From contig JANQIX010000043.1 of NCBI GenBank assembly GCA_028281925.1, positions 62,001-126,000 on the forward strand: a DNA stretch of 64,000 nt, read 5' to 3'. The stretch comes from Alphaproteobacteria bacterium. GTDB taxonomy: Bacteria > Pseudomonadota > Alphaproteobacteria > DSM-16000 > Inquilinaceae. The position numbers and the translations under genes are program-made. Of the stretch, positions 1 to 64,000 are shown piece after piece; the stretch's first letter is position 1; every line of letters begins with the position of its first letter. The notes beneath the pieces were generated by a model. It ran no database searches. It worked only from the letters and a program-made list of their open reading frames with translations, and was not told the DNA's origin.

Positions 1-149
1 GCATTCGTCATCCCCCCTTCGCAGGTACTGGTACTGTCCCGCAACTGTCTGAAACTGCTCGCATCTGAACTGCGTGATCGCGTAGCCTATCCGGTAACAA
101 CGCTGTCGGGCCGCTGCAACGGCCGACTGAGCCACTTGGGTGGAAACGA
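1..149. other. Upstream region of pap, no gene seen
   Basis: This short stretch precedes the first gene. It must hold the pap promoter or the end of an upstream transcription unit, but I recognise no tRNA, hairpin with a T-run, or coding frame with a ribosome binding site. An open frame on the opposite strand here looks like chance in GC-rich DNA. Confidence 0.4.
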
Positions 150-1673
150 ATGTTCAGGACAGCCGAGCTCGGGCGCAAGGTTTCCAAGGACCAGTTCCAG
201 GAACTGGCGCCCCCATTGCGCAGCGAACTCTTGGAGATCCAGCAAAAGCTGCGGCAGATGGGCTTTCCCGTCATCGTCGTGTTCGCAGGGGTCGACGGCG
301 CGGGCAAAGGCGAGAGCGTCAACCTGATCAGCGAATGGATGGATCCCCGCTGGATCGTGACACGCGCCTATGGCCCGCCATCGGATGAAGAACGGGAACG
401 GCCGGAGTACTGGCGCTATTGGCGGGATCTGCCGCAGCGCGGCACCACCGGCCTGTTCCTGAGTTCGTGGTACTCGCGCCCCGTTCTTGAAAGCGTCTAC
501 GGCGACCTGCCGCCGGGGGCACTGGATCGCATACTTGACCGCATCTGCGTCTTCGAGAAGGAGCTCGCGGACGACGGTGCGCTGGTCATGAAGTTCTGGA
601 TGCATCTGTCGAAGAAAGCGCAGAAGAAACGATTCGAGCAGTTGGAGAATGATCCGCATGAGAAGTGGCGTGTGACCAAGAAAGATTGGGAGAACTGGGG
701 GAACTACGACAAATTCATCCTGGCTGCTGAGCACACGATCATGCGCACCAGCCACGCCCATGCCTTGTGGACGATCGTGGAGGGCCAGGACGAACGCTAC
801 CGGTCACTGACGGTGCTGACCGCTCTGAAAGATGCGATGAAGCGCCACATCGCCAATCGCGAAGCGGCGCGGCCCGCGCCGAAATCCAAGGCGAAGGCCA
901 ACGGCGGGGCCCCCGCGGTCGAAGAACCGGCCAGCGTATCGCTGCCGCCCATGCCCTCGCTCTTGGGCAGCCTGAACAACGATGCGAGCCTGGACAAGAA
1001 AGACTATCAGGAAAACCTTCAGCAACTGCGCGCACGCCTGAACAAGCTTTACCGCAAGGCCAATGACAAGGGTGTTTCCACCGTGCTGGTCTTCGAAGGG
1101 TGGGACGCCGCCGGCAAGGGGGGCGCCATCCGCCGGTTGACCACGGCCATGGATTCCCGCGGCTACATCGTCATGCCGGTCGCCGCCCCCACCGACGAAG
1201 AGCGGCGGTATCACTATCTGTGGCGGTTCTGGCGACATATGACGCGGGCCGGGCGCGTGATCATCTTCGACCGAAGCTGGTACGGCCGCGTCCTGGTGGA
1301 GCGTGTGGAAGGCTTCGCCCAGCCGGCAGAATGGCGGCGGGCCTATGCCGAGATCACCGATTTCGAGCGGCAGCTGGTCGAACACGGCACGGTCCTGGCG
1401 AAATTCTGGCTGCACATCACCAAGGACGAACAGCTGGCCCGTTTCCAGGCGCGCGAAGCCACGCCGTACAAGCGCTGGAAGCTGACGGATGAGGATTGGC
1501 GTAACCGGGAGAAATGGGATCAGTACGAAAGCGCCGTCAACGACATGGTCCAGCGAACAAGCACGCATATCGCGCCATGGACCCTGGTCGAGGCGAATTG
1601 TAAACGCTACGCCAGAATCAAAGTGTTCGAAACCGTCTGTAACAGCCTGGAAGCGGCGCTGAAAAATCGCTGA
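150..1673 (+). CDS. pap: Two-domain PPK2-family polyphosphate:AMP phosphotransferase
   Basis: This is a cytosolic polyphosphate kinase 2 family enzyme. Characterised two-domain members transfer phosphate from polyphosphate to AMP, giving ADP. The 507 residues match two fused PPK2 domains. Domain 1 (about 15-225) has the P-loop GVDGAGKGE near residue 47. Domain 2 (about 280-500) has GWDAAGKGG near residue 316 and is followed by the FDRSWYGR lid-type motif. An Ala/Pro/Lys-rich linker separates them. Both P-loops look intact. Domain 1 has SSWYSRP where domain 2 has RSWYGR, so the two halves have diverged. The ATG at 150 follows a GGTGGA-like ribosome site. It stands alone and is convergent with infA. 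AMP as the acceptor is inferred from the two-domain class; a GDP or ADP preference cannot be excluded. Confidence 0.9.
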   Translation: MFRTAELGRKVSKDQFQELAPPLRSELLEIQQKLRQMGFPVIVVFAGVDGAGKGESVNLISEWMDPRWIVTRAYGPPSDEERERPEYWRYWRDLPQRGTTGLFLSSWYSRPVLESVYGDLPPGALDRILDRICVFEKELADDGALVMKFWMHLSKKAQKKRFEQLENDPHEKWRVTKKDWENWGNYDKFILAAEHTIMRTSHAHALWTIVEGQDERYRSLTVLTALKDAMKRHIANREAARPAPKSKAKANGGAPAVEEPASVSLPPMPSLLGSLNNDASLDKKDYQENLQQLRARLNKLYRKANDKGVSTVLVFEGWDAAGKGGAIRRLTTAMDSRGYIVMPVAAPTDEERRYHYLWRFWRHMTRAGRVIIFDRSWYGRVLVERVEGFAQPAEWRRAYAEITDFERQLVEHGTVLAKFWLHITKDEQLARFQAREATPYKRWKLTDEDWRNREKWDQYESAVNDMVQRTSTHIAPWTLVEANCKRYARIKVFETVCNSLEAALKNR

Positions 1674-1724
1674 TCAGACTTTGCCTGTACGCCGCCTTAG
1701 GACGTCCCGTCTATCTATACCCGA

Positions 1725-1943
1725 TTATTTGTGACGGAAGATGACACGGCCCTTTGTCAGGTCATAGGGTGTCATCTCGACATCGACCCGGTCGCCGGCC
1801 ATCACCCGGATGCGGTGCTTGCGCATCTTTCCGGCCGTGTGGGCGATGATTTCGTGATCGTTTTCAAGCTTCACCCGGAACATCGCATTCGGCAGTTTCT
1901 CCACGATCGTGCCACCCATCACCAGTAAGTCTTCTTTCGCCAT
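1725..1943 (-). CDS. infA: Translation initiation factor IF-1
   Basis: This is the 72-residue translation factor IF-1, an OB-fold protein that binds the ribosomal A site of the 30S subunit during initiation. It begins MAKEDLL and carries the conserved segments [19 protein letters not shown] and [10 protein letters not shown]. The start is set by the family length and by a GAGAGG ribosome site just upstream on the minus strand; the open frame runs further upstream but that extension is not conserved in character. It is monocistronic as far as can be seen, convergent with pap. IF-1 is nearly invariant, so the identification is secure. Confidence 0.98.
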
Positions 1944-2127
1944 TCGCCTCTCATCCCGACAATTGATCCATGCCGCGCGGGCCACGCGCGGTCGCGGCGG
2001 ACTTTCGCCCGAAACCGGTATTTTACGCAAGTTGCACCGTGACGCCGCGGCGAAGAACGCCTGCGGTCGGTCCCTTAGAGATGGGGGCGCGAGCCACGCC
2101 GCCAACCCCCGCCCATACTAACGCCGA

Positions 2128-2613
2128 TCAGGCCCCGTCTTCTTCGGCCGCGCCGACGCGGGCCAGCCAGTTGCGCAGCAGAGCCACGTGGTGGCGCTCT
2201 TCAGCCGCCAGTTCCGTAGCCATGGCCCGCACTGACTGGTCCGGCGTGTGGGCCGCTACGTCTTCGAAGAACGCCACCGCCTGTTCTTCATCCCGCATGG
2301 CTTCCTGCAGCGCCTCGCGCGGTCCTTTGAACGCCGTCGCATCGGCCGTCATCGTCTCCGGCGCCCCACCGGATGCCCAGCCGACTGCAGAGTCGTCCAG
2401 CGGCGGCAGCTCCAGCGCGTCCACCATCTCCGAGACCTGGTCGATATGCTTCTGCTCGATCAGCGCCATCTTGCGGAAGAAGTCGGCCAGTTCGGGCTGG
2501 GGATGCGCCTCCATGCGCCGCGCGAGATCCTCATAGCGGGCCTGTGCCTCGGCCTCCATGCGATGGGCATGGGCCAGCAGACTGGCTACGGAATCGATCG
2601 TGGGTTCGGTCAT
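2128..2613 (-). CDS. Ferritin-like / rubrerythrin-type diiron protein
   Basis: This is a 161-residue four-helix-bundle protein of the ferritin-like superfamily. Likely metal ligands occur in paired ExxH-type motifs: Glu20, Glu53/His56 (ALIEQKH), Glu109-Glu110 (RDEEQA) and Glu139/His142 (AAEERHH). There is no C-terminal rubredoxin domain with paired CxxC motifs, so it is not a classical rubrerythrin. Family members handle iron or peroxide, but the role here is not shown by the sequence. The ATG at 2613 was chosen over the longer frame because GGAGGA lies about eight bases upstream. It is transcribed toward infA after a short gap, so co-transcription is possible. Confidence 0.8.
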   Translation of the reverse strand: MTEPTIDSVASLLAHAHRMEAEAQARYEDLARRMEAHPQPELADFFRKMALIEQKHIDQVSEMVDALELPPLDDSAVGWASGGAPETMTADATAFKGPREALQEAMRDEEQAVAFFEDVAAHTPDQSVRAMATELAAEERHHVALLRNWLARVGAAEEDGA

Positions 2614-2880
2614 CTGGCGCTGTCCTCCATTCCGCCCAAGGCCAAACCGCGGAGACCGCCAGACCATCGGGATTTGCGCAACATTGCGGAAACTGCTGAA
2701 GCCACGCAACTGGTCTCGTGCGCGCGGCTGTCGGGCGGGTCAGGCGGGGATTGCTGTGTTGCCCATCACTGCCGGCACCTGCCGGCAATGGAACCTTGCG
2801 TATTCAACTGAAGTGTCGTTGCGGCCGTTTGGCGTCAAGACCACCGGCGCGGCGACGGATTTTCGCGGTGAGGCGCCGTC

Positions 2881-3666
2881 ATGGTCTCCTGTTCGTCCCC
2901 TTCCCTAAGACAGCCCTCACCCGGCCTGGCGGCGGTCGTCGAAGATGCCTACAGGGTGTTCGGACGCTATGCCATCGGCGACAGCCTGGAGGTGTGTCAC
3001 TGCAACGTCTGCATGACGGAGGCGACGGAGCGTGAACTCGTCACGACGCCGCTCAGGCAGATCCCGGCCCGCCTGATGGGCGAATACACCAACTCAGCCC
3101 ATGGCTACGATGCGGGACGGATCGCGGACGAGCTGAGGTATCTGCTGCCCCGCTACCTCGACCTGATCGCGGGCGATGATCCGCCCGACCACTTTGGCAA
3201 CATCTGCACCAGTCTCAGTCGGCTAGGGCATGCGTATTGGCGGGACCGCTGGCCGAAAGCAGAGGCGGATGTGCTCAACAGGTTCTTCGACGCCCTGATC
3301 GTCGACCGCATCTCGCGCATTGAGCCCCGGTGCTCCCGCATGGGCTGGCAGCTCAAACACGACATTGACGAAGTCCTGATCTGCGTTGTGACATCCGGCG
3401 GTAACATCGAGCGCGTGTTGGACACCTGGGAGGCTTCGGAGGATCCGGCCGCCTCCCTCTGGATGGCTTGGGAGCGCCGGAGCCTCGTATTCCGGGACGG
3501 CAGACCACGCTTTTACGACGCCCATCTCAACCGGGAACACAAAGACGCCGCAGACACGATCGGCGCTTTCCTCTCGCGGCCCGAGGTCGATGCCCGCATC
3601 GAGGCCGCGTTCTTCACCGTGGAGCATCCCGGCTTGCAAGAGATCCTGTCGAACGGGCTCGGGTGA
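2881..3666 (+). CDS. Unknown protein with an N-terminal CHCxxC cluster
   Basis: I do not recognise a named family. The 261-residue product has no signal peptide or membrane segment and looks like a soluble cytosolic protein. The distinctive feature is Cys39-His40-Cys41-x-x-Cys44 inside the segment SLEVCHCNVCMTEATE, which could bind a metal. The next segment (about 55-75, with RLMGEYTNSAHGYD) also looks conserved. The rest is Asp/Glu and Trp rich and probably helical. The ATG at 2881 follows GTGAGG at good spacing. It precedes the peroxiredoxin-oxygenase gene by 170 bases, with a CRP-like site in the gap, so the two are probably separate units. Confidence 0.7.
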   Translation: MVSCSSPSLRQPSPGLAAVVEDAYRVFGRYAIGDSLEVCHCNVCMTEATERELVTTPLRQIPARLMGEYTNSAHGYDAGRIADELRYLLPRYLDLIAGDDPPDHFGNICTSLSRLGHAYWRDRWPKAEADVLNRFFDALIVDRISRIEPRCSRMGWQLKHDIDEVLICVVTSGGNIERVLDTWEASEDPAASLWMAWERRSLVFRDGRPRFYDAHLNREHKDAADTIGAFLSRPEVDARIEAAFFTVEHPGLQEILSNGLG

Positions 3667-3691
3667 GCCGGCATCGGACTTTCGGTGCGCC

Positions 3692-3707
3692 TGTGCCACC
3701 CGTCACA
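3692..3707. promoter_or_regulatory. CRP/FNR-family-like palindrome
   Basis: TGTGCCACCCGTCACA matches the TGTGA-N6-TCACA consensus of CRP-type regulators in nine of ten half-site bases. The same 16 bases, within an identical 19-base string, recur at 5046-5061 before the first RTX gene. It lies 130 bases before the start at 3837. Function is inferred from sequence only. Confidence 0.5.
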
Positions 3708-3836
3708 GCTGATCCGACCCGATTTCGGCAACGTCGCGCTCACCGACAGCGATTCAGTTCTATGATGCTCGGGATCGTATGGTGATTGGAGCGGCCCGGC
3801 CGCGATTTCAAGCGAACGACCCTTTGGAGCCAGCCG

Positions 3837-4970
3837 ATGTCCAACCGCGCGATCCTTCTACCGGGCGATCCGGCACCGACGTTCCACCAGCGATCCTTTG
3901 CAAACCCGCGATATGCCTTCGACACGGCGGCTGGCCGGTACATCGTTCTCTGCATCTTCGGCACGGCCGCCGACGCCAACAGCCAGGCGGCCATCGCAGC
4001 CGCTCGGTCGCGGCCTGACCTCTTCGACGACACCAAGGCCTGCTTCTTCGGCGTGAGCGTCGATCCGGAGGACGAGGCAGAACGGCGGGTCGCCGACAGC
4101 TATCCTGGATACCGCTTCCTGTGGGATTTCGACCTTACGGTCAGCCGACTCTATGGCGCCGTGGCGAGTGATGCGGCACCGGAAAAGGCACCGTTTCCGA
4201 TGCGCCGGCTGTGGGTTGTGCTCGATCCGACCTTGCGCGTCCTGGAGGTGGTCCCGTTCCAGCCGGACGGCAGCGATATCGACGCCACGCTCTCGTATCT
4301 CGACGCGCTGCCACCGCCAACCCGGTTTGCCGGGTTCGAGCTTCAGGCGCCGATAATCGTATTGCCGAACGTTTTCGAGCCGGAGTTCTGCGAACGACTG
4401 ATCGGCCTGTACGAGACCCATGGGGGCAGAGAATCCGGCTTCATGCGTGAAGTGGATGGCAAAACCGTCGCGGCATCCAACTACGCGCACAAGAGCCGGA
4501 AGGACTATGCCATCGAGGATAGTGATCTGATCTCAGCGCTTCAGGCACGCATCAGTCGTCGCGTGGTCCCCGAGATCGCGAAGATACACCAGTTCATCGT
4601 TACGCGTATGGAACGATACATCGTTGCCTGTTATTCCGCCGAAGACAGCGGCCATTTCAGGGCGCATCGCGACAACACGACGAAGGGCACGGCGCATCGG
4701 CGCTTCGCCGTGTCGGTCAACCTCAACGACGACTTCGACGGCGGCGAGGTGAGCTTTCCCGAATACGGCCCGCGCGGCTTCAAGGCGCCGACCGGCGGCG
4801 CGGTCGTCTTTTCCTGCTCGCTGCTGCACGCCGTCTCAAGGGTGACGCGCGGGCGTCGGTTTGCCTTTCTGCCGTTTCTCTATGATGACGCCGCCGCCAA
4901 GATCCGAGAGCAGAACAACCAGTTTCTTGGGGAAGGCGTCGGCAGCTATCAGCCGGACCGTAAGACCTGA
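3837..4970 (+). CDS. Degenerate peroxiredoxin domain fused to a 2-oxoglutarate/Fe(II) dioxygenase
   Basis: The 377-residue protein has two parts. Residues 1-160 resemble an AhpC/TSA thioredoxin fold (start LLPGDPAPTF, then GVSVDPEDE and FLWDFDLTVSRLYGA), but the place of the peroxidatic cysteine motif reads FGTAADANSQ, so peroxidase activity is unlikely. Residues 170-350 are a prolyl-4-hydroxylase-like 2OG-Fe(II) oxygenase with the iron ligands His277-x-Asp279 and His331 and the 2-oxoglutarate-binding Arg341. The likely reaction is hydroxylation of a protein side chain; the substrate is unknown. The ATG at 3837 follows GGAG eight bases upstream. There is no signal peptide. The fusion suggests the first domain serves as a binding or sensing module. 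Confidence 0.85.
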   Translation: MSNRAILLPGDPAPTFHQRSFANPRYAFDTAAGRYIVLCIFGTAADANSQAAIAAARSRPDLFDDTKACFFGVSVDPEDEAERRVADSYPGYRFLWDFDLTVSRLYGAVASDAAPEKAPFPMRRLWVVLDPTLRVLEVVPFQPDGSDIDATLSYLDALPPPTRFAGFELQAPIIVLPNVFEPEFCERLIGLYETHGGRESGFMREVDGKTVAASNYAHKSRKDYAIEDSDLISALQARISRRVVPEIAKIHQFIVTRMERYIVACYSAEDSGHFRAHRDNTTKGTAHRRFAVSVNLNDDFDGGEVSFPEYGPRGFKAPTGGAVVFSCSLLHAVSRVTRGRRFAFLPFLYDDAAAKIREQNNQFLGEGVGSYQPDRKT

Positions 4971-5045
4971 CAACTCGCAGCCTCCGTACGAATAGCGATG
5001 AAATCGCTCAAACGCAGATAGGATCGCGCAAGTAATTCGCAGAAC

Positions 5046-5061
5046 TGTGCCACCCGTCACA
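5046..5061. promoter_or_regulatory. CRP/FNR-family-like palindrome before the first RTX gene
   Basis: TGTGCCACCCGTCACA is an exact copy of the site at 3692-3707 and ends 76 bases before the RTX start at 5137. One base differs from the TGTGA-N6-TCACA consensus. The repeat with conserved flanks argues for a real operator. Confidence 0.55.
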
Positions 5062-5136
5062 GCCTGCCTCGCACGATTACGACAAGGTCATGGCAACAGC
5101 GGCCGATGCCGAACACAGGCATGAGGAACCTTCGCC

Positions 5137-6798
5137 ATGGCTTACTTTGCGGGCACCAACAACGGTGAGACCATTATTGGCGGGAGCGAAGATGACTTCA
5201 TCTTCGGTCACGGCGGGTTCGACCTCCTGTTCGGCGGCTTCGGCAATGACAGCATCTATGGCGGCAACGGCGACGACAGCCTGTTCGGCTATTACGGGAA
5301 CGACTTCCTGGCAGGCGGCAGCGGCGACGACATCCTGCTGGGCCAGCACGGGGACGACACCCTGCTGGGCGGTGCCGGCCATGACACCCTGAACGGCGGC
5401 GACGGCAACGACCAACTGTCGGGCGGTTCCGGCTTCGACACGCTGGTCGGCGGTGCCGGCGCGGATGTTCTTGACGGCGGCGACCAAACGGATACGGCTG
5501 ACTATTCCGGCGCCAGCGGACCGGTCTGGCTCTCACTCCTCGCCGGCAAGGGCACCCAAGGCGACGCGGCCGGCGACACACTGATCTCGATCGAGAACGT
5601 CATCGGCAGCGCGTATGCCGATCTGATCGTCGGCGATGCCGGCGACAACTGGTTGAGTGGCCTCGGCGGTAACGACTATCTCGATGGCGGCGAAGGCGCG
5701 GATGTGCTGAACGGCGGCGCCGGCGCCGATGTGTTGGTCGGTGGCAACGGCAGCGACTGGGCCGACTATGCGACCTCCGGCGGCAGTGTCTGGGTGTTCC
5801 TGAAGGTTGGCCAAGGCTTCTTCAACGATGCCCAGGGCGATACTTACTGGTCCATCGAGGACGTGCGGGGCAGTGAGTACGCCGACAGACTCTTCGGCGA
5901 CGACGACCCTTCCGGGAACGACCTGATGGGCCTGGGCGGCGACGACTGGCTGGTCGGCTATGCCGGCAACGATATGCTGGACGGTGGTGGCGGCAATGAC
6001 ACCCTGGATGGTGGCGAGGGCGACGACACACTGAAGCCCGGCGCTGGCACCAACACGATCGATGGCGGCAATGGCGAAGACACGCTCAGCTACTACGGCT
6101 ACGCGCCGCGGGCCGGCGGCCTTTCCATCTACCTCGCCACGGGCGAGACCCATTACCAGTTCGGCGGGTTGAAAGAGACGTTCACCGGGATGGAGAACGT
6201 CAACGGGTCGCTGCATGACGACTGGATCGAGGGTGACGACGGCAACAACTGGCTGACCGGCGGAAGCGGCGATGACACCATCATCGGCGGTGCCGGCGAG
6301 GACGTCCTCTGGGGCGACAACGGCGATGACCTTGTCTACGGCGGCGAAGGCAACGACCGACTGGAAAGCGACGGCGGCCATGACGAGCTGCATGGCGGCG
6401 CCGGCGAAGACAGCCTGATCCAGTACCTCGGTTTCGGAGACACGGCCGACATGTTCGGCGATTCCGGTGCCGACCGGTTCGATTTCCGCCCCTCGCAGAC
6501 CCATCTGGGCGACGGTTCGCTGGTGGCGCGGATCCGTGATTTCAGCCAGGCAGAGACGGACCACATCCGCCTGGCGGAATTGGACGCCAAGCTGGCGGGC
6601 AGTGGGTCATCCGGGAACAATGCCTTCGACTGGATCGGCACCGCCGGGTTCAGCGGCACGGCCGGGGAACTGCGCTATGAGCACGTCGCCAACACCTGGA
6701 CGACGATCTATGGCGACCAGGACGGCGACGCGGTCGCCGACATCGTCATCCAGTTGGACGGCGTGCATACACTGACCAGCGGCGATTTCATCCTGTAA
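5137..6798 (+). CDS. RTX calcium-binding repeat protein 1
   Basis: This 553-residue protein is built of glycine/aspartate nonapeptide repeats (GGxGxDxLx), which in RTX proteins bind calcium and fold into a parallel beta-roll after type I secretion. Repeat blocks sit near residues 10-115, 165-205, 260-310 and 350-425. Between them recur spacers of the DTADYSGA...ENVxGSxxAD type. The last 100 residues ([19 protein letters not shown] and [10 protein letters not shown], ending DFIL) match the C-terminal secretion region of serralysin-type RTX proteins. There is no Sec signal and no catalytic domain. A GAGGA ribosome site supports the ATG. Two paralogues follow at 7586 and 8975. No type I exporter genes are in the window. 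A structural or matrix role is possible. Confidence 0.88.
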   Translation: MAYFAGTNNGETIIGGSEDDFIFGHGGFDLLFGGFGNDSIYGGNGDDSLFGYYGNDFLAGGSGDDILLGQHGDDTLLGGAGHDTLNGGDGNDQLSGGSGFDTLVGGAGADVLDGGDQTDTADYSGASGPVWLSLLAGKGTQGDAAGDTLISIENVIGSAYADLIVGDAGDNWLSGLGGNDYLDGGEGADVLNGGAGADVLVGGNGSDWADYATSGGSVWVFLKVGQGFFNDAQGDTYWSIEDVRGSEYADRLFGDDDPSGNDLMGLGGDDWLVGYAGNDMLDGGGGNDTLDGGEGDDTLKPGAGTNTIDGGNGEDTLSYYGYAPRAGGLSIYLATGETHYQFGGLKETFTGMENVNGSLHDDWIEGDDGNNWLTGGSGDDTIIGGAGEDVLWGDNGDDLVYGGEGNDRLESDGGHDELHGGAGEDSLIQYLGFGDTADMFGDSGADRFDFRPSQTHLGDGSLVARIRDFSQAETDHIRLAELDAKLAGSGSSGNNAFDWIGTAGFSGTAGELRYEHVANTWTTIYGDQDGDAVADIVIQLDGVHTLTSGDFIL

Positions 6799-6897
6799 CC
6801 GCCGCCAGCGTGATGCCAATCACTGCGCTTCCGCAGAATTTCGAGCAGTATCAGCGTAACGTGATCGAGTGAAAAAACATGGAGCCGATTGGCCATC

Positions 6898-6915
6898 TCT
6901 GCAGTGATCTGCAGA
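6898..6915. other. Short perfect hairpin in the RTX1-downstream gap
   Basis: TCTGCAG and CTGCAGA (7-bp stem) flank the tetraloop TGAT in the 250-base gap after the first RTX gene. It has no T-run on either side. It may be an operator or a chance palindrome; the rest of the gap shows no recognisable gene. Confidence 0.25.
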
Positions 6916-7049
6916 CGTAAAGACATGGCGTTCGGTGTATCGCAATTCATGGCGGGATCATTTGTGCCGACTGGAAGGGCATTGACCGAAACTCCAATGG
7001 TCGCCTTCCGGGCGTCCATTTGTCGAAAGGGTCCTGGAGGTCTATTGCC

Positions 7050-7394
7050 ATGAGACTTGCAAAGCTTGCCGCCTGCGCGGCCGTGCTCACATCACTGTTC
7101 GGCGCCTCTACCGCATCGGCGCAGCTCGTCATCGAAGCGCGTCCCCTGGAGCCGCGGCGCATCGTTCCCATGCTGGGTTGCGAGATGCGGTCATTCACCA
7201 CCGGATATGGTGTGTGGATCTTCAACTTGGCGAACGTGCCGTACACGCTTCCGCAGGGCACGCAGATCCAATGGTCCGCGTCGAACGGTCTGGGTGGATC
7301 GTTCACCATCGGCATGGGGGGTCTCGGCTCCGGCGAAGGGATCCTTGTCGGAACGTCAGGATCTCTGACGGGCTGTTCGGCAAGCGTCGTCTAA
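7050..7394 (+). CDS. Small secreted protein of unknown function
   Basis: The 114-residue precursor has a clear Sec signal peptide: MRLAKL, a hydrophobic core, and ASTASAQ with cleavage probably after residue 24 or so. The mature chain is about 90 residues, glycine rich, with two cysteines (in LGCEMR and TGCSAS) that may form a disulfide. It looks beta-rich (GYGVWIFNLANVPYTLPQGT, then SFTIGMGGLGSGEGI). The ATG at 7050 follows CTGGAGG at nine bases and gives a better signal peptide than the upstream in-frame start. It lies between two RTX genes in the same direction, so an extracellular partner role is conceivable, but nothing else supports that. Confidence 0.75.
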   Translation: MRLAKLAACAAVLTSLFGASTASAQLVIEARPLEPRRIVPMLGCEMRSFTTGYGVWIFNLANVPYTLPQGTQIQWSASNGLGGSFTIGMGGLGSGEGILVGTSGSLTGCSASVV

Positions 7395-7408
7395 CGACCC
7401 CAATCGCT

Positions 7409-7458
7409 GGCCGTCGGGTGACGTCAGGAGATGACCTCTGCGACATCGTCCGACGGCC
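7409..7458. other. Inverted repeat downstream of the small secreted protein
   Basis: GGCCGTCGG (7409-7417) pairs with CCGACGGCC (7450-7458) across 32 bases. It starts 15 bases after the stop codon. No T-run follows, so it could be a Rho-dependent end, an mRNA-stabilising stem or a small structured RNA element. Confidence 0.35.
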
Positions 7459-7585
7459 GACCTCCATACACTTCCTAGATGTACTTTTCGATGGATGCGT
7501 CCCTCATCAAAGCGACCGACCATCGAAACCATAGTGTTTCCGCAGGCAGGCAGATGCGCCGATTGTGAAAATTGGAGCATTCACC

Positions 7586-8641
7586 ATGGCCTACTACTAT
7601 GGAACCAATACCGGAGAGACGATCATCGGCAGCAGCGCCAATGACGTGATCTTCGGCTTTGGCGGACATGACCTGTTGTTCGGCAGCTGGGGCGATGACG
7701 CCATCTATGGCCACAGCGGCAACGACATCCTGCTTGGCGGTTGGGGGAACGACTTCCTGGTCGGCGGCGACGGGAATGACACGCTCTACGGCCACGACCG
7801 CAACGACAACCTGCTGGGCCTCAATGGCAACGACACGCTGAACGGCGGCAACGGCAACGATCTGCTGTCCGGCGGTAATGGCAATGACCTGCTGCTCGGA
7901 GGCGCCGGCGCCGATACGTTCAACGGCGGCAGCGGCATCGATACCGCCGACTACAGCGCATCGGGCAGCACGGTGTGGGTGTCGCTGACGACCGGAACGG
8001 GTTTCTTCGGTGACGCCCAGGGCGACACGCTAAGCGGCGTGGAAAACATCACCGGCAGCCAGCATGCCGACGCGCTGTTCGGCAATGGCGGGGCCAACAC
8101 CCTGAAGGGCCTCGCCGGCAACGATTACCTGGACGGCAAGGGCGGCAACGACAGCTTGGCCGGCGGCAACGGCGACGACACCATCCTGGGTGGCAACGGC
8201 AACGATTCAATTGGCGGTGGCGACGGCAACGATACTCTGAAAGGCGGCGCGGGGTTCGATGTCCTGATGGGCGGCCGCGGCGTCGACCAGCTTTACGGCG
8301 GCGCCAATGCCGACACGTTCACCTTCGGCTGGGATGGCGAGAGCGAGAACGACGAAGACGGCGGCTGGGCGCTGGGCGTCATCCATGACTTCAGCCAGGC
8401 CGAAGGCGATCGGATCAACGTGCTGCCTATCGACGCCGACCTCACCAGCCCCGGTCCAAACGCCGCCTTCGACTGGATCGGTACCGACAGCTTCAGCGGC
8501 ACAGCCGGAGAGCTGCGCTATCAGCAGCTCGGCACCTCCTGGACCATGCTCTACGGCGACCAGGACGGTGATGCCGTGGCCGACATCGCCATCCAGCTTG
8601 CCGGCATTCACGACCTGACGGCCGCCGATATCGTTCTCTAG
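7586..8641 (+). CDS. RTX calcium-binding repeat protein 2
   Basis: This 351-residue protein has the same architecture as its neighbours. The N-terminus [15 protein letters not shown] is followed at once by GGxGxDxLx calcium-binding repeats (about 15-115 and 165-235), with one DTADYSASG...[10 protein letters not shown] spacer between. The C-terminal 115 residues begin with [11 protein letters not shown] and [15 protein letters not shown] and end in DIVL, the type I secretion-like region. The C-terminal half is close to that of RTX protein 3, so these two are recent paralogues; RTX1 is more distant. The ATG at 7586 has GGAG eight bases upstream and matches the N-termini of the paralogues. The gene ends at a strong hairpin (8654-8680). 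Confidence 0.88.
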
Positions 8642-8653
8642 CTTTGTGCTTCG

Positions 8654-8680
8654 CCCCCCGACCAAATCCTGGTCGGGGGG
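8654..8680 (+). terminator. Hairpin terminator after RTX2
   Basis: A perfect 10-bp stem, CCCCCCGACC with GGTCGGGGGG, encloses a 7-base loop and begins 12 bases after the RTX2 stop. A T-run is lacking, so it may terminate weakly or protect the transcript. Confidence 0.6.
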
Positions 8681-8884
8681 CATTCCCCCCGCGACTGTTT
8701 CGCAAGCATCGCGCCTTGTTACCAGGGCACTGACCGTGCGGGAGAACCGGCATGGCCTCGGTTGATGTCGTCCGCGCGCGGACATCGCCGCCTTGAGGCG
8801 GCATCTCGATCGGCGCCGATCTCATTTCGGACACATCGAAGACAAAAAAAGGAATCTAGAAATCAACATATTGCCATTCTTTCT

Positions 8885-8900
8885 TGTGCGCTCGATCACT
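8885..8900. promoter_or_regulatory. Weaker CRP/FNR-like site before RTX3
   Basis: TGTGCGCTCGATCACT matches TGTGA-N6-TCACA in eight of ten half-site bases. It ends 75 bases before the RTX3 start, almost the same distance as the site before RTX1. Confidence 0.4.
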
Positions 8901-8933
8901 GCTGACAATTAGCAAAAATGCCATTGAAAAAGC

Positions 8934-8951
8934 ATGCAGCATGAGCTGCAT
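8934..8951. other. Hairpin in the RTX3 leader
   Basis: ATGCAGC and GCTGCAT form a 7-bp stem around the loop ATGA, 24 bases before the start codon. A-rich runs flank it on both sides, so read on the minus strand it resembles a small intrinsic terminator; in the plus direction it would sit in the 5' untranslated leader. Confidence 0.35.
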
Positions 8952-8974
8952 TCAACAAAAAAGGAAGCGTAATA

Positions 8975-10102
8975 ATGCCATATTACTATGGAATCAACAA
9001 TGGAGACTCGATTGCCGGCAGCAGCAACAGCGATTCCATCTTCGGATTCGGCGGAGATGACTGGCTGTACGGCTACGATGGCAACGATTACCTGTATGGC
9101 CACAGCGGCGACGACCACCTGTTCGGCGGAGGGGGAGATGACTTCGTCGTCGGCGGCGACGGTGACGACCTACTCATGGGGTCGACCGGCGACGACATCC
9201 TGCTCGGCCTCGATGGCGACGACAGTCTCAATGGCGACGACCCGGCCGGGGGTGGCGGCGGAGACGACATCTTGTCGGGCGGCAACGGCGACGACTTCCT
9301 GTTCGGGGGCGTCGGGGCCGACGTACTCGACGGTGGGGCCGGCATCGACACGACCTCCTACACCACGTCCACCTACGGCATCTGGGTGTCGCTGACGACC
9401 GGCAAGGGCTACAACGGCGACGCTGCCGGCGACACGCTCATTTCCATCGAGAACGTGATGGGCAGCCAGCAGACCGACACGATCATCGGCAACGCCGCCG
9501 ACAACAAGCTGACCGGCAACGGCGGCAACGACCACCTGTACGGCGAGGCCGGTGACGATCTTCTGATCGGCGGAAACGGCAGTGACGCTCTGAGGGGCGG
9601 GGCCGGCAACGATCGCCTGGTCGGCGACGACGGCAACGACTTCCTGGAAGGCCACAGCGGCAACGACACGCTGAGGGGCGGAGACGGCCATGACACGCTG
9701 AAGGGGGGCGACGGCTTCGACATCCTGCTGGGCGGCCGTGGCGTCGACCAGCTCTACGGCGGTGGCAGCGCCGACACCTTCACCTTCGGTTGGGACGGCG
9801 AAAGCGAGAACGACGAAGACGGTGGCTGGGCGCTCGGCGTCATTCACGACTTCAGTCACGCCGAAGCGGACAGGATCAACCTGCTGCCGATCGACGCCAA
9901 CCTGAACAGCCGCGGCCCCAACGCCGCCTTCGACTGGATCGGCACCGACGCCTTCAGCGGCACGGCCGGGGAGTTGCGTTACCAGCAGCTGGGCACGGTG
10001 TACACGACGATCTACGGCGACCAGGACGGCGATGCGGTAGCGGACATCTCGATCCTGCTCGTCGGCCAGCACAACCTGACGGCCGACGATTTCGTGCTTT
10101 AG
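8975..10102 (+). CDS. RTX calcium-binding repeat protein 3
   Basis: This 375-residue protein is a tandem paralogue of RTX protein 2. It begins MPYYYGINNGDSIAGSS and has GGxGxDxLx nonapeptide repeats at about 20-120 and 170-250, interrupted by a proline/glycine insert (DDPAGGGGGDD near 90) and a spacer of the ENVMGSQQTD type. The C-terminal region ([43 protein letters not shown], ending DFVL) is very close to RTX2 and resembles the type I secretion domain of serralysin-like proteins. The repeats should bind calcium outside the cell. AAGGA upstream supports the ATG. It is convergent with the Sel1-repeat gene, with 18 bases between stop codons. Confidence 0.88.
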   Translation: MPYYYGINNGDSIAGSSNSDSIFGFGGDDWLYGYDGNDYLYGHSGDDHLFGGGGDDFVVGGDGDDLLMGSTGDDILLGLDGDDSLNGDDPAGGGGGDDILSGGNGDDFLFGGVGADVLDGGAGIDTTSYTTSTYGIWVSLTTGKGYNGDAAGDTLISIENVMGSQQTDTIIGNAADNKLTGNGGNDHLYGEAGDDLLIGGNGSDALRGGAGNDRLVGDDGNDFLEGHSGNDTLRGGDGHDTLKGGDGFDILLGGRGVDQLYGGGSADTFTFGWDGESENDEDGGWALGVIHDFSHAEADRINLLPIDANLNSRGPNAAFDWIGTDAFSGTAGELRYQQLGTVYTTIYGDQDGDAVADISILLVGQHNLTADDFVL

Positions 10103-10120
10103 CGGCACCCATCGGGCACG

Positions 10121-11044
10121 TTAACGGGGTCTGGGGTCGATCCAATCGGCAACGAAGGCATCGACCTCAGCCTCCACCTCGCTACGCTCGGCAGCGGTCA
10201 GCGGTTCCGCCGCTTCTTCCACGAAGCCTACGAAGTCTTCAGCAGTCGCATGATCGAGGATTGGGACCCAATGGTTCTCCGTGATCTCGAGGTTGCGCTG
10301 GGTGACGAGGCTCCAGAAATAGAGCTCTCTTGGCGAGATCTCGTCGCGGAGCGACCCGGGCGCCACGGCCAGCATGCCCTGTGCATCGATCCCATCCTGA
10401 CTTTGCGCCGCCTCGCGCAACCGATCGACGTGGTTCGGTTCGCGACGGTTCATTACCGCTAGCCGGAACTGCGCCCGCGCGTGCCCCGCGGCGGCGGCCT
10501 GCAGCAGATACTGCTGCGCCAGCGCGTCCTCCTCCTCCGAGCTCAGGGTATCGGACACGCGCGAGACCATGCGCGTCGCATAGATCTGCCCGGCGTGAAA
10601 GGCCCCTTCCGCCGACCCGGCCTCGGCAGCCCTGGCAAACCACTCAACCGCCACCGGCCAGGCGCTGTGGAGCTGACCGCCGGTCAGCATGGCACCTTGC
10701 CATTTATGGATCTCACCCAGACGCAGCATGGCGTGGATGCTGCCTTGTCCGGCCGCTTCTTCCAACCAGGCAATCGCCAGGTTCAGGTTCTGGGTGAGGC
10801 CGATCTCGTTCAGATAGAACTCCGCCAGCAGCGTCTGCGCCAGCATGTCCCCGTCATCAGCAAGCCGCCGAAGCATCTGCCTCGCGGCCGCATAGTCGCC
10901 CGTCGCCAGAGCCTCCGACAGACCGGCATGGTCAGATGGCCGCTCCCACCATGCCCCGGCCGGTTCGGCAGCGAACAGGAACGCGGCGGCAAGGATGCTC
11001 CGGAACGCGATCCCTCGAATGCGGCTTGGATTTAGATCGGTCAT
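10121..11044 (-). CDS. Secreted Sel1-like repeat (TPR-type) protein
   Basis: The 307-residue precursor has an N-terminal Sec signal (about 1-31, ending AEPAGAWW). The mature part carries alpha-helical Sel1-like repeats: recognisable units include AIAWLEEAAGQGSIHAMLRL, AVEWFARAAEAGSAEGAFHA and YLLQAAAAGHARAQFRLAV. Such proteins are usually periplasmic scaffolds for protein-protein contacts. The C-terminal 80 residues are acidic and do not match the repeat. GGGAAGG just upstream supports the ATG at 11044. No neighbour suggests a specific partner. The next gene (fbaA) is divergent, so 11045-11261 holds both promoters. Confidence 0.8.
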   Translation of the reverse strand: MTDLNPSRIRGIAFRSILAAAFLFAAEPAGAWWERPSDHAGLSEALATGDYAAARQMLRRLADDGDMLAQTLLAEFYLNEIGLTQNLNLAIAWLEEAAGQGSIHAMLRLGEIHKWQGAMLTGGQLHSAWPVAVEWFARAAEAGSAEGAFHAGQIYATRMVSRVSDTLSSEEEDALAQQYLLQAAAAGHARAQFRLAVMNRREPNHVDRLREAAQSQDGIDAQGMLAVAPGSLRDEISPRELYFWSLVTQRNLEITENHWVPILDHATAEDFVGFVEEAAEPLTAAERSEVEAEVDAFVADWIDPRPR

Positions 11045-11261
11045 TTGCCTTCCCCGTCAGATCTTTCGCACCGGAAGCGCCGGTCGGTCGACTTGGGCCA
11101 TGGCTTTACACGCGACCATCCCCTAAAGTGCCGATGAAGCCGGTTCGAAACGCAGATTCACCCCGTCCGAGAGCGTTGGGCGGCCATTTTGCCAGATCTG
11201 TATCGCCGGCATGGTGCCCGACAGACCGCCCCGCCGGAAGTCCGCGAAGGAGGATTACCCG

Positions 11262-12356
11262 ATGGCTCTTGATGCCCCTGTGTCCGCTCGGCTGAAGCCT
11301 GGCGTCGTCACCGGCAAGGATTACGAGACGCTGGTTGCAGCCTGCAAGGCCGGCCATTACGCCTTGCCGGCGGTGAACGTCACCTCGTCCAACACGATCA
11401 ACGCCGTGCTGGAAGCGGCGGCCAAGAACAAGGCCGATGTGATCATCCAGCTCTCCAACGGTGGCGCACAGTTCTATGCCGGCCAGGGCTTCCCGGACGG
11501 CAGCTTGGCAAAGGTTCTGGGTGCGGTTTCCGCCGCCCGCCATGTGCATATGGTGGCCGAGCATTACGGCGTCTGCGTCGTGCTGCACACCGACCATGCC
11601 AACAAGAAGCTGATCCCCTGGGTGGAAGGCCTGCTGGACCACGGCGAGGCGTTCTTCCAAGAAGCCGGCAAGCCGCTGTTCAGCTCGCACATGCTGGATC
11701 TGTCGGAAGAGCCGATCGATTTCAACCTGTCGGAATGCGCCCGCGTGCTGCAGCGCATGACCAAGATCGGCATGTCTCTGGAGATCGAGCTGGGCGTGAC
11801 CGGCGGTGAGGAAGACGGCATCGGCGGGGAGTTCGACGACAGTGCCGACAACTCCAAGCTCTACACCCAGCCCGAAGACGTGCTGCAGGCCTATGACAAG
11901 CTGAATTCGCTGGGCGACTTCTCGGTCGCGGCCTCGTTCGGCAATGTCCACGGCGTCTACAAGCCCGGCAACGTGCAGCTGCGCCCGTCGATCCTGAAAG
12001 GCTCTCAGGATCTGGTGACCGAGCGCCACGGCACGCCGGAGAATCCGCTGAACCTTGTGTTCCACGGCGGCTCAGGCTCGGAGAAGGACAAGATCACCGA
12101 GGCCTTGGGCTACGGCGTCTTCAAGTTCAACATCGACACCGACACGCAGTTCGCCTTTTCCGAGGCTGTCGGCAAGTTCGTCGACGACAACGCCAAGGCG
12201 TTCAAGTACCAGATCGATCCGGACGACGGCACGCCCTACAAGAAACTCTACGATCCGCGCAAATGGCTACGTCAGGCTGAGTTGGGCCTGGGTGCCCGCC
12301 TGGACGAGGCGTTCGAGGATCTGGGCTCGAAGGGCCGCTCGCTGGCAGAGGCTTGA
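11262..12356 (+). CDS. fbaA: Class II fructose-bisphosphate aldolase (class IIA, E. coli FbaA type)
   Basis: This zinc enzyme cleaves fructose 1,6-bisphosphate to dihydroxyacetone phosphate and glyceraldehyde 3-phosphate, or runs the reverse in gluconeogenesis. The 364 residues match the class IIA length. Signatures include KPGVVTGKDY, the ALPAVNVTSS region, SNGGAQFYAG, and the catalytic/zinc segment HTDHANKK with Asp111 and zinc ligand His112. Later segments VHGVYKPGNV and FHGGSGS supply further zinc and phosphate contacts, and NIDTDTQFAF the substrate loop. The start follows GAAGGAGG at eight bases. A strong hairpin ends the gene. pckG and ppdK are also in this window, so gluconeogenic enzymes are locally common. 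Confidence 0.95.
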   Translation: MALDAPVSARLKPGVVTGKDYETLVAACKAGHYALPAVNVTSSNTINAVLEAAAKNKADVIIQLSNGGAQFYAGQGFPDGSLAKVLGAVSAARHVHMVAEHYGVCVVLHTDHANKKLIPWVEGLLDHGEAFFQEAGKPLFSSHMLDLSEEPIDFNLSECARVLQRMTKIGMSLEIELGVTGGEEDGIGGEFDDSADNSKLYTQPEDVLQAYDKLNSLGDFSVAASFGNVHGVYKPGNVQLRPSILKGSQDLVTERHGTPENPLNLVFHGGSGSEKDKITEALGYGVFKFNIDTDTQFAFSEAVGKFVDDNAKAFKYQIDPDDGTPYKKLYDPRKWLRQAELGLGARLDEAFEDLGSKGRSLAEA

Positions 12357-12366
12357 GGAACCCTTC

Positions 12367-12393
12367 GGTGGGCCGGCAGCCGGCCGGCCCACC
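12367..12393 (+). terminator. Hairpin terminator after fbaA
   Basis: An 11-bp perfect stem, GGTGGGCCGGC with GCCGGCCCACC, and a 5-base loop start 10 bases past the fbaA stop. The following sequence has only a broken T-rich run. Confidence 0.6.
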
Positions 12394-12533
12394 GGACGGG
12401 ATCAGCAGCCTCTTTCTCACCTGCCTTGGAGCGCCGGCGACAGGCCGGAACTCTTAAGTCCGTCTTGGCGCGGCCGAAGCGGGCCGGGCAAGGCGCTGCC
12501 CAAGGCAGGACGCAAAAACGAAGGATCGGATCC

Positions 12534-13544
12534 ATGCGTTACCGCAGCCTTGGGGCCAGCGGCCTGAAGGTGTCTCCGCTCTGCCTCGGCACTATGATGT
12601 TCGGCGGGCGGACGGACCCGGTCGAGGCCCACCGCATCATCGACGCGGCGGCCGACATCGGCGTCAACTTCATCGACACCGCGGATGTCTACAACGACGG
12701 CCAGTCGGAGCGGATCACCGGCGGCGCCATCGCCGCCAATCGGGACTTCTGGGTGCTAGCCACCAAGGTCGGCAACGCCATGGGCAAGGGACCGCACCTA
12801 CGCGGCCTCTCGCGCCGTTGGCTCGTGACCGCGTGCGAGGCCAGCCTGCGGCGTCTGGGCGTCGACCACATCGACGTCTACTACCTGCATCGAGAAGACC
12901 CGGCGACGCCGCTGGCCGAGACCGTGCGGGCGCTGGGAGACCTGGTGAGCGCAGGCAAGATCCGCTATTTCGGCCTGAGCAACTTCCGGTCGTGGCGAAT
13001 TGCCGAAATCTGCAATCTCTGCGACCAGCACGGCATAGACCGGCCGGTGGTGCTGCAGCCGTACTACAACCTCCTGAAGCGCATGCCGGAGGTGGAACTG
13101 CTGCCGGCCTGTGGCTATTACGGCCTGGGCGTGGTGCCCTACAGCCCGATCGCGCGCGGCGTGCTGACCGGCAAATACGCGCCGGGCATCGCGCCAGCGT
13201 CCGACAGCCGTGCCGCGCTGCAGGACAAGCGCATCATGGAAACGGAGTGGCGACCGGAGAACCTGGAGATTGCCCAGACGATCAAACGGCATGCCGAGGC
13301 GCGCGGCATCAGCACCGGTCAATTCGCCACCGCCTGGGTGCTGAACAACCGTTTCATCACCTCCGTCATTGCGGGGCCCCGCACGCTGGAGCAGTGGCTC
13401 GATTACCCGCCCGCGCTGGATTACGCGTTCGCCGCAGACGATGAGGCGCTAGTGGACGGCCTGGTACCGCAGGGCCATCCGTCGACACACGGCTACACAG
13501 ACCCACAATACCCACTAGAGGGTCGTCAAACCGTCTCAAACTGA
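12534..13544 (+). CDS. Aldo/keto reductase
   Basis: This is an NADP(H)-dependent oxidoreductase of the aldo/keto reductase superfamily, 336 residues, cytosolic. The start MRYRSLGASGLKVSPLCLG is typical. The catalytic tetrad is visible: Asp in FIDTADVY, Tyr in the same motif, Lys in ATKVGN and His in YYLHRED. The cofactor-binding C-terminal part includes YSPIARGVLTGKY. The type is closest to the YajO/Gfo-like potassium channel-like reductases; the substrate cannot be read from sequence. AAGGA eight bases before ATG 12534 fixes the start. It follows fbaA in the same direction but after a hairpin, so it is probably a separate unit. Confidence 0.88.
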   Translation: MRYRSLGASGLKVSPLCLGTMMFGGRTDPVEAHRIIDAAADIGVNFIDTADVYNDGQSERITGGAIAANRDFWVLATKVGNAMGKGPHLRGLSRRWLVTACEASLRRLGVDHIDVYYLHREDPATPLAETVRALGDLVSAGKIRYFGLSNFRSWRIAEICNLCDQHGIDRPVVLQPYYNLLKRMPEVELLPACGYYGLGVVPYSPIARGVLTGKYAPGIAPASDSRAALQDKRIMETEWRPENLEIAQTIKRHAEARGISTGQFATAWVLNNRFITSVIAGPRTLEQWLDYPPALDYAFAADDEALVDGLVPQGHPSTHGYTDPQYPLEGRQTVSN

Positions 13545-13582
13545 CACTTCCGGTGCTAAAACGATTCAGAACGCCTCGCGGA

Positions 13583-13596
13583 TTGACGAGGGTCAA
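13583..13596. promoter_or_regulatory. FNR/FixK-like box upstream of pckG
   Basis: TTGACGAGGGTCAA is a perfect inverted repeat with the TTGAC-N4-GTCAA geometry typical of FNR/FixK-family operators in alphaproteobacteria. It is 283 bases before the pckG start and after the aldo/keto reductase stop. Binding is inferred. Confidence 0.45.
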
Positions 13597-13758
13597 TGCG
13601 ATCCCGATCTATCTGAAGAAACTGGGCTAGCGTCCGTGTGCCGGGCATTCGGTCATCCAGACATGAGCAGGCCCACCCGGTAGCAAGGTCCGGTACTTCG
13701 TGAGGCTAGTTGACCGCTCAGCCGAGCAATCAAACAGGACTGTGCGCACAGTGCGAAC

Positions 13759-13774
13759 GGTGACAATCGTCATG
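13759..13774. promoter_or_regulatory. Weak CRP-like site upstream of pckG
   Basis: GGTGACAATCGTCATG matches TGTGA-N6-TCACA in seven of ten half-site bases and follows the palindrome TGTGCGCACA (13741-13750). It is 105 bases before the start codon. This is a suggestion only. Confidence 0.25.
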
Positions 13775-13878
13775 TCCTCCCTACCGCATCGTGTCCATGC
13801 CTGCTGGCCATACGGCGACAGCGGGTTCCCCCCAGCGCCTTTCAGAGGCACAGACACCCACCCAACGGGAGATTGGTA

Positions 13879-15729
<1,851 letters not shown>

Positions 15730-15738
15730 TCCAATCGC

Positions 15739-16227
15739 TTGGCCTGTTCCGTCACGTTTGGTCTTCGGCCCCGGGTTGCCACCCGGGGCCGTTGGCTTTA
15801 TGGCCTTTCACGGGCTATCAGCCGCAAGGCATGGGGCGGCGCCGTCTTGGCCGTGGTCGCCGTCTTTTCACTTTGGTGTCCGGCTGCCACGGCCGAAGAC
15901 GACTGGATCGGCACACCACTGACCAGCGCCGCCATCATCGAAACCTTCACCCGGAACTACCTGCTCGGGGAAGACGATGATGGGCAGCCTTTCGTCCTTC
16001 ACTTCAAGGTGGGCGGCGATGTGGAGATCCGCTTGGCCGACGGACGCGGCCTTACCGGCAGCTGGGTTGTCGGCGATGGGAACGTCTGCGTGACATGGCA
16101 CGATACTGCAGCAGAATCGTGCCATGACGTCTATCTGGACGGAAATGTCGTCAACTTCGCCACTGCCGCCGATATCGTCCGGTCCACGCAACTGCGCCTC
16201 GACCCGCCGGACTGGCTGACGCCTTAG
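15739..16227 (+). CDS. Small secreted protein of unknown function, start uncertain
   Basis: The mature part (about EDDWIGTPLTSAAIIETFT onward, 110 residues) looks like a secreted beta-rich domain with two cysteines (NVCVTW and ESCHDV). It is preceded by a hydrophobic signal segment ending WCPAATA. The listed start is the furthest upstream TTG, which lies before the pckG terminator and is therefore doubtful; no ATG or GTG in this frame gives a normal signal peptide. Possible true starts are a TTG inside the hydrophobic segment near 15847 or a rare codon near 15815. I do not recognise a family with certainty. The gene is convergent with the YbjN-like gene and they share a terminator. Confidence 0.6.
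   Translation: MACSVTFGLRPRVATRGRWLYGLSRAISRKAWGGAVLAVVAVFSLWCPAATAEDDWIGTPLTSAAIIETFTRNYLLGEDDDGQPFVLHFKVGGDVEIRLADGRGLTGSWVVGDGNVCVTWHDTAAESCHDVYLDGNVVNFATAADIVRSTQLRLDPPDWLTP
15767..15790 (+). terminator. Terminator after pckG
   Basis: A perfect 9-bp stem, GGCCCCGGG with CCCGGGGCC, with a 6-base loop, is followed by GTTGGCTTTA. It starts 37 bases after the pckG stop. It also bears on the next gene, whose most upstream possible start (15739) lies before this hairpin. Confidence 0.7.
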
Positions 16228-16248
16228 GCGGCCCCACGCGGGGCCGCC
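16227..16248. terminator. Bidirectional hairpin between convergent genes
   Basis: GGCGGCCCC and GGGGCCGCC form a 9-bp stem with a 4-base loop between the stop codons at 16227 and 16269. The position suits termination from both sides. Confidence 0.6.
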
Positions 16249-16268
16249 GGTCTGCGACGCGGGCTTCG

Positions 16269-16757
16269 TTACCAGCCGATATGGGTGGCGAACTCCTGCA
16301 TCAGCGTTTCGTAGGACATCGTGTATTCCCGGATCGTCTCAGCGCTGACACCCCCGGTGAGGCGCAGGTCGAATTCCATGTACACGTACTGGCCCTGGTA
16401 GAGGTAGGCGCGGGCGAACCGCCAGTCGACATTCCACTGATTGATGACGTCCAGCGTCGGCGGCTGCCTGGGGTTGAACGCGATCTGCCATTGCAGATCG
16501 CGGCACCGCGGCCACTTGCCCTCACCGCAGTTGAAGAAATTGACGTCGAAGTTGAGCCCTGCGGCAGAGCTGCGGATCACCTGAGATCCGTCGTCCAGAT
16601 CCTCGACTTCGGCGGGATAGCCCCACTGGACCATCATCTGCACCATCTCGTCGACCGATATGTCCGGAAAGACCTGATCCTGCGCCGATGCCGGTACGGC
16701 GAATACGGCAATTAGCAACGACATCACGGCAACAACCGAAGACCGCCAGCTTAGCAT
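16269..16757 (-). CDS. Secreted YbjN-domain protein
   Basis: The 162-residue precursor has a Sec signal peptide (about 1-26, ending VPASAQD). The mature part matches the YbjN fold in character: VDEMVQMMVQWGYPAEVEDL at the start, a central NFDVNFFNCGEGK segment, then NQWNVDWRFARAYL and a final short helix. YbjN-type domains resemble type III secretion chaperones and are annotated as putative sensory regulators, but no biochemical role is established. Two cysteines (NCGEG and RCRDL) may form a disulfide. GGGAGG five bases upstream fixes the ATG at 16757. A CRP-like site lies 75 bases upstream. It is in the same direction as the upstream glgP gene but with a 118-base gap. Confidence 0.78.
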   Translation of the reverse strand: MLSWRSSVVAVMSLLIAVFAVPASAQDQVFPDISVDEMVQMMVQWGYPAEVEDLDDGSQVIRSSAAGLNFDVNFFNCGEGKWPRCRDLQWQIAFNPRQPPTLDVINQWNVDWRFARAYLYQGQYVYMEFDLRLTGGVSAETIREYTMSYETLMQEFATHIGW

Positions 16758-16831
16758 CCGTGCCTCCCATTCTTGTTCGGTCGCCAAACAGACTGATGAC
16801 TGCAAACTGCCCGTATGCCTCGATCCATGCA

Positions 16832-16847
16832 AGTGACCACCGTCACA
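16832..16847. promoter_or_regulatory. CRP/FNR-family-like palindrome before the YbjN gene
   Basis: AGTGACCACCGTCACA matches TGTGA-N6-TCACA in nine of ten half-site bases. It lies between the glgP stop and the YbjN start, 75 bases from that start, the same spacing as the sites before RTX1 and RTX3. Confidence 0.5.
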
Positions 16848-16875
16848 AGTGCGGACGATCGGAATCAAAAGATCT

Positions 16876-19365
16876 TTATCCACCGATTGCCTGAGGGATT
16901 GGCGCAAGCCCCCAGATCTCTGCGGCATAGCCGAGCACCGTCAGATCGCTGGAGAACCGGCCCATACGGGCCGTATTCAGAATCGCGCGCCTTGTCCACT
17001 CGTCCTCGCGACGATAGAGCGCATCTACCCTGCCCTGGCATGCCAGATAGTCGGCGAAATCGGCCAAGAGCAGATAGTGGTCGCCATGGCCAGTCAGCAG
17101 GTCGAAGATCGGCCTATAGAGATCCGGCTGTCCGGGTGAGAACGCGCCATCCCTGATCTGGTCCAGAACCTGTCGTAAAACCGGGTTGCCGTCATAGTGC
17201 ATCCAGGGATCGTAGCCCTGCGCCCGTACGGACTTCACCTGGTCCGCCGACAGCCCGAAGAAGAACAGGTTGTCCTCCCCCACCTCTTCGGCGATCTCGA
17301 TATTGGCGCCGTCGCGCGTTCCGACCGTCAGCGCGCCATTGAGAGCGAGCTTCATATTCCCCGTTCCGGAGGCTTCCGTGCCCGCGGTGGAGATTTGCTG
17401 CGACACGTCTGCTGCGGGAATGATCACCTCGGCCAGCGATACATTATAGTTCGGCAGGAAGAGAACCTTGAGCTTCTCCGCCACATCCGGATCGTTGTTG
17501 ATGGTACGCGCGACGTCGTTGATCAGCCGGATGATCAGCTTGGCGGTCGCATAGCCGGACGCGGCCTTGCCAGCGAAGACGACCGTGCGCGGGACAATGC
17601 CGGATGCCGGTTCGTCCCGCAGCCGGTTAAAGCGGGCAATCACCTGCAGCAGGTTCAAGAGCTGGCGCTTGTATTCATGCATCCGCTTCACCTGCACGTC
17701 GAACAGGCTGTCGACATTCAGGCTTAGCCCCTGCCGCTCAGAGGCCAGCCGTGCCAGCCTTTCCTTGTTGTCGCGCTTGACCTGGCGGAAAGCCGCGCGG
17801 AAGGCCGGGTCTTCGGCAAAAGGCTCCAGCCGGCGCAGGGCCTGCAGATCCGTTGTCCATTCCCGGCCGATCGTCTCGCTGATCAGACGCGCCAGCGGTC
17901 GGTTGCATTGGTTCAACCACCGTCGTGGGGTGATGCCGTTGGTCTGGTTGACGATGCGGTCCGGGAACACGCGGTGCAGATCGGCGAAGGTTCCGGCTTC
18001 CATCAACGACGTGTGCAGCCGCGCGACGCCGTTGACGCGATGGCTGCCCACGAAAGCGAGATGCGCCATGCGCACGCGGCGTTCCCCGCCATCTTCGATC
18101 AGCGAAACCCGGCGGACCAGATCTTCGTCACCCGAGAACCTCCGACGCACCTCTTGCAGGAACCGGTGGTTGATCTCGTAGATGATCTGCAGATGGCGGG
18201 GCAGCAGGATTTCGAACAGCCCCACCGGCCAAGTCTCCAGCGCCTCGGGCATCAGAGTGTGGTTTGTGTAGGACAAGGTGCGGACCGTCGTGTCCCACGC
18301 CTCATCCCAGTCGAAGCCGTGCTGATCCATCAACAGGCGCATCAGTTCCGCCACAGCGATGGCCGGGTGCGTATCGTTCAGCTGGACGGCGATCTTGTAG
18401 GGCAGCATCCGCAGGTTGTCGTGCGTGCTGTGAAAACGCCGAATGATGTCCTGCAAAGACGCGCTGACGAAGAAGTACTCCTGCTTCAGGCGTAGCGTCT
18501 TGCCTTCGCTGGTAGTGTCGTCGGGATAGAGCACACGTGACAGGCTGGCCGCGCGCTGCTGCTGGTGGACGGCATCGACATAGTCACCGCGGTTGAAGAC
18601 CTTCAGGTCGAATTCCTGAGAGCGGGCGGCCCAGAGGCGAACGCTGTTCACCATGCCGTTGCCGAAACCAGCGACCAACTGGTCATAGGCCATGGCCGAC
18701 ACCTCGTCGGTGTCGAGCCAGCGCACCTGCTTCGCCCCCTGATTATCCCGCGTCTGTTCGACCCGGCCGTAGAACTGCACGGGGAAAGTCAGCTCCGGCC
18801 GTGAGAACTCCCACTTGTTGCCGTAGCGCAGCCAGTCGTCCGGCATTTCAAGCTGCTGACCGTCCTCGCCCATATACTGCGCGAACATTCCGTAATCGTA
18901 ACGGATGCCGTAGCCGTAGCCGGGGATGCCGACCGACGCCATGGAGTCGAGCAGGCAAGCCGCCAACCGGCCCAGCCCGCCGTTGCCGAGTGCCGCTTCC
19001 GGCTCTTGCGCCGCGAGGGTATCGAGGTCGAGCCCCAAATCCGCCAGCGCTGCCTGGCAGAGGTCGAAACAGTCCGACGCCAGCAGGTTGTTGACCAGGG
19101 ACCGCCCGAACAGGAACTCCAGGGAAAGGTAGTAAACGCGCTTGTGGTCGTTGGCGTAGACGGTGCGCACGCTTTCCATCCAGCGCTCGACCAGCAGGTC
19201 GCGCACGGTCAGCGCGGCGACGTGGTACCAGTCGCGTTCCGTTGCCGTGACCTTGCCCTTGCCAACGGTGTGGGTCAGATGGCCCAACATCCGCTGCTGG
19301 AAGTCTGCAACCTCCGGCCGGAGGCCCCCTTCGGCCCCTTGGTCTTCCTGGAGAACGCTGCTCAT
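16876..19365 (-). CDS. glgP: Glycogen/alpha-glucan phosphorylase
   Basis: This PLP-dependent enzyme releases glucose 1-phosphate from alpha-1,4-glucans. The 829 residues match bacterial glycogen phosphorylases. Clear segments are YLSLEFLFGRSL, the AALGNGGLGRLAAC loop, NDTHPAIAVAELMR and the PLP site EASGTGNMKLALNGA with Lys672 as the Schiff-base lysine. The start at 19365 (MSSVLQEDQG) was chosen over an upstream extension that lacks the family's character; the ribosome site is weak. No other glycogen genes (glgA, glgB, glgC) are nearby, so it is separated from a typical glg operon. It is flanked upstream by a perfect 21-bp inverted repeat that ends the next operon. Confidence 0.96.
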   Translation of the reverse strand: MSSVLQEDQGAEGGLRPEVADFQQRMLGHLTHTVGKGKVTATERDWYHVAALTVRDLLVERWMESVRTVYANDHKRVYYLSLEFLFGRSLVNNLLASDCFDLCQAALADLGLDLDTLAAQEPEAALGNGGLGRLAACLLDSMASVGIPGYGYGIRYDYGMFAQYMGEDGQQLEMPDDWLRYGNKWEFSRPELTFPVQFYGRVEQTRDNQGAKQVRWLDTDEVSAMAYDQLVAGFGNGMVNSVRLWAARSQEFDLKVFNRGDYVDAVHQQQRAASLSRVLYPDDTTSEGKTLRLKQEYFFVSASLQDIIRRFHSTHDNLRMLPYKIAVQLNDTHPAIAVAELMRLLMDQHGFDWDEAWDTTVRTLSYTNHTLMPEALETWPVGLFEILLPRHLQIIYEINHRFLQEVRRRFSGDEDLVRRVSLIEDGGERRVRMAHLAFVGSHRVNGVARLHTSLMEAGTFADLHRVFPDRIVNQTNGITPRRWLNQCNRPLARLISETIGREWTTDLQALRRLEPFAEDPAFRAAFRQVKRDNKERLARLASERQGLSLNVDSLFDVQVKRMHEYKRQLLNLLQVIARFNRLRDEPASGIVPRTVVFAGKAASGYATAKLIIRLINDVARTINNDPDVAEKLKVLFLPNYNVSLAEVIIPAADVSQQISTAGTEASGTGNMKLALNGALTVGTRDGANIEIAEEVGEDNLFFFGLSADQVKSVRAQGYDPWMHYDGNPVLRQVLDQIRDGAFSPGQPDLYRPIFDLLTGHGDHYLLLADFADYLACQGRVDALYRREDEWTRRAILNTARMGRFSSDLTVLGYAAEIWGLAPIPQAIGG

Positions 19366-19466
19366 TCTGGCCTGGCTCCCGCAACGTGTGCCGCCGCAGC
19401 GGCCAAAGCCTGATGCGATCACATCGGATCGACGCGATCGGTCAATCAGACTCTAACTATCTGATT

Positions 19467-19515
19467 TAGTGCAAAATGACGTCAGGCTGAGTCCGCCTGA
19501 CGTCATTTTGCACTA
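19467..19515 (-). terminator. Perfect 21-bp inverted repeat, terminator of the telA operon
   Basis: Arms at 19467-19487 and 19495-19515 are perfect reverse complements, 21 bp, with a 7-base loop. The core is CAGGC/GCCTG, followed outward by TGACGTCA-like sequence and by AAAA/TTTT tracts. The right arm includes the stop codon of the upstream minus-strand hydrolase gene. The paired A and T tracts suggest an intrinsic terminator that can work in both directions. Confidence 0.65.
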
Positions 19516-20562
19516 GGCCCGCCCCCCGAAGAGCGGACCGAGAAACCGGGTCAGCAGATCGTTCGACTGTGCCCGCACCCCGTCATCGCGACCGATAACG
19601 AAGCCCCGGTCTCCGACGCAGAGAGCGAGAACCGCCTGCCGGGCGATGCGACCGCTCATCGGCACGCCCGTCACCAGGTCCCGTACGACCGCGTCGGCCC
19701 CGACTTCCAGCCGACATTCGGCGATGGTGCGGCCGACCTCGCGCGGCCGGGTCACCGCGCCGTCCCATTGATGATAGGCGTCGGGGAACACCACCATGTC
19801 CACCGTTGCACCGCCGGCTTCGAGATCGTCGGCGACTTCACGGCAGCGGTCCACGTCGATGATGGCGTCTAGCGCCCCCATCAGCATCAGCACCGGAGCG
19901 CCGGTGGCACGCCTGTCTTCAAAACGCGCAATGCACGGGCCGTAGAAGGAGACATGGGCGGCGAAACGCGCGCCGCCAGGGGAATAGATCTCCGCGATCT
20001 GTTGCTGCGCTGCATACATGGTCGCCATGGCACCGTAGGAGAAGCCCATGACGGCGACGCGCGCGCCATCGACATCCGGACGAGAGTCCAGCCAGTCCAA
20101 CGCGGCATAGGCGTCGGCGAGGAACATCGCCTCAGTCACGTTCAGGACGCGGCTGGTAAAGTCCGTCACCATATCGCGCCGTGCCGCAAAGACGTCCACC
20201 GCCAAGGCCGCGACGCCCATGGCCGCAAACTGCCGCGCATAGGTCAGTTCGCGCGCGCCCATGATGCCGCCGTTGCCGTGCAGCAGCACGACCGCTGGCA
20301 CCGGCATGTCCGTACCCGCCCCCTCGGGCAGGAACAGCCGCCCGACGCCTTCCGTCGCCGGGTCGCGATCCGGGCCGCGCCCAACATCGGCCAGCGCATA
20401 GGGGCTGTGGCTGGGAAATGCCACGACCTCGCCGGCCATGTCCTGCACGGCGTCCGCCGGTGGCCATGTGCCGAAGGGCACGCGGTCGGCCGCCGACGGC
20501 CCAGCGTGGATCACCGCGGCAAGGACGAACAGGAAACAGCCGCATTGCCTCAGCCGGCGCAT
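19513..20562 (-). CDS. Secreted dienelactone-hydrolase-like alpha/beta hydrolase
   Basis: The 349-residue protein is the last gene of the telA operon. A signal peptide (MRRLRQCGCFLFVLAAVIHA...PSAAD) sends it out of the cytoplasm. The alpha/beta hydrolase core has the oxyanion segment VVLLHGNGGIMG, the nucleophile elbow MGFSYGAMAT with Ser instead of the Cys of true dienelactone hydrolases, a late Asp in MGALDAIID and the catalytic His in DAYHQWD. The last 90 residues extend beyond the fold. The substrate is unknown; an ester is likely. The ATG at 20562 leaves 4 bases to the preceding stop, so translation is probably coupled. Longer upstream starts would run into the previous gene. Confidence 0.82.
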   Translation of the reverse strand: MRRLRQCGCFLFVLAAVIHAGPSAADRVPFGTWPPADAVQDMAGEVVAFPSHSPYALADVGRGPDRDPATEGVGRLFLPEGAGTDMPVPAVVLLHGNGGIMGARELTYARQFAAMGVAALAVDVFAARRDMVTDFTSRVLNVTEAMFLADAYAALDWLDSRPDVDGARVAVMGFSYGAMATMYAAQQQIAEIYSPGGARFAAHVSFYGPCIARFEDRRATGAPVLMLMGALDAIIDVDRCREVADDLEAGGATVDMVVFPDAYHQWDGAVTRPREVGRTIAECRLEVGADAVVRDLVTGVPMSGRIARQAVLALCVGDRGFVIGRDDGVRAQSNDLLTRFLGPLFGGRA

Positions 20563-20566
20563 GCCG

Positions 20567-21691
20567 TCAGCCCTGGATCTGCTCAATGGCATTGAGCAGT
20601 CGCTCGACCACGCCGAACGGCGGCATGGGTTCGACCTTGTCGATGGCATCGGGGATTCCCGACACAGGCAGGATCGACGGATCGCTGGTGACGCTGAAGC
20701 CAGAACGGAAGCCGTGCCGGCTCCACGCGATATCCTGCAACTCCGGATCCTGCAGGGCTTCAACCAGGGCGCGGCCGGAATCGGTCGTAGCCATCAGGAT
20801 GTGGCTGGAATAGACGGTGGGTTCGGGATAGAGCACGACCGGCCGCGTATCGCGCCCCTCCAGCCCGGTCCACTGTTCGACATCGGCCGCAGCGAATTCG
20901 ATCAACTGGCTTTCATATCCGGCAACCAGAGGATAGGCGCCCATGCCCTGGCGCAGATACTGCTCGAACAGGGTGGAGCTGGAGCTTTCCAGATATCCCA
21001 TGCGCCGATAGATCCCCGCCACCCTGCGCACAGCCTCTTCAAGGTCGGGGCCCGCCGTCTCGCCGCCAGCGAGCACCTGGGTGATCAGCGAAGCGAACTG
21101 GTTGCCGGAGTTCGACCGGAGCGGGTTGGTGGAGAACACGATCACGGACCCATGCAGCTGGTCCACGCCCACGTCGCCCCACGCGGCTTCGTTCAGCACC
21201 AGATCGAGAAGGGCCACGGTGTCCACCGCAAAAGCCGCCTCGCCGTCGGTCAGCGGCCGGGCGATGCCGTAGTCGACAAGAGCTTGGGCCACCGGTGACC
21301 AGCTGTAGAGCACAATGGGCGAATTGAAGATGATCTCAGACTGCACCGGATTGATGCCGTTGGTCCGCGCCAGCTCGCGGCTGACCTGGCTGGCCGGCCA
21401 ATAAAAATCAGGGTCCTGGCTGATCAGCGCCCGGTCGGTGACCATCTCCAGCGATCCGGCGCGCCGGGCATCCACGGTCAGGCCATAGCGGTCCTGCAGG
21501 ATCTCCTGCACCGCCAAATTGCCCATGAAGTTGCGCTTCTCGCCACCGATATAGCCCATGGCCTCGGTATCGGGCGCGCCGCGCAGCAGGGCGGTCAGAA
21601 AGTTCTCGTCGTCCGACTGAAAGACGGTGTAGCCGACGACCGCCAGGGCTGCGACGACGAACACGAGAATGCCGATGATGCGGCTGGACAT
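20567..21691 (-). CDS. Membrane-anchored solute-binding-like protein of the telA operon
   Basis: The 374-residue protein starts with an uncleaved-looking transmembrane helix (IIGILVFVVAALAVVGYTVF, residues 5-24), so it is probably tethered to the inner membrane and faces the periplasm. The rest resembles a type II periplasmic binding fold: MGYIGGEKRNFMGN, ALISQDPDFYWPASQ, a hinge region EIIFNSPIVLYSW, and SGNQFASLITQV. There is no transporter gene beside it. It sits between the xpaC-like gene (24-base gap) and the hydrolase gene (4-base gap). GGAAAG before the ATG supports the start. With the SBP-VWA lipoprotein upstream, the operon encodes two such binding domains, which argues for a sensing or assembly role over import. 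Confidence 0.72.
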   Translation of the reverse strand: MSSRIIGILVFVVAALAVVGYTVFQSDDENFLTALLRGAPDTEAMGYIGGEKRNFMGNLAVQEILQDRYGLTVDARRAGSLEMVTDRALISQDPDFYWPASQVSRELARTNGINPVQSEIIFNSPIVLYSWSPVAQALVDYGIARPLTDGEAAFAVDTVALLDLVLNEAAWGDVGVDQLHGSVIVFSTNPLRSNSGNQFASLITQVLAGGETAGPDLEEAVRRVAGIYRRMGYLESSSSTLFEQYLRQGMGAYPLVAGYESQLIEFAAADVEQWTGLEGRDTRPVVLYPEPTVYSSHILMATTDSGRALVEALQDPELQDIAWSRHGFRSGFSVTSDPSILPVSGIPDAIDKVEPMPPFGVVERLLNAIEQIQG

Positions 21692-21715
21692 CGCGATGCT
21701 TTCCGGACAGTTGAT

Positions 21716-22387
21716 CTAGCGTGAACCGGTGCGGCCCGGACGGTCGCGCCGCCTGGCCCCGCTCACGCCGTCGACGCCTTCGGCATCGATCGCCGACTCC
21801 AGCAGCGCGATCCGGGCATCCAGGTCGTGGGCTTCGTCTTTCATCATGCGACGGTTGTACTCCATGAACACCTTCTCCAGATCCCGCAGCATCTCTTCGG
21901 TGCGGCTGCGCGTCTGCTCATCCACTGCCAGGCCGTCTTCCATGTAGTTGTAGCGTTCGACGATCGTCTCGACATGCGGCAGATAGTGGACGAGCGGCTT
22001 CCGGAGCCGCCGATAGTCGCGCGGATTGCGGGTCAGGTCGGCGATGATCAGGTCGGCGCTGTCGCAGATCCGCCCGATGCTGTCACCGATCGCGGACACG
22101 CGCATACCCTCGCGCATCTTGCGGATCCGCTGGATCAGGCCGTTCGCCTTTTCCAGCTCCTCCATGACGAATTTGGGCTCGAATCCCAGGCCCTCCGTTG
22201 CCTTGATCCGCCTGAACGGGCTGACAGGTGCGAGAACCAGCGCGGTCCCGCCCCAGACAAGGCCGCCGAGCACAATCGAGAAGATCGGATCGACCTGCGC
22301 CAGCACGGCGGCCACGGCCACGGTGATCGCTCCGGCGACAGGCGCGATGATGTGACGCTGCTTGGTCAGACTCTGCAGGAACGCCAT
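21716..22387 (-). CDS. XpaC-like membrane protein (5-bromo-4-chloroindolyl phosphate hydrolysis family)
   Basis: The 223-residue protein has two hydrophobic segments near the N-terminus (about 13-31 and 35-52), followed by a long helical, charged cytoplasmic part with VMEELEKANGLIQRIRKMRE and EEMLRDLEKVFMEYNRRM. The family name comes from a Bacillus gene; the enzymatic claim is weak. In Bacillus subtilis xpaC is adjacent to the telA-family gene yaaN, and the same pairing is conserved in this operon, which supports the call. The C-terminus is basic (GARRRDRPGR). The ATG at 22387 has no strong ribosome site. A structural role with TelA at the membrane is the likeliest reading. Confidence 0.72.
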   Translation of the reverse strand: MAFLQSLTKQRHIIAPVAGAITVAVAAVLAQVDPIFSIVLGGLVWGGTALVLAPVSPFRRIKATEGLGFEPKFVMEELEKANGLIQRIRKMREGMRVSAIGDSIGRICDSADLIIADLTRNPRDYRRLRKPLVHYLPHVETIVERYNYMEDGLAVDEQTRSRTEEMLRDLEKVFMEYNRRMMKDEAHDLDARIALLESAIDAEGVDGVSGARRRDRPGRTGSR

Positions 22388-22426
22388 TACGTCGGTTGCC
22401 GCTCTGGTCAGGCCTTCGTCTCGGCG

Positions 22427-24004
22427 TCAGTTATAGCCGCGCGCATGGCGGAATGCCGCGGCCAAATCGCCCCGACCATCGAACACGCGCGCCCGGCTCA
22501 GCTCTGCCACCTCTTCAAGCTGCGTTTCGTCGGCATCGCCAAAGGTGATGGCGTGGATCGGTACATCGCGCGCGAGCTGGCGGTAATACCGGGCGAAGCC
22601 GGCAGCATCCCCCTCGCTCTGCCCGTCGGTCAGCAAAAGAAGGGCTGCGTTGTGGGTCTCGATCTCCGGCAGTGCCAGCATCTCCTGAAACGCCTGCCAG
22701 GCACAGGCGTACATGTCGGTGCCGCCCTGGGCCCGCAGCTGGTTCACCATCTCCGTCAGCTTTGCGGCATCATCCGGCCCGCGGGCCACCGCGACATTCC
22801 AGGGACTGCTTGAGAACGGGATGACGAGGAAGATGTCTTCCGGCGTGGCCTGCAGCATGTATTGCTGCGCCGTCGTCTGGTCGAACAACAGGCGGATTGC
22901 CTCTTTCAGCTGGCTCTCGCCCGCGCCCTCCATGCTGCCGGAAAAGTCCAGACACATGGCGAGCAGCGACGGCTTGCGCAGCGTTTCCTGATAGAGCGCC
23001 AGCGCCTCTTCAATGACGTCGGGCGCGGGGAAACGGATCGCCGGCAGCACGCTCTCCACATCAATGCCCCAATCAGCCCGGAACACGTCGTCGTCCGCGC
23101 CCTCGATCTGCCCGCCGAAGCCGGTGCGCCGGCCCAGCGCCAGCAACTCCCTCTGGACCTCGTCGGTCAGCAGATGCTGCTGCAGCTCCAGGAAGAATTC
23201 CTCCTTTTCGGCGTTGTCGTCGCGGGCGACGAAGCCCAGCGGGCTGTCGGCCACAGCAACGCCATCGGACGGATAGATGGTATAGAGAGTCGGCAGGCCG
23301 CGGCGCTCGAGATCCTGGTTCGCCTCGATAATCAGGGCCTCGTAGTTGTACATGGCCCAATAGGCGTCGCTGTCCGCCCCTTCCAGATAGAGGCTCTTCA
23401 GCCATCCCGAACTGCCGGAGGTGCGCGCCACGCCGTCCAGCAGCGTCCCAACTTCGGCCTTCAGCGCGTCATCTTCCAGCATCTCCGCCGTGACAACCTC
23501 TGGCGCTCCGGCGAGCGCGGTGAGCATGGCCATGTAGGCGGAGAATCCGCTATTGGACTGGGTGGCCGAGGTCATGATGAATTCAAGCTGGCCCTGGCGT
23601 ACCAGCTCAACCAGCTCCGCCGTCGCCACGTCGCGCCCGACAAGGCCCAGCCGCTCCGCCTGGGGCTGCGCCACGGCGAAGACCACCGGCGACTGCATGA
23701 TCGAGCGCAGATGCTTCACCCGCCGCTCGCGGTCGCCCATCTCGACCCAACGCGTATGCGCGGGCCACACCGCGTCGAAGCCTTCCGCACCCGATTGCAG
23801 CGCCAGCCGGATATCCACCGATCCCTGATACGTCATGTGGCAGACCCAGCCGCGGTCGTCGCAGAAGGCTTCGATCAAAGGCTGCAGGCTGCGGTTTTCC
23901 GAGCCGGAGAGGATCGTCAGCTCGTCCCGCGATCCGCTGTCGCAGGACAAGAGCCCGATCGACACTGCGCCCAGCATGAGCGCCCTCCAGACCTGACGGA
24001 CCAT
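22427..24004 (-). CDS. Lipoprotein fusing a solute-binding domain with a von Willebrand A domain
   Basis: The 525-residue protein has a lipoprotein signal with lipobox LLSC and Cys21 as the lipid site, so it should be membrane-anchored outside the cytoplasm. Residues 27-320 resemble a type II solute-binding domain (ELTILSGSENRSLQPLIEAF, FDAVWPAH, FIMTSATQSNSGFSAY). Residues 345-525 are a VWA domain with a complete MIDAS metal site: Asp353-x-Ser355-x-Ser357, Thr429 (GGTDMY) and Asp460 (LLTDGQS). VWA domains bind protein partners through a divalent metal. Starting at ATG 24004 rather than the GTG at 24016 is favoured by GAGGA just upstream. It is the second gene of the telA operon. Confidence 0.85.
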   Translation of the reverse strand: MVRQVWRALMLGAVSIGLLSCDSGSRDELTILSGSENRSLQPLIEAFCDDRGWVCHMTYQGSVDIRLALQSGAEGFDAVWPAHTRWVEMGDRERRVKHLRSIMQSPVVFAVAQPQAERLGLVGRDVATAELVELVRQGQLEFIMTSATQSNSGFSAYMAMLTALAGAPEVVTAEMLEDDALKAEVGTLLDGVARTSGSSGWLKSLYLEGADSDAYWAMYNYEALIIEANQDLERRGLPTLYTIYPSDGVAVADSPLGFVARDDNAEKEEFFLELQQHLLTDEVQRELLALGRRTGFGGQIEGADDDVFRADWGIDVESVLPAIRFPAPDVIEEALALYQETLRKPSLLAMCLDFSGSMEGAGESQLKEAIRLLFDQTTAQQYMLQATPEDIFLVIPFSSSPWNVAVARGPDDAAKLTEMVNQLRAQGGTDMYACAWQAFQEMLALPEIETHNAALLLLTDGQSEGDAAGFARYYRQLARDVPIHAITFGDADETQLEEVAELSRARVFDGRGDLAAAFRHARGYN

Positions 24005-24052
24005 CGGCGTCCTCACTTGGCTACGTGCGACGGTACGGCTAGAGCCCGTGGG

Positions 24053-25177
24053 TCAGTCGACCCTCGCCTGCTGGGCGCGCAGCTCTTCTTCCGCCTTGGC
24101 CAGGGTGATTCGGCCCTGTGTTCGAGCCTCCCTGGCATCCTTCTCAAGCTGGTCGACCTTGTCCAAGGTCTGCACCAGCGTGCTGATCGTGTAGGCGATG
24201 GCGTCGACGTCGGCGATGCCGCGCTTCGTCTGCTCGTGGATCTGGATCGTGTTTTCCTGCAGCTGGTCGGCCATTGCCTTCAGCTGGGAGTTGGTGAAAT
24301 CGGTCACCGATTTCAGGCTTTCCAGGCCCTTCTTCTGGCGCAGCTGCTCCACATGGATCAGCATCGTGTTCTTCCACGCCGGAATACCGTGGGCGATGGC
24401 GCTCTTCAGCTCCTCCACCAGCGTAATGCCCGTTTGCTGAACCTGGCGGATGGTCGGCATGGCCGCATGCGCGATCGCGCGCGACTTCTCAAGGTTCATG
24501 ATCTTGCGGTCCAGCCGGTCCATGGCAGCCTGCAGATCGCGGACCCTCTGCGCCTCGATCAGCGCGTCGGGCTCGTTCTTCTTCGCCTCGGCGATCTGCT
24601 TCTGCTCGGGCAGCACGACGGTCTTGTAGTGCTCCATCACCTCGCGGCCGGCGACGATGTGCAGGGTCAGATCTTCGAAATTGTTCAGGTTCTGGTCGAA
24701 CAGCTTGTCCAGCATGATGAGGCCAAGATTGACCTCCTGGATCTGGTCCTCCAGCTGCGCGGCGATCGAATCGATCTGGCCGCGCGCCGTCTGGAAGTTG
24801 TCGGTGAACTTCGCAATCTCTTTCTTCACGTTGAAGAACATGCGCCCGAAGAAGCCCTTGTCTTCCTTCAGGCTGCTCACATCCAAGCCGCTGGCGATCA
24901 GTTTGATCTCGCTCAGCCGGTCGTGGATCGGCCCCATGTCGCGGGACATCACCTGTTCCAGCACCGTGTCGGCGAAATCGGCCACCTGCTTTTCCGACTG
25001 CGTACCGAAGTTGATGACGCTGGTCGCCGACATCAGGTCGATGGTGCCCTTGATCTCGTCGATGCGCCCACGCTCGACCTCGGTGATGTCGGTCGGCGCC
25101 TTGGCCAGAACGGCTTCGGTTTCCTGCAGCTGACGGCTGGCCGGCGCAGCGGCGGCGGCGGTTTCGGTGTTGGTCAT
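24053..25177 (-). CDS. telA: TelA-family (tellurite / toxic anion resistance) protein
   Basis: This is a 374-residue cytosolic protein of the TelA/KlaA family. It is almost entirely helical and coiled-coil-like, with typical segments INFGTQSEKQVADFAD, ELKSAIAHGIPAWKNTM and QENTIQIHEQTKRGI. Members are linked to tellurite or cell-envelope stress resistance, but the mechanism is unknown. Alanine-rich residues 5-15 form a flexible N-terminus. The ATG at 25177 follows GGAGGG at a long but usable spacing and excludes an upstream extension unlike the family. It is the promoter-proximal gene of a five-gene operon; the promoter is shared with the divergent transketolase-like gene (25178-25456). Confidence 0.9.
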   Translation of the reverse strand: MTNTETAAAAAPASRQLQETEAVLAKAPTDITEVERGRIDEIKGTIDLMSATSVINFGTQSEKQVADFADTVLEQVMSRDMGPIHDRLSEIKLIASGLDVSSLKEDKGFFGRMFFNVKKEIAKFTDNFQTARGQIDSIAAQLEDQIQEVNLGLIMLDKLFDQNLNNFEDLTLHIVAGREVMEHYKTVVLPEQKQIAEAKKNEPDALIEAQRVRDLQAAMDRLDRKIMNLEKSRAIAHAAMPTIRQVQQTGITLVEELKSAIAHGIPAWKNTMLIHVEQLRQKKGLESLKSVTDFTNSQLKAMADQLQENTIQIHEQTKRGIADVDAIAYTISTLVQTLDKVDQLEKDAREARTQGRITLAKAEEELRAQQARVD

Positions 25178-25456
25178 GGTTCGGCTGTCCCTCCGCTGAC
25201 AGGCGCGCTTAAAGACCCTCAACCGATCAAGACCGGCAGGGATCCAGCTGCCCAGAACGGGCGGGAGCATACCCGCAGAGCCGCCCACTGCCTACCGGCT
25301 TAGCGCATCGGCGCTGGAGCGCATGCATTTCGTCCGATTCAGCTGCGTACCGCCCACCACTCTTTTTGCCCATTGGCGGCGAGACTGCCCCTGGCACGCG
25401 AGGCGGAAGTCGTGGAGGATTGGGCCGTCCGAGCGTCATTGAAGGGATGCGCCTCC

Positions 25457-27814
25457 ATGTCAGCCACGCTTTCGCTTGCGTCTGCCACACCCGATCCCGA
25501 TCCGGGTCGCGACCATGCGCTGGCCTGTCTGGCGGCCCTGGAGCGCAAGGCGCTGTGGCTGTCGACCTATATGATCCACCACGCCAACAATCTGCGCCCC
25601 AAGCGGGACAAGCTGAAAGTCGGCGGTCATCAGGCGTCCTGCGCTTCGATCTCCACTTTGATGACGGCGCTCTATTTCCACGCGCTGCGGCCGGAAGACC
25701 GGGTGGCCGTCAAACCCCATGCCAGCCCCATGTTCCACGCCATCCAGTACCTGATGGGCCGGCAATCCCTGGAGAACCTGCAGCAGTTCCGGGCCTTTGG
25801 CGGTGCCCAGTCGTATCCCTCGCGCACCAAGGATCAGGTAGACGTGGATTTCTCCACGGGCTCGGTCGGTCTGGGGGCCGCCATCACCTGCTTTGCGTCG
25901 CTGGTGCAGGATTATCTTGATGCCAAGGCAATGCTGCCCGCAGGGCAGCGACCGGGCCGCATGATCGCGCTAGTCGGCGATGCGGAGCTGGACGAAGGCA
26001 ACATCTATGAGTGCCTGCAGGAAAGCTGGAAGAACGAGCTTCGGAACTGCTGGTGGATCATCGACTACAATCGCCAGAGCCTGGACGGCATCGTCCAGGA
26101 CCAGCTGTTCCGGCTGATCGATCGCACGTTCAGGGCCTGCGGCTGGAACGTCGTAACCCTCAAATATGGGGCAAAGCTGCGGGCCGCCTTCGAGAAGCCG
26201 GGCGGGCGAGCGCTGAAGCGCTGGATCAATCAGTGCCCCAACGACGTCTACTCGGCGCTGACCTTCCAAGGCGGCGAGGCGTGGCGGCGTCAGATCCTGA
26301 CCGACATGCCGGACGACGCGGATCTGCGTACGCTGTTGGGTGCGTATGACGATACTGCGCTGGAAGCGCTGGTCACAAATCTCGGCGGCAACGACCTGCC
26401 GACGGTGCTGGACGCGTTCTCGCATGTTGAGGACAGCCGGCCCACCTGCTTCATCGCCTATACGATCAAGGGCTACGGTCTGCCTTTGGCCGGACATAAG
26501 GACAACCATGCCGGCATCATGACGGCGGAGCAGATGGCGGACTTCCAGCGCGCCATGGGCGTGCCGGAGGGGGCGGAGTGGGATCGCTTCACCGGAACCG
26601 AGCCCACGGCCGACGTGCTGGAGCGGTTCATGGCAGACGGTCCGCTGGCAGTCGGACGAACATCGGCCGTTCGGACTCAGTCGATCCCCGTCACGCCATT
26701 CACGACGCCAGCGGGTGCGACTGCCTCCACCCAGGAAGCCTTCGGGCGCATCCTGAACGAGCTGGCACGTCGCGACGACCCGCTGTCGCGGCATGTCGTC
26801 AGCACCTCACCGGACGTGACGATCTCCACCAACCTGGCGCCCTGGGTGAACCAGCGGGGCCTGTTCCACCGGCACGAGCACGAGGATGTGTTCCGCACCC
26901 GCAAGGTGGCCTCGCCGCTGAAATGGGTGCGGAGCCGGGCGGGTCAGCATATCGAGTTGGGGATCGCGGAGAACAACTTGTTCCTGCTGCTGGCGGCACT
27001 CGGTCTGTCGGAACCGCTTTTCGGCACCCGCCTGTTGCCGGTCGGTACGCTCTATGACCCGTTCATCGCCCGCGGTCTCGATGCCCTGACCTATGCCTGC
27101 TATCAGGACGCGCGCTTCATGCTGGTGGCTACACCCTCCGGCATTACCTTGGCGCCGGAGGGTGGGGCCCACCAGTCGGTCTATCAGCCCTTGATCGGCA
27201 TCGGCCAGCCGGGCCTGACCGCCATGGAACCGGCTTATGCGGATGAGCTGGCGGAGATCATGCGCTGGGGCTTCGAGCACATGCAGGCCGCCGACGGCGG
27301 CTCAGTCTACCTGCGCTTGTCGACCCGTCCGCTTGACCAGCCGCAACGCACGCTGGGCTTGGCCGAGCGCCGGGCAGTGATCGATGGCGGATATTGGCGC
27401 GTGCCGCCAGGGCAGGATGCGCGGCTGGCCATCGCCTATTGCGGTGCGATTGCACCGGAAGCCGCAGAAGCCCATAGCCGACTGGCAGAACGCAGATCCG
27501 ATATCGGCCTCCTGGCCGTCACCTCCGCCGACCGTCTGCTGGCCGGATGGAATGACGCCCAGGCGAAACGGCGTCGCGGGGAAGACGCGGAAAGCCATGT
27601 GGAACGGTTGTTGGCGCCACTGGCGCCGGACGCCCGGCTGGTGACCGTACTGGACGGCCATCCCGCCACACTGGCCTGGCTGGGCTCAGTGCTGGGCCAC
27701 AAGGTGACGCCGCTGGGCATCGACCGCTTCGGCCAATCCGGCGATGTGATCGACCTCTACCACGCATACGGCATCGACGCCGACGCCATCACCGCGGCGG
27801 CGGAGCAAGGATAA
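25457..27814 (+). CDS. Large transketolase / homodimeric pyruvate dehydrogenase E1-like enzyme
   Basis: This 785-residue thiamine diphosphate enzyme has the transketolase layout: N-terminal cofactor domain with the TPP motif beginning GDAELDEGN and ending DYNRQS (about 175-210), a pyrimidine-binding middle domain with LGIAENNLFLLLAALGLSE (about 500), and a C-terminal domain. The segments KLKVGGHQASCASI and SPMFHAIQYLMGRQ recall AceE-type E1 enzymes, but it is 100 residues shorter than AceE and no E2 or E3 gene is adjacent. Both keto-acid and ketose substrates are possible. AAGGGA before ATG 25457 fixes the start. It is divergent from the telA operon and ends at a strong bidirectional terminator. 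Confidence 0.8.
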   Translation: MSATLSLASATPDPDPGRDHALACLAALERKALWLSTYMIHHANNLRPKRDKLKVGGHQASCASISTLMTALYFHALRPEDRVAVKPHASPMFHAIQYLMGRQSLENLQQFRAFGGAQSYPSRTKDQVDVDFSTGSVGLGAAITCFASLVQDYLDAKAMLPAGQRPGRMIALVGDAELDEGNIYECLQESWKNELRNCWWIIDYNRQSLDGIVQDQLFRLIDRTFRACGWNVVTLKYGAKLRAAFEKPGGRALKRWINQCPNDVYSALTFQGGEAWRRQILTDMPDDADLRTLLGAYDDTALEALVTNLGGNDLPTVLDAFSHVEDSRPTCFIAYTIKGYGLPLAGHKDNHAGIMTAEQMADFQRAMGVPEGAEWDRFTGTEPTADVLERFMADGPLAVGRTSAVRTQSIPVTPFTTPAGATASTQEAFGRILNELARRDDPLSRHVVSTSPDVTISTNLAPWVNQRGLFHRHEHEDVFRTRKVASPLKWVRSRAGQHIELGIAENNLFLLLAALGLSEPLFGTRLLPVGTLYDPFIARGLDALTYACYQDARFMLVATPSGITLAPEGGAHQSVYQPLIGIGQPGLTAMEPAYADELAEIMRWGFEHMQAADGGSVYLRLSTRPLDQPQRTLGLAERRAVIDGGYWRVPPGQDARLAIAYCGAIAPEAAEAHSRLAERRSDIGLLAVTSADRLLAGWNDAQAKRRRGEDAESHVERLLAPLAPDARLVTVLDGHPATLAWLGSVLGHKVTPLGIDRFGQSGDVIDLYHAYGIDADAITAAAEQG

Positions 27815-27829
27815 CCGGGGAGGTCGGCT

Positions 27830-27861
27830 GGTCCCGGCGCAAGCCCCCTTGCGCCGGGACC
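27830..27861. terminator. Bidirectional terminator
   Basis: GGTCCCGGCGCAAG and CTTGCGCCGGGACC form a perfect 14-bp stem with a CCCC loop, between the convergent transketolase-like and decarboxylase beta-subunit genes. Confidence 0.75.
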
Positions 27862-27870
27862 GATCAGCCC

Positions 27871-29103
27871 CTACCCGCCGACATTCGCGAACATGCTGAT
27901 GAAGATGGCGGCGAAGATTGCCGAGGTGATCACGCCGCTGATGCTCGCACCCAGTGCATGCGGCAGGATGATGGCATCCGGGTTCACTTCCGACACGGTC
28001 TTCTGTGCCACCTTCGCCGTGGTCGGCACGCAGCTCACGCCAGCGATGCCGATCACCGGATTGAACTTCTTGCCCGTGGCGTAATAGAGCACATAGCCAC
28101 CAAGCAGCCCGCCAATGCCGCTGATCGCCAGCGCCATGATGCCGATGCCCAAGAGGATCAGAACCTGCGGGTTGAGGATCGTGCTGGCTTCGCAGAGCAC
28201 GCCCAAGAGCAGGCCGAGGAAGAAGGTGGCACCGTAGAGCACAGGGCCACTTAGCACCTCGGCGACTTTCACCAGCCCGCTTTCACGGATGATCACGCCG
28301 ATGAACAGCGACAGGATCAAAGGTGCTGCCACCGGGAACAGGAGACACAAGAGCGTCACCGCGATCACGCAGAATACGATCTTCTGGCCCGAGGTGATCT
28401 CTTTCGGCTTCTCAACCGGCATCTTCAGGCCGCGGATATGCCTCGGCACCAACAGCTTGATCAGGTACGGATATCCGCCGTATGTGAGGCCGAGATAGAG
28501 ATAGGCCACCACGGTGATCGGTACGAACAGGTCTTCCGACAGCATTAGCGAGGCAAACAGGATCATCGGTCCGTCCGCGCCGCCGATGGTCGCCGTGGCT
28601 GCCGCATCGTTCAGCGGCAGACCGGCCCAGTACGCGACGGGCAGCGCCACCACCGTCCCAAGCTCAGCGAACAGTGCGATCACCATGCTGGTGAATGGCC
28701 GTGCCATAACGAAGCCGACATCCAACAGGACGCCGATGCCCAGGAACACCAGACAGGCAATCAAGCCATTGGAGAAAGCAAAATTATAGACCGGCTGCAG
28801 CCAATTGATCTGCATGACGGTCACCAGCTCTTCCGTGTCGCTCGCCAGCGGATCGAGAAACAGCGTCCCGGGAACCTGCTGACCGGTCGCCGGGTCCACC
28901 CAGAACAACACACCGGCGTTGATCGCCACCATTCCCAAACCCATGGGAATCATCAGCAGCGCTTCCAACACCCCCTTCTTGCCGAGATAGATCAGAAGGC
29001 ACCCCAGGAGGATCAGAAAGATCCGCCCGAAGAATATGTCCGGTTCGGCATCGACCAGGGTCGCGATGCCCTGGAAGACTTGCAGCAGGTCAAAGTTTTC
29101 CAT
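27871..29103 (-). CDS. mmdB: Sodium-translocating decarboxylase, beta (membrane pump) subunit
   Basis: This 410-residue integral membrane protein is the beta subunit of the biotin-dependent sodium-pumping decarboxylases (OadB/MmdB/GcdB). It decarboxylates carboxybiotin and couples this to export of Na+. It has nine or more hydrophobic segments. The re-entrant sodium site is visible as TIGGADGPMILFAS, and the conserved end includes GIAGVSCVPTTAKVAQK and HALGASISGVI. It is the last gene of the operon with a carboxyltransferase (30005-31558), a small anchor subunit and a biotin carrier. The mmdB name follows from the carboxyltransferase type; by this subunit alone oadB would fit equally well. 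Confidence 0.92.
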   Translation of the reverse strand: MENFDLLQVFQGIATLVDAEPDIFFGRIFLILLGCLLIYLGKKGVLEALLMIPMGLGMVAINAGVLFWVDPATGQQVPGTLFLDPLASDTEELVTVMQINWLQPVYNFAFSNGLIACLVFLGIGVLLDVGFVMARPFTSMVIALFAELGTVVALPVAYWAGLPLNDAAATATIGGADGPMILFASLMLSEDLFVPITVVAYLYLGLTYGGYPYLIKLLVPRHIRGLKMPVEKPKEITSGQKIVFCVIAVTLLCLLFPVAAPLILSLFIGVIIRESGLVKVAEVLSGPVLYGATFFLGLLLGVLCEASTILNPQVLILLGIGIMALAISGIGGLLGGYVLYYATGKKFNPVIGIAGVSCVPTTAKVAQKTVSEVNPDAIILPHALGASISGVITSAIFAAIFISMFANVGG

Positions 29104-29153
29104 GGCGCCCTCTGAGCGGCAGGCAGGGGAAAGACCGGTGGCTTGCCGTCAGG

Positions 29154-29552
29154 TCAACCGATGGTCAGAAGAGGCTGTCCCGGCTCGACGCCGTCGCCAG
29201 CATTGACGTGGATGGCCGTCACCGAGCCCGCGCGATGCGCGTTCACGATCGTCTTCATTTTCATGGCCTCAATGGTTGCGACCTTGTCGCCCTCATTGAC
29301 CGCCTGGCCCTGGGATACGTCGATGGACACGACGACACCCGCCAGCGGGCTGACTTCATCACCAGGGCCAGCGCTGGGTGCCGCCGGGGCCGCCGCTGCC
29401 GGCGCAGGAGCCGCGGCGGCAGCCGGGGCGGCCGTTACGGCGGCAGACATGTCGCCGGGGCTGGGGATGATCGACCCGGGCGCATCGGCCACGTCTTCGA
29501 CAGTGACGTTGTAGGGCCGGCCGTCGACGGTGATCTTGAAACTCCGCTGCAT
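29154..29552 (-). CDS. mmdC: Biotin carboxyl carrier subunit of the sodium pump
   Basis: The 132-residue protein carries biotin between the carboxyltransferase and the membrane pump. Residues 1-25 form a short N-terminal beta segment, residues 36-62 a flexible Ala/Pro linker, and residues 65-132 a biotinyl domain with the motif EAMKM, in which Lys98 is biotinylated. The linker and single biotinyl domain are typical of MmdC and of the C-terminus of oxaloacetate decarboxylase alpha. It lies 50 bases upstream of the beta-subunit gene in the same operon. Attachment requires a BirA ligase, which is not in this window. Confidence 0.92.
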   Translation of the reverse strand: MQRSFKITVDGRPYNVTVEDVADAPGSIIPSPGDMSAAVTAAPAAAAAPAPAAAAPAAPSAGPGDEVSPLAGVVVSIDVSQGQAVNEGDKVATIEAMKMKTIVNAHRAGSVTAIHVNAGDGVEPGQPLLTIG

Positions 29553-29614
29553 GGCTCGTGTTTCCTGATTTCTTTAGGGCGGTGTTGTGGGGACGGCGTT
29601 GCGGATGCCGAGGG

Positions 29615-29956
29615 TCAATGGCGCTGGTGATGGGGGGCGTGGGAGGTCTGGTGGAGCATGCGCCCCTCCGTCTCCCAGGCATGGCTGCGGCGGGCGTCTT
29701 CGATGCGCACGATCCGGGTGGCGCCCATCACGGAATAGACGGCCGCGGCGATCGCCGCGATGTCGTCCTGCGCCTGCTGGACGGCGGGTCCTGGCGCCGA
29801 CTTCGAAACGAGCTGCGCGGCAGGTGCCGGAGCCTTCTTTTCCGCCAGCGACAGCGCCGTGACGATGCCCTTGATCACCACGGCCACGATCATCGAGATG
29901 ACGATGGCCATCCCGTACATGACGATGGATTGGCCGATCAGATCGCCAATTTCCAT
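29615..29956 (-). CDS. mmdD: Small membrane subunit of the sodium pump (OadG/MmdD-like)
   Basis: The 113-residue protein has one N-terminal transmembrane helix (about 11-36, IVMYGMAIVISMIVAVVIKG), an Ala/Pro/Lys linker, and a short soluble part with AAIAAAVYSVMGATRIVRIE. This is the arrangement of the OadG/MmdD subunit, which holds the carboxyltransferase and the membrane pump together. The C-terminus is unusually His-rich (TSHAPHHQRH); OadG of oxaloacetate decarboxylase is reported to bind zinc near its C-terminus, so the same may apply. It is the second gene of the operon, 48 bases after the carboxyltransferase. Confidence 0.85.
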   Translation of the reverse strand: MEIGDLIGQSIVMYGMAIVISMIVAVVIKGIVTALSLAEKKAPAPAAQLVSKSAPGPAVQQAQDDIAAIAAAVYSVMGATRIVRIEDARRSHAWETEGRMLHQTSHAPHHQRH

Positions 29957-30004
29957 GATGCCTGCCTCCTTGGCGCTCTCAGCCGCGACCGATCGAGTGA
30001 TGCC

Positions 30005-31558
30005 CTAGAGCGGGATGTCGCCATGCTTCTTCATCGGCCGCAGTTCTCGCTTGCTGAGTGTCTTGCGCAAGGCCAGCGCCGTGACGGCACGGGTTTCCGA
30101 CGGCCGGATAACATCGGTGATGTAGCCGCGCGATGCCGAGAGATAGGGCGACGCGAATTCCGACCGGTATTCCGCCGCCAGTTCGGATCGCTTCGCGCGG
30201 GGATCTTCGGCGGATTTTAGCTCGTTGCGATAGAGGATGTTCACAGCACCCTCCGCCCCCATCACGGCGATTTCCGCCGTCGGCCAGGCATAGACCAGAT
30301 CGGCCCCCATCTCCTGGCTGCACATGGCGAGGTACGAGCCGCCGTAAGCTTTACGCGTGATGATCGTGATCTTGGGCACGGTGGCCGATGCGTATGCGAA
30401 CAGCATCTTCGCGCCGTGACGGATGATGCCGCCGCGTTCCTGCTCGATGCCGGGCAGGAAGCCCGGAACGTCAACGAAGGTCACCAACGGAATGTTGAAG
30501 CAGTTGCAGAAGCGGATGAAGCGCGCGCCCTTGTCGGATGCGTCGATGTCAAGCGCACCCGCCTTTTCCATCGGATTGTTGGCGAGCACACCGACAACAG
30601 TGCCCTCGATGCGGGCGAAACCGACCAGGATGTTGCGCGCCCAGCCGGCGTGCACCTCCAGGAAATCGCCGGCGTCCACGACCCGCTTGATGATCGCGGT
30701 CATGTCCATGGGCTCGCTGGAGGTCTCGGGGATCAGGGTCTCGATCTCTTCGTCTTCGGCCAGCACCAATTCAGCGCTGGGCCGGTGCGGCGGATCCTCG
30801 GTGTTGTTCGATGGCAGGAAGCTCAGCAGCTTGCGCGCCAGCAGCACCGCCTGCGCGTCGTTCTCGGCCACGAAATGGGCGTTGCCGCTGACCGTGGCGT
30901 GCACCGAGGCACTGCCGACCTCGTCCATCGTCGTGGCCCGGCCCGTCACCGCCTTGATGACCTCCGGCCCGGTGATGAACATGTGGGCGTTGTCGGCCGT
31001 CATGATGATGAAGTCCATCAAGGCCGGCGAATACGAGGCGCCGCCCGCACACGGTCCGGCGATGATCGCTATCTGCGGCACCACGCCCGACAGCAGCACG
31101 TTCTGATAGAACACGTCGCCGTAGCCGCTCAGCGCGTCCACGCCTTCCTGGATGCGAGCACCGCCGCTGTCTTTGAAGGCGACCATAGGGATGCCCATCT
31201 TAAGCGCATAGCGCATGGACTGGACCATCTTGGTCGCGTGCATCTTGCCCAGCGTGCCGGCCGCCACGGTGAAGTCCTGGCTGAAGCCTGCCACTTGGCG
31301 GCCGTCGACATAGCCGGTGCCGACGACCACGCCGTCGGCCGGCATTTCCTTGCCATCCATGCCGAAATGGCGTGCCGTATGGCGGATATGAGCACCCATT
31401 TCCTGGAACGTGCCCTCTTGGAACAGCGCGTCGAGGCGCTCGCGGGCCGTCATCAGCCCCTTACCGTGGCGCTTGGCGATCTTGTCTTCGCCGCCGGCGG
31501 CGAGCACCGTCTCACGGCGCTTGTTCAGATCGTCGAGGAGCTTTTCCGCTATCGCCAT
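30005..31558 (-). CDS. mmdA: Methylmalonyl-CoA decarboxylase / acyl-CoA carboxyltransferase alpha subunit
   Basis: The 517-residue protein is a carboxyltransferase of the PccB/MmdA family: it moves the carboxyl group from a CoA thioester to biotin. Signatures are KRHGKGLMTARERLDALFQ, the two oxyanion regions AFKDSGGARIQEG with GPCAGGASYSPAL, and VPGFLPGIEQERGG with KAYGGSYLAMCSQEMGAD. Its partners (beta pump, small anchor, biotin carrier) make it the first subunit of a sodium-pumping decarboxylase and not of a biotin-dependent carboxylase, since no biotin carboxylase gene is nearby. Methylmalonyl-CoA is the likeliest substrate; glutaconyl-CoA or malonyl-CoA cannot be excluded. The ATG at 31558 gives the normal family length; the ribosome site is weak. 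Confidence 0.9.
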   Translation of the reverse strand: MAIAEKLLDDLNKRRETVLAAGGEDKIAKRHGKGLMTARERLDALFQEGTFQEMGAHIRHTARHFGMDGKEMPADGVVVGTGYVDGRQVAGFSQDFTVAAGTLGKMHATKMVQSMRYALKMGIPMVAFKDSGGARIQEGVDALSGYGDVFYQNVLLSGVVPQIAIIAGPCAGGASYSPALMDFIIMTADNAHMFITGPEVIKAVTGRATTMDEVGSASVHATVSGNAHFVAENDAQAVLLARKLLSFLPSNNTEDPPHRPSAELVLAEDEEIETLIPETSSEPMDMTAIIKRVVDAGDFLEVHAGWARNILVGFARIEGTVVGVLANNPMEKAGALDIDASDKGARFIRFCNCFNIPLVTFVDVPGFLPGIEQERGGIIRHGAKMLFAYASATVPKITIITRKAYGGSYLAMCSQEMGADLVYAWPTAEIAVMGAEGAVNILYRNELKSAEDPRAKRSELAAEYRSEFASPYLSASRGYITDVIRPSETRAVTALALRKTLSKRELRPMKKHGDIPL

Positions 31559-31815
31559 GACAGTCTGCCGTCCGATCGCAAGGGGTTTCGAAACCTGGAA
31601 GAGCGGCGCCTGCCCGACCGGGATCGCGCCGCATGACACCTCAAGTCCTGCCGGTACCCGGACGCGCCCGCGCGCCCGATGGACAGGCGGCAATGCGATG
31701 CCGCCGAACCGTCTTCGCAGCTAACATCTGCATGCGCTTACGTCGTTGAGGTATATCAGTTCCAAACTCGCGATCCTGGGGCCTGGGCACGCCGCGTGCG
31801 CCGCAAGACTGCTGC

Positions 31816-32496
31816 TCAGAGCAGCGTCGGCTGGTGCGGCGGGGGAGCGAGAACGCCGGGATCGTCGTTGCGGTAGCTGTTCACCCTGTCGGAGACGGGA
31901 CGCATCGCCATCTCCGAAGCTTCGATCGGTCGCAGCACGGCATCGCCGTCGCCGGCGGGATCGAGCCAAGCCCCGTAGGCTTCCGGCCGCAGGATGACCG
32001 GCATTCGGTCGTGGATCTGCGCCATCAGGCTGTTGGCTTCGGTCGTGAGGATCGTGAAGGTCGCGAGATCCTGACCTTGCGGGTCACGCCAGCGGCTCCA
32101 CAGCCCGGCGAATGCCATCAGCCCCCCGTCTGACCGGCTGATCAGGAGCGGCTTGCGGATACGCCCTTCGCGCTGCCACTCGAAGAACCCGTCGGCGACC
32201 ACCAAGCAGCGCCGCTTGCGATAGCTGTCACGAAACGCCGGCGTCGTCGCCACCGTCTCGGAGCGCGCGTTGATCATGCGGACGCCGATCTTGGCATCCT
32301 TGGCCCAATGGGGGATCAGGCCCCATCGCAGCAGCGACAGCGTGCGCGTTCCGTCTTCCGCACACCGCACGACCGGGGCCGCCTGCGTCGGCGCCAGGTT
32401 GTAGCGCGGCTGCAGATTGGGCCTCTCGACCGGGTCGACCGCGAACATGTCCAGGATCGCCTGAAGCGGTGACGTGATGGTATAGCGTCCACACAT
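31816..32496 (-). CDS. yedK: SRAP-domain protein (abasic site cross-linking, YedK/HMCES type)
   Basis: This 226-residue protein belongs to the SOS response-associated peptidase family. Members form a thiazolidine link through Cys2 to abasic sites in single-stranded DNA and so shield them. Cys2 is directly after the initiator Met (MCGRY). The other active-site residues are visible: Asn76 in INARSE, Glu106 in DGFFEW and His162 in IHDRMPVIL. The length is typical. It stands alone, divergent from the CoxL-like gene. It ends about 120 bases before the region holding the mmd promoter. Confidence 0.93.
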   Translation of the reverse strand: MCGRYTITSPLQAILDMFAVDPVERPNLQPRYNLAPTQAAPVVRCAEDGTRTLSLLRWGLIPHWAKDAKIGVRMINARSETVATTPAFRDSYRKRRCLVVADGFFEWQREGRIRKPLLISRSDGGLMAFAGLWSRWRDPQGQDLATFTILTTEANSLMAQIHDRMPVILRPEAYGAWLDPAGDGDAVLRPIEASEMAMRPVSDRVNSYRNDDPGVLAPPPHQPTLL

Positions 32497-32611
32497 CCCC
32501 TCGTTCCCTCGCTATGGGCCGGACTTCTCGTGTCTCGGTTGGCATCGGTTGACCCTTCGAGGTCGAGGCACGAGTTTATCGGACATATCTCGTGAATGCG
32601 GAAAGTGCGAC

Positions 32612-34927
32612 ATGGCGAAGTTCGGCATCGGACAACCGGTGAGGCGCAGCGAAGACCCCAGGCTGCTCACCGGCCGGGGGCAGTATACGGACGATGTGAC
32701 GCTGCCGAGCCAGGCCTTCGGCTGCTTTTTCAGATCGCCCTTTGCACATGCGGCGATCACCGCACTCGACACTGCGGAGGCAGCACAGGCGCCGGGGGTT
32801 ATCGGCATCGTCACGGGTGCCGATCTCGCGGCCGATGGCGTCGGCACACTGCCGGTCCAGGTCAAGGTTAAGAGCCGGGACGGCAGCCCGATGCCGCAGC
32901 CGCCGCGCCCGGCGCTGGCACAAGGCCGCGTGCGCCATGTCGGCGACCCCGTCGCACTGGTGGTGGCCGAAACGCTGGATGCGGCGCGCGACGCCGTCGA
33001 CCTGATCGAGGCGGATTTCGACCCCTTGCCCGCCGCGGTCGATCTGGCGTCCGCGCTGGAGGCCGAGACGCCACAGGTCTGGGACGAGGCGCCGGGCAAC
33101 CAAGTGTTCGACTGGGGTATGGGAGACGAGACGGCGACCGATGCGGCCTTTGCCGAGGCGGCCCACATCGTGACCGTCAAGCTGGTCAACAACCGGCTGG
33201 TGGCAACGCCGATGGAAGGACGCGCATGCTCCGCTGCCTACGATCCGGCGGACGGGCGGTTCACCCTCTACGTCTCCAGCCAGGGCGTGCACGGCATCAA
33301 GGGTCAGCTTGCCGACGAGATCTTCCATCTGCCGGCCGACCGGTTCCGCGTGCTGACCGGCGATGTGGGCGGCGGCTTCGGCATGAAGATCTTCCTCTAT
33401 CCGGAGTATGTGGCAACGCTTTACGCGGCGCAGAAGTTCGGACGGCCGGTCAAATGGGCCGCGGACCGGACGGAGGCGTTCATCTGTGACGATCACGGCC
33501 GCGACAACCTGACCACGGCGGAGCTGGCGTTGGACGCCGACGGCCGGTTCCTGGGCTTGCGCGTCGATACGATCGCCAATCTCGGCGCCTATCTCTCGAA
33601 TTTCGGTCCGTTCATTCCGACCAATGCGGGTAATCGGATGCTGAGCGGACTCTACGCCATCCCCACCATCTATGCCCGCGTACGCGGCGCCTTCACCAAC
33701 ACCCAACCGATCGACGCCTATCGTGGCGCCGGACGGCCGGAAGCCGCCTACGTCGTGGAACGGCTGGTCGATGTCGCGGCCCGCAGAACGGGTATCGACC
33801 CGGTGGACCTGCGCAAGCGCAACTACATCCCGCCGGACGCCATGCCGTACGAGACGGCCACCGGCCTCACCTATGACAGCGGCGAGTTTGCGCGCAACCT
33901 CTCCGATGCGGTCGAGACGGCCGATCTGGCCGGCTTTCCGGCGCGCAAGGCAACCGCACGGGCCCAGGGCCGGCTGCGCGGCATCGGCATCTCCACCTAT
34001 GTGGAAGCCTGCGCCGGCGGCGGGGCCGAGCGTGCCGTCGTGCAGGTCGACAATGCCGGCCATGTCACCGTGCTGATCGGCACGCAAACCAATGGCCAGG
34101 GCCACGAGACGGCCTATAAGCAGATCGTCTCCGAGCACCTGGGCATCGCACCGGACCAGATCACGATCGTCCAGGGGGACAGCGACCGCGTTGCCACTGG
34201 TGGCGGCACGGGCGGGTCGCGTTCGGTTCCCGTCGGCGGCGCATCCCTGGCCGAGGCCGCCTTGAAGGTACAGGAAAAGGCGCGTGTCGCAGCGGCGGAC
34301 ATGCTGGAAGCGGCCGCCGTCGACGTGACCTTTGAAGACGGCCGGTTCCATATCGTCGGAACCGATCGGTCGGTCTCGGTAGCCGAAGTGGCCGCCCGCA
34401 GCGATACCGAAACCGCCTTCGACGAAACGGGAGACTTCAAGCCCTCGGCCGCCACCTTCCCCAACGGCGCCCATATCTGCGAGATCGAGGTGGATATCGA
34501 AACCGGGGTTCCCGCGATCGTCGCCTATACCGTGGTCGACGACTTCGGCAAGGTCATGAACCCTATGCTCGTGGCCGGCCAGGTCCATGGCGGCATTGCG
34601 CAGGGGATCGGGCAGGCACTCTACGAGCACACCGTGTTCGATCTGGAAAGCGGGCAGCTGCTGTCCGGATCTCTGATGGACTATGCCTTACCGCGTGCCG
34701 ACAGCGTGCCGTTCGTCAACTTCCGCTACAACGAGATCCCGTGCCGAACCAATCCGCTCGGTATCAAGGGAGCGGGTGAAGCCGGAACGATCGGCGCGTG
34801 CCCGGCCGTGATCAACGCGCTGGTCGATGCGCTTAGCGAATTCGGCGTGGAGCATATGGACATGCCGGCGCGTCCCGAAACGATCTGGCAAGCGATCCAC
34901 GGGGGCCGCCGGGCCGCGGCAGAATAG
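32612..34927 (+). CDS. Xanthine dehydrogenase/CO dehydrogenase family large (molybdopterin) subunit
   Basis: The 771-residue protein is a molybdenum hydroxylase large subunit. The start GIGQPVRRSEDPRLLTGRG is typical of CoxL-like proteins. The active-site loop reads AYRGAGR near residue 369, the form II type; true CO dehydrogenase has a Cys-containing loop here, so CO oxidation is unlikely. GDVGGGFGMK and the final GAGEAGTIG with the catalytic Glu are present. The usual FAD (CoxM) and 2Fe-2S (CoxS) subunit genes are missing on both sides. The ATG at 32612 follows GGAAAG. It is convergent with the histidine kinase gene, with only 6 bases between stops. Confidence 0.88.
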   Translation: MAKFGIGQPVRRSEDPRLLTGRGQYTDDVTLPSQAFGCFFRSPFAHAAITALDTAEAAQAPGVIGIVTGADLAADGVGTLPVQVKVKSRDGSPMPQPPRPALAQGRVRHVGDPVALVVAETLDAARDAVDLIEADFDPLPAAVDLASALEAETPQVWDEAPGNQVFDWGMGDETATDAAFAEAAHIVTVKLVNNRLVATPMEGRACSAAYDPADGRFTLYVSSQGVHGIKGQLADEIFHLPADRFRVLTGDVGGGFGMKIFLYPEYVATLYAAQKFGRPVKWAADRTEAFICDDHGRDNLTTAELALDADGRFLGLRVDTIANLGAYLSNFGPFIPTNAGNRMLSGLYAIPTIYARVRGAFTNTQPIDAYRGAGRPEAAYVVERLVDVAARRTGIDPVDLRKRNYIPPDAMPYETATGLTYDSGEFARNLSDAVETADLAGFPARKATARAQGRLRGIGISTYVEACAGGGAERAVVQVDNAGHVTVLIGTQTNGQGHETAYKQIVSEHLGIAPDQITIVQGDSDRVATGGGTGGSRSVPVGGASLAEAALKVQEKARVAAADMLEAAAVDVTFEDGRFHIVGTDRSVSVAEVAARSDTETAFDETGDFKPSAATFPNGAHICEIEVDIETGVPAIVAYTVVDDFGKVMNPMLVAGQVHGGIAQGIGQALYEHTVFDLESGQLLSGSLMDYALPRADSVPFVNFRYNEIPCRTNPLGIKGAGEAGTIGACPAVINALVDALSEFGVEHMDMPARPETIWQAIHGGRRAAAE

Positions 34928-34933
34928 GCTGCC

Positions 34934-36430
34934 TTACGCCCTCAGTGCTTGCGACTGCGTCTGGCCGGACCCGGCGTCGGGCCTGCTCGAGCTATCAGCA
35001 GGCGACATGCCTGAGGTCTGGGATGCCTTGAGGTCGCGGTAGGCGGGCGGGCCATAGATCGGCAGGGTGATCGTCACGGTGGTGCCCTGGCCCTTCACGC
35101 TGTCGATCGCCAGGCGCCCGCCATGCTGTTCGGCCAGAGCCCGCGCCAGCGGCAGGCCGAGGCCGGTGCCCTGAAACCGGCGGGAGATGGTGTTGTCAAC
35201 CTGCTGGAAAGGCTGCATCGCAACGGCCACGTCGTCCGCGGCCATGCCTATGCCGGTGTCCGAAACGCTGATGACGACCTGAAGGTCGTTGATCCGCGCG
35301 GCCGCAATGGTCACGACCCCGTCCCTGGGGGTGAACTTCACGGAGTTGGACAGCAGATTCAGGATGATCTGCTTCAGCTTCACGGCATCGGCCATGATCG
35401 CCGGCAGCGGCTCTGCCGCCTCGGAAACGGCAAGACCGATGCCGGCCTCAGCAACCCGAGCGCCCATCAGGCGGTAGCAATCGTCGATCAGCTCCGTCAG
35501 GTCGACGGGTTCGACGTGCAGCACCATGCGCCCGGCTTCGATCTTCGACAGATCCAGGACATCATTGACGATGGCCAGCAAATGCTGACCGCTCTGATGA
35601 ATATCCTCGACATAGTCCGCATACTGGTCATGGCCCAGTTCGCCGAGAATGCGGCTGCGCATCATGTCGGAGAATCCGATGATGGCGTTCAACGGCGTTC
35701 GCAGCTCATGACTCATCGTCGCCAGGAAGGCTGACTTGCTGCGATCGGCAGACATTGCATCGTCGCGCGCGTGCATCAGCTCTTCGGTCGTCTCTTCGAC
35801 GATGCGGTACTGGCGCTGCAACTCGTCATAGGCCGAGGCAGTCTCGGCGGCCTGCTTGCGGGTTTCGTCATGTGCGCGCCGCAGGGCGTCCAGCGTTTCC
35901 TTCAGAGAGCGCTCGGGCAACCAGTGCATCGCCAGCCATGCCGCCGTCCCGAGGACGATGCCGAGCAATGCGACAAGCCCAGTGTCCGTCAGCAGCGGCA
36001 GAAGACTTGTGCCGACGGCCACCGTCCCCACCATGACGTCGGCCACCTGGATCGGCCGTCGCTGCCATAAAAGGGGAGATTGGATCTGCTGCGACGACTC
36101 AAACACGAGACCGCCGGCATCTTCCCAGATCATTTGCCGCACCGTCACGTCCGCCTCGGTGGTCAAAGAGACCAGATCGGTCAGGTGCTCGATGCCATAC
36201 ATCCAGGTCGGACCGTAGATGTAGGCGTGCTGGGCAAGGCGCTCGGAACTCAGCTGGGCCTTGAACTTGAGATCGGCTTTCAGCGCGAAATAGCCGGCGG
36301 CGAAGTATCCCGACGGCACGGCAATGGCGATCGCAACCCCGATGATCAGCGACAGCCGGCGCATAAGCCGGCGCATTTGGCCCATGCGTTCAGCGAAATT
36401 CGTCGTCGTCGGTTTCGCGATCCACCGCAC
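34934..36430 (-). CDS. Membrane-bound sensor histidine kinase
   Basis: The 498-residue protein has two transmembrane helices (about 26-50 and 147-166) that bracket a periplasmic sensor part of about 95 residues, then a coiled-coil linker (175-235), a HisKA domain with phosphoacceptor His241 in MSHELRTPLNAI, and a HATPase domain with the N-box NLLSNSVKF and G-boxes DTGIGM and GTGLGLPLA. The last 35 residues are Ser-rich. It is encoded 6 bases after a solute-binding protein gene, so that protein is a likely ligand-sensing partner. No response regulator gene is in the window. The start is uncertain: GTG 36430 is closest to the upstream stop, and ATG 36385 is also possible. Confidence 0.9.
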   Translation of the reverse strand: MRWIAKPTTTNFAERMGQMRRLMRRLSLIIGVAIAIAVPSGYFAAGYFALKADLKFKAQLSSERLAQHAYIYGPTWMYGIEHLTDLVSLTTEADVTVRQMIWEDAGGLVFESSQQIQSPLLWQRRPIQVADVMVGTVAVGTSLLPLLTDTGLVALLGIVLGTAAWLAMHWLPERSLKETLDALRRAHDETRKQAAETASAYDELQRQYRIVEETTEELMHARDDAMSADRSKSAFLATMSHELRTPLNAIIGFSDMMRSRILGELGHDQYADYVEDIHQSGQHLLAIVNDVLDLSKIEAGRMVLHVEPVDLTELIDDCYRLMGARVAEAGIGLAVSEAAEPLPAIMADAVKLKQIILNLLSNSVKFTPRDGVVTIAAARINDLQVVISVSDTGIGMAADDVAVAMQPFQQVDNTISRRFQGTGLGLPLARALAEQHGGRLAIDSVKGQGTTVTITLPIYGPPAYRDLKASQTSGMSPADSSSRPDAGSGQTQSQALRA

Positions 36431-36436
36431 GCGTGG

Positions 36437-37276
36437 CTACTCGACCGGCAAGGCGCCAAACCGGCGCAACATCATCTGACCGTCTTCCGAATGAACGAAG
36501 TCGATAAAGCTGCGGGCTGTCGCCGGGGTGTCTTCGCGCACCACCAGAAAGAACTGCTTCCCCATCGGGTAGCGTCCGGCACCAAGGTTGGCCAGCGTCG
36601 GCGCTACCCCGTCGATCGGCAATGCGTAGAGGCGTACACCTTCCGACCAGACTTGCAACACGGTGCCGACGGTCAGCGACCCCTCCATCATCACGGCCAG
36701 TTCCACGTTTTCCTGGTCGGTGGTCGCCATTGGAACATCCGGACGCCGCCGTGCGGCAGCAAACGCATCCCGCAGCGCAGCGAATTGCGAGATCACGACG
36801 CTCAGGTCGCTTTCGGTCTCAGGTCGCACAATCACCCTTACCGGCGTTCCATCCGGCCATCTCGCCTCAGGATCGGAGAACATCCGGACCGCGACCTCCG
36901 GGGCAAGGTTAAGCTCTTGCGGGTGGGAGGAAAGGAAGGCGATCGGCGTGACAGCGAACGGAATCTGATTGAGGACGACGTCGCTCTGCTCTTCGGCGGT
37001 CAGAGGCCTGCCCGTAACAGCAATATCGATGGCCCCGTCACTCAGTGCACGGATACCGCCGCCGCTGCCCATGCTGGGCAGTACGTCGACGCGCACCCCT
37101 GGATGCTCCACGGTGAACGCGGCACCGAGCTGCCTTAGGGCCGACAACGCCCCGCCGGTTCCGCCCACGCGAATTGCCTGTGCCTGCGCGCTTGTTTCCG
37201 CCAAGAGAACAACGGTGAAAAAAAAGACGGCCCATCGCCGGAACGCGAGAGCCTGCAGCAATCCCCGAATGCACAT
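36437..37276 (-). CDS. PstS-like periplasmic solute-binding protein paired with the histidine kinase
   Basis: The protein (about 279 residues from ATG 37276, 293 from an alternative start at 37318) has a Sec signal peptide with core AVFFFTVVLLAE and cleavage near AQAQA. The mature chain is a type II binding fold of the PstS/phosphonate class: IRVGGTGGALSALRQLGAAF, LPSMGSGGGIRALSDGAIDIAVTGRPL, and later GRYPMGKQFFLVV. The GSGGG loop in PstS binds oxyanions, so phosphate or a similar anion is plausible. No permease or ATPase gene is adjacent. The stop is 6 bases before the histidine kinase start, which suggests sensing and not transport. The start choice rests on signal-peptide shape; ribosome sites are weak. 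Confidence 0.78.
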   Translation of the reverse strand: MCIRGLLQALAFRRWAVFFFTVVLLAETSAQAQAIRVGGTGGALSALRQLGAAFTVEHPGVRVDVLPSMGSGGGIRALSDGAIDIAVTGRPLTAEEQSDVVLNQIPFAVTPIAFLSSHPQELNLAPEVAVRMFSDPEARWPDGTPVRVIVRPETESDLSVVISQFAALRDAFAAARRRPDVPMATTDQENVELAVMMEGSLTVGTVLQVWSEGVRLYALPIDGVAPTLANLGAGRYPMGKQFFLVVREDTPATARSFIDFVHSEDGQMMLRRFGALPVE

Positions 37277-37454
37277 TCGTCCGAGCTCGATTGTGGATTC
37301 GCACAGACCGTACCGCATATAGAGCTAAGAAATCATAAACACTCTCAATCTTCCGGCTTCCTTGCCCGCGTACCGTGCCCGTTACCCTGCGACCGTTCGC
37401 CCCGGGATTCCTGTCTCGGTGTCGGCTGAACGCGTGCAGCGGGCGATCGATGGT

Positions 37455-37925
37455 TCAATCGATCAGGATCTGATGGGCGTAGGTTTCGCCATCGCTGATC
37501 GTTAGCTGCCGGAAGCCGATCAGCTTCAAGAGGTCGAGGAAGGTGTAATGGTCTTCGACACCGCTTTCGATGAAGAAGGGGGTCGCGCGCGCCATGGCAG
37601 TCATTTGTGCCAGCAGCCCCCGCGCTTGGTAGAGCGTCACCAGATAGTCGCGTGAAAGCGAGACGATGATCAGCTTTTCCGCCTCCGTGCCCTTCGCAAA
37701 GACAGCCCATTGCGGCGGAAAGGGCTGCGCCTGCTGTTCGGCCGTCATCCCGATGACGAAGGCCAGCCGCCTGGCGCGCGTCGCATCCGGCATGGTGTCG
37801 GCGCGCGCGACATAGGTTTCCTGACTGGTCACCTCGGGGTAGTAGTAGCCTGCGTGCCGATCGTCAGCCGATGCGGGCAGGGTCGCGGCGATGATGAACA
37901 GCACGACAACGGTGGACAGGCGCAT
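37455..37925 (-). CDS. Small secreted protein of unknown function
   Basis: The 156-residue precursor has a signal peptide (MRLSTVVVLFIIAATLPASA). The mature segment begins DDRHAGYYYPEVTSQETYVARA and continues into a helical region with RARRLAFVIGMTAEQQ. I recognise no established function. It has no cysteines. GGAG about ten bases before ATG 37925 supports the start. It is divergent from nadK and upstream, in the same direction, of the solute-binding protein gene, but 178 bases separate them, so co-transcription is unclear. Confidence 0.7.
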   Translation of the reverse strand: MRLSTVVVLFIIAATLPASADDRHAGYYYPEVTSQETYVARADTMPDATRARRLAFVIGMTAEQQAQPFPPQWAVFAKGTEAEKLIIVSLSRDYLVTLYQARGLLAQMTAMARATPFFIESGVEDHYTFLDLLKLIGFRQLTISDGETYAHQILID

Positions 37926-38063
37926 GGACTGGAAGCTCCGGCTGGGTCGAACGATCAGCAGCCCTTCAACAGTGACTAAGGCCCGGCTGCGGCGCAACGA
38001 CCAAGGCGCAAGGTGCGGGCTCTCGGGTGCAGCCACACACGCGTTGCGCTAGAGTCGGTGGCG

Positions 38064-38879
38064 ATGATGAACGACGCGACAACCCCTGCCGAGAGGACCG
38101 ATCTTGCCCGGTCGAACGACTTGCGCATCGGTTTTGTTGCGGCCGAGACCGAGGTAGCGCAGCAGGCGTGCGCTAGGCTGATGGAGCGTTATGGCGGGTG
38201 TGATCCGCAGACTGCCGATGTGATCGTCGCCCTTGGCGGCGACGGCCTTATGCTCGAGACGCTGCACCGCTTCATCGAGCGCCAGATCGCCATCTTCGGC
38301 ATGAATTGCGGGTCCGTCGGCTTCCTCTTGAACGAATACCGGGAAGATGGCTTGGCTGAGCGGCTGCGCCAGGCGGTCACGGTTTCGCTACACCCGCTGA
38401 GGATGCTGGCCGGTACGGCCGACGGAAAACAGCATGCTGCTCTCGCCATCAACGAGGTCTCGCTGTTGCGGCAGACCCGCCAGGCGGCGAAGCTGCGGGT
38501 CAGCGTCGACAACATCGTGCGGCTGCCCGAACTGGTCTGCGATGGCGCCATCGTCGCGACCCCGGCGGGCAGCACGGCCTACAACCTTTCGGCCTATGGC
38601 CCGATCATCCCGATGGGATCTGCCGTCCTGGCGCTCACGCCGATAAGCGCCTTTCGCCCGCGGCGCTGGCGCGGCGCCCTGCTGCCGCACAAGGTGCGCA
38701 TCTCCTTCCAGGTGCTGGAAGAAGAAAAGCGGCCGGTCAGCGCTACGGCGGACTACACCGAGGTGCGCGATGTCGTCCGCGTCCACGTATTCGAAGACCG
38801 CAGCATCAGCCTGAACCTGCTGTTCGATCCCGAGCATAATCTGGAAGAGCGGATCATCAAGGAACAGTTCACGCCCTGA
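38064..38879 (+). CDS. nadK: NAD kinase
   Basis: This cytosolic enzyme phosphorylates NAD to NADP. The 271 residues match the short bacterial form. The signature GGDG occurs in [13 protein letters not shown]. Further conserved parts are [22 protein letters not shown] and the substrate segment [18 protein letters not shown]. The ATG at 38064 follows GGTGG. A 6-bp hairpin (CCTGAC/GTCAGG) spans its stop and that of the convergent N-formylglutamate amidohydrolase gene. Confidence 0.95.
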
Positions 38880-38887
38880 CGGGCCGG

Positions 38888-39751
38888 TCAGGCGATACGC
38901 GCCCGCTCTGACGCGAAGGCGCAGATGGTGCCGCAGAGGCTGTCCAGAGCCCGGGACAGCGCCTTGAACTCGGCCGTCTTCGCCAGCGTCACCTCGTCCA
39001 TATAGAGCTTGCGATTGATCTCGATCTGCAGCGCATGCCGGCCATTTGCCGGGTCGCCGTGCCTGCGGACGAGCTCGACTCCCTTATACGGATCGTTGCG
39101 CCGCACCGCGTAGCCGAGATCCTTCAGCGCATCTTCCACCGCCTGCAGGAGATCGCGTCCAGCAGTGGTGCCGTCGCGATCACCGAGAACGAAATCCGCG
39201 CCCACCTGCCCTCCATTCGCCGCCATGCCGTTGATGACGGATGGCATGGAGTGGCAGTTGATCAGCACCGCCATGCCGAAACGGGCATAGACCGCGTCCA
39301 TGAGCCCGTCGAGCGCCGCGTGGTAGGGCCGGTAGTACCGGTCAATCCGATGGCGCACTTCATCCGGTGACAGCAGGCGGTCGTACATCGGCATACCGGG
39401 CTTGCACAGGCGCCGGACCAGCCCCATGCCGACATGGGTCTTCTCACTGGGCTGCAGCGGATCGGGCCAGGGCGCGTTCATCAGTCCCTGATCCAGGTCG
39501 TCGATGGCACGGTTGGTATCGATGTAGCTGCGCGGAAACAGCGCTTCCAGGAAGTGCGCGCCATGGGACGGGGCCGTGGCGAACAGTTCACCCACATAAG
39601 TGTCTTCCGCCTGCCGCAGCGACGGGAAATCGCAGATGAACCGGAAATCCGGGGGATAGTCGACGCCGCTGTGAGGCGAGTCGAAGACGACGGGCGCCCA
39701 TTCTCCTATCGGGTCATGACACGCCAGCACGCCGTCGATCAGGCGCGTCAT
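38888..39751 (-). CDS. N-formylglutamate amidohydrolase family protein (distal copy)
   Basis: The 287-residue protein belongs to the N-formylglutamate amidohydrolase (HutG2-like) family, zinc-dependent hydrolases that remove N-acyl groups from amino acids. Typical parts are VVFDSPHSGVDYP, the EDTYVGELF segment, FPRSYIDTNRA, VLINCHSMPS with a metal ligand His, and a late EINRKLYMDE with Glu. Its ATG overlaps the stop of the preceding paralogue by 4 bases, so translation is coupled. It closes the seven-gene ABC transporter unit. No other hut genes are present, so histidine degradation is not implied; the substrate is probably another N-acyl amino acid. Confidence 0.88.
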   Translation of the reverse strand: MTRLIDGVLACHDPIGEWAPVVFDSPHSGVDYPPDFRFICDFPSLRQAEDTYVGELFATAPSHGAHFLEALFPRSYIDTNRAIDDLDQGLMNAPWPDPLQPSEKTHVGMGLVRRLCKPGMPMYDRLLSPDEVRHRIDRYYRPYHAALDGLMDAVYARFGMAVLINCHSMPSVINGMAANGGQVGADFVLGDRDGTTAGRDLLQAVEDALKDLGYAVRRNDPYKGVELVRRHGDPANGRHALQIEINRKLYMDEVTLAKTAEFKALSRALDSLCGTICAFASERARIA

Positions 39752-40632
39752 GGGTCCGCTCCCAGCCGATCGCGCACGAAATCCGCCAGCTGTGCTGCGA
39801 CGTCCGACAAATCGTGCTGAATGCGTCCATACCCGGTATGTGGCTGGCGCGTCTCTTCGTCCATATAGAGCGATCGGTTGATTTCGATCTGCACACTGAA
39901 ACGCCCCTGATCCGGCCGCCCATGTACGTCCACCAGATAGGCCCCCGGAAACGGGTCGTTGATGGCAACCGCATATCCGCGCGTCTGGAACGCCGCCTCC
40001 AGCCAGCCGACGAGGTGACCGTCGCAGGTGCTGCCGTGCCGGTTGCCGAGCGCGATGTCGGGCCGCGCGCGCGGCGGCTCCGGCGGATTGGCGATGCCGA
40101 CGGCTCTCATGGAATGGCAATTGACATGATAGACAAAGCCGAAGCGCCGGTGCAGAGCCCCCAGCGTATCGGCCAGATGCTCATGATAGGGACGCCAGTA
40201 GCTTTCGATCCGGCAGCGCACCTCGTCCACCGACAGCTTCCGGTCATAGAGCGGTGCGTCGGTCCCGCGGCAATAGCGCCAGATCAGGCCGGCACCCATC
40301 CGGGTCTTGCGGGTAGGCTGCAGCGGTTCCGGCCACGGTTCGGCCAAGAGGTCGGGATCGATGTCGTCCGGTGCCCGATTGAGGTCGATATAGGCCCGCG
40401 GAAAGGTGGCGGCGATCAACGTGGCACCCATCTTGGGCACGGCCGCAAACAGGTCGTCGACATAGGAGTCGGCGGTCCAGGCCAGATCCTCGCTGCTGGC
40501 AATGGTGCCGAAATCCTCTGGCCGCTCTTGGCCGCTGTGGGGGGAGTCGAACACCAGCGGCAGTACGTCGAAGGCCGGGAAGACCGATCGGAAGACGCCG
40601 GGCGTCGACAGGCTGCCGCAAGGCAGGGTCAT
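39748..40632 (-). CDS. N-formylglutamate amidohydrolase family protein (proximal copy)
   Basis: The 294-residue protein is a tandem paralogue of the gene at 38888-39751. It shares VFDSPHSGQERP, ADSYVDDLFAA, FPRAYIDLNRAPDD, HVNCHSMRA and EINRSLYMDEE, with the metal-binding His residues in place. Identity with the second copy is moderate, so they have probably diverged in substrate. Its start overlaps the stop of the upstream ATPase gene by 4 bases (ATGA). The placement after an oligopeptide transporter suggests that it removes formyl or other acyl groups from imported amino acids. Confidence 0.88.
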   Translation of the reverse strand: MTLPCGSLSTPGVFRSVFPAFDVLPLVFDSPHSGQERPEDFGTIASSEDLAWTADSYVDDLFAAVPKMGATLIAATFPRAYIDLNRAPDDIDPDLLAEPWPEPLQPTRKTRMGAGLIWRYCRGTDAPLYDRKLSVDEVRCRIESYWRPYHEHLADTLGALHRRFGFVYHVNCHSMRAVGIANPPEPPRARPDIALGNRHGSTCDGHLVGWLEAAFQTRGYAVAINDPFPGAYLVDVHGRPDQGRFSVQIEINRSLYMDEETRQPHTGYGRIQHDLSDVAAQLADFVRDRLGADP

Positions 40633-41648
40633 GCCCGGTCGTTCAGATGGCACGCCGAGCGGCGGCCTGGCGCGATCTCCCGCAGCACCGGCGCCTCGTC
40701 CCGGCAGCGCTGCAAGGCATGCGGGCATCGCGGGTGGAAGTGGCATCCGGACGGCGGGTTCAGCGGCGACGGGATCTCCCCCTTCACCGGCGTGTAGGCG
40801 CGGCGCTTGGCCTCCAGACGCGGCACCTCGGCCAGAAGTGCCTGCGTGTACGGATGGTTGGGGGTCGCAAACAGGGCCTCTGTCGGTGCCTCTTCGACGA
40901 TGCGGCCGAGATACATGATCATCACCCGGTCGCTCAGATGCTCCACCACGCCCAGATCGTGACTGATGAACAGATAGGTCAGGCCGAAGTCTTCGCGCAG
41001 CCGCATGAACAGATTCAGCACCTGCGCCTGGATCGACACGTCGAGGGCCGCCACCGCCTCGTCACACACCAGGAATTCCGGCTTCACGGCCAGCGCGCGG
41101 GCGATGCCGATGCGCTGGCGCTGGCCGCCGGAGAACTGATGCGGGTAGCGACGCTTGTAGGATGCGTCCAGGCCGACATGGCGCATCATCTCGTCGACAT
41201 AGCCGTCCAGTTCGCCGCGCCCGACAATGCCGTGGACCTTCGGCGCCTCGCCGATGATGTCGGCGACCCGGAACCGCGGGTTCAACGACGACATGGGGTC
41301 TTGGAAGATCATCTGGATCTTGAGCCGCACGTCGCGGGCCGCCCGGTCGCCAAGATGCGAGACATCGTCGCCACGATACAACATGCGACCCGACGTCGCC
41401 CGATGGACGCCGGCAACGACGCGGCCCAATGTCGACTTGCCGCATCCGCTCTCGCCGACCAGGCCGACCACCTCCCCTTCGCGCACGGCCATGTGGACGT
41501 CGTCCACCGCTTGCACGACCTCTTCGCGCAGGTCAGAGCCCAACATGTTGGCAAGCTTCATGGCGACATCCAGCCGCTTCACAAAGCGCTTGCCAACGCC
41601 TTCAAGGGCCACGATCGGTGGTGCTTCGGTCTCGGCGGCCGACGTCAT
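40629..41648 (-). CDS. Oligopeptide-type ABC transporter ATP-binding protein (DppF/OppF-like)
   Basis: The 339-residue cytosolic ATPase powers import with its partner at 41645. Walker A is GESGCGKSTLGR, the signature FSGGQRQRIGIARAL, Walker B FLVCDEAVAALD, and the switch His follows in FISHDLGVV. The C-terminal oligopeptide/dipeptide transporter region has the Cys-rich motif GCHFHPRCPHALQRC, which in related ATPases may bind an iron-sulfur cluster. It overlaps the genes on both sides by 4 bases, so the whole set is translated as a chain. Confidence 0.93.
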   Translation of the reverse strand: MTSAAETEAPPIVALEGVGKRFVKRLDVAMKLANMLGSDLREEVVQAVDDVHMAVREGEVVGLVGESGCGKSTLGRVVAGVHRATSGRMLYRGDDVSHLGDRAARDVRLKIQMIFQDPMSSLNPRFRVADIIGEAPKVHGIVGRGELDGYVDEMMRHVGLDASYKRRYPHQFSGGQRQRIGIARALAVKPEFLVCDEAVAALDVSIQAQVLNLFMRLREDFGLTYLFISHDLGVVEHLSDRVMIMYLGRIVEEAPTEALFATPNHPYTQALLAEVPRLEAKRRAYTPVKGEIPSPLNPPSGCHFHPRCPHALQRCRDEAPVLREIAPGRRSACHLNDRA

Positions 41649-42631
41649 GCCGCGGCCTCTTCAAGATGGGGCCGGAAGCAGCGGACGCTGTGCCCCGCCA
41701 CCGGCTGTGACAGCTCCGGCATGCTGTGGCAGCGCGCATCGGCGCGGGGACAGCGATCCTGGAACGCACAACCCGGCGGCAGCTTCAGCGGCGTCGGCGC
41801 AACGCCCTGGATCTGCCTCAGCGGTTGGCCGCGCGGATTGCGCGAGGGCACGGAGTTGATCAGCCCGCGGGTGTAGGGGTGCAATGGCCGCTCGATCACA
41901 TCGGCGACATGCCCCGTCTCCACCGCGCGCCCGGCATACATGACGCAGATCTCATCCGCCAAGCCGGCAACAACGCTCAGGTCGTGCGTGATCCAGATCA
42001 GGGCCGTCCCCTGCTCACGTACCAGCTTCTGCACCTCATAGAGGATCTGCCCCTGGATGGTCACGTCCAGCGCCGTCGTTGGTTCGTCGGCGATGATCAG
42101 GTCGGGGTGGTGCAGCAAGGCGATGGCGATTGCCACGCGCTGGCGCATCCCGCCGGAGAACTGGTGTGGGTAGGCCTTCAGGCGCTGCTCCGGCGACGGA
42201 ATGCCGACCTGGCCCAAGGCGTCGCGGGCTCGGGCTCGGGCATCGTCATCGCTGATCTGTTCATGCGCCTGCAAGGCTTCGATCATCTGCGTGTCGATGC
42301 GCAGGACCGGGTTCAGCGTCATCATCGGGTCCTGGAAGATCATGGCGATGCGCCGTCCGCGGATGGCGCGCATCGCCTCTTCATCCAGATGCGCCAGATC
42401 GGTGCCGCGGAACACGATGCGCCCCGCGACAACACGCCCGGGCGGGTCCACCAGACCCATGATCGAAAAGCCGGTGACCGACTTGCCCGATCCGCTCTCG
42501 CCCACCAAGCCAAGCACCTGGCCGCGGTCCAGCGTGAACGACACATCGTCGACGGACTTCACCACACCGGCCTTGGTGAAGAAGTGGGTGCGCAGGCCCT
42601 CGACCTCGAGGATGCGGTTGCCATTCGCCAT
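41645..42631 (-). CDS. Oligopeptide-type ABC transporter ATP-binding protein (DppD/OppD-like)
   Basis: The 328-residue ATPase is the second nucleotide-binding subunit. Walker A is [11 protein letters not shown], the signature [15 protein letters not shown], and Walker [22 protein letters not shown] contains the switch His. The C-terminal motif [15 protein letters not shown] parallels its partner. It begins 12 bases after the permease gene and overlaps the next ATPase gene by 4 bases. D and F subunits form a heterodimer in Dpp/Opp systems, so both are needed. Confidence 0.93.
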
Positions 42632-42643
42632 CGTCGGGCGGCC

Positions 42644-43969
42644 CTAGCGCTGCAGACGGGGATTCAGCACGTCGCGCAGCTGATCCCCCACCAGGTTGAT
42701 GCTCACGATCGTGATCAGCAGGGCTACGCCCGGATAGACGCTGATCCAGTACTTCCCCGCCAGCAGATAGTCGAAACCGTTGGAGATCAACAGGCCCAGC
42801 GATGGCTTTGTCAGCGGCAGGCCGATGCCGAGGAAGCTCAACGTCGCCTCCAGCGCGATGGCATTGGCCACCTGCACGGTCCCCACCACGATCACCGGTG
42901 GCAGGCAGTTGGGCAGCAGATGGCGGAAGATGATCCGCCGAGTGCTGAGCGCCAGGCAGGCTGCCGCCTCGATATACTCCTTGCGCCGTTCAACCAGCGC
43001 CGCACTGCGTGCGGTGCGCGCGTAATAGGCCCATTGCACGATGATCAGGGCGAAGATCACCTTGTCGACTCCGCGGCCGAGGATCGCAAGCAGCATCAGC
43101 GCCACCAGGATCGTCGGAAAGCCCAACTGCAGGTCGACGATGCGCATGATCAGGCTGTCGACCCGGCCGCCGAAATAGGCGGCCGTGAGGCCCAGCGACA
43201 TGCCGATCAGAAGCGCGAAGAACCCGCTCATGACGCCGACGCTCAGGCTGGTGCGCAGCCCGTACATCATGGCGCTGAGCATGTCGCGGCCCTGGGCGTC
43301 GGTGCCGAGCCAATAGGTGAAGCCGGGGTCGGTCTCAGACGTCGTCAGGCGCAGCCGGAAGTCGATCTCGTCGTCGAATCCCTCCGGCAGCACGATCGCA
43401 AGGTCCTGAAAATCCTCCGCCGTCAATGTCCAAAGGTTGCGGAAGGCGTGCTTCTCTCCCGAGGTCAGCGTCGGCCCCCTGGGCAAATCCTCAAGCTGTG
43501 CAGCTTCCAGGAGACCTAGAGCTTCCGCCGGATCAGCAGCCACCTCAAGACGGATCTGGCGCCCGTCCGACGTCTCTTCCAACACTGCCGATACCGTGAG
43601 GCCGTCGACAAAGGGGTTGGATACCGAAACCCCCTCTTCAGCATCGATCGCGACCGCCTGCCCCGGCACCAAGTCCGGCACCGTAACCGTGAAGGTCTGC
43701 GCATCGAACAGCCGCTCCGACCCCGGTGGCAGGCGCGCATCGCGCTCATGGAAGTCGGTCAGGTCGTAAGGGTCTTGTGGCGCGATCCATGGCGCAAAGA
43801 CAGCCAGCACGATGATCCCTACCAGGACCACCAGGCCAAACACGGCGACCTTGCTCTCGGCAAAGTCGTCGACGAACCGCCGGAACGGCGAGACGGTTCG
43901 GGGTTCGGGCGCCGCCTCGACCGGCGATGCCGCCGGTGCGGCGCTGTGGGGCTCGGCTGCCGTCGTCAT
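42644..43969 (-). CDS. Oligopeptide-type ABC transporter permease (DppC/OppC-like) with a long periplasmic insert
   Basis: The 441-residue permease is about 130 residues longer than usual DppC/OppC proteins. Residues 1-40 are an Ala/Pro-rich cytoplasmic leader, TM1 spans about 43-62, and the core permease domain begins at YWLGTDAQGRDMLSAMMYG (220) and contains the coupling EAA-type loop EAAACLALSTRRIIFRHLLPN. Between TM1 and TM2 lies an extra acidic periplasmic segment (about 84-215) that looks like a small folded beta domain (FTVTVPDLVPGQAVAIDAE, then IRLEVAADPAEALGLLE). It may contact the binding protein or substrate. It sits between the DppB-like and DppD-like genes. Confidence 0.9.
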   Translation of the reverse strand: MTTAAEPHSAAPAASPVEAAPEPRTVSPFRRFVDDFAESKVAVFGLVVLVGIIVLAVFAPWIAPQDPYDLTDFHERDARLPPGSERLFDAQTFTVTVPDLVPGQAVAIDAEEGVSVSNPFVDGLTVSAVLEETSDGRQIRLEVAADPAEALGLLEAAQLEDLPRGPTLTSGEKHAFRNLWTLTAEDFQDLAIVLPEGFDDEIDFRLRLTTSETDPGFTYWLGTDAQGRDMLSAMMYGLRTSLSVGVMSGFFALLIGMSLGLTAAYFGGRVDSLIMRIVDLQLGFPTILVALMLLAILGRGVDKVIFALIIVQWAYYARTARSAALVERRKEYIEAAACLALSTRRIIFRHLLPNCLPPVIVVGTVQVANAIALEATLSFLGIGLPLTKPSLGLLISNGFDYLLAGKYWISVYPGVALLITIVSINLVGDQLRDVLNPRLQR

Positions 43970-43984
43970 GGCCGATCACACCCC

Positions 43985-44962
43985 TCAGCCACGCTGGTCC
44001 GCCAGGCGCACCCGGGGATCCAGCAAGGAATAGAGGATATCAACCAGAAGATTGATGACGATGAACATGAAGACGATGATCATCAGGTAAGCCACGATCA
44101 CCGGCCGATCGAGCACAAAGATCGAATCGATGATCAGCTTGCCGATGCCGGGCCAGGCAAAGATGGTCTCGGTGACTACGGCAAACGCGATGACGTTTCC
44201 GAGCTCCAGCCCGATCACGGTGACCACCGGGATCAGGATGTTCTTCAACACGTGGACCGTCACCACACGACGCGATTTCAGACCCTTGGCCCGGGCGAAC
44301 TTGACATAATCCTGCGGCAGCACCTCGCGCACATTGGCGCGCGTAAGCCGGATCACCAGCGACATCTTGAACAGCGCCAGGTTGATCGCCGGCAGGATCA
44401 GATGGCTCCACCCGTCAAGGCTGAACAGCGACGACCGGATGCCCAGGAACTCCCCCTGATCGCCGCGGCCGCCAGCCGGCAGCCAGCCCAGGATCACCGC
44501 GAAGATCATGATCAGCATCAGCCCCTGCCAGAAATTGGGCAGGCTGAAGCCCACGATCGAACCCGCCATGATGCCGCGGCCGGACACGGAGTTCGGATGA
44601 AATCCGGCCCAGATGCCAAGCGGGATGCCGACGAAGATGGAGATGAGCATGGCCACGAAGGCCAGCTCGAGCGTGGCCGGCAGGCGCTGCAGGATCAGCT
44701 TAAGCGCCGGCTCGTTGAACACGAACGACCGGCCGAGATCGCCTTCGGCAAGGTTGATGAGGAAGGACCAATACTGCTCCCACACTGGTCGGTCGAGCCC
44801 AAGGCGGGCGATCGCCGCCTGGCGCTCAAGCTCCGTCGCATCCGGGGAGATCAGGATATCGACGGGATTGCCGATGGCATAGACGCCGAGGAAGACCAGC
44901 AGGCTGGTCACTGCCAGCACAACGATGCTCTGCAACAAACGACGAATGATGAAGACGGTCAT
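43985..44962 (-). CDS. Oligopeptide-type ABC transporter permease (DppB/OppB-like)
   Basis: The 325-residue inner-membrane permease begins with the typical MTVFIIRRLLQSIVVLAVTS and has six transmembrane segments. The coupling region includes TRANVREVLPQDYVKFARAKGL, which contacts the ATPases. The substrate is not defined by sequence. It follows the binding-protein gene after an 85-base gap that contains a strong hairpin, and it precedes the DppC-like gene by 15 bases. Confidence 0.93.
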   Translation of the reverse strand: MTVFIIRRLLQSIVVLAVTSLLVFLGVYAIGNPVDILISPDATELERQAAIARLGLDRPVWEQYWSFLINLAEGDLGRSFVFNEPALKLILQRLPATLELAFVAMLISIFVGIPLGIWAGFHPNSVSGRGIMAGSIVGFSLPNFWQGLMLIMIFAVILGWLPAGGRGDQGEFLGIRSSLFSLDGWSHLILPAINLALFKMSLVIRLTRANVREVLPQDYVKFARAKGLKSRRVVTVHVLKNILIPVVTVIGLELGNVIAFAVVTETIFAWPGIGKLIIDSIFVLDRPVIVAYLMIIVFMFIVINLLVDILYSLLDPRVRLADQRG

Positions 44963-45002
44963 CGGCTTGGGTTAAGGCCGCCTACGGGTTCGGGGAAACT
45001 GG

Positions 45003-45036
45003 GGCGGCGCGCCCGCGCAGACGCAGGCGCGCCGCC
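45003..45036 (-). other. Intercistronic hairpin between binding-protein and permease genes
   Basis: GGCGGCGCGCC and GGCGCGCCGCC form an 11-bp stem with a 12-base loop, 11 bases after the binding-protein stop. Such stems commonly protect the upstream mRNA and attenuate the downstream genes so that binding protein exceeds permease. No T-run follows. Confidence 0.6.
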
Positions 45037-45047
45037 ATCGATCCGGC

Positions 45048-46634
45048 CTACTGATCAGCCCTGACGACGTTCATCGCCAGCGTGTACTCGTCCGTGCGCG
45101 GAATGTATGCCAGATCCGGGCGCGACCCCCAGGTGTTCACCTGGAAGTGGGTCGGGATCAAGCCGACATCGGCCATGGCGATTTCCGTCGCCTGGGCAAG
45201 CAGGGCCGCGCGCTCATCGTCGTTCACGCTGCGCATGGCCTCCGCGAGAATCGCGTCGAACTCCTCATTGGAATAGCCGCCGCGGTTCGTGCCGCCGAGA
45301 CCGGCCTCAGGATCCTTGGTGGCCAAGAGCGCGCGCAACGGCGACGACGCCTCGCCGGTGCCGGAGCCCCAGCCCACCAGCATCAGGCTGAATTCCGAGC
45401 CGTTCTCGTCACCGGTGGCGCGGCCGAAATAGACGGACCGCGGCATCGTCTCGACGGCGGTGTCGATGCCGACCCGCGACAGCATCTGGGCGATCGCCTG
45501 CACGATCTGCTCGTCATTGATATACCGGTCATTGGGCCCGGCAATCGTCAGCGCGAACCCGTCCGGGTACCCGGCTTCCGCCAACAGCGCCTGTGCACCG
45601 TCCGGGTCGTACTGCGGCACATCGATATTCTCGCTGACGCCGAAGAACCCTTCCGGCAGAAGCTGGCCAGCCGGAATGGCAATGCCTTCCATCACCTGTT
45701 CGACGATGGCGTTGCGGTCGATCGCCATGCTGATGGCCTGGCGGACCCGAAGGTCCAGGAACGGGTTCGGGATCTCGCTGCCGTCCTTGGCCGAGACCAG
45801 CGGCGTGACGTCGCGGCGGCTGTCGATGTGCAGATAGATCACACGGTTGGACACGCCCTGGCTCAGCCGCACATCGGGGTTGTCGGCAAGCTGGCTGATA
45901 TCCTGTGTGGGCACGTTGCCGATCACGTCGACATCGCCGGACAAGAGCGCCGCCAGTCGGGCCGGGTCGCTGGTGATCGGGCGGAAGGTGACCTGGTCCC
46001 ATTCCGGCCGGCCGCCCCAATAGTCGTCGTTCGCGGCCAGGACGATCCGATCGCCCGGCACGTATTCCACCAGCGTGAACGGCCCGGTGCCGATCGCCGC
46101 TTCGCCGCTGTTGTAGTCGGCAGTGGTCGCGCCTTCCCCGTTCTCGCGGCTGACGATCCGAACGATACTGAGGTCGTTGGGCAGAAGCGGGTACGGCCCG
46201 TCGGTCGTGAACCGGATGGTGTAGTCGTCGACGACCGTCATCTCGGTGATGCTGGCGACCGACACGGCGAAGCTGGACGGGCTGTCCGGCACATCGGGCG
46301 CGCGCTCCAGCGAAAACACGACATCGTCGGCCGTGAACGGCGAGCCGTCGTGGAAGGTGACCCCTTCGCGGAGGCGGAATTCCCAGGTCGTGTCATCGTT
46401 CGGCGTCCATGACACGGCCAGGCCAGGCAACAGCTCCTGATTGGAGCCCTGGTTGATCAGTGCGTCGAAGATGTGGGTGACGATCTGGTTGTTGTTGCCA
46501 GTATTGTGGAAATGCGGGTCGACCGACGTCGCTTCGGATGCAAGCGCGATCGTGATGTCTTCCGCCATGGCCGGCATGGCGGCGAAGGTGGCCGCAGCGA
46601 TGCCAACCGCAAGTGTCCCTAACCGTTTCGACAT
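45048..46634 (-). CDS. Periplasmic solute-binding protein, family 5 (peptide type)
   Basis: The 528-residue precursor has a Sec signal peptide (MSKRLGTLAVGIAAATFAAMPAMA). The mature protein is a family 5 extracellular binding protein of Dpp/Opp type: LASEATSVDPHFHNTGNNNQ at the start, EFRLREGVTFHDGSPFTADDV, GTGPFTLVEYVPGDRIVLAANDDYW and the later RQAISMAIDRNAIV. It delivers the substrate to the transporter encoded directly downstream. The class covers di- and oligopeptides, glutathione, opines and nickel; the neighbouring deacylases favour an acylated amino acid or small peptide. The ATG at 46634 gives the signal peptide; AGGAGG is further upstream than usual. Confidence 0.93.
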   Translation of the reverse strand: MSKRLGTLAVGIAAATFAAMPAMAEDITIALASEATSVDPHFHNTGNNNQIVTHIFDALINQGSNQELLPGLAVSWTPNDDTTWEFRLREGVTFHDGSPFTADDVVFSLERAPDVPDSPSSFAVSVASITEMTVVDDYTIRFTTDGPYPLLPNDLSIVRIVSRENGEGATTADYNSGEAAIGTGPFTLVEYVPGDRIVLAANDDYWGGRPEWDQVTFRPITSDPARLAALLSGDVDVIGNVPTQDISQLADNPDVRLSQGVSNRVIYLHIDSRRDVTPLVSAKDGSEIPNPFLDLRVRQAISMAIDRNAIVEQVMEGIAIPAGQLLPEGFFGVSENIDVPQYDPDGAQALLAEAGYPDGFALTIAGPNDRYINDEQIVQAIAQMLSRVGIDTAVETMPRSVYFGRATGDENGSEFSLMLVGWGSGTGEASSPLRALLATKDPEAGLGGTNRGGYSNEEFDAILAEAMRSVNDDERAALLAQATEIAMADVGLIPTHFQVNTWGSRPDLAYIPRTDEYTLAMNVVRADQ

Positions 46635-46793
46635 TGTGCTTCTCGTGCCTCCTGTTCTTGCTTGCCGGGCTCGCCGTGACAATGCCACTGCGCCCCTTCT
46701 CGCCGGGGCTAGGGTGCGCCCCGGTTACGCCTGCACAATTCCATGACCATATACCGCGCCCATCGGTCCGTCGATCGGATTGGACCGATGGCG

Positions 46794-48272
46794 TCACGCG
46801 TCCTGGATGAAGGGAAAGACCACATCTTTGGGCACATGCCGATAGGGAAGCCGGGTCAGGTCGGCCGGTCCGTAGTCCGGCGTGTCCATCAGAATGATCT
46901 CCGACGCGATCGGCTCGAACGCCGTCCGGAAATGTGTCTTGGAGCGGAGCAGCACGATGTCGAAGTCGTTGACCGACAGTCCCACCTGCGTCAATGCGTC
47001 TTCGTCGATCGCCGTGTGGGCGTTGCCGGTGACCGTGATGGTCAGCCCGGCCGTCTCGATCACGGCGACGGTGCCCAGGTTCACCAGGGATCCGCGCCGC
47101 ATGGCGCTTGTGCCTCTGTAGACAAGCTGCGGCACCACGGAACGCACCCGTGCTTCAACAGGCAGCGGTCCGCCCGTCTTCGGCCCCGATCGGCCACCGA
47201 TGGCAAGCCGCATCTCGGCCCCGGGCCCGGCCGCAAGGGCCGCCGCGGCCGCTTCGGGGTCCCAGAGATTGGGGACCACGGCGCGGTCGGCCCCGTGGCG
47301 CAGCAGGGCTCTGATGCCGTGGGTGCTGTCGTTGTTGCGGTCGGCATGCTCCACCAGAACAATAGGGCCGACGGCCGTGCGGGCCCGGTGGGTGGCATGC
47401 AGCACGGCCTCATCCAGTTCAAGCACAGGCGCGGGTGCATAGAGGGCATGGCGCCGTTCCCGGATCTCGGCCGCCAACGTACGGGCGAGTTCGTCAGCCA
47501 GGCGCCGGTCATCATCGACCACCGCAACGACGGAGAAGCCGCAATTGGGTACGTCGGCGTAGGAAAATCCGGCAAAGACTGAGACATCCACATACCGGTC
47601 CGCCGTTTCAGCGCACGCCTTGGCGGCGGACACGATGCCGGCCAGCGGCACCAGATCAGTCGCGCTGAAGATGCTGGGCACCATCAACCCAGGCGTTGCC
47701 AGCTCCATGACCGGCTTCAGCGACCCCTTGAGCGTACGGGCCAGGCAATCGGCCGCCCGTTCACCGGTCTCGCCCATATCGGTGTGCGGTGACCGGCGGT
47801 AACCGAACACCGCCGTGGCCGGCGCGATCCCCTGCGCGTCGAGGTTGCCGTGGTAATCGAAGGCAACGACGATCGGTGTGTCTGGACCGACCGCCGCACG
47901 GACGGCGGCCAAGAGGTCCGCATCGGGGTCGATGCGTGCGGGCGTGACCATCGCGCCGTGCAGATGCAGCAGCACCCCATCTACATCAGGGTCGAGGGCC
48001 ACAAGGCCGCCGACAATCTCGTCTCTGTACCGTTCGAAGGCATCGTCGGCAGCCGAGCCGCCGGCACCGCCGTCGGCATAGACCAACCCCACGGGCTCGA
48101 TCCCTTCGCGCCCAAGGACGGTAAGGAATCCGCCGATCGCGGTGTTCGACCCGGCGTACGTCTCGACGATCTCACCACCACGGCGGGCGGACCGTTCGAA
48201 ACCGGCATGGTCCAGCACGGATGGCAGGAAGCTGGCCGATTCCATATGCATGCCGGCTATGGCCACGCGCAT
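46794..48272 (-). CDS. M81-family metallopeptidase (MlrC/microcystinase-like)
   Basis: The 492-residue protein matches the M81/MlrC family, zinc-dependent enzymes named after the microcystin-degrading MlrC. The usual HETNTF motif near the N-terminus reads HMESASF, which keeps a His and Glu. LHLHGAMV, FDYHGNLD, HTDMGETGER and HADRNNDSTHG provide further metal ligands. No signal peptide is seen, so it should act in the cytoplasm on imported compounds. It lies 160 bases upstream of the binding-protein gene in the same direction and probably belongs to the same unit. The substrate is unknown; a D-amino-acid or amide-containing small molecule is possible. Confidence 0.85.
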   Translation of the reverse strand: MRVAIAGMHMESASFLPSVLDHAGFERSARRGGEIVETYAGSNTAIGGFLTVLGREGIEPVGLVYADGGAGGSAADDAFERYRDEIVGGLVALDPDVDGVLLHLHGAMVTPARIDPDADLLAAVRAAVGPDTPIVVAFDYHGNLDAQGIAPATAVFGYRRSPHTDMGETGERAADCLARTLKGSLKPVMELATPGLMVPSIFSATDLVPLAGIVSAAKACAETADRYVDVSVFAGFSYADVPNCGFSVVAVVDDDRRLADELARTLAAEIRERRHALYAPAPVLELDEAVLHATHRARTAVGPIVLVEHADRNNDSTHGIRALLRHGADRAVVPNLWDPEAAAAALAAGPGAEMRLAIGGRSGPKTGGPLPVEARVRSVVPQLVYRGTSAMRRGSLVNLGTVAVIETAGLTITVTGNAHTAIDEDALTQVGLSVNDFDIVLLRSKTHFRTAFEPIASEIILMDTPDYGPADLTRLPYRHVPKDVVFPFIQDA

Positions 48273-48386
48273 GTTAAGACTACCCGATACGTCGTCCATT
48301 TCAGGGAACGCCCTGGCGCAACCCCGACCCTTCACCCATATTAGCCGCTTCGTGCCGAAGAACTGCTAGCAATCAGAGCCCCGGAC

Positions 48387-49553
48387 TTGACGGACCATGC
48401 CCCCGGCAGCCTGCCGCTGCTTGAACCGCTGATCGGCTTTCCGACGATCAGCGCCGATACCAACTTACCGCTGATCGAATTCGTGCGGGCCTATCTCGCC
48501 GATTACGGGATCGAAGCGGATCTTGTCTACGACGAAACCGGCCGGAAGGCCAATCTCTACGCCACGATCGGCCCCCGCGACTGCCCCGGCATCTGTCTTT
48601 CGGGTCACACCGATGTGGTGCCGGTAGCGGGTCAGGACTGGTCGACCGATCCGTTTGCGCTTTCCGTCCGCGATGGCCGTGCCTATGGGCGCGGGACCTG
48701 CGACATGAAGGGCTTCGTAGCGGGTATCCTGGCCCTGGTGCCGGCGGCGGCGGAACGCGACCTGGAAACGCCGCTGCACATCGCGCTGTCGTACGACGAA
48801 GAGGTCGGGTGTCTCGGGGTTCGCCGGCTGCTGGCCTGGCTGGACGACCAGCCGGTGAAGCCAGCGCTATGCATCGTCGGTGAGCCAACGGGCATGACGC
48901 CCGTCATCGCCCATAAGGGCAAAGTGGCCATGCGGTGTACCGTCACGGGGTTCGAGTGCCATTCATCAATGGCGCCGGAAGGCGTCAATGCGATCGAGCA
49001 TGCGGCCGAGCTGATGGCGCTCATCCGCCGGGCGGCCCGGAGGCATGCCGTGGATGGCCCGTTCGAGCCAGGCTTCGCGCCGCCCCATACGACGATGCAG
49101 GTCGGCACAGTTGCCGGCGGATCGGCGCTCAACATCGTGCCGGGGCAGGCCGTTTTCGACTTTGAGGTCCGCCATCTGCCGACCGACGACCCCGATGGGT
49201 TGATCGGAGAGATCCAACGCTTCGCACAAACCGACCTGTTGCCCGAGATGCATGGGCGAAGTGCGGAAACCGGCATTGCCTTCACCGAATTGGCGCGCTA
49301 TCCCGGATTGGAGGCAGACGAACGGCATCCGGTCGTGGATCTGGCAAAGGCTTTGAGCGGCGCCAACGACGTTGGCCGAGTGTCTTTTGGCACCGAAGCG
49401 GGGCTGTTCCAGGCTGCCGGCATTCCCACGGTGGTGTGCGGTCCGGGATCCATCGATCAGGCCCACAAACCGGACGAATTCATCGATGTGGACCAGTTGA
49501 GCCGGCTGGAAACGGTCCTCGACAGGCTGCTGGAGCGGGTGACCCGACAGTGA
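48387..49553 (+). CDS. argE: M20-family deacylase, acetylornithine deacetylase-like
   Basis: The 388-residue cytosolic metallohydrolase is of the ArgE type, removing the acetyl group from N-acetylornithine or related N-acyl amino acids. Zinc ligands are visible in SGHTDVVP, GRGTCDMKG, the DEEVG segment with the catalytic Glu, and CIVGEPTG. The start is TTG at 48387; the nearby ATG is out of frame. It is the first gene of a unit divergent from the ABC cluster and overlaps the next gene by 4 bases. In this context the real substrate may be an imported N-acyl amino acid rather than a biosynthetic intermediate; the symbol indicates the family. Confidence 0.85.
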   Translation: MTDHAPGSLPLLEPLIGFPTISADTNLPLIEFVRAYLADYGIEADLVYDETGRKANLYATIGPRDCPGICLSGHTDVVPVAGQDWSTDPFALSVRDGRAYGRGTCDMKGFVAGILALVPAAAERDLETPLHIALSYDEEVGCLGVRRLLAWLDDQPVKPALCIVGEPTGMTPVIAHKGKVAMRCTVTGFECHSSMAPEGVNAIEHAAELMALIRRAARRHAVDGPFEPGFAPPHTTMQVGTVAGGSALNIVPGQAVFDFEVRHLPTDDPDGLIGEIQRFAQTDLLPEMHGRSAETGIAFTELARYPGLEADERHPVVDLAKALSGANDVGRVSFGTEAGLFQAAGIPTVVCGPGSIDQAHKPDEFIDVDQLSRLETVLDRLLERVTRQ

Positions 49554-50503
49554 ACTGGACAGCCAACTATCCGGTGGAGTTGAGCGCACCGGATATCGAA
49601 CCCTATCGTGACGGCAATACCGGCGTCCCGTACTATACCACGTTCGACAGCGGTGCCGCCGGCCCCCACGTCTTGATCAATGCCCTGGTCCACGGCAACG
49701 AGCTGTGCGGAGCCATCGCAGTCGATACACTGATGCGCTGGCAGCTGCGCCCTGCACGCGGTCGCCTGACCTTCGGTTTTTCCAATGTCGCCGCCTATCG
49801 GCGGTTCGACGCCAAAGACCCCAGTGCGACACGCTATGTGGACGAGGATTTCAACCGCCTCTGGGACGCCGCGACGCTGGACGGGGATCGGCGATCCGTG
49901 GAACTGGATCGGGCCCGTGAAATCCGCCCGCTGATCGATACCGTCGACCACCTCTTGGACGTCCATTCCATGCAGCACCGCACGGTGCCGCTGATGATGG
50001 CAGGCCCGTTGGCGAAAGGCCGCACCCTGGCGGCCGCTTTGGGCTACCCGCGCTATGTCGTGGCGGACGCCGGACACGCCGCCGGACGGAGGCTGCGCGA
50101 CTATGCCGGGTTCACGGATCCGGAAAGCCCCAAGAACGCCCTGTTGATCGAATGCGGCCAGCATTGGGAAAGTGATTCCGCCGGTGTCGCGCTGGAAGCC
50201 TGCCTGCGGTTCCTTCTGCATTTCGAGATGATCGACCCGTCGCTCGCCGCGGCGCATCTCTCGCCAGCCGAAGCACACCAGCAGGTCATCCAGGTGACCG
50301 ACGCCGTCACTATCGAGACGGACGGCTTCCGGTTCTCCAGTGATTTCAAGGGCATGGAATGCCTGCCCGAGGCCGGGACCGAGATCGGCCGCGATGGCGA
50401 CAAGAAGGTTCTGACGCCCTACGACAACTGCGTGCTGATCATGCCGTCGCGGCGCCTGAACAAGGGCCAGACGGCGGTACGCCTCGGCCGTCTCATCGGC
50501 TGA
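49550..50503 (+). CDS. Succinylglutamate desuccinylase / aspartoacylase family protein
   Basis: The 317-residue zinc hydrolase belongs to the AstE/AspA (M14-like) family, which cleaves N-succinyl or N-acetyl groups from amino acids. Metal and active-site motifs are VHGNELCG (His, Glu), the Arg-containing DEDFNRLW and DVHSMQHRT (His), with the catalytic Glu in LLIECGQHW. The start GTG at 49550 overlaps the ArgE-like stop (GTGA), so translation is coupled. The C-terminal part (about 245-317) is a beta domain that caps the site in this family. With the ArgE-like gene and the two amidohydrolases, four different deacylases cluster around one transporter. Confidence 0.88.
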   Translation: MNWTANYPVELSAPDIEPYRDGNTGVPYYTTFDSGAAGPHVLINALVHGNELCGAIAVDTLMRWQLRPARGRLTFGFSNVAAYRRFDAKDPSATRYVDEDFNRLWDAATLDGDRRSVELDRAREIRPLIDTVDHLLDVHSMQHRTVPLMMAGPLAKGRTLAAALGYPRYVVADAGHAAGRRLRDYAGFTDPESPKNALLIECGQHWESDSAGVALEACLRFLLHFEMIDPSLAAAHLSPAEAHQQVIQVTDAVTIETDGFRFSSDFKGMECLPEAGTEIGRDGDKKVLTPYDNCVLIMPSRRLNKGQTAVRLGRLIG

Positions 50504-50516
50504 CGGCAGAGCGGGG

Positions 50517-51617
50517 ATGGGCGGCGACGGCGGGCCAGCGAGCGAAGCGGCCGCCGGTCGTCGCCGCACGCTGATCGCCTTCGCTGGCGCGCTTACGCTG
50601 GGCGCCGCGGGCGGCGCGATCCTGAACGCCTTCGACCTGCCGCTGGCCTGGATGATCGGGTCGATGCTGGCGACCGCCGTTGCCGTCATCAGCGGCGTTC
50701 GGCTGCGGGTGCCACCCCCGGTCCGCAGCGGCATGGTGATGGTGCTGGGCGTGATGCTGGGCAGCGCTTTCACCCCGGATCTGCTGGGCGTGCTCGACCG
50801 CTGGGCGGTCACCCTGGCCATGCTCACGGTCTACATCGTCGTATGCACCACCATCGGCGCGATCTACCTGTCGCGCGTGGTGCGGTGCGACCCGGTCACC
50901 TCGTACTTCACCGCCACGCCTGGCGGCTTCAACGAGATGGTGCTGATGGGCAGCGCGCTGGGCGGCGACGAACGGACGATCGCGCTGAGCCACAGCCTCA
51001 GGATCATGCTGGTCGTCTTCACGGTGCCGTTCTGGTTCCAATACATGGGCGATCTGGACATGGGCACGCGCGGCCCCGCCGGGCCGGCCTTTGCCGAATT
51101 GGCGCCAGCCGATGCGGCGTTGCTGATCGCCTGTGTGATCGGCGGCCCGATCGCGAGCCGCCTGCGGCTGCCGGCCGCCTGGCTGATGGGGCCGATGATC
51201 TTGAGCGCCGTCATCCATCTGGCCGGCTTCACCGACAGCAAGCCGCCGGCCGTCTTGATCGCGATCGCGCAGGTGGTCGTGGGCGCCGCGATCGGCTGCC
51301 GCTTCGTCGGAACGCGGCCGCGCCTGGTGGCACGCGTGGCCTTCGTGGCCGTCGGTCTGACGGGGCTGCTGCTTCTGGTGACGGTCGCCTTTTCCCTTGG
51401 CCTGCACACGATCACCGGCATCCCGGTCGCCGACTTGGTGCTGGCCTATGCCCCGGGCGGCCTGGCAGAGATGAGCCTGGTGGCCCTGGCGCTGGACGTG
51501 GATGCCGCGTTCGTCTCGACCCACCACCTGGTGCGGATCATCCTGATCGTGATGTTCGCAGCGCCCGCCTACAAGCTGATCGGCCGCCTGCGACAACGAT
51601 CCGGGTCACAAACCTAA
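50517..51617 (+). CDS. AbrB-family (PF05145-type) membrane protein
   Basis: The 366-residue protein has about ten hydrophobic segments arranged as two similar halves. Duplicated motifs such as DLPLAWMIGSMLATAVA with RLPAAWLMGPMILSAVI, and TPGGFNEMVLMGSALGGD with APGGLAEMSLVALALDVD, show the internal repeat typical of this family. Despite the name it is not a DNA-binding AbrB. Function is unknown; a transport role is often suggested. It starts 13 bases after the AstE-like stop, so it is the third gene of this unit and may export or import a product of the deacylases. Confidence 0.85.
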   Translation: MGGDGGPASEAAAGRRRTLIAFAGALTLGAAGGAILNAFDLPLAWMIGSMLATAVAVISGVRLRVPPPVRSGMVMVLGVMLGSAFTPDLLGVLDRWAVTLAMLTVYIVVCTTIGAIYLSRVVRCDPVTSYFTATPGGFNEMVLMGSALGGDERTIALSHSLRIMLVVFTVPFWFQYMGDLDMGTRGPAGPAFAELAPADAALLIACVIGGPIASRLRLPAAWLMGPMILSAVIHLAGFTDSKPPAVLIAIAQVVVGAAIGCRFVGTRPRLVARVAFVAVGLTGLLLLVTVAFSLGLHTITGIPVADLVLAYAPGGLAEMSLVALALDVDAAFVSTHHLVRIILIVMFAAPAYKLIGRLRQRSGSQT

Positions 51618-51639
51618 CCAGCTCTCGGAAGTGGAGAGA

Positions 51640-51715
51640 TGGTGCCCAGGGATGGAGTTGAACCACCGACACTCGCATTTTCAGTGCGATGCTCTACCAC
51701 CTGAGCTACCTGGGC
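51640..51715 (-). tRNA. tRNA-Phe (anticodon GAA)
   Basis: The 76-base gene folds as a standard tRNA on the minus strand. The acceptor stem GCCCAGG pairs with CCTGGGC, the D-stem is GCTC/GAGC, the anticodon stem TCGCA/TGCGA encloses loop CTGAAAA (anticodon GAA), and the T-arm is GGTGG/CCATC with loop TTCAACT. The discriminator is A and the 3' CCA is encoded. Confidence 0.95.
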
Positions 51716-51794
51716 ATCCGGTGGTGCGCCAATCAAGGTGCGCGGGCGCTGCTTATAGGAAATGTCCCCGCCGGTGTCCAGAGGCTCGCAGAGC

Positions 51795-52436
51795 TTACGG
51801 CCCGCGCGGGCGCGTGGTCAGCCGCGCGGGGACGGTCAGCCGCCATCGGATGGCCGCGGATCTGAGCCCTGAAACGAAGACAATGCAGGCGATGGCGCCG
51901 CCGACCCGGTATTCGGGAAAGGCGTCGAGGATCACGACGAACGCGATGCATCCGAACATCACCGGTATCGCATAGAGCTCCCGGCTCATCAGAAGGGTCT
52001 GGCGCCCGGCCAAGACATCGCGAATGAGGCCGCCGCCGATCGCCGTGACGACCCCCAGGATGATTGGCGCAATGGGAAGCCCAAAGCCGAGGTCCCATAC
52101 CTTGCCTGCAGCCTGAATGCCGAACAGGGCGGCCCCGAAGCCGTCGAGATGCAGCATCAGGCCGTAGACCGCCTTCTGGCTCAACGCGGCGCGCGCCGCA
52201 AAGGCCAGCAGGCTGGCCCCGAGGGCGAACCAGACATAGCTGAGCTCCACAGCCCAGAAGACCGGCACGTCGAGGATCAGGTCCCTGACCGTTCCGCCGC
52301 CGATGGCCGTGATAACGCCGAGCACGGTGGTCCCGAAGATATCGACGCCGCGATCGGCCACGGCGAGGACGGCCGTGACCGCAAACGCGACCGTCGCCGT
52401 CAGGGCGAACCAAGTCTGAAGGTCCTCCAATGGCAT
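51795..52436 (-). CDS. TRIC-type (YicG/UPF0126) membrane channel protein
   Basis: The integral membrane protein (213 residues from ATG 52436; 229 if a GTG at 52484 is used) has seven hydrophobic segments in two related halves. Each half has the glycine-rich motif TAIGGGTVRDLILD or TAIGGGLIRDVLAG, the signature of the trimeric intracellular cation channel family. Bacterial members conduct monovalent cations; the physiological role is unclear. The C-terminus is basic. It stands alone, upstream of tRNA-Phe in the same direction. Confidence 0.88.
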   Translation of the reverse strand: MPLEDLQTWFALTATVAFAVTAVLAVADRGVDIFGTTVLGVITAIGGGTVRDLILDVPVFWAVELSYVWFALGASLLAFAARAALSQKAVYGLMLHLDGFGAALFGIQAAGKVWDLGFGLPIAPIILGVVTAIGGGLIRDVLAGRQTLLMSRELYAIPVMFGCIAFVVILDAFPEYRVGGAIACIVFVSGLRSAAIRWRLTVPARLTTRPRGP

Positions 52437-52568
52437 GCCTGTTACCACGCTGATGTCGAATTCCGACTGTAATATGCCAAGCACCGGGGCTCGTATGACG
52501 GTCCGCGATTCGGTACGGTCTCTTGATCAACAAAGTGCCGGACACAATCGATGAAGGGGAGGACGAAG

Positions 52569-53042
52569 ATGGCATCCATGACCCTGCGCTTTGGTGTCGC
52601 CCTACTGGCCGCAGCTCTGCTGGGCCACTCCGTCCACGCGGACGAGCCCCGGCTGGTGGCGCCTCAGGACCTGACGCGCCCCGCCGCGCCGACGGTGATC
52701 GACCGCAGCCGGGCCACCTCGCTGCCGCCGATGTTCTTCGAACGCCGATTCTCTCCGATCCTGCAGCAACTCGAAGCCATCACTGCCGTCCGGTCCATTC
52801 TGCCGGTGGTGGAGTCGGAGCCGGACTGCCCGCCGCCGGTGGATGTGAGCCACTGGTGTCAGGAACTGGTGACCAAGACCTGCGGCGCGGAAAACCAATG
52901 TAGTACTTCCACCGGATGCGATCCCGCCAATCAGCTGCTGGATCTGTTCTGCACTTCCGAAGGCGACGAAAGGGAAGAGATGCTGTTGACCTGCCTGATC
53001 AGCCTGCAGGATGAAATCATCTTCCACCCCTGTGACGGGTAG
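52569..53042 (+). CDS. Secreted cysteine-rich protein of unknown function
   Basis: The 157-residue precursor has a signal peptide (MASMTLRFGVALLAAALLGHSVHA). The N-terminal half of the mature chain is proline-rich and free of cysteine. The C-terminal 70 residues hold eight cysteines (DCPPP, HWCQ, KTCG, QCST, GCDP, FCTS, TCLI, PCDG), enough for four disulfides, which suggests a small stable extracellular or periplasmic domain. I recognise no family. ATG 52569 is favoured over 52551 because GGGGAGG lies six bases before it. It is convergent with argS and shares a hairpin with it. Confidence 0.72.
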   Translation: MASMTLRFGVALLAAALLGHSVHADEPRLVAPQDLTRPAAPTVIDRSRATSLPPMFFERRFSPILQQLEAITAVRSILPVVESEPDCPPPVDVSHWCQELVTKTCGAENQCSTSTGCDPANQLLDLFCTSEGDEREEMLLTCLISLQDEIIFHPCDG

Positions 53043-53055
53043 GTCGCCCGTCACA
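53031..53055. terminator. Bidirectional hairpin between convergent genes
   Basis: TGTGACGGG (53031-53039) and CCCGTCACA (53047-53055) form a 9-bp stem with a 7-base loop that spans the stop codons of the cysteine-rich protein gene and argS. The arms also look CRP-like in outline, but the spacing (TGTGA-N15-TCACA) is wrong for that. Confidence 0.5.
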
Positions 53056-54814
53056 TCCGCTCAGGCACCTCGATGCCCAGGAGATCGAGCGTGCGCTCGA
53101 GTGTGCGGAGCGTCAGCGCCGACAGCGCAAGCTGGGAGGCCTGAACGGCGCGGTCGCTCTCGCTCAGGATGTGGCATGAGGCATAGAACCGGCTGAATGC
53201 CTGGGCTGCGGTGTAGGCGAAATCGGCAAGCTCGCTCGGCGCCCGCTTCGCTTCGGCCGACGCCACGGCATCGGGAAAACGGGAGAGCTCCAGCATCAGG
53301 TCGCGCTCGATATCCGTCGGCGGTAGGATTTCGCCTGGCTGCGCGCCCTGGTCGGCGGCTTTGCGCAGCAGCGATTTGATGCGCACGGCCGCATATTGCA
53401 GATAGGGGCCGGTGCGGCCTTCGAACCGCATGAAACGATCAAGATCGAAGATGTAATTCGACATCCGCCAGTTGGAGAGATCTGCGAATTTCACGGCGGC
53501 TAGGCCGACCATGCGGGCCACCTCCGTCCGCTCCTCCGGCGGATAGTCGGCCGCCAGCCCGGCTTCCGTCAGCCGGGCTTCGGCCTGCTCCGCTGCCGCG
53601 CCGATCAGATCCTGCAGCTTCATCACACCGCCGGCGCGGGTCTTGAACGGACGCCCGTCGAGACCGTTCATGGTGCCGAAGCCGATATGCTCCAGCTGCG
53701 CCTTCCCGGCTAGGCCGGCCTTTCTGGCCGCGCGGAACACCTGCTCGAAATGCAGGTGCTGGCGCTGGTCGACCACATAGAGCATCAGATCGGGATCGAA
53801 GGACTCGACGCGGTCCACGATTGTCGCCAGGTCCGTGGTGCCATACATCACGGCACCATCGGACTTCTCCAGGATCAGCGGCGGCACTTCGTGCTTGTCG
53901 TCGGCCTCGCCGACCGGCACGACCAACGCACCCTCATCACGCTCCGCCAAGGCGATGGCCGTCAGGTGCCCGATCATCGGCGGGATCAGGTCGTTAACGT
54001 CTGCCTCGCCCTTGAACAGGTCGAAGCGGACGCCGAGAGTGCCGAAATCCCGGTCCAGTGCTGCGGTCGAGACATCGATGAAATGGCGCCACAGCGCCCG
54101 GTATCCGGGCCGGTGCGCCTGCAGCGCAGCGGTGGCCGCCCGCGCCTCTTTCAGCCGCTCGGGATCCTCCCGACAGGCGGCTGCGGCGACCGGGTAGAGC
54201 TGCTCCAGATCCTCCAGCGTCACTGGAGAGACATCCGGGTAGGGGCCAGAGTGCCCCTCGTCGAAATAGGGCAGATCGGGCCGCCGGTGCCGGATCTCGC
54301 TTATCAGCATGCCCATGGGCAGCCCCCAGTCGCCCAGATGGACGTCGCTGATGGCGCGATCGCCCAGGAACCGAAAGAGCCGCTGCAGGCTGTCGCCGAT
54401 GATGGACGCGCGCAAGTGGCCCACATGCATTGGCTTGGCCACATTCGGCCCGCCGAAGTCGAGGATCACGGTGAGAGGTTCAGACCGTGCCTGGACACCC
54501 AGCCTGTCGTCGGCCGCCGTCGCCGCAATATGGCTGCCCAGCAACGCATCGGTCAGCGTCAAGTTGATGAAGCCGGGCCCAGCGATCGACACCTCCGCAA
54601 ACGTGCCGCGGGACCGCAGGGCGCCTGCGATGTTCTCCGCGATCACACGCGGGGGCTTTCGGGCGAGCTTCGCAGCAGCCAACGCCCCATTGCACTGGAA
54701 CTGCGAGAGGTCGGGGCGGTCGGACACCTGAGTCCGGCCCAGTTCGGCAGGCAAACCCTCGGCGGCAAAGGCCTGGCCAACGGCCTCCCCGAGAACGCGT
54801 GTCAGTGACGGCAT
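53051..54814 (-). CDS. argS: Arginyl-tRNA synthetase
   Basis: The 587-residue class I aminoacyl-tRNA synthetase charges tRNA-Arg. Its N-terminal Add-1 domain (1-105) is typical. The HIGH-type motif is HVGH at residues 130-133 in NVAKPMHVGHLRASIIGD. The KMSKS loop is not canonical, which is normal for ArgRS; the region reads RPFKTRAGGVMKLQDL. The DALR anticodon-binding domain fills the last 130 residues. It follows the alpha/beta hydrolase gene in the same direction after 89 bases. Confidence 0.96.
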   Translation of the reverse strand: MPSLTRVLGEAVGQAFAAEGLPAELGRTQVSDRPDLSQFQCNGALAAAKLARKPPRVIAENIAGALRSRGTFAEVSIAGPGFINLTLTDALLGSHIAATAADDRLGVQARSEPLTVILDFGGPNVAKPMHVGHLRASIIGDSLQRLFRFLGDRAISDVHLGDWGLPMGMLISEIRHRRPDLPYFDEGHSGPYPDVSPVTLEDLEQLYPVAAAACREDPERLKEARAATAALQAHRPGYRALWRHFIDVSTAALDRDFGTLGVRFDLFKGEADVNDLIPPMIGHLTAIALAERDEGALVVPVGEADDKHEVPPLILEKSDGAVMYGTTDLATIVDRVESFDPDLMLYVVDQRQHLHFEQVFRAARKAGLAGKAQLEHIGFGTMNGLDGRPFKTRAGGVMKLQDLIGAAAEQAEARLTEAGLAADYPPEERTEVARMVGLAAVKFADLSNWRMSNYIFDLDRFMRFEGRTGPYLQYAAVRIKSLLRKAADQGAQPGEILPPTDIERDLMLELSRFPDAVASAEAKRAPSELADFAYTAAQAFSRFYASCHILSESDRAVQASQLALSALTLRTLERTLDLLGIEVPERM

Positions 54815-54903
54815 TGTCTCTTCATCACAGCGGGTCGACTGCGCCGGTCAAGCCCGGCGCGGGCGGGGTATAGCCCGGCGGCTGTCCGTCTGTCGACGCA
54901 CCA

Positions 54904-55818
54904 TCAGACACCGATGCCGTCGAGGAAGTCGTCGACCGCACGCCAACACTGCGCACGGATGGCGTCGCGCTCTCGCAGGATCTCATGCGCACTCTCGGCG
55001 AGATGCAGAATCCGCGCATTGGGAAGCCTGCTGGCGACCCGCGAAACCGCTGTATTGCGAACAACGCGGTCACCGCCGGCAACAGCGATCAGAAGCGGAG
55101 GCACCGCCCGTTGCGCAAGATCCGGGCCGTTCAGGTGACGGATCGACCGCATCGCCGCATCCAGCCATCCCCAGGTAACACCGCCGAGGCGCACATCCGG
55201 CATCACCTCAAGGTATCGCCGATGTTCCTCGAAGCGGTTCCGGTCGGTCGTCAGCGGATTGCCATCGAACCCGAGATCCGTGATCCCGCGATCCGCCTGG
55301 CCGATCGCATAGGTTCGCGAGAGGCCCAGCCCGGCGGCCGATCGGGCAATCACGGCCATCAGGGCCGCCTGTGTCCGGCTCTGCCCAAGCCCGAGCATCG
55401 GCGCCAGCAGGACACCGGCGGCGATCCGCGGTCCGTCTTCTGCGCCCTGCGCCGTCAGGTAGCGCAAGGCCAGATGGGCTCCGACGGAATGCGCCAAGAC
55501 CCAGATCGGCTGGGCCGCGCCAGCGCCTTCCATCCAGGCCAGCGCGCCGCGAAGATCGTGCAGGTAGTCCTCGAACCGGCCGACATGGCCCTTCAGCCGG
55601 TTGTCCAGCAACCGCGAGGACAGCCCCTGCCCTCGCCAGTCGAAGGCGAAGACGTGGAAACGGCGCGCAATCAAGTCGCGCGCCGTTTCCTCATACTTCT
55701 CCAGAAACTCCGTGCGCCCCTGCAAGAGCAGCACGGACCCCCGCGCAGCCTGCGGACCCGGCCAGTGGCCGAGGCGAAGCGTTACGCCGTCGCCGACGTC
55801 AACGAACGCGGTCCGCAA
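54904..55818 (-). CDS. Alpha/beta hydrolase, lysophospholipase-like
   Basis: The 304-residue cytosolic hydrolase resembles PldB-type (Hydrolase_4) enzymes. Conserved parts are SVLLLQGRTEFLEKYEE with the oxyanion region, FDWRGQGLSSR, the nucleophile elbow LAHSVGAH with Ser, and the late His in LAESAHEILRE. The substrate is probably a monoacylglycerol or lysophospholipid. The start is TTG at 55818 by elimination; no ribosome site is clear, and no ATG or GTG is available nearby. It follows ppdK by 36 bases in the same direction. Confidence 0.82.
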   Translation of the reverse strand: MRTAFVDVGDGVTLRLGHWPGPQAARGSVLLLQGRTEFLEKYEETARDLIARRFHVFAFDWRGQGLSSRLLDNRLKGHVGRFEDYLHDLRGALAWMEGAGAAQPIWVLAHSVGAHLALRYLTAQGAEDGPRIAAGVLLAPMLGLGQSRTQAALMAVIARSAAGLGLSRTYAIGQADRGITDLGFDGNPLTTDRNRFEEHRRYLEVMPDVRLGGVTWGWLDAAMRSIRHLNGPDLAQRAVPPLLIAVAGGDRVVRNTAVSRVASRLPNARILHLAESAHEILRERDAIRAQCWRAVDDFLDGIGV

Positions 55819-55854
55819 GGCAACTCGGGCGCGCCCAACGGCCGTCCCGCCGGC

Positions 55855-58530
55855 TCAGGCGTCCAGTTCGCGCTCGTCCAGCGCTGCCTGGGCCGCCGAC
55901 AGACGGGCGATCGGCACGCGATAGGGCGAGCATGAGACGTAGTCGAGATGGACGGTCTCGCAGAACCGAACCGACGCAGGATCGCCGCCATGCTCGCCGC
56001 AGATGCCGAGCTTGATCTGGGTACGGGTCTCCCGGCCGCGTTCCGCCGCCAGCTGGATCAGCTCACCCACACCGGACTGATCGATCGTCACGAACGGATC
56101 GTTGTCCAGCACACCGTGGCCGATATAGTCAGGCAGGAAGTGCGCGGAGTCGTCGCGGCTGATGCCGAAGGTCGTCTGCGTCAGGTCGTTGGTGCCGAAG
56201 CTGAAGAACTCCGCCGTTTCGGCCAGGTCTCCGGCACGCAGCGCGGCCCGGGGCAGCTCGATCATCGTGCCGACCAGATAGGTGAACTCCACCCCGCTTT
56301 CCTTGATCACCTCTTGTGCGGTGCGGTCGATCACGTCCTTCAGCAGGTCCAACTCTTTCTTTGAGAAGGCGAGCGGGATCATCACTTCAGCGACGATGGT
56401 GTCGCCCGTTTCTTTGCGGACCTGGGCCACCGCTTCGAAAATGGCGCGGGCCTGCATCTCGTAAATTTCCGGATAGGTGACGCCCAGCCGGCAGCCGCGA
56501 TGGCCCAGCATGGGGTTCGCCTCCGCCAGTTGGCCGGACCGTTGCCGCACCTTCGGCACATCCACGCCGGCGGCCTTGGCCACGACATCCATGTCCGCGT
56601 CGGTCTTCGGCAGGAACTCGTGCAGCGGCGGGTCGAGGAGACGCACCGTCACCGGGAACCCGGTCATGATCTTGAACAGGTCGACGAAGTCCTGCCGCTG
56701 TACCGGCAACAGGTCCGACAGGGCCGCCCGCCGTTCCGCCTCGCTGTCGGCCAGGATCATGCGCCGGACCGTGGTGATGCGGTCGCCTTCGAAGAACATG
56801 TGCTCCGTCCGGCAGAGGCCAATGCCTTCGGCACCGAACTCGCGCGCCGTCTTGGCATCGAGCGGCGTTTCCGCGTTGGCGCGCACCCGCATACGGCGAA
56901 GATCGTCCGCCCAGCCCATCAAGGTGGCGAAATCGCCCGACAGCTCCGGCTGGATGGTCGGCACCTGACCGAGCATCACCTCGCCCTTGCTGCCGTCCAG
57001 CGTGATGATGTCACCGGCCCGAAGCGTCTGCCCGCCGGCATGCACCGTGCCGCCCTTGAAGTCGATATGGATATCGCCGGCACCGGCCACGCAGGGCCGG
57101 CCCATGCCGCGGGCGACGACGGCCGCATGGCTGGTCATGCCGCCGCGGGTGGTCAGAATGCCGACAGCCGCGTGCATGCCGTGGATATCTTCCGGGCTGG
57201 TCTCTTCGCGCACGAGAACGACCGTCTCGCCCTTGTTGGCCTGGGCTTCCGCCTCGTCAGCGGTCAGCACGATCTTGCCCGAGGCCGCACCGGGCGAGGC
57301 CGGCAGTCCGTGGCCGATGATGTTGCGTTCGGCCTTCGGGTCCAGGGTCGGGTGCAGCAGCTGGTCGAGCGAGGCCGGGTCGACGCGACGCACCGCCTCT
57401 TTCTTGTCGATCAGCCCTTCCTGGCACATCTCCACGGCGATCTTCAGGGCCGCCGGGGCTGTACGCTTGCCGTTGCGCGTCTGCAGGATGTAGAGCGTGT
57501 TGCTTTCGATGGTGAACTCGAGATCCTGCATCTCTCGGTAGTGATCTTCCAGCTTCAGCCGGTACTCGTGCAGCTGGTTGTAGAGGTCCGGCATGACCTC
57601 TTGCATGGTCGGCAGATCGACACCGCTCTTGGCTGCGGCGATCTTATTGATCGGCTGCGGCGTGCGGATGCCGGCCACCACGTCTTCGCCTTGCGCGTTG
57701 ACCAAGTATTCGCCGTAGAACTGGTTGTCGCCGGTTGAGGGGTCGCGGGTGAAAGCAACGCCGGTCGCGCAATCCTGCCCCATGTTGCCGAACACCATGG
57801 TCTGCACGTTGACCGCGGTGCCCCAGCTGGCCGGAAGGCCGTGCAGACGACGATAGGTAATGGCGCGCTGGTTCATCCACGAGCCGAAGACGGCGCCGAT
57901 GCCGCCCCACAACTGCTCATGCGGATCCGTCGGGAAACTGCTGCCGAGTTGCTTCTGCACGACCTCTTTGTAGAGCTCGACGACCGTCTGCCAGTCTTCC
58001 GCCGTCATGTCGGTGTCGAGATTGTAGCCGCGCTCGCGCTTGGCCGTATCCAGCACGTCTTCGAAGTGGTGCATCTCCACGCCGAGCACGACGTTGGAAT
58101 ACATCTGAATGAAGCGGCGATAGGAGTCATAGGCAAACCGCGCATCTCCAGTCGTATTGACTAGGCCATGCACCGTGCTGTCGTTGAGACCGAGGTTCAG
58201 AACCGTGTCCATCATGCCGGGCATGGACGCGCGCGCGCCAGACCGCACCGACAACAAGAGGGGATCGCCCGGGTCGCCGAACAGCTTCTTGTTCTGCTGC
58301 TCCAGCCACTGCACCGCCTCGCGGATCTGGTCGGCGAAGTCGTCGGGATACTGACGGCCGTGATCGTAGAAATAGGTGCAGACTTCGGTAGTCGCCGTGA
58401 ATCCGGCCGGCACCGGCAGCCCGATGCGGCACATTTCCGCCAGGTTGGCACCCTTGCCGCCAAGCAGGTTCTTCATGTCGGCGCGCCCGTCGGCGGTGCC
58501 GCCACCGAACTTGTAGACCCACTTCGTCAT
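55855..58530 (-). CDS. ppdK: Pyruvate, phosphate dikinase
   Basis: This 891-residue enzyme interconverts pyruvate, ATP and phosphate with PEP, AMP and pyrophosphate. The start KWVYKFGGG and GGKGANLAEM belong to the ATP-grasp domain. The phosphorylated His468 is in GGMTSHAAVVARGMGRPC, and the C-terminal PEP domain has the catalytic Cys844 in GICGEHGGDP. The ATG at 58530 has GGGGA/GAGGGAG-type sequence upstream and begins the conserved start; an in-frame extension is ignored. It lies downstream of glyS in the same direction, an order I associate with alphaproteobacteria. With pckG and fbaA it provides gluconeogenic capacity. Confidence 0.97.
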   Translation of the reverse strand: MTKWVYKFGGGTADGRADMKNLLGGKGANLAEMCRIGLPVPAGFTATTEVCTYFYDHGRQYPDDFADQIREAVQWLEQQNKKLFGDPGDPLLLSVRSGARASMPGMMDTVLNLGLNDSTVHGLVNTTGDARFAYDSYRRFIQMYSNVVLGVEMHHFEDVLDTAKRERGYNLDTDMTAEDWQTVVELYKEVVQKQLGSSFPTDPHEQLWGGIGAVFGSWMNQRAITYRRLHGLPASWGTAVNVQTMVFGNMGQDCATGVAFTRDPSTGDNQFYGEYLVNAQGEDVVAGIRTPQPINKIAAAKSGVDLPTMQEVMPDLYNQLHEYRLKLEDHYREMQDLEFTIESNTLYILQTRNGKRTAPAALKIAVEMCQEGLIDKKEAVRRVDPASLDQLLHPTLDPKAERNIIGHGLPASPGAASGKIVLTADEAEAQANKGETVVLVREETSPEDIHGMHAAVGILTTRGGMTSHAAVVARGMGRPCVAGAGDIHIDFKGGTVHAGGQTLRAGDIITLDGSKGEVMLGQVPTIQPELSGDFATLMGWADDLRRMRVRANAETPLDAKTAREFGAEGIGLCRTEHMFFEGDRITTVRRMILADSEAERRAALSDLLPVQRQDFVDLFKIMTGFPVTVRLLDPPLHEFLPKTDADMDVVAKAAGVDVPKVRQRSGQLAEANPMLGHRGCRLGVTYPEIYEMQARAIFEAVAQVRKETGDTIVAEVMIPLAFSKKELDLLKDVIDRTAQEVIKESGVEFTYLVGTMIELPRAALRAGDLAETAEFFSFGTNDLTQTTFGISRDDSAHFLPDYIGHGVLDNDPFVTIDQSGVGELIQLAAERGRETRTQIKLGICGEHGGDPASVRFCETVHLDYVSCSPYRVPIARLSAAQAALDERELDA

Positions 58531-58682
58531 ATCCCCGTCTCCCTCGACGCGTTCCCAATAAGGAATGAAGCCGCGCCAAGGCCGGCGCGCCCGAACGTTG
58601 CCGACTCTAGTCCGTCCGACAACCCAGGCGTTGACATGGCTCAATGCAGTGCGGACGAGCCGGCAATGGGCGCAGCCGGGCG

Positions 58683-60767
58683 CTACCCTTCGACGCGGGA
58701 GAAATCGGCGACGCTGTTCATAGTGTCGGTGATCGCCTGCAAAAGGGCCAGACGGTTGCGCCTAAGGTCGGTGTCTTCGGCATTGACCGTCACCTGGTCG
58801 AAGAAGGCGTCAATGGGCGCTCGCAGGCGGGCCAGCGCGGACATGGCGCCGGCGAAATCCATCGCGCTGATCCGGTCGGCCACATCGGTGCTGGCCCGCG
58901 CCAGGGCATCGGCGACCTGACGCTCCTCCGCCTGCGTAAAGCCAGTCGGGTTCGGCGTACCATAGCCGTCGGCGCCGTCCTTCTTGGCTTCGATCCGCAC
59001 GATATTGCCGGCCCGGCGGTACCCCGTCAGCAGGTTGGCGCCATCGTCGCTGGTCAACAGGTCTTCCAGGGCCGAAACCCGGTCGAGCAACTGCACCAGA
59101 TCGTCGACCCCGAGGGCGAACACGGCATCGATCAGGTCGTGCCGCACCCCCTTGTCCCGCAAGCTGACCTTCAGCCTGTCGGCCAGGAAGGCCAGGATGT
59201 CGTTCGCAACTGTGGCCGGCTTCAGATCGTCAACCACGGCCGCATAGTGGCCAATGGCCTCGCTCAGAAAGTCTCGCAGCGGAAGGTCGAGCCGGTTTTC
59301 CAGGATCAGGCGGATGACGCCCAGCGCTGCACGGCGCAAGGCGAAGGGATCGCGGCTCCCGGTGGGCTTTTCGTCGATCGCGAAGAACCCGGCCAGCGTG
59401 TCGACCTTGTCAGCCAGCGCGACTGCGATGGATAGCGACGCGCTCGGGCAATCATCGCCCGGTCCCAGCGGCGCATAGTGCTGAGCGATCGCCTCGGCGA
59501 TCGCCGGCGGCATCCCCTGCCCCAAAGCGTAGTAGCGGCCCATGACGCCCTGAAGCTCAGGGAACTCGCCGACCATGCCGGTGACGAGATCGGCCTTGCA
59601 GAGCGCTGCAGCATGGCCAGCCGCCTCGGGGTCGGCGTCGGCGATGCGGCCGGCGATGGTGCGTGATAGCGCGCCGACGCGGACCACCTTCTCCGCCATG
59701 CTGCCGAGCCTGGCGTGGAAAATGATGCTGCCGAGCTTGCCGGCATGGGTTTCCAACGGCGTCTTGCGGTCCTGATCCCAGAAGAATTTTGCATCGGCCA
59801 GGCGGGCGCGCAGCACGCGCTCATTGCCGGCGACGACTGCAGCACCGCCGTCTTGCGTCTCGGTATTGGCGACCACAATGAAGCGTGGCGCCAGCGTTCC
59901 GTCCGGCTTGCGGCAGGCGAAGTATTTCTGATGGGTGCGCATGGAGGTCGTCAGGACCTCTTGCGGGACCTCCATGAACACGTCGTCGATCCGGCCCATC
60001 AGCACGATCGGCCATTCGACGAGACCTGCGACCTCCTCCGCCAGGCCATCGTCCTCGACAAGGCTCAGCCCCTCCTCCTCCGCCCGCTGGCGGGACTTGT
60101 TGAGGATGGCGGACTTGCGCCTGTCGCGGTCCAGCATCACGCTGGCGTCCACCAGCTTCTGCGCATAGTCGGCATAGTCCACGACCCGGACGATCTCAGG
60201 CGCCAGGAAGCGGTGTCCCTGCGTCTCGGCGCCATAGGCCAGGCTCAGGTGTTCGTCCGGCTGGAAGGCGCCGGGCAGCGGTTTCCCGTCGAACAGGGCG
60301 AGCACGCGGTGCAGCGGCCGCACCCATCGGAACGTGCTCTCGCCCCAGCGCATGCTCTTCGGCCATGGGAAGCCGGTCAGCACGCGCGCCACGACGTCAG
60401 CCAGTACTTCAGGCGCCGGCCGGCCGGGCCGGTTGACCACGGCGAACCAAGCGCGGCCCTTGCCCGTGTCGCGCAGTTCGCACTGATCCAGCGCCACGCC
60501 GGCAGATCTGAGGAATCCGTCCAGCGCCGCCTGCGGCGCGCCTTCGCGCGGGCCCTTGCGCTCCTCGCTCAGATCGGGTTGGACCGCGGGCACACCGTCG
60601 GCGGCGAAGGTCAGCCGGCGCGGCGTGACGAAGGTGCGGGCACTGGCCGGCGCCAGACGTTCGGCCGCGAGCGCCTCGCCCATCAGCCGCGCCAGGTCAT
60701 CGGCGGCACGCGCCTGCATGCGCGCCGGGATCTCTTCGGAAAACAGCTCCAGCAGAAACTCGGCCAT
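58683..60767 (-). CDS. glyS: Glycyl-tRNA synthetase beta subunit
   Basis: The 694-residue beta subunit of the heterotetrameric bacterial glycyl-tRNA synthetase carries tRNA-binding functions. It begins MAEFLLELFSEEIPARMQ, a hallmark of the family, and contains FFWDQDRKTPLE and the DALR-like C-terminal domain (DALARASTDVADRI onward). The ATG at 60767 lies 5 bases after the glyQ stop, which implies translational coupling. Length is normal. Confidence 0.97.
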   Translation of the reverse strand: MAEFLLELFSEEIPARMQARAADDLARLMGEALAAERLAPASARTFVTPRRLTFAADGVPAVQPDLSEERKGPREGAPQAALDGFLRSAGVALDQCELRDTGKGRAWFAVVNRPGRPAPEVLADVVARVLTGFPWPKSMRWGESTFRWVRPLHRVLALFDGKPLPGAFQPDEHLSLAYGAETQGHRFLAPEIVRVVDYADYAQKLVDASVMLDRDRRKSAILNKSRQRAEEEGLSLVEDDGLAEEVAGLVEWPIVLMGRIDDVFMEVPQEVLTTSMRTHQKYFACRKPDGTLAPRFIVVANTETQDGGAAVVAGNERVLRARLADAKFFWDQDRKTPLETHAGKLGSIIFHARLGSMAEKVVRVGALSRTIAGRIADADPEAAGHAAALCKADLVTGMVGEFPELQGVMGRYYALGQGMPPAIAEAIAQHYAPLGPGDDCPSASLSIAVALADKVDTLAGFFAIDEKPTGSRDPFALRRAALGVIRLILENRLDLPLRDFLSEAIGHYAAVVDDLKPATVANDILAFLADRLKVSLRDKGVRHDLIDAVFALGVDDLVQLLDRVSALEDLLTSDDGANLLTGYRRAGNIVRIEAKKDGADGYGTPNPTGFTQAEERQVADALARASTDVADRISAMDFAGAMSALARLRAPIDAFFDQVTVNAEDTDLRRNRLALLQAITDTMNSVADFSRVEG

Positions 60768-60772
60768 GGCTG

Positions 60773-61654
60773 CTACGCCGCCTCCAGCCACATCTCGCAA
60801 CAGGCGCGCGCCAGGTCGCGGACGCGGCCGATATAGGCGGCACGCTCCACCACGCTGATCACACCGCGGGCGTCGAGCAGATTGAACAGATGGCTCGCCT
60901 TGATGCACTGGTCATAGGCCGGCAGCGCCAGGCGATGGCCGATCAGCGACTGGCACGCCGTTTCCGCATCGGCGAAGTGGCGCAGCAACGCGTCGGTATC
61001 CGCGTGCTCGAAATTGTAGGCGGAGTACTCCCGCTCCGCCCGATGGAAGACATCGCGATAGGTCTTCCGCCCCGGCCCTGCCGGATCGTTGAAGGGCAGG
61101 TCGTAGATGCTCTCTTTGCCCAGCACATACATGGCAATGCGTTCCAGGCCGTAGGTCAGCTCCAACGGCACGGGATCGCATTCGATGCCGCCGACCTGCT
61201 GGAAATAGGTGTACTGCGTCACCTCCATCCCGTCGCACCAGACCTCCCAGCCCAGCCCCCAGGCACCCAAGGTTGGGCTTTCCCAGTCATCCTCGACGAA
61301 GCGGATGTCGTGCAACGCCGGGTCGATGCCCAGCGCATAGAGGCTCTGCAGATAAAGACCCTGGCTATCGGCCGGCGACGGCTTCATCAGCACCTGGAAC
61401 TGGTAATAGTGCTGCAGCCGGTTCGGATTTTCGCCATAGCGGCCGTCGGTCGGCCGCCGCGAGGGCTGGACATAGGCGCAGTTCCACGTGTGCTCCGGCC
61501 CCAGCGAACGCAACGTGGTGGCCGGATGGAAGGTGCCTGCACCCACCTCCATGTCGAAGGGCTGCAGGATCACACAGCCCTGCGCAGCCCAGAAGGTCTG
61601 CAGCCTCAGGATGACGTCCTGAAACGACGTCGGCGGTGGGCTCACCGTCACCAT
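60773..61654 (-). CDS. glyQ: Glycyl-tRNA synthetase alpha subunit
   Basis: The 293-residue alpha subunit holds the class II catalytic core for glycine activation. Conserved features include the start [52 protein letters not shown] and [23 protein letters not shown] 61654 is preferred to a TTG twelve bases upstream. It is the upstream partner of glyS; both subunits are needed for activity. Confidence 0.97.
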
Positions 61655-61747
61655 GGGGTCGTCCAAGCCGGCTTATGGGGTCAAGGGTACCGGCGGCGGA
61701 CCGCCGGCCGGCCGAACGCTACTGCGCCGCACCCGGTGTGGCAACCG

Positions 61748-61972
61748 TCAGCGGCGCGGGCAGTCGTTGCGATCGCAGGCACGGGCCACGAAGACACCGC
61801 AGACCGTGCACTTCTGGAGGTCTTCGCTCTCCAGTTGCCGCCTGTCCTCTTCCGCCGAGGTGCGGCGCCGATTCTCCGCGCGGACACGGTTGACCGAGCC
61901 GATCAGCCGAAACGCCGCCAGCACGGCGACGATGATCAGCGCGAGGGTGAGCAGCTTGGGCAGGCTGAACAT
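61748..61972 (-). CDS. Small membrane-anchored protein with a Cys cluster
   Basis: The 74-residue protein has one N-terminal membrane helix (LLTLALIIVAVLAAFRLIG), a charged Arg/Glu segment, and a C-terminal cluster CTVCGVFVARACDRNDC with the CxxC-x7-C-x4-C pattern that could bind zinc. I know no function. The gene lies between the S49 peptidase and glyQ in the same direction, 39 bases after the peptidase. The location between well-conserved neighbours and the preserved Cys pattern argue that it is real. Confidence 0.75.
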   Translation of the reverse strand: MFSLPKLLTLALIIVAVLAAFRLIGSVNRVRAENRRRTSAEEDRRQLESEDLQKCTVCGVFVARACDRNDCPRR

Positions 61973-62011
61973 TCAGGCAGTTCCCAAAAGAGGCGCGGGT
62001 CCGGTCAGAGG

Positions 62012-62860
62012 CTAGAGGCCATAGCGCGCCCAGGCCAGCCGCTCTTCCACAGCCGCCAGCGCGCTGTCGACGATCGCACCGCCATCGACCGACTGCGTGA
62101 GCGACAGCCGGCGACGCAGCCAGCCCTTCTCCGCGCCCACCACACGCAGGCGCACCTTGTCGCCGAACTTCTCCCGCAGAGTCGGGCGCAGATGGCCGAT
62201 ACCGTCGACCAGGCCGTGGCTGAGGGCCGTCTGACCGGTCCAGAACTGGCCCTCGAACAGCTCATCGTCTTCGCCTTTGAGCCGGCCGCCACGCCGCGAG
62301 TTCACGAAGCCGCGGAAGCTGCCATGCATTTCATCCTGGATGCCGCGCAGGATGGCCACATCCTCATCCCGCTCCGGCTTGAACGGGTCCAGGATCGACT
62401 TGCGCGCGCCCGCGGTGTGCACGCGCCGCTCAATGCCATAGCGGGCGATCAACTCGTGCAGGCCGAAACCGGCGCTGATCACGCCGATGGACCCGACGAT
62501 GGAATTGGCATCGGCGTAGATCTCGTCGGCCGCACAGGCCAGCCAATAGCCGCCGGACGCCGCGACATCCTCCACGAAGGCGTAGACCGGGACCTCTTTC
62601 TCCTCAGCGAGATCGCGGACGCGTCGGGCGATCAGAGAGGACTGGACCGGGGACCCGCCGGGCGAGTTGATGGCCAGCGCGACCGCCTTCACCTTCGGCA
62701 GCGAAAACGCGCGCTGCAGCGGGCCGGCCAGCGCCGTCAGCGTCAGACCGCGCCGCAGGCCGATATCCTGCCCGATCACACCGGTCAGCCGCACCACGGC
62801 AACGACGGGTCGGGGGTGGCGCACCCGCTCAAGCGTAACGATGTCCCCAATCCGCGACAA
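62012..62860 (-). CDS. S49-family peptidase (SppA/SohB-like)
   Basis: The 282-residue protein is a single-domain S49 serine peptidase. The catalytic Ser lies in EDVAASGGYWLAC and the general-base Lys in AGARKSILDPF; INSPGGSPVQSS forms the oxyanion region and NSIVGSIGVI a conserved strand. SppA-type enzymes degrade cleaved signal peptides. No membrane helix is visible at the N-terminus, so it may be cytosolic or only peripherally attached. The start is TTG at 62860, which follows GGAGGG at six bases. It belongs to the conserved DUF2007-methyltransferase-peptidase-glyQS block. Confidence 0.88.
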   Translation of the reverse strand: MSRIGDIVTLERVRHPRPVVAVVRLTGVIGQDIGLRRGLTLTALAGPLQRAFSLPKVKAVALAINSPGGSPVQSSLIARRVRDLAEEKEVPVYAFVEDVAASGGYWLACAADEIYADANSIVGSIGVISAGFGLHELIARYGIERRVHTAGARKSILDPFKPERDEDVAILRGIQDEMHGSFRGFVNSRRGGRLKGEDDELFEGQFWTGQTALSHGLVDGIGHLRPTLREKFGDKVRLRVVGAEKGWLRRRLSLTQSVDGGAIVDSALAAVEERLAWARYGL

Positions 62861-62936
62861 ACCGGTCCCTCCGTTCGATGCCCCGCTGGAGGGCCGCCCG
62901 CCCTCTAGATAAGGATGTTGCGGGCTTTATCCAGGA

Positions 62937-63689
62937 TTACAGGGAGAGAGCGGCAGCATCCCGCAATACGGCCGTAGCCGCCTTGGTATAGCGCCCATCG
63001 GTTTCGTGCAGCACCAGCCCGACCGACATCACAGTACCGCCGCGCCCGCCCTTGCGGGCGGCCACGATCACCCTTTTTGCCGGCCGGCCGGCCTTGGGCC
63101 AGAGCGGAAAGACATGCGCGCTGCCGAATCGGGGCGACAGCAAGGCCAGGATCTCTTGCAGCCGGTCGGCGCGGTGGATCAGCGTCAGCGTGCCCTTGGG
63201 CCTGAGTGCCGCCCACGCCCGATCGATCCAGGGTGCGAGCCCTCCGGCGCCCTCAACCGTCGCCTGCCGCCGCCCTGGCTCAGGCGAGGCGGTATGGCCG
63301 GCTGCCGCCAGATAGGGGGGGTTGGCAATCACCTGGTCGAAGCTCTCCGGCGCCAGCACATCGTCGGCCGCGGCAATGTCCCCCGCCAAAAGGCGCACCC
63401 GGTCGGCGACGCCGTTCAACTTCGCGTTATCCCGTGCCAGCGCCAGATGGTCAGGGTCGCTGTCCAGCCCGACGATCGACACGGCGGGAAGGCGCGCTGC
63501 CAGGCACAGCGAGGCGGCGCCGGTGCCGCAGCCGAGATCGAGGACGCAGGCGCCATCGCGCGCGTCGACCGTCGCCGCCAACAGCACCGGATCGATGGCC
63601 ACGCGATAGCCGCCCGCCGGCTGGCGCAGCACCACACGGCCGCCCAGCAGCCGGTCTTCCGTGGTGCCGGCCGCCTCAGGCCCCGCCAT
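62937..63689 (-). CDS. TrmN6-like tRNA (adenine-N6) methyltransferase
   Basis: The 250-residue protein is an S-adenosylmethionine-dependent methyltransferase. Motif I reads VLDLGCGTGAASL and the amino-methylating catalytic motif is NPPY in VIANPPYLAA, as in the YfiC/TrmN6 family that modifies A37 of tRNA-Val. The N-terminus has the family's GGRVVLRQPAGGYRVAIDPVLL pattern. The tRNA substrate is inferred from family. It overlaps the upstream DUF2007 gene by 14 bases. Confidence 0.85.
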   Translation of the reverse strand: MAGPEAAGTTEDRLLGGRVVLRQPAGGYRVAIDPVLLAATVDARDGACVLDLGCGTGAASLCLAARLPAVSIVGLDSDPDHLALARDNAKLNGVADRVRLLAGDIAAADDVLAPESFDQVIANPPYLAAAGHTASPEPGRRQATVEGAGGLAPWIDRAWAALRPKGTLTLIHRADRLQEILALLSPRFGSAHVFPLWPKAGRPAKRVIVAARKGGRGGTVMSVGLVLHETDGRYTKAATAVLRDAAALSL

Positions 63690-63900
63690 CCGGCAGCTCT
63701 TCGCCGGTCTCGATCAGCACCCGGCGGGCCTGCTGAAGGTCTTCGTCCGCCACCATCAGCCGGCGCTGGATGGCGCTGATGCTGCCTTCCAGTATGGAGG
63801 TATGGGTGTCCAGCACGATCGCAGGGATGCCGGCATCGGCCAAGAGGGCCGTCAGCCAAGACAGCCGGACGGGATCGGTGGTCCGCAGAAGCTCTTTCAT
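63676..63900 (-). CDS. DUF2007-domain protein
   Basis: The 74-residue protein matches the DUF2007 group (putative signal-transducing protein). It begins MKELLRTTDPVRLSWLTALL and contains AGIPAIVLDTH and the end RRLMVADEDLQQARRVL, a PII-like alpha/beta layout in family models. Function is unknown. It overlaps the methyltransferase gene, and this pair is common in alphaproteobacteria. It is the first gene of the right-end operon visible here. Confidence 0.85.
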   Translation of the reverse strand: MKELLRTTDPVRLSWLTALLADAGIPAIVLDTHTSILEGSISAIQRRLMVADEDLQQARRVLIETGEELPDGGA

Positions 63901-64000
63901 CGGGGGCAGGACCGTGTCAAAGCCGCAGAAATGGGTTGTGGCCCGGTCATGCCTATGGGCCGCAGCGACCCGGGCTTGACCCCAGAGGGGCGCACCTTAT
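63901..64000. other. Upstream region of the DUF2007 operon
   Basis: The last 100 bases hold the presumed promoter of the minus-strand block and possibly that of a divergent gene beyond the window. I see no start codon with a ribosome site here. Confidence 0.35.

Follow-up and report, generated by a model that had tools for sequence, protein, structure and literature searches.

A conserved gene set combines TelA and XpaC with two extracytoplasmic binding-type proteins, one of them fused to a VWA domain

Four genes of the window (the whole 64,000-nucleotide stretch of DNA analysed), encoding TelA, a lipoprotein in which a solute-binding protein domain is fused to a VWA domain (SBP-VWA), an XpaC-like protein and a second protein of the solute-binding type (SBP2), constitute one conserved unit. 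We tentatively consider them a functional unit, namely an envelope-spanning ligand sensor or assembly that is coupled via XpaC to TelA and is no importer, a reading that we hold to be close to an even call. Many bacteria have TelA and XpaC, which influence how well cells tolerate nisin, tellurite and cell-wall drugs, and a conserved pair of outside SBPs tied to them would open a testable route from a ligand of two soluble domains to TelA. We argue that this coupling matters, because the gene order is kept across phyla and a second, unrelated version exists.

The first-pass annotation had described a five-gene telA operon that ends at a single strong terminator. All five open reading frames were present on the minus strand, in the order telA, SBP-VWA, xpaC, SBP2 and hydrolase, separated by 48, 39, 24 and 4 bases:

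24053-25177, minus strand: telA, 374 aa; cytoplasmic helical TelA-family protein (PF05816, E 7.8e-71)
22427-24004, minus strand: SBP-VWA lipoprotein, 525 aa; lipobox LLSC, sulfate-binding-like SBP domain and VWA domain
21716-22387, minus strand: xpaC-like, 223 aa (PF10112, E 9e-15)
20567-21691, minus strand: SBP2, 374 aa; signal-anchor helix and sulfate-binding-like SBP domain
19513-20562, minus strand: hydrolase, predicted secreted; dienelactone-hydrolase fold (PF01738, E 3e-18), GFSYGA nucleophile motif
19467-19515: hairpin terminator at the operon end, from inverted repeat and RNA fold

The terminator was recovered as a very strong hairpin. It is formed by a 24-nt inverted repeat (19467-19490 / 19492-19515, 96% complementary) which contains the stop codon of the hydrolase gene, and its RNA fold reaches -39.7 kcal/mol (z -9.2). 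The interval 19300-25500 showed no sigma-70 promoter-like site, no Rfam element was found, and the operon contains no transporter gene.

TelA scored 239 bits against PF05816 (curated cut-off 30), and hydropathy analysis revealed no transmembrane segment in 49 of 50 relatives. The XpaC-like protein scored 55.6 bits against PF10112 (cut-off 29.8). Hydropathy places a two-helix membrane hairpin at its N-terminus (about residues 11-56), followed by a charged helical domain, in agreement with the earlier proposal that TelA and the helical part of XpaC act inside. As an independent check, dereplicated proteins at the XpaC position were compared with PF10112, which was matched by 39 of 41. The window genome encodes one TelA and three XpaC-family proteins above the cut-off, together with one weaker match.

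SBP-VWA consists of an SBP domain (about residues 25-345) and a VWA domain (about 344-525; Pfam E 4e-9). The metal-site (MIDAS) residues D353, S355, S357, T429 and D460, arranged as DxSxS...T...D, are invariant in 44 relatives, as is the stretch S150-N151-S152-G153. The extracytoplasmic, MIDAS-bearing VWA domain of the first-pass annotation was upheld. An AlphaFold2 model built from 44 sequences (pLDDT 94.0) has 1sbp (Z 27.9), 5um2 (27.5) and 6ddn (25.8) as its nearest folds, and 4fx5 (Z 22.5) for the VWA part. SBP2 matched no Pfam family above cut-off and gave no usable match in a sequence search against the PDB. Its AlphaFold2 model (40 sequences, pLDDT 92.7) lies about equally near 2qry (a thiamin-binding fold, Z 24.2), 6ddn (24.1), 5um2 (23.7) and 1sbp (23.6). 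Judged by these models, sulfate-binding proteins are the best or near-best fold match for each SBP domain. Profile alignment of SBP2 with the SBP half of SBP-VWA (hhalign probability 98.9, E 3.9e-17) indicates that the two are paralogues. They share an aligned S-N-S-G motif, located at the start of a helix and forming the densest conserved stretch in each protein.

The two proteins appear to be held at the membrane in different ways. Nearly all SBP-VWA relatives carry a lipoprotein cysteine after the signal sequence when relaxed lipoboxes are allowed, the strict pattern being fitted by 65 of 82. The N-terminal helix of SBP2 (residues 2-25) has no lipobox, and its glycine at position 7 is conserved at 97% or more; both features speak for a helix that is retained in the membrane. 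By predicted structure, both proteins have the SBP fold of an ABC importer, and a linked permease and ATPase were found neither in the operon nor as recurrent neighbors of the conserved genes. The earlier description of two binding-type proteins without a transporter thus holds for linked genes, and a partner could act in trans. A modelled sulfate-like fold is no proof of an oxyanion ligand, and the glutamates E36 and E51, which are invariant and lie close to the first strand in the two SBPs, could mean a different one.

Conservation of the gene order was followed in several genome sets. Among 61 genomes, SBP-VWA occurs in five, the window's own and four kin, and all four kin show the same telA, SBP-VWA, xpaC, SBP2 order as the window; two of them, at 46-47% identity, belong to other families of the class. 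When genome contigs were scanned with a profile, 80 loci emerged, spread over Pseudomonadota, Bacillota, Acidobacteriota, Bacteroidota, Spirochaetota, Nitrospirota, Armatimonadota and others. With the window and two kin loci, 83 loci were examined, of which 80 had a contig long enough to be assessed. Local profiles placed SBP2 after SBP-VWA, with an XpaC-sized gap between them, in 79 of these 80 loci and in at least seven phyla. Intergenic distances within this trio (SBP-VWA, XpaC, SBP2, in that order) are mostly -4 to +40, large negative values reflecting reading frames called from upstream start codons. Because it is conserved in about 80 loci, the gene order is far beyond chance. Homologues scattered without shared order, which the first-pass annotation had named as evidence against its proposal, were thus not the picture for these four genes; for the hydrolase they partly were.

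The one exception among the assessable loci, L054, lacks SBP2 and has a short telA fragment. At L075, SBP2 is spread over two reading frames, and at L049 SBP-VWA is split; we ascribe all three anomalies to decay or assembly errors. Another locus (L018), titled as an Anaerolineae metagenome-assembled genome (MAG), is 95-98% identical to the window operon and has the same contig as a genome placed in the window's genus (G001), and is probably mis-named.

TelA adjoins the trio in at least 61 of the 83 loci. It lies upstream in 38, in Alphaproteobacteria, and downstream in 23, in other phyla (Bacillota, Acidobacteriota, Bacteroidota, Nitrospirota and Spirochaetota); the downstream placement also occurs in one alphaproteobacterial genome (G225). 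Where no adjacent TelA was detected (21 trio genomes), 12 genomes have a TelA and nine show none, some of the nine being fragmentary MAGs; the TelA of the L043 genome is possibly the adjacent copy itself. The invariant core is therefore SBP-VWA, XpaC and SBP2, and TelA is not strictly required. In an even sample of 385 alphaproteobacterial genomes, in which SBP-VWA occurs in eight and TelA in 30, all eight SBP-VWA genomes have TelA (hypergeometric P 5e-10), side by side in seven. Prevalence is low, with 9 positive genomes out of 398 in the phylum sample and 2 out of 148 among the Clostridia sampled. When flanking genes were clustered, no additional partner emerged across phyla.

A divergent branch, in which SBP-VWA is 26-31% identical to the window protein, was found on Variovorax and Sphaerotilus plasmids, in Deinococcus, in Nonomuraea and in two further Pseudomonadota genomes. 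Here SBP2 comes first, followed by TelA (where identified), SBP-VWA and an XpaC-like protein with weak profile scores and no Pfam match. The three orders, telA-first, telA-last and SBP2-first, are cyclic rotations of one another, a pattern that would fit tandem duplication followed by loss at different ends. On the Variovorax plasmid (L115:11193-24373) the set lies a few genes from a Wadjet locus annotated with JetA, JetD and SbcC/MukB-like genes, with flotillin and OB-fold genes nearby. On the Sphaerotilus plasmid (L114:2563-12312) it stands between PhoX phosphatase and ExeM/NucH nuclease genes, a neighborhood with a phosphate-scavenging flavour.

A second cluster of the same logic is present in the window genome itself, on contig C62 (L147:5720-10227 = G000:C62:57720-62227). 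It encodes OmpA, XpaC, an NMT1-type SBP with an OmpA-like tail, a VWA lipoprotein and an OpuAC-type SBP; TelA is absent. In the 385-genome sample the NMT1/OmpA protein was found in only one other genome (G232, locus L151), where VWA, OmpA-like and XpaC proteins are its neighbors; this genome has the first system too. A related run on Vibrio rotiferianus plasmid pAM7 (L153:6970-15754), and on other Vibrio plasmids, leads from an ABC ATPase through NMT1/OmpA, VWA and a further SBP/OmpA protein to a protein that has a hydrophobic hairpin but no Pfam match, and then on to TelA, an SBP and an ABC permease. Their binding domains come from different SBP families, so that evolution seems to have brought TelA and/or XpaC together with VWA and SBPs on more than one occasion. 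The OmpA domains may serve to tether these proteins to the cell wall.

From the gene order, families, predicted folds, anchors, invariant motif and MIDAS we infer the following mechanism, ligand and phenotype for the four genes. On the outer side of the membrane would stand two paralogous binding domains, of which one has a lipid anchor and a VWA fusion and the other a membrane helix. Their small ligands, identical or related, would most likely be anionic. Ligand closure would alter a metal-dependent contact that the VWA domain makes through its MIDAS with SBP2. The membrane helix of SBP2 and the hairpin of XpaC could then relay the change across the membrane, where XpaC would recruit or organise TelA beneath it, with envelope protection as the outcome. 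That TelA is a component beneath the membrane has been proposed before (PMC7824862).

Several lines of evidence support such a sensor unit: the trio order (79 of 80 loci, at least seven phyla), the adjacent TelA (at least 61 of 83), the presence of TelA in all SBP-VWA genomes of the alphaproteobacterial sample (8 of 8, P 5e-10), the divergent branch that repeats the four genes in a third order, the second, non-orthologous cluster of the window genome and the Vibrio plasmids, and the invariance of pocket motif and MIDAS. In addition, TelA and XpaC genes are induced in envelope stress, and the pair has nisin and tellurite sensitivity phenotypes, the TelA mutant being nisin-sensitive (PMC3139573, PMC12791056); by analogy with this literature, a stress function of the four-gene set is plausible. 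Against the sensor unit stand the poor conservation of XpaC (identity to the window protein is 14-52%), which speaks but weakly for a precise docking site, the trio genomes without TelA, the other XpaC-like genes of the window genome, which could serve TelA, and the Vibrio analogue, whose ABC ATPase and permease favour a link to transport. In its boldest form the proposal would define a class of transmembrane receptors, widespread and undescribed, in which paired periplasmic SBPs control a MIDAS/VWA contact and XpaC relays to a TelA scaffold; this class would have originated two or more times, from unrelated SBP families, and would give TelA an input ligand. We regard this as conceivable, though rather improbable.

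Several known systems resemble the set in part. The TelA-XpaC pair (Bacillus XpaC/YaaN, Listeria Lmo1966-1967, Lactococcus llmg_1115-1116) joins the same families, PF05816 and PF10112, in one operon, whereas here two extracytoplasmic SBP proteins are added, one of them VWA-fused. The classical direct adjacency of telA and xpaC is also lost, SBP-VWA lying between them here and SBP2 in the TelA-last order. Sulfate-type ABC SBPs (1SBP, Xanthomonas Sbp 5um2, SubI 6ddn) share the fold over about 270-290 residues (Z 24-28), and the conserved motif of the present SBPs sits at a helix start much as in other members of the class. In contrast to these, the present SBPs are a duplicated pair with either a VWA fusion or a membrane anchor, and no permease or ATPase is linked to them. 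The Ter system, akin to our set, pairs TelA with a VWA protein (TerF-type); here, however, the VWA domain is extracytoplasmic and SBP-fused, and TerD/TerC partners were not found in the window genome. The alpha2-delta subunit of voltage-gated calcium channels has an extracellular VWA domain with MIDAS and a ligand-binding domain, and acts on a membrane partner. The VWA profile match to it (E 2e-4) serves for a works-like comparison only; its ligand domain is unrelated, no channel is present here, and the set is not a member. Public annotation names single proteins ('substrate-binding and VWA domain-containing protein', 'toxic anion resistance protein'). No description of the four-gene set was found in the open literature covered, which did not include a 2012 Ter/TelA comparative paper (10.1039/c2mb25239b), where a prior mention is possible.

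Alternatively, the two proteins could be orphan SBPs that supply an ABC permease encoded elsewhere with an anion (for instance sulfate or a similar oxyanion), with TelA and XpaC as accessories. That sulfate-binding proteins are nearest to both SBPs, and that the non-orthologous Vibrio cluster joins SBPs, VWA and TelA with an ABC ATPase and permease, would fit such an importer. However, no recurrent transporter family was seen beside the trio in about 80 loci across lineages, and both the VWA fusion and the membrane-helix anchor of SBP2 are unusual for shuttling SBPs; we consider this explanation unlikely. Less probable still is periplasmic sequestration, in which the SBPs would be sponges or guards for tellurite, selenite or the like while TelA and XpaC add tolerance inside. 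It would account for the predicted sulfate-like pocket fold, and it accords with the name of TelA and its tellurite phenotype (PMC12791056). Yet TelA is now viewed chiefly as a general envelope-stress protein (PMC11128244), a sponge leaves the VWA MIDAS and XpaC unexplained, and little binding is to be expected of two SBPs at operon-level expression.

Membership of the hydrolase, the fifth gene of the proposed operon, did not stand. It adjoins SBP2 only in the window's genus (a 97% identical relative) and none of the relatives beyond the genus that carry the four-gene core has it. Within the window's family, the core of one genome (G007) is followed directly by glycogen phosphorylase, and another (G004) has telA, hydrolase and glycogen phosphorylase without the trio; hydrolase relatives also occur in genomes without any TelA. 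Because core loci outside the genus do without it, the hydrolase is a lineage-specific rider, an optional passenger outside the conserved core. A genuine five-gene operon, with a hydrolase that acts on the ligand which the SBPs sense, or sets it free, would agree with the 4-base gap, the shared terminator and the TelA-hydrolase neighbors of the trio-less G004. Given its absence at all other core loci, even in G007 of the same family, and its TelA-independent relatives, we find this very improbable. The simplest history would be an ancestral block of telA, trio, hydrolase and glycogen phosphorylase in the window's family, with separate losses. Glycogen phosphorylase adjoins the operon here (16876-19422) as in the window's family, and in Blautia loci (L069, L074, L082, L091, L097) it lies on the operon's other side; this recurrence is probably a coincidence.

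Finally, a role in anti-phage or mobile-element defence has the slightest chance of all: plasmid copies exist, one divergent copy is near a Wadjet system and TelA has been discussed as anti-phage within the Ter system (PMC7824862), but most copies sit amid ordinary chromosomal genes, none was found in phages or viral contigs, and PADLOC gave no match for the operon except a weak partial PbeC match for TelA (E 5e-4).

Elsewhere in the window, another gene for a binding protein of the SBP_bac_11 type (36437-37318, minus strand) is located directly upstream of a histidine kinase gene (34934-36430).
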